Positions 1 through 28,044 of a stretch of 28,044 bases of DNA are shown here, in pieces. Each line of letters begins with the position of its first letter. Position 1 is the first letter of the stretch. The notes below the pieces were generated by a model. That model did not search any database, was not told the origin of the DNA, and saw only the letters and a list, made by a program, of their open reading frames with translations. Location of the stretch: positions 1 to 28,044 of IMG/VR virus record IMGVR_UViG_3300008120_000623, one strand, 5' to 3'. The stretch is from a virus. The translations under genes were made by a program, and so were the position numbers.

Positions 1-3000
1 CTACAGCGGTTTGGGGACGGTCTGTTCTTCTCGGATCAGTTGCGGCAGCTTGAGCTCTAGCAGCTTCTGCTTGTTGTGTAGTTGCTCCTGTGGTTGGTGT
101 TGGAGTTACTGCTGTTTGGACAGCAGCGGTAGTAGGTACGTTGCTAGGCGGAGTCTGGGCTGTTGCAGATGCAGATGCAGGTGCTCCTCCACTTTTCAAC
201 AAGGCCATTATGTCTTTTTCTTCATTTCCAAATCTGTTTACTACACCGGCTTGTACGTTAGCAGTGCTGCCGCCAAAATGTTTTTTGCCGCCGTCGGCTC
301 CTCTTTCCGCATACACAGCTTTTACCAGTTGTTCATCGGTCATGCCTGGTTTGAACACACTGTTCATAATTTTCTGTGCGCCGGCGGGGCCATGTTGCAC
401 AGCAGTACTAAACAACATTTCTTGAAGAGCGCGACTACCGCTGATTCTTGATTGCAGACTTTTATCTTTTAGACCGTTTAGAGCTTGTTTATAACCTTGT
501 CCTAACCACTCATTTTCGCTATCGCCTAATGCACCACTAGCGACTACTTCTTTCCATGCGTCAACTGCTTTTCCGCTAGTACTGCCTGTATCTTTTTCTA
601 TTCCTGCCTCACGTAATTTTTTAGCAACATCACCTTTGCCAGTTTTGTCGAGGAACTTAAGAAAATCTGTCATTGCTCCTGCTTTAGATGAAATTTGTTT
701 TTTACCGTAGCTAGTACCACCTACTTTATCCCATCCAACAGTTCCGCTGCCTCGACCACCCGATTCATATTTCTCTGCTACAGCTCCTAGACCAGTACCA
801 ATAGCCGCTGATGATGCTCCACCACCTCCAACTGCCGATGCTCCAGGTTGATTACCGGGCCCTGCGGTACTACCTTGTTGTCGTCTAACTGCGCTGTCAT
901 ACATAGCTTGTGGACTAGATAGATTCACTCCTGGAGTAGATGTGCTTGCCGCCGCGGCATCTTTTGCTGTCTGTAGTTCTTTTTCTTTGGCTGCTCTAGC
1001 AGCTTCTGAAGTCTTGAGTTCTCTCTCTCTTTCTCTAGCAAGTTTTCTACCTTCTACAGTATTGAGGTCAAGTATTTTGGTAGATTTTTCTAATTCTTGA
1101 TTTTGCTGATGTTGAATTGCAAGAGCCTCATCGCCTTCAACATTAGTTTTTCTAGACATACGATTAGCAGCACGTTGAGCATCTCTAGCTGCTTCTCTTT
1201 GTTTTAAGTCTTGTCTTTCTGCAGTGGTACTTTCACGTCGAGCTTTTGCTTCATCCTTACTGATGCCGCCAAATCTCGGCCCTAAAAATTCTAGTATAGA
1301 TGTCATCAAATCTTTGAAGCCCAACACAAATACATCGTATAGTTTGTCTCCAATGGCTTGAAATGTTGTACCTAGATCCCAACCTGCGTCATACAACGAT
1401 TTGAATATCATATAAAGCAATGTTCCAACCGCTACTATTTTTATAAATGGTAATAACAGTGGCAGGGTTGCTGCAGAAAGTCTAGCCATTGAGAATGCAG
1501 CAGCTTTCGTAGCCACAGTATTTGCTCCTGCAGCTCCAGCGCTTGCGGTCATTGCTAACGTTTGCAATGCTAATTTAACATTAGCCGCTAGTATTAATCC
1601 TTTTAATGCCAAGAAGGCAGCATAAGCTCCTCCCACTACCCATGCAATAGTTTCAAAATTATCTGCTACATATTCAAACGCCGGCATCACAACTAGTTCT
1701 ACAATGTCTACTAGCATGGCAAATGCTTCCATCATGGTGTCTAGCATACCACTGTTGGCTAGAAATTTTGTAAACTCGTTGCTGGTTGCTGCAATTTTAT
1801 TTTTGTATTCCTCCATACTTGCAGGATCAAGACCTTTTGATTTTAATTCTTCTTCTTTGGCTTTACGTTCCGCAGCGGCTTTTTGTTGCTCTGCTGTGAT
1901 TTGAGCAAGATTTTTTTCTCTAGCTGCTGCATCTGCCGCACCAACAAAAAAGCGTTTACTGGCTTCATCGCCGTACAGTGCCATATTTTCAGCAGTTCCA
2001 GATTTAACAAACGCTTGGGTTTCTCGTTGATAAGCTGCATTAAGTTTATTAGCTTGGTCAGCGCCCAATTTACCAGTGGTTCGAATCTGTTGATTAAGAC
2101 TCATCATATTCTTAGCACTGTCAGGCAAGAACGCCAGAGCTTTTTTACCAGCTTCACTGGTTGCTGTACCTGTAGCAATAATTTCTTTCATGCCTTCTTG
2201 ATGTTCAGCTGGAATCGAATCCATTAAATTTTGTAGATTCTTTTGACTTTCTACATCCATCTTGCTCATGATAAAACGGAATTGAGCATCTTTTAATCTG
2301 GCATTTCGTTCACCTTCCAATTCTTGTTTATTTTTTCCTGTCAACTTGGTCAAGGCGTCAAGGTCTTTTAGATATGACCCTGTACTGGCTATTAATTGTG
2401 AGTTACTCATGCCTTGTAGACTACCAGTCTTGGCCAACTGTCCAGCGTATGTGGCCATACCTTCATTGATTGCTTCAGTTGAATAACCCAATCGATTAAG
2501 ATCCGCAGCTAACGCGGTACCTTTGATCTGTTTGCCTAGAGCTCCAAGTCTTCTTGCGCCTGCTTCACTGTCTCCGCCCAGCAGTGCAAGGTCCTTGCCT
2601 GTCTTGGCAATGATACCACTGAACTGATCAAAAGTTAGTCCGGCTCCTGTGGCAGAATTTATCATCTCTGTCATGCTGCCGCCAAAGTTTGCGCCAACGC
2701 TGGCAGATTTTTTAAATGCGTCGTAGGTTTTTTCAGCAGCTCCTGCCACTGCGCCAAACATGCCGCTGAGCACACCTCCTACCACTGGTATCTGTGAAAA
2801 CACCTGCGCTGTTGAAGTGAGGCTGTTGCCTAGATTGGCCAGTGAGCTCAACATATTGGTCATTCCGCTAGCGGCACCGGCTGCTGCGCTTCCTAATCCA
2901 GACATGGCACCTTTGATGCCAGTTAAGGTTTGAATATATTCTTTCTGTGCTTTTATGGCCTGTTTCTGAGCATCAATATTTTTCTTTTGCTCTTTGGTTA

Positions 3001-3280
3001 ATCCTTTGGTGGCTTCTGTATTTTCTTCCGTTTCGTCGGTGTTGTCTTCTAGTGCTTCAGCATTTTTTTCTGCTTCTAGAGCAGCTTTTTTGGATGCGGC
3101 CGCTAGTTTTTTTAATTCTTTTTCAAGTTCTTGTTGTGATTTGGCACGTGCCGCTTTGTCTTTGCCAGTGTTATTGACCATGACTGTCATGGCCGCAAGA
3201 AGTTGCTTCAGCGTGGCTTCTGTAGCTGCATTGTTTAGTTGTATCGGTTGACCGCCAAGATCACCTGTGACTTCTGCCAT
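1..3280 (-). CDS. Tape-measure-like tail protein with peptidoglycan-hydrolase domain (partial)
   Basis: Open for 1093 codons from the ATG at 3280 to the left edge, with no stop in the window, so the C-terminus is missing. Residues about 30-110 are charged and coiled-coil-like (Lys/Glu/Ala-rich). A Gly/Ala-rich stretch follows, then hydrophobic segments near residues 547-572 and 606-626, as is common in tape measures. From about residue 830 a domain resembles the C-terminal cell-wall hydrolase of VgrG3-type spikes: YESGG at 838-842 (E839 a candidate catalytic Glu), then SYGKKQIS, STAVQHG and a downstream YAERG. It probably sets tail length and cuts peptidoglycan during DNA injection. The start is supported by an AGGAT-type ribosome site about 11 bases upstream. 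It is divergent from gp26. The tape-measure call rests on size, composition and context; the hydrolase call on motifs. Confidence 0.8.
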   Translation of the reverse strand, partial: MAEVTGDLGGQPIQLNNAATEATLKQLLAAMTVMVNNTGKDKAARAKSQQELEKELKKLAAASKKAALEAEKNAEALEDNTDETEENTEATKGLTKEQKKNIDAQKQAIKAQKEYIQTLTGIKGAMSGLGSAAAGAASGMTNMLSSLANLGNSLTSTAQVFSQIPVVGGVLSGMFGAVAGAAEKTYDAFKKSASVGANFGGSMTEMINSATGAGLTFDQFSGIIAKTGKDLALLGGDSEAGARRLGALGKQIKGTALAADLNRLGYSTEAINEGMATYAGQLAKTGSLQGMSNSQLIASTGSYLKDLDALTKLTGKNKQELEGERNARLKDAQFRFIMSKMDVESQKNLQNLMDSIPAEHQEGMKEIIATGTATSEAGKKALAFLPDSAKNMMSLNQQIRTTGKLGADQANKLNAAYQRETQAFVKSGTAENMALYGDEASKRFFVGAADAAAREKNLAQITAEQQKAAAERKAKEEELKSKGLDPASMEEYKNKIAATSNEFTKFLANSGMLDTMMEAFAMLVDIVELVVMPAFEYVADNFETIAWVVGGAYAAFLALKGLILAANVKLALQTLAMTASAGAAGANTVATKAAAFSMARLSAATLPLLLPFIKIVAVGTLLYMIFKSLYDAGWDLGTTFQAIGDKLYDVFVLGFKDLMTSILEFLGPRFGGISKDEAKARRESTTAERQDLKQREAARDAQRAANRMSRKTNVEGDEALAIQHQQNQELEKSTKILDLNTVEGRKLARERERELKTSEAARAAKEKELQTAKDAAAASTSTPGVNLSSPQAMYDSAVRRQQGSTAGPGNQPGASAVGGGGASSAAIGTGLGAVAEKYESGGRGSGTVGWDKVGGTSYGKKQISSKAGAMTDFLKFLDKTGKGDVAKKLREAGIEKDTGSTSGKAVDAWKEVVASGALGDSENEWLGQGYKQALNGLKDKSLQSRISGSRALQEMLFSTAVQHGPAGAQKIMNSVFKPGMTDEQLVKAVYAERGADGGKKHFGGSTANVQAGVVNRFGNEEKDIMALLKSGGAPASASATAQTPPSNVPTTAAVQTAVTPTPTTGATTQQAEAARAQAAATDPRRTDRPQTAV

Positions 3281-3306
3281 TAAGTAGATATCCTAAAAAC
3301 TGCGTA

Positions 3307-3314
3307 TATAAATA
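3307..3314 (+). promoter_or_regulatory. T4-type late promoter for gp26
   Basis: An exact match to the T4 late promoter consensus TATAAATA, 33 bases before the gp26 ATG. Initiation would be expected near 3325. No -35 element is needed for gp55-type late promoters. The gp26 ribosome site (CGGAG, about 3337-3341) lies 6 bases before the start. Confidence 0.75.
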
Positions 3315-3329
3315 CACGACTAGATAAAG

Positions 3330-3337
3330 TATTTATC
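3330..3337 (-). promoter_or_regulatory. Late-promoter-like element for the tape-measure gene
   Basis: On the minus strand this reads GATAAATA, one base off the T4 late promoter consensus TATAAATA. It lies about 50 bases upstream of the tape-measure ATG and would be recognised by gp55. It interlocks with the opposing late promoter at 3307-3314. Confidence 0.5.
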
Positions 3338-3347
3338 GGAGATAAAA

Positions 3348-4214
3348 ATGCCAGATCAAACTATTCCACAACCTGTAAAAAAAGCCAATCCGCTTGCCAA
3401 TTATTTTAGGCAGCCAAAAATGTACCTGCGACTGCCCAGTCACGGAAAATTTTATCCAGAGGGTGCATTGGATGCAAGTGAAATAGGTGAGTATCCTGTG
3501 TATGCAATGACTGCCAAAGATGAGTTGATGTTCAAAACTCCAGATGCACTAATGAACGGACAGGCCACTGTGGAAGTTATCAAAAGCTGTGTGCCTGCTA
3601 TAAAAAATCCCTGGCAGATGCCCAGCCTGGATCTAGATGCTGTGTTGATTGCCATAAGGATGGCAACTTTTGGTGAACAAATGGATATGAATGCGACCTG
3701 TCCTTCTTGCCAGCATTTCAATGATTTCACATTGAATCTAGTTCATTATCTCGATAAAATTGCTGACACAGAATACAACACTGAAATAAATGTATCACCA
3801 TTAACCATCCACATAAGACCCTATAGTTATAAAGAAATCAGTAGAACAGCTTTGAAGGGGCTAGAACAACAAAAAATATTTAATATTGTTAACAGCGAAG
3901 ACATGCCGGATGAAGAAAAAATTGAAAAATTTGGAGACAGTTTTGTTAAACTTACAGAACTTACTGTGGATGTAGTAGCGGGCTGTGTGACTAAAATTTC
4001 TACTCCAGATGGTGATGTTGATGATCTTGATTCCATAAAAGAATTTATTGGAAATGCTCCTAGTGATGTGTTTAATGCTGTAAACGATAGAATCATGGAT
4101 ATGAAAGATCAACTAACTCTAAAAGCTCAAGATGTTGAATGTACAGAATGCAAGCATCATTGGACTGTTGATGTTACTATGGATCAGACAAATTTTTTCG
4201 GCAAAGGGTCTTAA
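3348..4214 (+). CDS. 26: gp26-like baseplate hub assembly protein
   Basis: 288 aa, somewhat longer than T4 gp26 (208 aa). It resembles the T4 baseplate hub family (T4_baseplate): an N-terminal PxxKMYLRLPSHGKFYPEG-type motif (residues 23-39), then a mixed alpha/beta body. Two CxxC knuckles, C118/C121 and C265/C268, could bind one zinc between them. gp26 acts in assembly of the central hub at the start of tail formation. The ATG has a good GGAG site 6 bases upstream and an exact late promoter. The stop at 4212-4214 lies just beyond a run AAATTTTTTC (4190-4199) in slippery register, and the -1 frame continues into a gp51-like extension. The 288-aa form would therefore be the unshifted product. 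Confidence 0.85.
   Translation: MPDQTIPQPVKKANPLANYFRQPKMYLRLPSHGKFYPEGALDASEIGEYPVYAMTAKDELMFKTPDALMNGQATVEVIKSCVPAIKNPWQMPSLDLDAVLIAIRMATFGEQMDMNATCPSCQHFNDFTLNLVHYLDKIADTEYNTEINVSPLTIHIRPYSYKEISRTALKGLEQQKIFNIVNSEDMPDEEKIEKFGDSFVKLTELTVDVVAGCVTKISTPDGDVDDLDSIKEFIGNAPSDVFNAVNDRIMDMKDQLTLKAQDVECTECKHHWTVDVTMDQTNFFGKGS
4190..4199 (+). promoter_or_regulatory. Candidate -1 programmed frameshift site (double slippery heptamer)
   Basis: In the gp26 frame this reads A AAT TTT TTC. It contains two overlapping X XXY YYZ heptamers: A AAT TTT (4190-4196) and T TTT TTC (4193-4199). Slipping back one base at either gives the same product, ...NFFRQRV..., joining gp26 residue 283 to a 75-codon extension after one shared Phe codon, about 359 aa in total. 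The -1 frame has a TGA at 4169-4171, so it opens just ahead of the site. Confidence 0.6.
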
Positions 4215-4426
4215 CACTGCCTCAGGCTGAGATCCTAGAATATGTTAAGTCGTTGGAAAAAGAGGCAGTGGCAATTAAAAAAGATGCATTAAAGATCTGT
4301 TGGTATATGAGAGGAATGAGCTACGAAGAATCGATGAATCTTAGCTATGAAGAAAGAACACTTGTTGGTGAGATTATAAAAGAAAATTTGGAAACCACAA
4401 AGAAAAGCGGATTACCGTTCTTCTAA
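4199..4426 (+). CDS. 51: gp51-like hub-assembly extension, probably made by frameshift from gp26
   Basis: This reading frame encodes about 75 residues, from RQRVLTLPQAEILEYVKSLE to a C-terminus KKSGLPFF. It is helical and charged, with the conserved-looking core CWYMRGMSYEE. It resembles the short gp51-annotated proteins that follow gp26 in marine T4-like phages; T4 gp51 itself is much longer, so strict homology is uncertain. No ATG exists in this frame before 4307, which would leave only 39 codons. The only other start with a plausible ribosome site is a CTG at 4217 behind AAAGGG (4203-4208). Because the frame opens only just upstream of a slippery heptamer, the simplest reading is a gp26-gp51 fusion made by a fraction of ribosomes. 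Confidence 0.65.
   Translation, partial: RQRVLTLPQAEILEYVKSLEKEAVAIKKDALKICWYMRGMSYEESMNLSYEERTLVGEIIKENLETTKKSGLPFF
4215..4270 (+). promoter_or_regulatory. Candidate stem-loop downstream of the frameshift site
   Basis: CACTGCCTC (4215-4223) and GAGGCAGTG (4262-4270) are perfect 9-base complements closing a 38-base loop. The stem starts 15 bases after the slippery run, longer than the usual 5-9 base spacer of stimulatory structures. It could pause ribosomes at the shift site or be coincidental. Confidence 0.35.
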
Positions 4427-4428
4427 TA

Positions 4429-4454
4429 AAAAAGGACTCCTAGGAGTCCTTTTT
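4429..4454. terminator. Bidirectional intrinsic terminator between convergent genes
   Basis: A perfect 26-base palindrome with arms AAAAAGGACTCC and GGAGTCCTTTTT around TA. It gives a GC-rich hairpin followed by a T run on both strands. It sits 2 bases after the gp51-like stop (4426) and 5 bases from the end of the opposing gene (4460), so it can end transcripts from both sides. Confidence 0.9.
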
Positions 4455-4459
4455 GTTTG

Positions 4460-4846
4460 TTAACGCTTTCTAAATAAACTAAAGCCTTCGGCCATCATTG
4501 GCCTAGTTCTAATAATGCTATCAGACGTTGGTCCCATAATACGTTCACGTTCAGCATCAATAGTTGCTTGATCTGGTGCTGCTGGCTTCTTTTTTGGTTC
4601 GGTAGCCTGTTGTTTTGCTGCATTGGCTTCTCTTCTTTTTACAGCTCTAGGATCTTGACTCAGTTGTCCTTTTACTCTGCCACCTGTTTTCTTAGTTGTT
4701 ACTGCTGGTACTGCTGTTGGCTCAGCTGCTGGTGCCGCATTTGGATTACCAGGCCTGGCTGTATTTGTTTTGCTTACTGGAGCATTGGCCATTGTGTTTG
4801 GTTCTGCTGCTCCACCTTTGGCCAGTTGTCCTGCCATCGCACCCAT
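4460..4846 (-). CDS. C-terminal part of a frame-broken internal-head-type protein
   Basis: As an independent ORF this is 128 aa from an ATG at 4846, but the same frame is open upstream to about 5092. There it reads KPAAGAAPTKPAAGKPGASPAAGG, continuing the Pro/Ala/Gly-rich style of the gene ahead. It is therefore more likely the 3' part of one gene starting at 5577. The part after the break is a low-complexity linker, an Ala/Lys-rich segment and a basic C-terminus ending in SLFRKR. Joining the parts by adding one base near 5052-5055 gives about 372 aa. No enzymatic domain is visible. It ends 5 bases from the shared terminator. Confidence 0.5.
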   Translation of the reverse strand: MGAMAGQLAKGGAAEPNTMANAPVSKTNTARPGNPNAAPAAEPTAVPAVTTKKTGGRVKGQLSQDPRAVKRREANAAKQQATEPKKKPAAPDQATIDAERERIMGPTSDSIIRTRPMMAEGFSLFRKR

Positions 4847-4911
4847 TGCTCCTGCACCTGGATCTGCTGCTGGAGCAGATGTAGCTGCTGCTTTATCTGC
4901 TTTTTGTTTTG

Positions 4912-5577
4912 CTAAACCTGCATCTCTTTCTGCTTGAGAATTAAATGGTAATCCAGTGTTTCCGTCATATCCAAACCCTGTGCCTCCGGCTGCAGGACTG
5001 GCGCCTGGTTTTCCTGCTGCTGGCTTAGTTGGTGCTGCGCCTGCTGCTGGCTTTTGTTCAGAATACGTTGTTTGCCTTTTTTGTCTAACTTGTCAATATT
5101 TGCCTTAACTTGTGCATACATGGTTTGTCCAGCTGCTGATGGATCTTGCCCTGCTGTAGCTGCCGCTGTTTTGTCTGCTGCTACTTTAGCCTGACCAGCT
5201 AATGTCTTTGCTGGTGCAGTACCGGCAGGCCCGGATTTATTTACAGCTCCTGCTCCTGGTTGTGTAGTTGGACCACCAACTGGTGCACCACCTGCTGCTG
5301 GCTTTGTTTTAGCTGTTGGAGTTGTAGTTACTGCACCACCTGCTGTACCATCAGTTGCCGGATCGGCTTCGATATCATCTCCTGCTCCTCCAACTGTAGT
5401 TTTACCTGCTTGATAGCCTTTCGCTAGAGCTTTACCCGCTCCTACAACACCACCTGCTACGGCTCCTATGCCTTTGGCAACTGTTCCTGCTACCTTGCCA
5501 ATTCCGGCGCCAATTTTATTTAGAAGAGGGCCTTCATCTACTTGCTGACTTTCAACTAATATTTCTGAGATTTTCAT
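4912..5577 (-). CDS. N-terminal part of a frame-broken protein with a capsid-targeting-like N-terminus
   Basis: The start is MKISEILVESQQVDEGP. Positions 7-10 (LVE|S) and 13-16 (VDE|G) resemble gp21 prohead-protease sites, and the first nine residues resemble the targeting propeptides of T4 internal head proteins. After this comes a Gly/Ala-rich hydrophobic stretch (about 20-60), a Pro/Ala/Thr linker, and a YAQVK...KLDKKGKQR motif also found at the end of the next gene. Beyond KGKQRIL the annotated frame turns into atypical Gln-rich sequence (SQQQAQHQLSQQQ), while the -1 frame keeps the Ala/Pro/Gly style. A missing A in the run at 5052-5055 would explain this. The start lies 1 base after the upstream stop, so both genes share one transcript. 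Confidence 0.6.
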   Translation of the reverse strand: MKISEILVESQQVDEGPLLNKIGAGIGKVAGTVAKGIGAVAGGVVGAGKALAKGYQAGKTTVGGAGDDIEADPATDGTAGGAVTTTPTAKTKPAAGGAPVGGPTTQPGAGAVNKSGPAGTAPAKTLAGQAKVAADKTAAATAGQDPSAAGQTMYAQVKANIDKLDKKGKQRILNKSQQQAQHQLSQQQENQAPVLQPEAQGLDMTETLDYHLILKQKEMQV

Positions 5578-5578
5578 G

Positions 5579-7057
5579 TTATGAAGTTCCTAATTGTTTT
5601 TGTAAGTAGGCTGTAAGACGTTGTTTGCCTTTCTTATCTAGTTTTTCTAAATCTGTTTTAACTTGTGCGTACAACGAAGTAGCTGCCTGTGCATTACCTG
5701 AAGCAATTTTCATCGACTTATACACGGTATCAATGGCTGCGGTATCAATACCTTGACTCGTTAAAAACTTTTTAAGTTCTTCACTGTCAGTAGGTGCTCC
5801 TGCTTTCTGCCATGCTGAATTTAATTTGTCAGCAGTGATTTTGGTAGTTAGATTGGTACCAACTGTGCGAGCCTTGTTCATGACCTTGCCAGCTAGACCC
5901 TTGATGGCATCCATTGGCCCTTCGTTGAGTTGAGATTCAGTGATGCGTTTGAACACTAGATACACTTGTCCTTCACTTAAAGGACGATTATGTTGTTCTA
6001 TAGATTCTTTTTTGTCTAGACTGCCTTTGACTCCTGCGCCGGCAACTGCACCTTGTGCAGCAGCCCCAAGATATTTTGTCGCTTCTTGAGCAGCCTGCGC
6101 CGCTTGGCTGATCATAGTTCTACTAGCTTGATCAGAAGCTATTTGAGCTATGTATTGTTTATCATTAAATGTATCAGCAATAAGGCCTTCGAGTGACTTC
6201 CAAGTGGCTGCACTTTGTTCATAGTTACCTGCTTTCCAATATTGTCCCGCTTCTCTAAACAATTTTCCAGCGGTGTTTATATCTTCTGGTCTACCCACCA
6301 GCCCTTTAATTTCAAAGTTGGCCCAACGTGTGCCTAGTTCTCCACCAACTTCATCAAATACCTGATTCATGTTCAATCTAAGAGCATTTGGAAACAGATT
6401 ATCTTTAACTACCTGCGCACCGCCTTTGATTGCATCACCTAACAATTCAAAAGTTTTACCTGCAATGAAACCATATGCAGCTGTCTTAATACCTTTGCCA
6501 ATAGCTGTTGAAAGTTTTTCACCTTTGAGCAATTCCACAGCACCACGTAGTACTTGACCTGCTATAGCACCGCCAACTGGTCCGCCAGCCAATGAAGCGA
6601 TCGCAGTAAGCACACCAACGATTGCTGCTGTTTTTCCAGGATTCTCTTTAGCCCATAGCCCTATTTGAGAAATACCATCTAGTATTTTGCTGTCCGGAAA
6701 CTTGGTATTAATTTTATTCTTTAATTGATCAAACTTTTGATCAAAGGCTTTAACTGGAGTCGTATCCTGGAGCCATTTACCGATATTATCAACAATTTCG
6801 TTGGCTTTTTTTGCAACATCAACTCCTTGGCCCAACATGGTTCTATTACCGCCTGCGTCAGTTGCAGATTTTTCAATAGCCCCGAATATATTTTTTATCT
6901 GATCAGCGGTTAGACTGGCTTCTATTAAAGGTCGAAACTCACGGTGAATGCCTTCAACAATTTCACGCTGCTTGGCATCAAGGTCATGACACGATTCTAA
7001 TAAAATTCTATTAGAATTTGCCATATGTTGTTCAAATAATATATTGCTGATCCGCAT
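5579..7057 (-). CDS. Candidate internal head protein with two processed-module signatures
   Basis: 492 aa, start MRISNILFEQHMANSNRILLES. The N-terminus resembles a capsid-targeting propeptide, with (L/I)xE sites near residues 9, 20 and 42. The middle holds Gly/Ala-rich hydrophobic stretches (about 140-180 and 190-215) that could touch membrane. At 360-382 lies a second cluster, LSE|G, ITE|S and LNE|GP, followed by a 110-residue C-terminal unit ending YAQVKTDLEKLDKKGKQRL. That unit has the same layout as the neighbouring 5577 gene, suggesting duplication and fusion. There is no recognisable enzyme motif. The ribosome site AGGGAAG lies about 8 bases before the ATG, and a late-promoter-like ACAATAAATA sits 28 bases upstream. 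The real function is unknown. Confidence 0.7.
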   Translation of the reverse strand: MRISNILFEQHMANSNRILLESCHDLDAKQREIVEGIHREFRPLIEASLTADQIKNIFGAIEKSATDAGGNRTMLGQGVDVAKKANEIVDNIGKWLQDTTPVKAFDQKFDQLKNKINTKFPDSKILDGISQIGLWAKENPGKTAAIVGVLTAIASLAGGPVGGAIAGQVLRGAVELLKGEKLSTAIGKGIKTAAYGFIAGKTFELLGDAIKGGAQVVKDNLFPNALRLNMNQVFDEVGGELGTRWANFEIKGLVGRPEDINTAGKLFREAGQYWKAGNYEQSAATWKSLEGLIADTFNDKQYIAQIASDQASRTMISQAAQAAQEATKYLGAAAQGAVAGAGVKGSLDKKESIEQHNRPLSEGQVYLVFKRITESQLNEGPMDAIKGLAGKVMNKARTVGTNLTTKITADKLNSAWQKAGAPTDSEELKKFLTSQGIDTAAIDTVYKSMKIASGNAQAATSLYAQVKTDLEKLDKKGKQRLTAYLQKQLGTS

Positions 7058-7084
7058 GAGTATTCTTCCCTGAAATTACTATGT

Positions 7085-7094
7085 TATTTATTGT
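7085..7094 (-). promoter_or_regulatory. Late-promoter-like element for the internal-head-type gene pair
   Basis: The minus strand reads ACAATAAATA, identical over ten bases to the element in front of gp48 (11914-11923 on the plus strand). It is a one-base variant of the TATAAATA late consensus, 28 bases upstream of the ATG at 7057. Confidence 0.6.
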
Positions 7095-7613
7095 ATTGTG
7101 AGCTGAAGCTCACATTCGTTTTCGCTTTCGCTCAACGAATTTTTCTTTCTTCGAAACACTATTAACTATTGTAATTGCGAAGCAATTCAAGTATTATGCA
7201 GATTGTTCAGTCATACTTAGCCCTTGCGGGCTAAGAAGCATTATGCGAGTTGCACAGTACATACGGCGTTATGGCAATTACAGAGGCGGTCATCCGGTAC
7301 CTCGAGCCACGTCTTATTAATGACGGCGGATTGCTACACAAACGCAGTCTTGTGCAACAACCGTGGGTTTTTCTCCCATCTTTTAGCCTTGATATAATAC
7401 TTTCTTGTACAGTAAACCGGTTCTGTAGGCATATCCGATCGTGGTCCTGTTAAGGATACTACTGTACAACCCCTCTACCAAGTAGGGAATTCCATTGACT
7501 GCGATCCGAGATCCAGCTTTAAGGGCACACTAACAACGCCGGTGCGGGCTTATTTGGCAGTTTGTTGCCTAGATTTATTGAGCCTATCTGTGCCTCGCGG
7601 CAGTGTGTGTTTG
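7095..7613. ncRNA. Non-coding, hairpin-rich region (candidate structured RNA or RNAs)
   Basis: There is no convincing gene in about 520 bases, but many inverted repeats: GTGAGC/GCTCAC (7098-7113), ATTCGTT/AACGAAT (7114-7140), AATTGC/GCAATT (7173-7187), CTTAGCCC/GGGCTAAG with a TTGC loop (7216-7235), GTTGCACA/TGTGCAAC (7249-7256 with 7351-7358), and TTGTACAGTA/TACTGTACAA (7405-7414 with 7460-7469) enclosing TATCC/GGATA. A CCC...GGG hairpin follows at 7471-7487. A minus-strand CAATAAATC at 7572-7580 could be a late promoter. The transcribed strand is not certain. It shows no tRNA cloverleaf, group I intron core or tmRNA ends that I can recognise. Confidence 0.4.
7216..7235. repeat. Strong hairpin in the non-coding region
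   Basis: Perfect 8-base arms CTTAGCCC and GGGCTAAG with a 4-base loop TTGC. No T run follows on either strand, so it is not a standard intrinsic terminator. Confidence 0.7.
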
Positions 7614-8048
7614 TTATGTTTTAGGTTTTTTGAGGATGTGTGAGCCGTGAACTCGAACCTGTATGTGACCGTTGTACCAGTCAGCGGATTCTAGAACTTT
7701 GTGTTTGAATTGTTCTCTTGCCTCGATGTAGCTGCACTCTGATTTGTTTTTGCAGTAGAATAGTATTTCTCTGGTGAAGTTTTCTTTGCCTAATGACTCA
7801 ACGTCCGCTGTTAGCGCATCGCTAGAACCATAATAGTCCTTCCAGTCGCTTTCAATTTTGCCTCTAATCTTCTTTTTCTTCTTTTTGCCGTTCTTTAACG
7901 TTACCGTCTTGTAGGTCGTTTTTGCAAACTTGGCTAGTTTTTTGCCTATATACTTGCGCCCAGAGACAACATTGGTAATAAGATATACGAACCCGATGTA
8001 ATCTTCGGAGATTTCAATAACTTCTTTCTTCTTATAGTACCATGTCAT
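7614..8048 (-). CDS. GIY-YIG family endonuclease, Seg-like
   Basis: 144 aa. The GIY-YIG signature is present as GFVYLI (19-24) and RKYIG (31-35), followed by a very basic Lys-rich insertion (52-60), SDWKDYYGSS (67-76), a conserved Glu in YIEARE (E109 the likely catalytic one) and WYN (124-126). This layout matches the free-standing Seg-like endonucleases of T4-like marine phages. Such enzymes nick or cut DNA and can spread themselves between phage genomes. The ATG overlaps the upstream stop by one base (TGATG), so it is translationally coupled to the gp46 cassette. Its 3' side borders the hairpin-rich region. A role in DNA repair rather than homing is possible. Confidence 0.85.
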   Translation of the reverse strand: MTWYYKKKEVIEISEDYIGFVYLITNVVSGRKYIGKKLAKFAKTTYKTVTLKNGKKKKKKIRGKIESDWKDYYGSSDALTADVESLGKENFTREILFYCKNKSECSYIEAREQFKHKVLESADWYNGHIQVRVHGSHILKKPKT

Positions 8049-8278
8049 CAGGTACTTATTTTCTTGGGCCTTCCTATCATGCCTTTTCTGGCTTGTTTAC
8101 GTTCGTCTCTTTTTGCCTGTATTTCCACTCGCCTAGTGCTTGCTTCGTTGCGTATCTCACTCAGCCAATATCGTGCCTTAATGCCTGCTTCGTCGGAGCC
8201 TTTGTACTCAAATCGATCCTGCCACTTAAAATATTCCTGAAAAGCAGCAATCATTTTATCGTGGCTTTCTGAACTCAA
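8048..8278 (-). CDS. Small basic conserved-type protein between gp46 and the GIY-YIG gene
   Basis: 76 aa and not assigned to a named family. The N-terminal half looks helical and amphipathic (FQEYFKWQDRFEYKGSDEAG, then ARYWLSEIRNEA). The C-terminal 30 residues are strongly basic and contain GRPKK, reminiscent of an AT-hook, so nucleic-acid contact is possible. Its start overlaps the end of gp46 by 4 bases (ATGA) and its stop overlaps the start of the GIY-YIG gene by 1 base. It is thus made together with them. Similar short proteins occur next to gp46 in marine T4-like phages, from memory. The function is unknown. Confidence 0.75.
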   Translation of the reverse strand: MSSESHDKMIAAFQEYFKWQDRFEYKGSDEAGIKARYWLSEIRNEASTRRVEIQAKRDERKQARKGMIGRPKKIST

Positions 8279-10053
8279 GCAACAATCTCCACATCGTTTG
8301 AATAGCTGGTAAATCCGTTTTCTTTAATCACCTTGAGCACATGATTAACACGACTGGCTAAATCATCTCTATGTGAAATCAAGAATACATTCTTGTTGCG
8401 TTCACGGGTCATCTTTTTAAGTACTGCAATACTTGATTCAACTCCGCTGGCATCCATACCGCTATCTACTAATTCGTCAATGAACAGTAGATTAATTGCT
8501 TGATATAAGTTTTCCCATACATCACGGAACGCCCAACTTAGACTTAGAATTAATCGATTGCGTTCGCCACGACTTAGATTGTCAAAGTCTAGATCCTGTC
8601 CTAGTTGTGTTATAATAACAGTTAGGTCGTTTTGAAATTCTACTAGATGCGGCAGACCAATCTTATCTAGATAATAGGTCAGTCGTTGATTTAGATAGGC
8701 AAGATTTTGATCAATAATCCGCTTACGGATAAAACTGTCTTTATTTGTCAGCAACTTGTGTAAAAACTCTTGATGATCTTTTACACGCACCAGTTTGTTC
8801 ACACTTTCATAGTCTAATTCTTGTACAGCGGTGTTGCGTAATTCTTCAATTTGCTCAATATAAGGATTATCTTCCGCAACTTTGATTTCTAAATCACGCT
8901 CTAGGCCGCTCAGAGTGTTCTTGTGATTGAGCGCCTGTTCTAGATTGTCATAGATAACTGTGGGGCATTGACTCAATTCACCAACTAGGCTAAGTGCTTC
9001 GTTGAGTTCGCTAAGTTCTTCGCTGTGAGTTTTTAAGTGTCCTTGGCTTTCTTCAATCTGCTTGCTTTTAGCAGACATCATTTCATCATGTTTGGTGTCA
9101 TGCAGGTCTTGACCGCAACTATGACACTTGTGATCTGCAAGAGTTATTAGCTCTCTTTCTAGCTTTTCCAGCGTTCGCTGTTCTCTTTCTAGTGTACTAG
9201 TTTGCTTGGCAATAAGAACAGTGAGACTATCACGTTCTTTTTTACTTTTGTTCCACTCTACTAGAGCACGTTGGTTGGCAATTTCTTCATCAATCTCAAT
9301 ATCCAACAGTTTTTCGATTGCCTTGGTTAAATTAGCAAGAGCAGTTTCGTGTTGTTCTTCCCACAGACGTTGTTTGCGCTCAAGAGCTTCGATGCTCTGT
9401 TGAATACGTTCATTACTGGCTTTGATAGTTTCAAGTTTTATATTTTCTGTAGAAATACTATCTTTGCTCTGCCTGATCTGTTCTTTAAGTGCTTCTGCCT
9501 TTTCACTTAATTGTGTAATACCCAACAGTTGTTCAATGATAGAACGTTGATCCGCAGCCTTCATAGAAAGAAACGGTTCTGTATAAGTGTTTAAGGCCAC
9601 AAGATGCTTGAACATGTCATGAGTCATGCCAAATACATCTTCAATATCTTTTTGTGTTTCTCTTGAATCTCCTTGACTTTCGTCTTGATCCGGGTTTTCT
9701 TGTTCCTGACCGTTAACAGTGAATTTTAAAATGTTGGGCTTACGACCACGTTCAATATGATAGTCGATACCGTCCTTTTCAAAACTAACTGTACACAGCA
9801 TTCCTTTGTTGTTGATCTTGTTAACAAGATTATCTTTCTTGATATTGGTTAACGCAGTACCAAAGATTGCATAGCTAAGGCCATTGATAATAGTGGTTTT
9901 GCCTGTACCGTTGCGGGCTCCGCTATCGTCACCACCTAGGTCTAGATTTTCTCCTAGCACTAGAGTTAGTTGTCCTTTATCAAAGTTGATGGCCTGGGTC
10001 TGTGCGCCCACGCTCATAAAGTTTCTAACTGTTAGGTCTTTAATTTTAATCAT
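8275..10053 (-). CDS. 46: gp46 recombination nuclease subunit (Rad50/SbcC-like ATPase)
   Basis: 592 aa, close to T4 gp46 (560). Walker A is GARNGTGKTT (45-54), with a long coiled-coil-forming centre (about 185-420), zinc hook CHSC (310-313), ABC signature LSRGER (493-498), Walker B LLFIDE (522-527) and the H-loop SHRDD (560-564). With gp47 it forms the complex that resects DNA ends for recombination-dependent replication and helps degrade host DNA. The ATG overlaps the gp47 stop by 4 bases (ATGA), so the two subunits are translationally coupled in the order 47-46. All key motifs are intact. Confidence 0.97.
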   Translation of the reverse strand: MIKIKDLTVRNFMSVGAQTQAINFDKGQLTLVLGENLDLGGDDSGARNGTGKTTIINGLSYAIFGTALTNIKKDNLVNKINNKGMLCTVSFEKDGIDYHIERGRKPNILKFTVNGQEQENPDQDESQGDSRETQKDIEDVFGMTHDMFKHLVALNTYTEPFLSMKAADQRSIIEQLLGITQLSEKAEALKEQIRQSKDSISTENIKLETIKASNERIQQSIEALERKQRLWEEQHETALANLTKAIEKLLDIEIDEEIANQRALVEWNKSKKERDSLTVLIAKQTSTLEREQRTLEKLERELITLADHKCHSCGQDLHDTKHDEMMSAKSKQIEESQGHLKTHSEELSELNEALSLVGELSQCPTVIYDNLEQALNHKNTLSGLERDLEIKVAEDNPYIEQIEELRNTAVQELDYESVNKLVRVKDHQEFLHKLLTNKDSFIRKRIIDQNLAYLNQRLTYYLDKIGLPHLVEFQNDLTVIITQLGQDLDFDNLSRGERNRLILSLSWAFRDVWENLYQAINLLFIDELVDSGMDASGVESSIAVLKKMTRERNKNVFLISHRDDLASRVNHVLKVIKENGFTSYSNDVEIVA

Positions 10054-11060
10054 AGGTTATTGTAGATCTCCAACAGCAGAGCCTTGTCAAAGGTATCACT
10101 GTCGATGGCATTAATTTGATTCATCACAATGGTGTCAACTGATTCGAAGTTGATATCGATAGGTGTAGACTGTGCATCTACTTCAACTTTTTCAGGAATT
10201 AACATAAGCTCACGCAATTTGTATTGCGGCATAAATGTTTCTTTGATAAAGTTTGCTTCTTCAAAGCTGATAGGCAAATCAATAGTCACCCGGCAATGCA
10301 TCTTTTCTCTTAGAAGTTCGTCTGGTCGATCAATAATTTGACTCAGTTTGAAAGTGCGATAAACAGGCTGATCAGACCAAGTGCGAAACTCAGGCTTACC
10401 ACCCCACTCTAGCATCATCATGCCACGATCGTCGTCTCCAGCATCTGCATAGTTGTGAGGAAATGCATTACCGATGTAGTGTATATTTCTGTTGTTTTGT
10501 CGTTTATGAAAGTGCCCAGTGAACACATATTCTTGATTGGCAAAGTGTCCTGATTGAATAGTTCCGTGATCCGGCATCTGCACCATGGCGTTCATGTAGA
10601 AACTAGGCAGTTCCAAGTGACCAAACAGATACCGACTCCGGATGTCCGGAATAGTTTTCCACTCGTCACCTACTAACCAAGGCATAATAGTTACATCGCC
10701 TTCAGTAAGCCGTTCTCTAACAGGAATAATATTTGGGAACAGACGCATGAATTCAACGGAGTTGATTTCACGCTTGTCTTTGTAAAACAGGTCGTGATTG
10801 CCTAGAATGAAATAGACTTTTTCAAATGATTGGCTCAACTTCTCTAGATTAGAAACTGTATAGTTCATAGTAGACACATCAGTGGTGTTTCTATTATGAT
10901 GCCAATCGCCAAGAAAAATTGCTGTCTCGCAATTTTCTTGTTTGGCAGTTTCACAAAACCACGAGACGAAATCTTCACAATCTTGATTGTGTGTTCTACT
11001 ACCGGATTTTAATCCGAAGTGGATATCAGTGAAGCAGGCTACTTTTTTGAATAATGACAT
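10050..11060 (-). CDS. 47: gp47 recombination nuclease subunit (Mre11/SbcD-like)
   Basis: 336 aa, nearly the length of T4 gp47 (339). The metallophosphoesterase motifs appear in order: DIH (12-14), GDWHH (51-55), GNHD (87-90), GHLE (147-150) and GHFH (182-185). These supply the two-metal site for exonuclease and endonuclease activity. The C-terminal part (about 230-336) is the expected partner-binding region. A strong AAGGAG ribosome site (11066-11071) lies 5 bases before the ATG. It is first in the 47-46-small protein-GIY-YIG cassette, and only 41 bases separate it from gp55, so it may be read from the gp55 transcript; no clear separate promoter is visible in that gap. Confidence 0.97.
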   Translation of the reverse strand: MSLFKKVACFTDIHFGLKSGSRTHNQDCEDFVSWFCETAKQENCETAIFLGDWHHNRNTTDVSTMNYTVSNLEKLSQSFEKVYFILGNHDLFYKDKREINSVEFMRLFPNIIPVRERLTEGDVTIMPWLVGDEWKTIPDIRSRYLFGHLELPSFYMNAMVQMPDHGTIQSGHFANQEYVFTGHFHKRQNNRNIHYIGNAFPHNYADAGDDDRGMMMLEWGGKPEFRTWSDQPVYRTFKLSQIIDRPDELLREKMHCRVTIDLPISFEEANFIKETFMPQYKLRELMLIPEKVEVDAQSTPIDINFESVDTIVMNQINAIDSDTFDKALLLEIYNNL

Positions 11061-11101
11061 AGAATCTCCTTAGTTATTGTAACACGTTTACAACCACTAG
11101 G

Positions 11102-11869
11102 TCAATCCCAATCACTACCACCATCTACCGGAGCAGTGCTAACGGGTCCATATCCACCACCCGGCTTGCCCGATGCATTCTGCCTTGTCCATGATGGATT
11201 CATGCCATTTATTTCTAAAATATCATCACGGATATTTTGATTGCGTTTTTCAATGTTAATGATACGTACAAAACTATTTGTCACAGCAGCAGTGTAGTAG
11301 GCAAACGGATTGTCTGATTTTGATTCATCAAATTGTAAACCGATCTGTGTGAGTTGGAGAATAGCCTGCCCACGCATTTCATCATTGTAGGTGTAACCAC
11401 GGACGTTGCCTCTAGTTGCATATCGCTCGCACAATTTTAAAAACATACGAGCTAGGTTGTCTGTCATTTTGCCATGTTCTTTGTTAAACTCGCCTGTTAC
11501 AAAATCACCTTTCCAATGACTTTTACCTACCAGTATTAGATTGTCGTTTTCGTCAAACTTCCAGTGTTGAAAAGGAGGAAAGTTCACCTTCTCATGACTG
11601 TCTGCGGTATTCTTTAGAGTCTTTTTTCTTCCTGGTGCCAGCGGCACATGTTCAAAGGTCATGACTCTAAACACCACATCAGTTTTTGCTATCTTTTTAT
11701 AATCAACTTCATAGTCCTTTGCAGGAAATTTCTTTCCACCTGACTGTGCAAGTTCATGAGCTTTTTTACCCATTTTAGTTGCGCGATTCCGCTTGGCATC
11801 GGCAATTGTTCTAATATTAATCTTAGACAAATTTGGAATGATTAGATGAGGCTGCGTAATTATAGTCAT
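11102..11869 (-). CDS. 55: gp55 RNA polymerase sigma factor for late transcription
   Basis: 255 aa, longer than T4 gp55 (185). The sigma-like core lies in about 132-230, including KMTDNLARMFLKLCERYA, a TYNDEMRGQAI helix and DNPFAYYTAAVTNSFVRIIN (186-205), followed by EKRNQNIRDDILE. This matches region 2 of gp55 proteins in T4-like phages. It should direct host RNA polymerase to TATAAATA-type late promoters. The N-terminal 130 residues contain no domain I can name. The C-terminus is Gly-rich and ends DGGSDWD, in the place where T4 gp55 carries its sliding-clamp contact; whether this tail does the same is inferred only. It is divergent from gp48. Confidence 0.9.
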   Translation of the reverse strand: MTIITQPHLIIPNLSKINIRTIADAKRNRATKMGKKAHELAQSGGKKFPAKDYEVDYKKIAKTDVVFRVMTFEHVPLAPGRKKTLKNTADSHEKVNFPPFQHWKFDENDNLILVGKSHWKGDFVTGEFNKEHGKMTDNLARMFLKLCERYATRGNVRGYTYNDEMRGQAILQLTQIGLQFDESKSDNPFAYYTAAVTNSFVRIINIEKRNQNIRDDILEINGMNPSWTRQNASGKPGGGYGPVSTAPVDGGSDWD

Positions 11870-11885
11870 TGTTTTAGAATTCTCC

Positions 11886-11914
11886 GGTTATTAATATAAT
11901 AGCACATTTTGTCA
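11886..11914 (-). promoter_or_regulatory. Possible host-sigma promoter for gp55
   Basis: Reading the minus strand, TTGACA (11909-11914) is followed by an AT-rich stretch with TGCTATTAT, resembling an extended -10 (TATTAT at 11895-11900). The two are only 8 bases apart, so they cannot pair as one standard promoter. A -35/-10 pair with 17-base spacing would use AATAAC (11886-11891), a weak match. An early or middle promoter here would suit gp55, which must be made before late genes. Confidence 0.35.
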
Positions 11915-11915
11915 A

Positions 11916-11923
11916 CAATAAAT
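11916..11923 (+). promoter_or_regulatory. Late-promoter-like element for the baseplate operon
   Basis: AATAAATA, preceded by AC to give ACAATAAATA, the same ten bases as in front of the 7057 gene. It lies 29 bases before the gp48 ATG. It overlaps the gp55 promoter region on the other strand, so late and early transcription may interfere. Confidence 0.6.
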
Positions 11924-11952
11924 AGTCTATATGACAAGGAAATTTGCTCAAA

Positions 11953-13299
11953 ATGGCACGTAACTCTTATCCTGAAACTCCAGCACAAGAAGCTGCACGA
12001 ATCAACAAGGCCAGCGGCGATCCTGAAGGTATCACGGCAGAACAGGTTGCCAACAACAGGGGCATTAATGAAAGATTGACAGCAGCGTTTGGTGGCGGTG
12101 GATCAACCCCATCAGCAGGTCCCGGCAATCCTTTTGCAAAACTGGTTGCAGGAGTTTCAAAACAGACTGAAACAATAGCTGCAGATGCAGCCGCCGCCGC
12201 CAATGCGTCGGTAGAAAATTTTGCTTCACTGAAATCAGAGCTTAGTGCCAAGGTTGGCCGTTTAAGCGGAGAAATAGGTACTGGACTTAACGGATTTACG
12301 GCCGCGGCCGGAAATCTTGCCAATGATGCCCAAGGAGCATTGGGCGGAGTCACAGGAGCCATGGGCGGTATCAGCAACACAGTACAAAGCCTTGCGTCGA
12401 ATGCCACAGGTGTTGGGAGTGCTCTACAAGGTCTAGCTTCCAATGCCACTAGTGCAATTTCAGGAGCCGCTGCGTCACTCGGCGGTGTCGCCGGTGGACT
12501 CAGCAATGCTGGCGCTGCGATCGGAGCAAGTCTTGACAAATTAGGATTGGCCAGTGGCGGCCTTGGTGGAGGTATTGCTTCATTAGCTAAGTCGGTTTCA
12601 TCGGCTGCGGGTATGGTAAACAATTTATTAAGTATGGTCCGAGGAAAGAACTTGCCTAGTGGTGCAGAATTATTTAGTCAGCAGGGTACGTTTGTAAAGT
12701 TAGAACCGGGTTCCGCCAATGACTGGAGAGTAAAAATCAATGCCAATTTTGGACTGTTTGGCACAGCATTCTCAAGACTGTCATCCACCGGAGGATTCAC
12801 CTGGCCCTATCTTCCGCAGATCACAGTTTCTTCCAAGGCCAATTATTCTCAAATAGATCCAGTACACAGTAACCAACCGTTTTATGCCTATAAGAATAGT
12901 CAAATTGACGACATACAAATTTCTGGAGAGTTTTCTGTAGAAAATGAACTTGATGCAGAATATTGGATTCAAGCTACTACCTTTTTAAAAACTGCTACTC
13001 GAATGTTTTTTGGCTCGGGACCCAATGTGGGTAATCCACCTATAATTTGTAATCTTACAGGTTACGGAGCCAGAGTATTTGCAGGAGTCCCGGTAATAAT
13101 TAAAAATTTCTCTGTGGATTTTAAAGACGACACAGCCTATATCAAACATGCGTTGAATGGTGCTGCTCCAACATGGGTACCGGTGATGAGCACGATTTCA
13201 GTGACCGTGGCTCCTATCTATAACAGAACAAGACTAAGGCAGTTTAATCTAGCAGAATACGCCAAAGGCAATATTGTGGCTGGCCAAGGATTTGTATAA
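11953..13299 (+). CDS. 48: gp48-like baseplate tail-tube cap protein
   Basis: 448 aa from the ATG at 11953. An in-frame TTG at 11944 is only 4 bases from the AAGGA site (11935-11939), so the ATG (MARNSYPE) is preferred. Residues 1-220 are very rich in Ala, Gly and Ser with short repeated phrases such as LASNAT. The conserved part starts near residue 230 with TFVKLEPGSANDWRV, then GFTWPYLPQITVSSKANYS, QPFYAYKNSQIDDIQISGEF, EYWIQATTFLKTATRMFFG and a C-terminal WVPVMSTISVTVAPIYNR. These match T4 gp48 family proteins that cap the baseplate and start tube assembly. The T4 paralogue gp54 is an alternative; the following gp53 favours gp48. Confidence 0.85.
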   Translation: MARNSYPETPAQEAARINKASGDPEGITAEQVANNRGINERLTAAFGGGGSTPSAGPGNPFAKLVAGVSKQTETIAADAAAAANASVENFASLKSELSAKVGRLSGEIGTGLNGFTAAAGNLANDAQGALGGVTGAMGGISNTVQSLASNATGVGSALQGLASNATSAISGAAASLGGVAGGLSNAGAAIGASLDKLGLASGGLGGGIASLAKSVSSAAGMVNNLLSMVRGKNLPSGAELFSQQGTFVKLEPGSANDWRVKINANFGLFGTAFSRLSSTGGFTWPYLPQITVSSKANYSQIDPVHSNQPFYAYKNSQIDDIQISGEFSVENELDAEYWIQATTFLKTATRMFFGSGPNVGNPPIICNLTGYGARVFAGVPVIIKNFSVDFKDDTAYIKHALNGAAPTWVPVMSTISVTVAPIYNRTRLRQFNLAEYAKGNIVAGQGFV

Positions 13300-13300
13300 C

Positions 13301-13600
13301 ATGGCATCATATAAAAAAACATCTCCTTACTACAACACTGTGGCAAATAATTCTTATCTAGAATTATTGACTATACGACCGGTACCGGCCGAAGCAGACG
13401 ATTTTGCCTATACCATAGAAACACAATACAAACATAGACCAGATTTACTAGCCTTTGACCTTTACGGAAATCCCAATCTGTGGTGGGTATTTGTGCAACG
13501 AAATATGGAAATTCTCAAAGATCCTATATACGATTTTGCTCCGGGCACAGTGATATATTGTCCTAAAAAAACCAATATAGAACGATTCATAGGAATATAA
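13301..13600 (+). CDS. 53: gp53-like baseplate wedge protein
   Basis: 99 aa from an ATG one base after the gp48 stop, with AAGGA (13285-13289) 11 bases upstream. The same frame extends back to a TTG at 13274 inside gp48, which is less likely. Motifs typical of the gp53 family are present: YYNTVANNSYLELL, then YKHRPDLLAFDLYGNPNLWWVFVQRN and FAPGTVIYCP. T4 gp53 is about twice as long, so this is a minimal, LysM-like version. In T4, gp53 locks neighbouring wedges around the hub. Confidence 0.85.
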   Translation: MASYKKTSPYYNTVANNSYLELLTIRPVPAEADDFAYTIETQYKHRPDLLAFDLYGNPNLWWVFVQRNMEILKDPIYDFAPGTVIYCPKKTNIERFIGI

Positions 13601-13601
13601 T

Positions 13602-15935
13602 ATGCCAGATATTCGAGACATTGGTCGAACATTTGCTAATTTATTAACTCCTGCCGGTCAGGCAATTTCACAAATTGCAACCACTTCAGGATTGATCACA
13701 GGAGCAGCAAAACAAATAACCAATGCTGTCAGTGCCAATGCCGCCAGTTTCAACGTTTCAAAAATTGCACAGGTCGTAGAAAATCCCAGTCTTACCAGTT
13801 TGCTGAAGTCATTTGGCACAGTCAAACCGCCAGCAGGTGGACCACCGTATCAGAATGTGCTTGAGCAATTTGCTTCCTATTCACCTCTATGGACCTTGGC
13901 CTGCCTCACACCAGAACAATTTAATAGACCTAGTTCATACCGAGGCTCACCATATTTGTTGGACAACATTGTGTTGTCCTCTGCAGGAAGATATGATGTT
14001 AGTCGTACAAACACCTTGTACGGAGCTCCAGAATATTTTATTGATAATTTTCAGTTGTCCGCACAGCTAGGCGGCAGCGCAGCCGCTGGAAATACCAATG
14101 TAACAAGTTTTAAATTTGATGTATATGAACCTTATTCTTTGGGAATATTTTTACAAAGTCTGCAGGCAGCTGCCATAAATGCAGGATATCCCTCTTATCT
14201 CAATGATTGTCCTTACTTGTTAAAACTCGAAATAAACGGATCCTCTGATGACGGTGCCGTATACAAGGGTTCTGATGAGTTGACCAAGTACTTTACAATT
14301 AAAATAACCAAAGTAGAATTCAAAGTAGACGAAGCCGGCAGCAAATACACAGTTGAAGCTTCGCCCATGCACTATGCCGGATTCAGCGATGTGGTTACAA
14401 ATATCACCACTGATTTGAAAATCACAGGTATGACAGTTGCCGAAGTCTTGGTGTCAGGACAAGAAAGCCTCTGTGCAAGATTGAATGAAACACAGTTGAA
14501 AAAAGTTAGTGACGGTCAAGCTAGGTATGCAGATATCTACGAAGTTGTATTCCCTGTAACGTCATCAGATCCCATTGGCATTAGCACTTCGGATAATACT
14601 GAATTGCTCAAAGCCATAGCAGATCCAAAAAAGGAAAAAACACAAACAATTTCTGCTTCTGAAAGACAGGCGCTGGCTGAAAATTTTGGTGAAGGTGATA
14701 TGGGCAAAGCCAGCATGGGTTTTTCTGAAACCTCTGGCGGTAATTACAATTTCAAACTGGCCGGAGATACAGTTGACGAAGATGGTAGGATAGTAAGAGA
14801 AACAATGACCATTGATCCCAAACAGCGAGAAATAAGATTTCCGCAGCAAACAAAGATCACAGAAGTAATCCAACGTGTGCTGTTGTCTAGTGAATACTGT
14901 ATTTCAAGATTGAAAGAAGACGCTGTTTCAAAAAATGATGGAAAAGTTGATTGGTTTAGGATTGATGTGCAGATTCAATTGTTGGAGTTTGATCCTATTA
15001 GAAATATGCGAGCAAGGAGATATATCTATAGAGTTGTGCCATTTAGAGTCAGCGGCGCTATTTTTCAAAATTCAACTTCAGCCACGCCAGGTCAAGCAAA
15101 ACTAGAAAGAATAATTGCCAAGAGATATGACTATCTATTCACCGGTCAAAACAATGATATAATAAAATTTGACTTGCAATTTAACGGACAATTTTATACG
15201 GGAATTTCCCCTAGGCCTATACAAAATAATGCCAATATTGCCAACAAAGAAACTGCTGATACTGCGGAAGAAAAGGTACCACAGGGAAGATTACAAACAG
15301 GTGATGCTCCCGAAAGCACCTTGTCAGTTAATGGATCTGCGCCTACTAAACCAAATCCTTTATTGACTTTTCCGTCGGCCTCTGGCGAAAAAACAGTTGA
15401 ACAGATGGTGGCAGATAATTTTAATCAATCGTTCACTAGAAGTTCGGATATGGTCACTGTGAATATAGATATCCTAGGGGACCTATATTATCTTTCTGAC
15501 AGTGGCCTAAATTCAAATTACTTTGCAGATGAAGGACCCAACGAGCTAATCAAAGCAGACGCATCTATGAATTGGGAAGGCAGTGAGATATTCATTTATA
15601 TCACGTGGCGCAATCCTATTGAACCTAATCTTGGCACCTCAGGACAAGGCGGATTATATAATTTTCCCAACGGTGGAAAAGTAACGCCTTTCAGTGGAAT
15701 TTACAAAGTCACGGAAGTTGAAAGCAAATTTTCCGGAGGAACCTTTCAACAGACTCTAAAACTAGCTCGTCAACCACAACAAGATATCGACTATGTGGGC
15801 ACAGCAAAAATCTCCGCACAAAATTCATCAGTATACGACACTACAAAAGAAGAACCGCCCAAGACTGGTCCAGTTGATTATACAGATGAAGAGATAGCAC
15901 AAAACAATGCCGACCTCGGCGACTTCCCAGGATAA
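13602..15935 (+). CDS. Baseplate hub-like virion structural protein
   Basis: 777 aa, beginning 1 base after the gp53 stop. It has an Ala-rich N-terminus (1-65), followed by a beta-rich body: SFKFDVYEPYSLGIFLQSLQ (about 168-187), CPYLLKLEING, then TKYFTIKITKVEFKVDEAGSKYTVEASP, which resembles the hub barrel of gp27-type proteins. Asp/Glu- and Pro-rich loops fill 560-610. Marine T4-like phages carry such a large structural protein between gp53 and gp5, where the gp27 role would be expected. A gp27-like function (a trimeric hub ring holding the gp5 spike) is inferred from position and local pattern, not from clear sequence similarity to T4 gp27. Confidence 0.6.
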   Translation: MPDIRDIGRTFANLLTPAGQAISQIATTSGLITGAAKQITNAVSANAASFNVSKIAQVVENPSLTSLLKSFGTVKPPAGGPPYQNVLEQFASYSPLWTLACLTPEQFNRPSSYRGSPYLLDNIVLSSAGRYDVSRTNTLYGAPEYFIDNFQLSAQLGGSAAAGNTNVTSFKFDVYEPYSLGIFLQSLQAAAINAGYPSYLNDCPYLLKLEINGSSDDGAVYKGSDELTKYFTIKITKVEFKVDEAGSKYTVEASPMHYAGFSDVVTNITTDLKITGMTVAEVLVSGQESLCARLNETQLKKVSDGQARYADIYEVVFPVTSSDPIGISTSDNTELLKAIADPKKEKTQTISASERQALAENFGEGDMGKASMGFSETSGGNYNFKLAGDTVDEDGRIVRETMTIDPKQREIRFPQQTKITEVIQRVLLSSEYCISRLKEDAVSKNDGKVDWFRIDVQIQLLEFDPIRNMRARRYIYRVVPFRVSGAIFQNSTSATPGQAKLERIIAKRYDYLFTGQNNDIIKFDLQFNGQFYTGISPRPIQNNANIANKETADTAEEKVPQGRLQTGDAPESTLSVNGSAPTKPNPLLTFPSASGEKTVEQMVADNFNQSFTRSSDMVTVNIDILGDLYYLSDSGLNSNYFADEGPNELIKADASMNWEGSEIFIYITWRNPIEPNLGTSGQGGLYNFPNGGKVTPFSGIYKVTEVESKFSGGTFQQTLKLARQPQQDIDYVGTAKISAQNSSVYDTTKEEPPKTGPVDYTDEEIAQNNADLGDFPG

Positions 15936-15938
15936 TAA

Positions 15939-17438
15939 ATGGCCATAGAAAAACGCTCACCTGAAAACCCCGGTGGTACCAAACTACCCGTAGGTATAAT
16001 GCTGGCCAAGGTGGTTGGTTATCTTGACCCATCGTTTATGTGCGGCCTTGAAGTCACTCTGTTGAGAGAAATTGGCAACGACATTGGAGACAGCGGACAA
16101 AGTTACAGTGTAAAATATGCCAGCCCTTTTTATGGATCTACTGCATATGAAAACATGGGCCAGAATGTGGCCGATTTCAATGACACGCAGAAAACCTATG
16201 GCATGTGGTTCCCTGCTGTGGAAATAGGTACCACAGTATTAGTAGCCTTTGTGAATGGTGATGCATCTGAAGGTTATTTTATAGGCTGTGTGCCCGGTAG
16301 ATTTATGAATCAGATGATTCCAGCCATAGGAGCATCGTCAGCCTTTGAAGCCACCGCAGAACAAAAAAAGAAATACGATACTACCTTGCCTTTGCCTGTA
16401 GCAGAAATTAATAGAAAAGCCAACACTCTTGAAAAAGGCACAAACACTGAAAAAATAAAAAAAGCCATACACCCCATAGCTGACAGATTCTTAGAACAGG
16501 GTCTATTAGAGGATGATGTTAGAGGAATAACCACGTCAAGCGGTAGACGCATGGTACCTAATTCAGTATTTGGTATCTCAACTCCCGGCCCATTTGATAG
16601 AGGCGCCAATGCCAAGAAACAATTCATAGGCAGTCCGCAGAGCAAAAGTCCTGTGCAACTTCCGGCCAGTAGACTTGGAGGTACTACCCTAGTAATGGAT
16701 GACGGTGATGATCGTTTTATTAGAAAAAAGCCTGCAGGCGAAGGTCCAGTCGAATATGCAGAAGTTGAAAAAAAAGAAAAAGGCAACGTAGATATTCCCT
16801 TTAATGAATATTTTAGAGTGCGTACTCGTACCGGTCATCAAATACTTTTGCACAATAGCGAAGACTTAATTTACATAGGAAATGCACGTGGTACCGCATG
16901 GATTGAATTAACCAGCAATGGAAAAATTGACATCTATGCTGAAGACAGTATTAGTATACACACTGAGAATGATTTAAATTTTCGTGCCGATCGAGACATA
17001 AATTTTGAAGCTGGCCGCAATGTGAATATAAAAGCAGCTGGCGGAAAAATGCAATTAGAATCAGTTGGCAGCGTGAATATAATTGCTGCTGCAGATGGCA
17101 AGATCACTGTGGGAGCAGGATTTGATCTTGTATCGGGATCAGGTACGAAATTGTCTTCAGGCGGAGCGACTAACATTAAATCATCAGATACCAATATTGA
17201 CGGTGGCAACATTAATTTAAATTCTGGACTGGCAGTAGCAGCAACTCCTGCTTCGCCGTTGAGTACTCATACTAATCCTAAAACTAGTTCTAGCAGTGAA
17301 TGGGTTAACAAAAAGAGATATCAGAATGGTACTATGACAAGCATAATGAAACGAATTCCAATGCACGAACCTTGGCTGCTGCATGAAAATCAAGCGCCAA
17401 CACTGCTAACACCAACAAGTACTGATAGAGATACATAA
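15939..17438 (+). CDS. 5: gp5-like baseplate spike (OB fold plus beta-helix, no lysozyme domain)
   Basis: 499 aa. Residues about 15-120 form an OB-like domain (KVVGYLDPSFMCGLEVTL, then FPAVEIGTTVLVAFVNGDASEGYFIGCVPG) as in T4 gp5 and VgrG spikes. Residues about 290-430 are a repetitive beta-helix stretch (EYFRVRTRTGHQILLHNSED, then short repeats such as DINFEAGRNVNIKAAGG) that forms the membrane-piercing needle. The segment between, where T4 gp5 carries lysozyme, holds only a linker without catalytic motifs. The C-terminus has MHEPWLLHENQAPT, seen in marine gp5 proteins. The preceding AGGA ribosome site (15929-15932) is good. It should sit on the 777-aa hub protein. Confidence 0.88.
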   Translation: MAIEKRSPENPGGTKLPVGIMLAKVVGYLDPSFMCGLEVTLLREIGNDIGDSGQSYSVKYASPFYGSTAYENMGQNVADFNDTQKTYGMWFPAVEIGTTVLVAFVNGDASEGYFIGCVPGRFMNQMIPAIGASSAFEATAEQKKKYDTTLPLPVAEINRKANTLEKGTNTEKIKKAIHPIADRFLEQGLLEDDVRGITTSSGRRMVPNSVFGISTPGPFDRGANAKKQFIGSPQSKSPVQLPASRLGGTTLVMDDGDDRFIRKKPAGEGPVEYAEVEKKEKGNVDIPFNEYFRVRTRTGHQILLHNSEDLIYIGNARGTAWIELTSNGKIDIYAEDSISIHTENDLNFRADRDINFEAGRNVNIKAAGGKMQLESVGSVNIIAAADGKITVGAGFDLVSGSGTKLSSGGATNIKSSDTNIDGGNINLNSGLAVAATPASPLSTHTNPKTSSSSEWVNKKRYQNGTMTSIMKRIPMHEPWLLHENQAPTLLTPTSTDRDT

Positions 17439-17439
17439 A

Positions 17440-17877
17440 ATGGCAAAAATATATAACAAAAAATCAGTGGCTGCATTTACCGCCAGTACTGGTAATAACA
17501 GCACAGCAGCATTTACCTACAAGGGTTTCAGTTCTCAAGAAACTAAATCTAATTTCAAGTCGTATGATATTGATCTTGTCAAACAGGATATCATAAATCA
17601 TTTTTACATTCGCAAAGGTGAGAAATTAATGAATCCCGATTTTGGTACTGTGATATGGGATCTGTTGTTTGAACAATTTACCGAAGAAGTCAAAAAACTT
17701 ATAACAGAAGATGTTGAACAGATCATTAACTATGATCCCCGTATAGCAATTAACGGAGTAATTATAGACAGCACAGATATGGGCATACGAATAGAAGCAG
17801 ATATCACCTATATTCCATTTAATATCAATGAACGAATGACTTTTGATTTTGATCGAGAAAATAATATTATAAAGTAA
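17440..17877 (+). CDS. 25: gp25-like baseplate wedge protein
   Basis: 145 aa, close to T4 gp25 (132). The GPW/gp25 family pattern is clear: DIDLVKQDIINHFYIRKGEKLMNPDFGTVIWDLLFE (about 46-81), with the conserved lysozyme-like fold region, then INYDPRIAINGVII and IRIEADITYIPFN. In contractile systems gp25 clamps the wedge (gp6) to the sheath-initiating ring. It starts 1 base after the gp5 stop with a weak ribosome site, suggesting coupled translation. Confidence 0.95.
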   Translation: MAKIYNKKSVAAFTASTGNNSTAAFTYKGFSSQETKSNFKSYDIDLVKQDIINHFYIRKGEKLMNPDFGTVIWDLLFEQFTEEVKKLITEDVEQIINYDPRIAINGVIIDSTDMGIRIEADITYIPFNINERMTFDFDRENNIIK

Positions 17878-17893
17878 GCAGTTAATTTTATTA

Positions 17894-17901
17894 GTTAAAT
17901 A
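17894..17901 (+). promoter_or_regulatory. Late-promoter-like element before gp6
   Basis: GTTAAATA followed by C, 18 bases before the gp6 ATG. It is a two-base variant of TATAAATA in a 41-base gap, the longest gap in the baseplate operon. It may boost gp6 and the giant gene after it. Confidence 0.4.
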
Positions 17902-17918
17902 CATGATAGGATAGCAAA

Positions 17919-20900
17919 ATGACCACAACGTCTAGACAAAACAACTTGATATTGAACGAAGACTGGACTAGAATCTACCAGACTTTTCAAAATGCCGATT
18001 TCAAAAGCTACGATTTTGAAAATCTTCGCAGAGTCATCATTGCCTATTTCAGAGAAAACTATCCAGAAGATTTCAACGATTACATTGAAAGTTCAGAATA
18101 TCTTGCCTTAATTGATGCCATTGCTTTTCTAGGACAAAGCCTATCTTTTAGAATAGATCTAGCTAGCCGAGAAAATTTTATCGAGTTGGCAGAACGTAAA
18201 GAAAGTGTTTTACGTCTTGCAAAAATGTTGAGTTATAATGCCAAGCGCAATCTACCGTCAGTTGGGCTGTTGAAATTTGACACCATAAGCACCACTGAAA
18301 GTGTGTTGGACAACAACGGTAAGAATCTAGCGCAACAGACCATTGTATGGAATGATCCCACTAATTCTAACTGGGTAGAACAATTTGTCACGGTGTTAAA
18401 TGCTGCGATGACAGATAACACAGCATTTGGTCGCAGCCAAGGGTCTGCAACAATTGACGGAATACCCACAGAACAATATCGATTTAGAACATCGTCGAGC
18501 GACGTGCCTATTTTTACCTACAGCAAAATAGTAGCAGGTCGACAAATGACATTCGAATTAGTCAGTACCAGTTTCAAAGGCAAAGAAGAAATCTACGAAG
18601 AATCTCCAGTCCCCGGTAATCAATTAGGATTTGTGTATAGAAATGATGGTAAAGGTGGAACCAGTGCTAATACTGGATTTTACCTAATGTTCAAACAAGG
18701 TAGTCTGCAGCTGGCAGATTTTTCAATTGATATTCCTGCAACGAATGAATTAATTGCTGTGGACAGCAATAATATCAACAACAACGATGTATGGTTATTT
18801 GCATTGAATTCGGCAGGCGTACAATTAAACGAATGGACCAAAGTATCCGCTCTCATAGGTAATAACATATCATACAACAGTATTAATAATAATATTAGAA
18901 ATATCTATTCAGTGATCACAAAAGAAAATGATAGAATTGATCTAGCGTTTGCAGACGGAGTATATGGTAATCTGCCTCAAGGATCGTTTAGAGTCTATTA
19001 TAGAACCAGTAATGGTCTCAGCTATCAAATAGCACCAAACGAAATGCGCGGTATTAGTATTGCTGTGCCCTATGTCAGCAAATCAGGAGTCCGTCATACA
19101 CTAACATTGACCATGAGTCTCAAATCTACCGTGAGTTCATCTTCTCCAAGTGAGTCCCTAGCTTCAATTAGAACAAATGCTCCTGCGCAATACTACACAC
19201 AGAATAGAATGATAACCGGAGAAGACTACAATCTCGCCCCATTATCTACTTCACAGAACATTCTCAAAGTAAAAGCAATCAATAGAGTATCAAGTGGAAT
19301 CAGTAGAAACTATGACTTAATTGATGCCAGTGGAAAATATTCCAGCATAAATGTATTTGCTGCCGATGGACTCATTTATAAACAAAACGTTGAGAAATCC
19401 TTAGCATTTAAATTCACAAATAGAATTGATATCATTAATTTTATACGCAACAGTATCGAACCTATTTTCACTTCTGCAGATACTTACAATTTTTATCTCA
19501 CTAAATTTGACAAGATCTTGTTTAGTGATACAAATTATCGCTGGAAACAGATAACCACAGATGTGAATAATTCTACCGGATATTTTTACAATTTTATTGA
19601 TAATATAATTTTAAAAGTTGGATCATATACCACTAGCACACTGCAATACATCACTCCAGGTACACTGGTTAAATTTACAGCACCAGCAGGTAAGTCTTTT
19701 AGACGCGGTAAATTGGTTACCACCGATGCCAACGATCCTGAACAGAAAGATCGATTGTGGACCAAAGTGATTAAAATTACTGGCGACGGCACCAATGCAG
19801 GTGTGGGAATTCTATCTTCCGGACTGGGAGCAGTTCAGTTTAGCGACGTTATCCCATCAGAAGCCATTGCTACAAGGATAGTGGCTAAATTTGTGAATAA
19901 TCTTCCTAACGGAATAGAAAATGAAATGATCAACCTAATGTTGGCCAATCTCAATTTTGGCCTGCGTTTCTCTGTAAGTGATTCAACTTGGAAATTAGTG
20001 GCCACTGCCGATTTAAATCTTCTTAATGATTTCAGCCTTGGTAAAAGTGGTGACACAACCAGTCAAAATTTAGATTCGTCATGGATTATTGCATTTGTCA
20101 AACAGGCAGATGAATATTTTGTTAGAATACGTGGTTTAGAGTATGTGTTCGGCAGCCTAGAAGAAAATAGATTTTACTATGATAGCTCACAAAAAACCTA
20201 TAACGGTAAAACCGGTGATGTGGTCAAAGATCAAATTAAGATTTTAGGAATTAATCCGGACAGTAACCTTTTGAATCCTCTGAAGCAAGATATAACTTTT
20301 GCTATTAGTGATGCTATTACCTTTGACGACGGATATCAAAGTACAGAAGAAATCAAAATTGAATTTTATGATTCTGATAGCGATGGAGTAATTGACAATC
20401 CCGAAGCATTTGAACAGGTAGCGGGACTAGATTTTGATTTGAAATTTTTATTCTTTCAAGAATCTGTAGACGTGGCAGGTAATAAAATTAGACAATATGT
20501 TGATAATAGTGATAACGCTATTATTGTGATCCAGAAAGAAAGTCTGATTAATGTTAATGACTATGCCGACGGTCAATTGATCTACTTCTATGATAGCAAT
20601 GAAAATGTGATCAAGCGAGTTGATCGAAACACAAATACTTTGGTATTAGAAAGTTCATACACTGCAAATTACGGCAGAGCAGGACTTAAATTCCAATACA
20701 TTCACAATGCTAATGTTGATCGCAGAATTGATCCTAGCTCTAGCAATATTGTTGATGTGTATCTTTTGACACGAAGCTATAACACTGCATTTAGAAATTA
20801 TCTTGCAGGCGCAGCCAAGAAACCAGATGAACCAAACAGTGATAGTCTACGAATTGCATTTGGTTCAAATTTAGATCTAATCAAATCTATATCCGATGAA

Positions 20901-21320
20901 ATAATATATCATCCTGTGGCCTACAAGGTGTTGTTTGGATCAACTGCCGACGTGCAGTTCCAAGCAAAATTTAAAATAGTTAAAAATTCAAATAGACTAA
21001 TCAACGACAACGATCTAAAAGTTAAAATTATAAATGCTATCAACGAATTTTTTGATATCAATAATTGGGATTTTGGTGATAGATTTTACGTCAGTGAATT
21101 GGTCACATATGTGATTAACACAGCAGCTCCAGACATCAGCAACATGATAATTCTGCCAAGACAGATTACACAGTCATTTGGTAGTTTGTTTGAGATACAA
21201 AGCAGAGTTGATGAAATTTTTGTCAGCGGCGCTACAGTAGATGACATAGAAATTGTAACTGCAATTTCTGCTTCGGAACTTAGAATATCCGTTGATTCAG
21301 TTATATCGAGTACAAATTAA
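17919..21320 (+). CDS. 6: gp6-like baseplate wedge protein (baseplate J family)
   Basis: 1133 aa, against about 660 in T4. The N-terminus (FKSYDFENLRRVIIAYFRENYPEDFNDYIESSEY, then DAIAFLGQSLSFRIDLASRENFIELAERKESVLRLAKMLSYN) is the strongly conserved gp6 start. The C-terminus (INEFFDINNWDFGDRFYVSELVTYV, AAPDISNMIILPRQ, VDEIFVSGATVDDIEIV) matches the gp6 end. The extra length lies in the middle, roughly residues 500-970, a beta-rich Asn/Asp-rich stretch including an acidic patch (YDSDSDGVIDNPEAFEQ) that looks like a calcium loop. gp6 forms the continuous ring of the baseplate iris. It is the first gene after a possible late promoter. Confidence 0.93.
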   Translation: MTTTSRQNNLILNEDWTRIYQTFQNADFKSYDFENLRRVIIAYFRENYPEDFNDYIESSEYLALIDAIAFLGQSLSFRIDLASRENFIELAERKESVLRLAKMLSYNAKRNLPSVGLLKFDTISTTESVLDNNGKNLAQQTIVWNDPTNSNWVEQFVTVLNAAMTDNTAFGRSQGSATIDGIPTEQYRFRTSSSDVPIFTYSKIVAGRQMTFELVSTSFKGKEEIYEESPVPGNQLGFVYRNDGKGGTSANTGFYLMFKQGSLQLADFSIDIPATNELIAVDSNNINNNDVWLFALNSAGVQLNEWTKVSALIGNNISYNSINNNIRNIYSVITKENDRIDLAFADGVYGNLPQGSFRVYYRTSNGLSYQIAPNEMRGISIAVPYVSKSGVRHTLTLTMSLKSTVSSSSPSESLASIRTNAPAQYYTQNRMITGEDYNLAPLSTSQNILKVKAINRVSSGISRNYDLIDASGKYSSINVFAADGLIYKQNVEKSLAFKFTNRIDIINFIRNSIEPIFTSADTYNFYLTKFDKILFSDTNYRWKQITTDVNNSTGYFYNFIDNIILKVGSYTTSTLQYITPGTLVKFTAPAGKSFRRGKLVTTDANDPEQKDRLWTKVIKITGDGTNAGVGILSSGLGAVQFSDVIPSEAIATRIVAKFVNNLPNGIENEMINLMLANLNFGLRFSVSDSTWKLVATADLNLLNDFSLGKSGDTTSQNLDSSWIIAFVKQADEYFVRIRGLEYVFGSLEENRFYYDSSQKTYNGKTGDVVKDQIKILGINPDSNLLNPLKQDITFAISDAITFDDGYQSTEEIKIEFYDSDSDGVIDNPEAFEQVAGLDFDLKFLFFQESVDVAGNKIRQYVDNSDNAIIVIQKESLINVNDYADGQLIYFYDSNENVIKRVDRNTNTLVLESSYTANYGRAGLKFQYIHNANVDRRIDPSSSNIVDVYLLTRSYNTAFRNYLAGAAKKPDEPNSDSLRIAFGSNLDLIKSISDEIIYHPVAYKVLFGSTADVQFQAKFKIVKNSNRLINDNDLKVKIINAINEFFDINNWDFGDRFYVSELVTYVINTAAPDISNMIILPRQITQSFGSLFEIQSRVDEIFVSGATVDDIEIVTAISASELRISVDSVISSTN

Positions 21321-21322
21321 AA

Positions 21323-24300
21323 ATGGCAGATAAAATATTTCCCGACAGCGGTCTACCTATTAGAAAAACTTCTGAACTACTCCCACAGATTTTTCAAACG
21401 GAAGCAAATCAAAAATTTCTAGCAGCGACTCTGGACCCTCTGACTCAACCAGGTGTACTTGAAAAGAAAGTGGGATATATAGGCAGAAGATACGGCAAAA
21501 CATTTAATACCAAAGACATATATCTTGACAGTGACGAAACACTAAGAAGTAGATATCAGCTAGAACCAGCAGTTGTAGTTGAAAAAGATCAAAAGGTTAC
21601 TGACTTTTGGGACTATATAGATTTTAAAAATCAAATAAAGTTTTTTAACAACAACGAAGAAAGAGACGACTTAATAGTATCGCAGGATCACTATACTTGG
21701 AATCCTCCTATAGAATGGGACAAGATGGTCAATTATCGTGAGTACTATTGGGTGCCTGAAGGTCCACCGCCAATTAAAATTCTTGGCCAAGCGCAGAACA
21801 TCACTAGCACCTATCGTGTGAGATCTGGTGTGGGTAGCGTTTTTATATTCACACCAGATGGCTTGACCAACAATCCTGCAATCACCTTGTATAGAGGGCA
21901 GACTTACAAATTCCAAGTTGCAACACCAGGCAATCCATTTATCATTAGAACCAATGTTGATACAGGTACATTGCAATACAATCCTGTATTCCCCTATGTC
22001 CAAGGCCAGCTCACTGTGTTTGATGGTAAGATATGGAAGGCCAAAAAAAATATCAATCCTGCAGACGGCAGCACCATAGATGAAAACAGTGATGATTGGG
22101 AGTTTGTTGATGCAGCCAACGAGACTACTTCGTTTGACTATACCAAAGGATTGACCAATAACGGAACTGAAAATGGCACCATAACTTTCACTGTGCCTCT
22201 AGATGCACCCGATGTGCTATTCTATCAAAGCTTCACAGATCCCAATAGATTTGGTCGTTTCATAATTGCTAATATTGAAAGCAATACTAAAATTGATATT
22301 GAAAAAGAGATTCTTGGTAAAACCACATATACCAGCAGCAATGGTATAACTTTCAGTAACGGCATGATAGTTTATTTTACTGGCACAGTATCACCGGCAA
22401 AATACAGTAATCAATCTATGAACAACAAATGGGTAGTAGAAGGTGTAGGAGAAAAGATTTCATTGATCAATGTTGCTGATCTTGTGGTATCTGCTACATT
22501 TTCAAATTCTTCGCCAGAAATCTTATTTGATAATGGTGGATTTGATACTCAACCCTTTGATGATGCTGCTGCATTTCCTAGCAACAAAGATTATATCACA
22601 ATTAACAGAGCCAGTGCGGATTCTAATCCATGGTCAAGATACAACAGATGGTATCACAGGGCAGTCCTAGATTATGCTCATGGCCTAAATCAATCTAGTT
22701 TTTCAGCAGATGAAACTGCTAGAGCAAAACGTCCTATAATAGAATTCAAATCAAATTTAAAATTATACAATCACGGATCACTGGCAATGCCTGCAGTGGA
22801 TTATGTAGACGATTTTACCACAGATGTATTTTCAGTTATAGAAGGCAGTAGCGGATATATCATCGATGGCGAAAGTCTTTTTGATGGTGCTAGAATTTTG
22901 ATAACCAACGACACTGACAAGTTGGCAAATAATCAAATATACACAGTGAAATTTATTAGGCATGTCAACTCAAGACAAATCAGTCTGATAAGAAGTTCAG
23001 AATTAGATCCCACAGTGGGAGAGTGTGTGTTAATTAGACTGGGCCTTGCAAATCGTGGATTCATGTATCACTTCAACGGCACCAACTGGATCAAGAGCCA
23101 GACAAAAACAAGTGTCAATCAAGCCCCATTATTTGATATGTTTGATGCTGATGCTGTAAGTTTTGGTGATAGTGAATCATATCCCGTGAGCTCGTTTGTG
23201 GGCAGTCCGATTATCAGCTACAAACAAGGCATAGGTGTTGTTGACAACGAGCTAGGCTTTGCTATCAGTTATCTTAATATAGATAATGTTGGAGATATAC
23301 AGTTTGCTTGGAATCTAGACAGTGATGTTTTTAACTACACCATCGATAAAAAACTGTATTATAAAAATCTAGCCACAGGATTTTACAAATTTAACACAGA
23401 TGAACAGTATGACAATGGTTGGTTAAAACTAGATCCTGATTTTGTGCAACCTATAATAGATACAATTACTGTAAATTCTATTACTAATGAACTTGTCACA
23501 TCAGTAGTAGATTGGACCACACTTGCAGATGACAAGATAGCAAAGATTTTATTTTATCTCAACGGTGTACAACTACGTGACACCTATACAAGAAACATCA
23601 ACACCTTCACTTTCACAACAAATTTTGCTGTTGGCGATGTTATCACAATTAAATTATTTGCAGACACTGTGCCTGACCTAGGATATTATGAAATACCAAT
23701 GGGTCTGGAAAAAAATCCTCTAAATGAAAGAATAAACACATTTACTCTCGGACAGGCATCTGACCATATTTCTAGCGGACTAGAAATGCTAGATAATTTT
23801 GTTGGGCGATATCCTGGCAGTAATAATCTACGTGATATCAGTGGATTTCAAAATCTTACTAGACGATTTCTAAAACATTCTAGTCCCGCCCCACTGTCGA
23901 TAGCATTGTTATGTGATAAAGAAATCAATATCATCAAGTCTATACAGTATGCCAAAAAAACCTATACAGATTTTAAAAACAGTTTCATCACACTAGCCAA
24001 TGAACTGTACTATGATCAAACTCCAAAAGATTTTGTAGATTCTATACTAGAAGAAATCAGCAGATCACAAAATTCTACCAGACCCTTTGCCGGATCGGAC
24101 ATGATCGGTAGTGGAGCATATTCTACAATAGACTACACAGTAGAAGACACCGGGATCAAAACATTTGCACTGTCTGAAAAATTTGATCTTGCTACACTTA
24201 GTTCTCGAGCAGTCTATGTGTATTATAACAATCAACAGCTTTTACATGCTAAAGACTATGAGTTTAATTCAACTTTTGGTTTTGTAAATTTAAAAATACA

Positions 24301-27300
24301 GCTTGCTGAAAACGATAAAATTCAAATTAGAGAATACGTATCGACGGCTGTGAATTTTATTCCACCAACTCCTACCAAGCTAGGATTATATAAAAAATAT
24401 CTACCTAAAAAATTCTTAGACGACACCTATGTCGAACCAAAAGAAGTAATTCAAGGACACGACGGAAGTATCACTGTTGCCTATGGTGATTTTAGAGATG
24501 ATGTTTTACTTGAACTTGAATACAGAATCTACAACAATATCAAACAAGAATATAAAGAAAATGTGTTTGATATTGATCTTGTGCTAGGCGGTTATTACGG
24601 AAATTCGCAGTATAACAAACTCCAAGTTGACAGTATTGTAACTGCTGAATTTTTGAAATGGATTCAAGGCACTAGCATTGACTACGTAAAAAACAGTTAT
24701 TTCGATTCTCAAAATTCTTTCACTTATACCTACAGCAACATGACTGATCCTACGGGCACAGTGAATCTTCCAGGGTATTGGAGAGGAGTTTATCAATGGT
24801 TTTATGACACAACAAGACCGCACCAATCGCCTTGGGAAATGTTGGGATTCTCTGAAAAACCCACATGGTGGGAAAGTGAATACGGTCCAGCACCCTATAC
24901 TTCAAATAATTTAATTCTGTGGGAAGATCTTAGAGATGGCATAATTCGTCAAGGTGATCGTGCCGGCACATACGACAGGTATAAGCGTCCTTCAATCATG
25001 CAACACATCCCCGTAGACGGAGATGGCCAATTGTTGAGTCCTTTAGATTCTGGTCTTGCTGGCAATTTTTCATTGGTCAATAATCAAGGAGCTTTTCAAC
25101 TTGGAGATCTAGCTCCTGTAGAATTTGCATGGAGGTCCAGTAGTGAATGGCCATTTGCTGTCATGTCAGTATTGTCATTGTTGAAACCTATGGAATTTAT
25201 TGCAGACGGTTTCAATCGAAGCGCAGTAACCACAAATATTCTTGGACAAACAGTTAATACAAATACACAGATGTTTCTGACCATGGATGATTTAGCATAT
25301 GAATCCACTGTAGATCAGCCAGTGTCAGGATTGGTAATTTATATTGTAAATTATTTAAAAAGCACAGCCACTACCCCTACCAATCTAGAAGACAAATTGT
25401 CAAATATTAATGTTAAATTATCCAATCGATTAGCAGGGTTTGTAGACCAGGCACAACAAAAATATGTATTAGACAGCAAGAATCCAAAATCGACTTCTAG
25501 CAGTATTTTTATCCCTCCAGAGAATTATGACATAATTTTTAATGTTAGCGCACCAATTGCAAATCTTGTGTACAGCGGAGTAATCGTAGAAAAAACTAAC
25601 AGAGGATATAAGATCAATGGTTACGATACTTCCAATGCCTTTTTCAATTACTATACCGCTATACAATCTCAGCGTGACCCTGTCATCCAGGTAGGGGGAG
25701 TCAGCGAAAATTTCTTTGACTGGGAAAGTGAAAAATTCTATGGTAATGGGGTAGTAATTAGACATCTAAATCAATTTTATCGCAGTATACGCAGCCATAC
25801 CAGTGGCACCGCATTTGAAGAAACTCCTAATGGCATAGCAACATGGAGGAAATTAGCAGGAGCACCTATTACTGGTGGCATCACTGCTTTTAGAAGAAGA
25901 AATTTCAACAAACTTAAAATAAGAAAATTATTCTATGGCGAGGTAGTAACTGATATTCAACAGGTGATAGATTTTATTCTAGGCTATCAAGAATATCTCA
26001 AAAGCGTAGGATTTGTTTTTGATTTTTACGATTCACAGTATCAAACAGCTAGAGATTGGTTTACTTCTGCTAAAGAATTCATGTTCTGGAGTCAGCATAA
26101 TTGGTCTGAAGGATCGCTGTTAACACTTAGTCCAGCAGCATCGTTGTTGAAAATTAACTTCGCAGTTGGAGTAGCAGACAACGTATTAGATAGTTTTTAT
26201 GATTATCAGGTGTTAAAGGATGATGGTACCCCGCTGTCACCTCAAAATATCAATGTCAACAGAGATTTTCAAACTATAAGTTTATCAACTATCAATACAA
26301 ATCAAGGAATTTATTTCTTAAAATTAAACTATGTTCTCAAAGAACATGTGGTTGTGTTTGATGATCGAACAGTTTTCAATGATGTTATCTATGATAAACC
26401 TACAGGATATCGTCAGGAACGAATCAAGAGCCGTGGGTTCCGTACAGTAGATTGGGATGGTGATTATACCAGTCCTGGATTCTTGTTTGACAATGTCAAC
26501 ATACAGATTTGGCAACCTTTCACAGACTATAAACTTGGTGATATTGTTGCTTATAAATCGTATAATTGGACCAGCAGGTATAGCCAACTAGGCTCTGCAG
26601 AATTTCAAGATGCTGGTTGGACAAAACTTGATTCCACCCCAACTAAATCGTTAATTCCAAATTTTGACTATAGAATAAATCAATTTGAAGACTACTATGA
26701 AGTAAACACCGACGGTGTCGGATCCAGCCAACGAAATCTTGCAAGACATGCCATAGGATATCAGCCTAGAGAATATCTGGAAAATTTAGCCGAAGACGAA
26801 ATTACGCAGTTTAGAATTTATCAAGGATTTATCAGAGAAAAAGGTACAGCCAATGCTATTGTCAAGGTGTTTGATAAAATCAGTCGAACAGATGACGACA
26901 GTGTGGTACTAACAGAAGAGTGGGCATTTAAAATAGCGCAATACGGTGGCACAGATCAAACCAAAGAATTCGAATTTGAAATAAAAAAAGATGCTTTCCT
27001 TATCAATCCTCAACCTATATTAATAACCTATAGTGAAGATACGGGGATTGTTTTAGATCAATATCTAAGAATAAAATCTTCTAACTTTACCCTAGCCGAT
27101 ACTCCTTTTACTACAAATCTCAACCCATTAATTGACTATGATGGGGTTACTAGATCTGCAGGTTATGTTAATAAAAAACATGTGGATTTTATTTTCAAAA
27201 ACAAAGATGACATTCTTGATCTAGATATTAGAACAGTGTTTGACAACACACACTTTTGGATCACGTTTGATAAGTCTTCGTGGACAGTGTTGCGTTACAA

Positions 27301-28044
27301 CGAAGAATTGGCGTTGAGAATCAGCAGAGTTGAAAAATTATCCGAAACTCAAATAGAACTGACATTTGAAAGACCGCATAATTTTGCAGTTGACGATATT
27401 GTAGGCGTCACATACGTATTGAATCTCAATGGATTCTTTAAGATTACATCAGTCACACGCAATGCCATTATTGTGGCACCATCGTCTACTGATGTGCCAG
27501 AAATAGAAGATAGTACCTCCGCAGTGGTAGGAATTTTCACCACAGTGAGATTTGCAACTTATGCAGAATTAGATGATCAAAAAACTGCACTGCTTGGCCT
27601 TGGATCAAAACTCTGGGTGGATAACAACGGCGACAACAAATGGGAAGTTGTAGAAAAAACCAAACAATATTCAACTTTTGAATTTACAGAATACGGGATT
27701 ACCGCTCCTCTTGGCACGGGCACCGCTGTAGTGTATCTAGACAGTCTCAAACAAATTGCTACCAGCATTCCAGACTCGGGTTACGTGATGATTTATACAA
27801 CACAGACTGCTGGATCACAATTGATATTGAAACAGATAGTGCCCCCACCCAACGATTTTGATACAGCAGTATTAGGATCATTTGGTAAGGTATTAGCAGT
27901 GAGTCCTGATCATAGATGGTTGGCAGTTGGCTCACCAAATGCCAGCGGTGTAAAAAGTGGCTATCTAGGCGAGCTAAATCAGTCTGTCAGTTATCTCGTA
28001 GGCGAAACTGTGTTATATCAGGGAAAACTTTGGGAAGCTGTGAA
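21323..28044 (+). CDS. Giant gp7-like baseplate wedge protein (partial at right edge)
   Basis: Open for 2240 codons from the ATG at 21323, two bases after the gp6 stop, to the window end without a stop. The N-terminus (FPDSGLPIRKTSELLPQIFQ, then GYIGRRYGKTF, RYQLEPAVVV, NYREYYWVPEGPP) is typical of the very large structural protein that follows gp6 in marine T4-like phages, at the place of gp7. Visible modules: a cupredoxin-like beta-sandwich (about 190-340) interrupted by a carbohydrate-binding-like repeat (223-262), further such repeats near 1465-1512, 1730-1770 and 2219 onward, and an FG-GAP-like beta-propeller blade near 2178-2216. It probably forms the outer wedge and may carry surface-binding functions. 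T4 gp7 is only about 1030 aa, so the link is positional. Confidence 0.7.
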   Translation, partial: MADKIFPDSGLPIRKTSELLPQIFQTEANQKFLAATLDPLTQPGVLEKKVGYIGRRYGKTFNTKDIYLDSDETLRSRYQLEPAVVVEKDQKVTDFWDYIDFKNQIKFFNNNEERDDLIVSQDHYTWNPPIEWDKMVNYREYYWVPEGPPPIKILGQAQNITSTYRVRSGVGSVFIFTPDGLTNNPAITLYRGQTYKFQVATPGNPFIIRTNVDTGTLQYNPVFPYVQGQLTVFDGKIWKAKKNINPADGSTIDENSDDWEFVDAANETTSFDYTKGLTNNGTENGTITFTVPLDAPDVLFYQSFTDPNRFGRFIIANIESNTKIDIEKEILGKTTYTSSNGITFSNGMIVYFTGTVSPAKYSNQSMNNKWVVEGVGEKISLINVADLVVSATFSNSSPEILFDNGGFDTQPFDDAAAFPSNKDYITINRASADSNPWSRYNRWYHRAVLDYAHGLNQSSFSADETARAKRPIIEFKSNLKLYNHGSLAMPAVDYVDDFTTDVFSVIEGSSGYIIDGESLFDGARILITNDTDKLANNQIYTVKFIRHVNSRQISLIRSSELDPTVGECVLIRLGLANRGFMYHFNGTNWIKSQTKTSVNQAPLFDMFDADAVSFGDSESYPVSSFVGSPIISYKQGIGVVDNELGFAISYLNIDNVGDIQFAWNLDSDVFNYTIDKKLYYKNLATGFYKFNTDEQYDNGWLKLDPDFVQPIIDTITVNSITNELVTSVVDWTTLADDKIAKILFYLNGVQLRDTYTRNINTFTFTTNFAVGDVITIKLFADTVPDLGYYEIPMGLEKNPLNERINTFTLGQASDHISSGLEMLDNFVGRYPGSNNLRDISGFQNLTRRFLKHSSPAPLSIALLCDKEINIIKSIQYAKKTYTDFKNSFITLANELYYDQTPKDFVDSILEEISRSQNSTRPFAGSDMIGSGAYSTIDYTVEDTGIKTFALSEKFDLATLSSRAVYVYYNNQQLLHAKDYEFNSTFGFVNLKIQLAENDKIQIREYVSTAVNFIPPTPTKLGLYKKYLPKKFLDDTYVEPKEVIQGHDGSITVAYGDFRDDVLLELEYRIYNNIKQEYKENVFDIDLVLGGYYGNSQYNKLQVDSIVTAEFLKWIQGTSIDYVKNSYFDSQNSFTYTYSNMTDPTGTVNLPGYWRGVYQWFYDTTRPHQSPWEMLGFSEKPTWWESEYGPAPYTSNNLILWEDLRDGIIRQGDRAGTYDRYKRPSIMQHIPVDGDGQLLSPLDSGLAGNFSLVNNQGAFQLGDLAPVEFAWRSSSEWPFAVMSVLSLLKPMEFIADGFNRSAVTTNILGQTVNTNTQMFLTMDDLAYESTVDQPVSGLVIYIVNYLKSTATTPTNLEDKLSNINVKLSNRLAGFVDQAQQKYVLDSKNPKSTSSSIFIPPENYDIIFNVSAPIANLVYSGVIVEKTNRGYKINGYDTSNAFFNYYTAIQSQRDPVIQVGGVSENFFDWESEKFYGNGVVIRHLNQFYRSIRSHTSGTAFEETPNGIATWRKLAGAPITGGITAFRRRNFNKLKIRKLFYGEVVTDIQQVIDFILGYQEYLKSVGFVFDFYDSQYQTARDWFTSAKEFMFWSQHNWSEGSLLTLSPAASLLKINFAVGVADNVLDSFYDYQVLKDDGTPLSPQNINVNRDFQTISLSTINTNQGIYFLKLNYVLKEHVVVFDDRTVFNDVIYDKPTGYRQERIKSRGFRTVDWDGDYTSPGFLFDNVNIQIWQPFTDYKLGDIVAYKSYNWTSRYSQLGSAEFQDAGWTKLDSTPTKSLIPNFDYRINQFEDYYEVNTDGVGSSQRNLARHAIGYQPREYLENLAEDEITQFRIYQGFIREKGTANAIVKVFDKISRTDDDSVVLTEEWAFKIAQYGGTDQTKEFEFEIKKDAFLINPQPILITYSEDTGIVLDQYLRIKSSNFTLADTPFTTNLNPLIDYDGVTRSAGYVNKKHVDFIFKNKDDILDLDIRTVFDNTHFWITFDKSSWTVLRYNEELALRISRVEKLSETQIELTFERPHNFAVDDIVGVTYVLNLNGFFKITSVTRNAIIVAPSSTDVPEIEDSTSAVVGIFTTVRFATYAELDDQKTALLGLGSKLWVDNNGDNKWEVVEKTKQYSTFEFTEYGITAPLGTGTAVVYLDSLKQIATSIPDSGYVMIYTTQTAGSQLILKQIVPPPNDFDTAVLGSFGKVLAVSPDHRWLAVGSPNASGVKSGYLGELNQSVSYLVGETVLYQGKLWEAV

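Follow-up and report, generated by a model that had tools for sequence, protein, structure and literature searches.

A conserved poly-T heptamer and a predicted -1 frameshift joining gp26 to a gp51-like extension in a T4-family phage locus

In phage lambda, a -1 slip on a heptamer near the end of the short chaperone gene, which lies beside the tape measure gene, yields a short and a long product, G and GT (Xu et al. 2004, as cited in PMC5009743). A 2016 review described this G-T frameshift as widely conserved "except T4" (PMC5009743). T4's gp26 and gp51 stand in a list of hub assembly chaperones (PMC3004832). Vladimirov, Gautam & Davidson (2022, Virology 566:9-15) reportedly describe a short and a long chaperone form for T4-like phages. 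The PRFect paper (PMC10274946) cites their study for T4-like phages with separate short and long chaperone genes, and PMC12846349 cites it for polyT slippery sequences in the TAC-N genes of T4-like phages; in it, gp26 and gp51 are reported to have been put forward as the tail assembly chaperones of T4. Pseudomonas phage Adele and the Vandenendeviridae, another phage family, likewise have a predicted -1 frameshift at a conserved poly-T in their TAC locus; the motif there is GTTTTT, and the case was made from how well the -1 frame is conserved (PMC12846349).

The locus described here follows the same two-product logic as T4-like gp26 (TAC-N) and gp51 (TAC-NC) and belongs to the same PF12322 family, though in T4 the two forms are separate genes, unlike the putatively frameshifted arrangement reported below. 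The 2022 study reportedly found the frameshift conserved in several T4-like groups, with T4 using genes 26 and 51. Lambda slips at GGGAAAG, a different heptamer, and has its tape measure gene downstream, whereas the tape-measure-like gene here is divergent; Pfam and PHROG scans of gp26 and its extension returned no lambda G/T family match. The short/long chaperone device of T4-like phages is published, so this locus counts as a sound new instance of it; our additions would be its breadth (jumbo and uncultivated phages), an invariant U_UUU_UUN with statistics, and clade-specific stimulators.

The window, i.e., the whole stretch of 28,044 bases that we analyzed, is the first part of a 38,518-base virus record (features in Table 1). 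The ATG of its gp26 gene is preceded by GGAG at 3338-3341, and the N-terminal part of the protein carries the PF12322 domain (Pfam E 1.3e-21; score 77.7 bits, with the gathering score at 24.5) and matches phrog_150 (PHROG E 4.9e-23). The gene ends in GAT CAG ACA AAT TTT TTC GGC AAA GGG TCT TAA, the stop codon occupying 4212-4214. Two CxxC motifs in gp26 (CPSC and CTEC), absent from relative L007, resemble a split zinc ribbon. Fairly confident AlphaFold2 models of gp26 and of the -1 extension (pLDDT 82 and 89), the latter predicted as helices, matched no solved structure in a PDB fold search, and what they resembled most in BFVD were baseplate proteins of the gp26 type. Elsewhere in the window, a small minus-strand ORF (7614-8048) looks GIY-YIG endonuclease-like by eye (GFVYLITN...YIGKK).

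Table 1. Features of the gp26 locus (window coordinates)
Feature	Position	Strand	Evidence or remark
Divergent gene, at least 1093 aa, probable tape measure, VgrG3-like C-terminal domain	2..3280	-	PF21277, E 4.5e-24; runs off contig end
gp26 / TAC-N-like ORF, 288 aa	3348..4214	+	PF12322 T4_baseplate, phrog_150
Overlapping heptamer A_AAT_TTT, unconserved	4190..4196	+	AAT as preceding codon in 12/46 clusters
Slippery heptamer T_TTT_TTC, 0-frame register AAT TTT TTC	4193..4199	+	T_TTT_TTN in 142/142 scored loci
-1 frame extension, 77 codons + stop, TAC-C-like / gp51 C-terminal-domain-like	4193..4426	+	FFRQRVLTLPQ...LPFF; dN/dS, alignment
Predicted stimulatory stem-loop, 9-bp stem 4205-4213 / 4228-4236	4205..4236	+	RNA folding; 5 nt past heptamer, overlaps gp26 stop

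Stop to stop, the -1 frame spans 4172-4426, being closed upstream by a TGA at 4169-4171; its first ATG (4307) is codon 39 of the 77 counted from the heptamer, and a CTG stands at 4217. A first-pass annotation made from the sequence alone had given these positions, together with 3348-4214 for gp26 and 4190-4199 for a pair of overlapping heptamers, and all proved correct on re-reading. It had also held that the second frame has no usable ATG, and had omitted an in-frame TTG at 4253 (codon 21 from the heptamer). Recomputing its 288-aa protein and fusion of approximately 359 aa gave 288 and 359 aa with the junction NFFRQR. As for the tape-measure gene said to lie alongside, a large divergent gene is present, and a homologue is divergent from gp26 in 53 loci; the gene at the same place in RaK2 is annotated as similar to a tape measure protein, and a VgrG3-like domain is the only one recognized. 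The tape measure identity is plausible, not proved.

A tblastn search of annotated phages returned 63 records, from which 16 representatives were examined in addition to IMG/VR loci, and the wider family was reached outward from T4 gp26 and gp51 with a cyanophage-type scan and a phiAS5 scan. The heptamer is present in 16 named jumbo or giant phages and 35 distinct IMG/VR junctions, all readable jumbo and IMG/VR junctions having T_TTT_TTC in register (T_TTT_TTT in XacN1) followed by a -1 ORF that begins with FFR or similar. Among 83 readable cyanophage- or Chrysonvirus-type loci, 82 read TTTTTTC and one TTTTTTT, while S-PM2 and Vibrio phage QD01 have TTTTTTC, Caulobacter phage Cr30 TTTTTTT, and Rhizobium phage RHph_N34 TTTTTTG. 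Cyanophage DSL-LC02 and Straboviridae phage phiAS5 both read GAT TTT TTC GCC TGA, and in these two, as in Hallingskeid and Munch, the slip site is exactly where the -1 frame opens; because the frame is closed directly 5' of that site in Hallingskeid and Munch, only there can the extension join gp26. Grouped at 60% identity, the 142 scored loci form 46 clusters; they come from jumbo phages, cyanophages, some Straboviridae, Rhizobium and Caulobacter phages, and IMG/VR contigs. Aligning the junctions of relatives, a check that the first-pass annotation had proposed, found an in-register T_TTT_TT(C/T/G) just 5' of the gp26 stop, then a -1 ORF starting "FF", in 142/142. The claim of two overlapping heptamers thus holds for T_TTT_TTC only; A_AAT_TTT occurs in a minority of relatives and is ruled out as a conserved slip site, the preceding codon varying among them.

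That preceding codon ends in T in 46/46 clusters though it encodes eight different amino acids. Given the amino acid and each locus's own codon use, and with clusters treated as independent and drawn from heptamer-bearing clades (Ackermannviridae, Cygsa01, and IME-SM1 lying outside), the probability that every preceding codon would end in T by chance is ~1e-13 (log10 P -12.8), and that every first Phe would be TTT is ~1e-10 (log10 P -9.7; Phe elsewhere is 394 TTC and 1068 TTT); at 45% identity (19 clusters) the two log10 P values are -5.7 and -4.7. We therefore conclude that selection acts on the nucleotide heptamer.

Comparison with four close relatives revealed strong purifying selection on the -1 ORF (dN/dS about 0.04-0.1; dN 0.02-0.06, dS 0.56-0.64), and both other frames across it contain stops. 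After FF, the 0-frame tail runs for 1-11 codons without conservation, while in the -1 frame conservation extends along the 70-80 residues. Pfam and PHROG scans of this phage's -1 ORF gave no significant match; phrog_18291 (function unknown) is matched only by -1 ORF homologues of some jumbo phages. In Pseudomonas phage PA5oct (L011, 2834-3061), the -1 extension is absent from the record's annotation.

A conserved -1 ORF might instead be a small gene of its own (annotated as "gp51" in cyanophages) that is translated by termination-reinitiation or from a weak start codon, and public records do hold it as a separate CDS, e.g., S-PM2 gp51, and BF, XbC2, and 121Q with TAATG overlaps. An ATG stands at codon 6 of the -1 ORF in most cyanophages; this ATG and the TAATG overlaps could permit re-initiation. 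Vibrio phage 207E48.1 and Cygsa01 have TAATG and no heptamer. An appropriately placed SD-like motif, however, precedes 0/141 of the scored first ATGs of -1 ORFs, against 58/134 gp26 starts. At the present locus, moreover, no ATG precedes the middle of the extension and the TTG is unsupported, while conservation of the -1 reading sets in at FFR, upstream of candidate starts (in the window's own group as FFRxxLL..., ahead of any ATG), and the synonymous choice NNT TTT TTC is kept, for which reinitiation would have no need. We consider a separate gene improbable.

Folding was scanned in 40-nt segments across 46 representatives, and the lowest of 25 positions, with a mean z of -1.21 (se 0.29), was the segment starting 4 nt past the heptamer, every other segment lying between -0.61 and +0.32. 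The hairpin of this phage is modest taken alone (z -0.3 to -0.7), a longer fold of its region favours a different structure, and the signal is visible only by comparison across relatives; in relative L003, one G-U of the 4205-4236 stem is replaced by an A-U pair. In a group formed by cyanophages and Straboviridae, the heptamer is preceded at a distance of ~10 nt by GGAGGG or TAGGT, both SD-like; such an upstream stimulator was sought in the window's group and is absent. In cyanophage loci L091-L170, the GGAGGG-type sequence (Leu-Glu-Gly codons) occurs in nearly all representatives, and by analogy with dnaX it is a possible internal Shine-Dalgarno stimulator.

The position of the downstream hairpin, at ribosomal spacer distance, also speaks against the long protein coming from RNA polymerase slippage on the six-T run rather than from ribosomal slippage. 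Such a T6 run is found at the site in nearly all loci, but transcriptional slippage in bacteria usually needs longer runs, and here the run stays at six and C-ended in 43/46 clusters with no lengthening, and a TTG is tolerated (RHph_N34), so that we give polymerase slippage a very slim chance. That the second frame is open by accident, or that a sequencing error cut one gene in two, has a negligible probability: homopolymer runs do attract errors, and IME-SM1 looks like such a case, but the interruption recurs at the same codon in 142 loci, many independently sequenced, and in phages of the T4 type the fused form exists as a second gene.

That second gene clarifies what the extension is. T4 gp26 and gp51 both belong to PF12322 (E 8.8e-64 and 3.9e-52) and are similar to each other at E 2e-6, gp51 being longer by about 50 residues. 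The cyanophage -1 ORF matches the gp51 continuation (phrog_150 positions 231-281, and phrog_634) and the C-terminus of T4-type gp51 (hhalign 96.7%, E 4e-10). The window-type -1 ORF aligns weakly at the same place (hhalign 33%, E 4e-4); with two of the three gp51s tried it outscores 1000/1000 shuffles, and with T4's own 970/1000. The window gp26 profile aligned poorly by hhalign with single T4 gp26 and gp51 sequences, and the Pfam and PHROG profiles resolved the relationship. Because gp51 consists of a PF12322 domain followed by a stretch with homology to the cyanophage -1 ORF, it can be read as a hard-wired long form, and by sequence comparison intact T4 gp51 is the counterpart of the whole gp26+extension fusion, not of the small -1 ORF. 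"Gp51-like", the label given to the extension at first pass, appears right by position and by the chain of homology through the cyanophage -1 ORF, with the qualification that T4 gp51 matches the whole fusion and direct similarity in the window is weak.

Taken together, comparative genomics, RNA structure, and purifying selection make a -1 programmed frameshift, with a short and a long protein in the manner of G/GT, the best and a very probable explanation of the locus, and the fusion of gp26 with its extension as first proposed gains from the heptamer conservation, the selection on the -1 ORF, and the folding minimum across relatives. We infer from these data that ribosomes do shift here, along with the short-to-long ratio and the chaperone function. 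Under this frameshift, gp26 would be the short tail assembly chaperone (TAC-N, the role of lambda gpG), with the majority of ribosomes terminating at the TAA to give the 288-aa protein. Some would pause on T_TTT_TTC, aided by the stem-loop ~5 nt downstream, whereupon the two tRNAs would re-pair one base upstream and -1 translation to 4426 would give the 359-aa fusion (TAC-NC, the gpGT role). On the lambda analogy, the tape measure protein (whose gene is probably the divergent neighbour) would carry a coat of many short copies and a few long ones, whose extension would serve to bring in subunits of the tail tube or baseplate.

Some relatives depart from the pattern. The heptamer was sought in Ackermannviridae (Det7 and 207E48.1) and in Cygsa01 and is absent: in Det7 (L175, ~2741), 207E48.1 (L177, ~2726), and Cygsa01 (L088, ~3309) it has been lost, with the gp51-like extension still in the -1 frame. 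The TAATG overlap of 207E48.1 and Cygsa01, from its sequence, suggests coupled re-initiation; Det7 has no ATG at the same place. In Stenotrophomonas phage IME-SM1 (L181, before 2813), five T are found instead of six, the extension is in the +1 frame, and gp26 is lengthened; this five-T junction is possibly a homopolymer sequencing error. At family scale, we would put at even odds a scenario in which the U_UUU_UUN frameshift is ancestral to the whole PF12322 chaperone family, including jumbo phages and many uncultivated lineages outside the T4-like groups covered by earlier work. In this scenario gene duplication took its place in T4's clade, coupled re-initiation perhaps did so in Ackermannviridae, and the stimulator switched between clades (in cyanophages the SD-like GGAGGG ~10 nt before the heptamer, in other clades the hairpin after it).

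These comparisons provide sequence support for a lambda-style short/long chaperone switch in T4-family phages beyond T4's own branch, and a correct gene model for a locus that is annotated publicly as two genes, or, in PA5oct, with half of it missed. With frameshift, duplication, and possible re-initiation in one chaperone family, comparison among its members makes the required short:long ratio directly testable.
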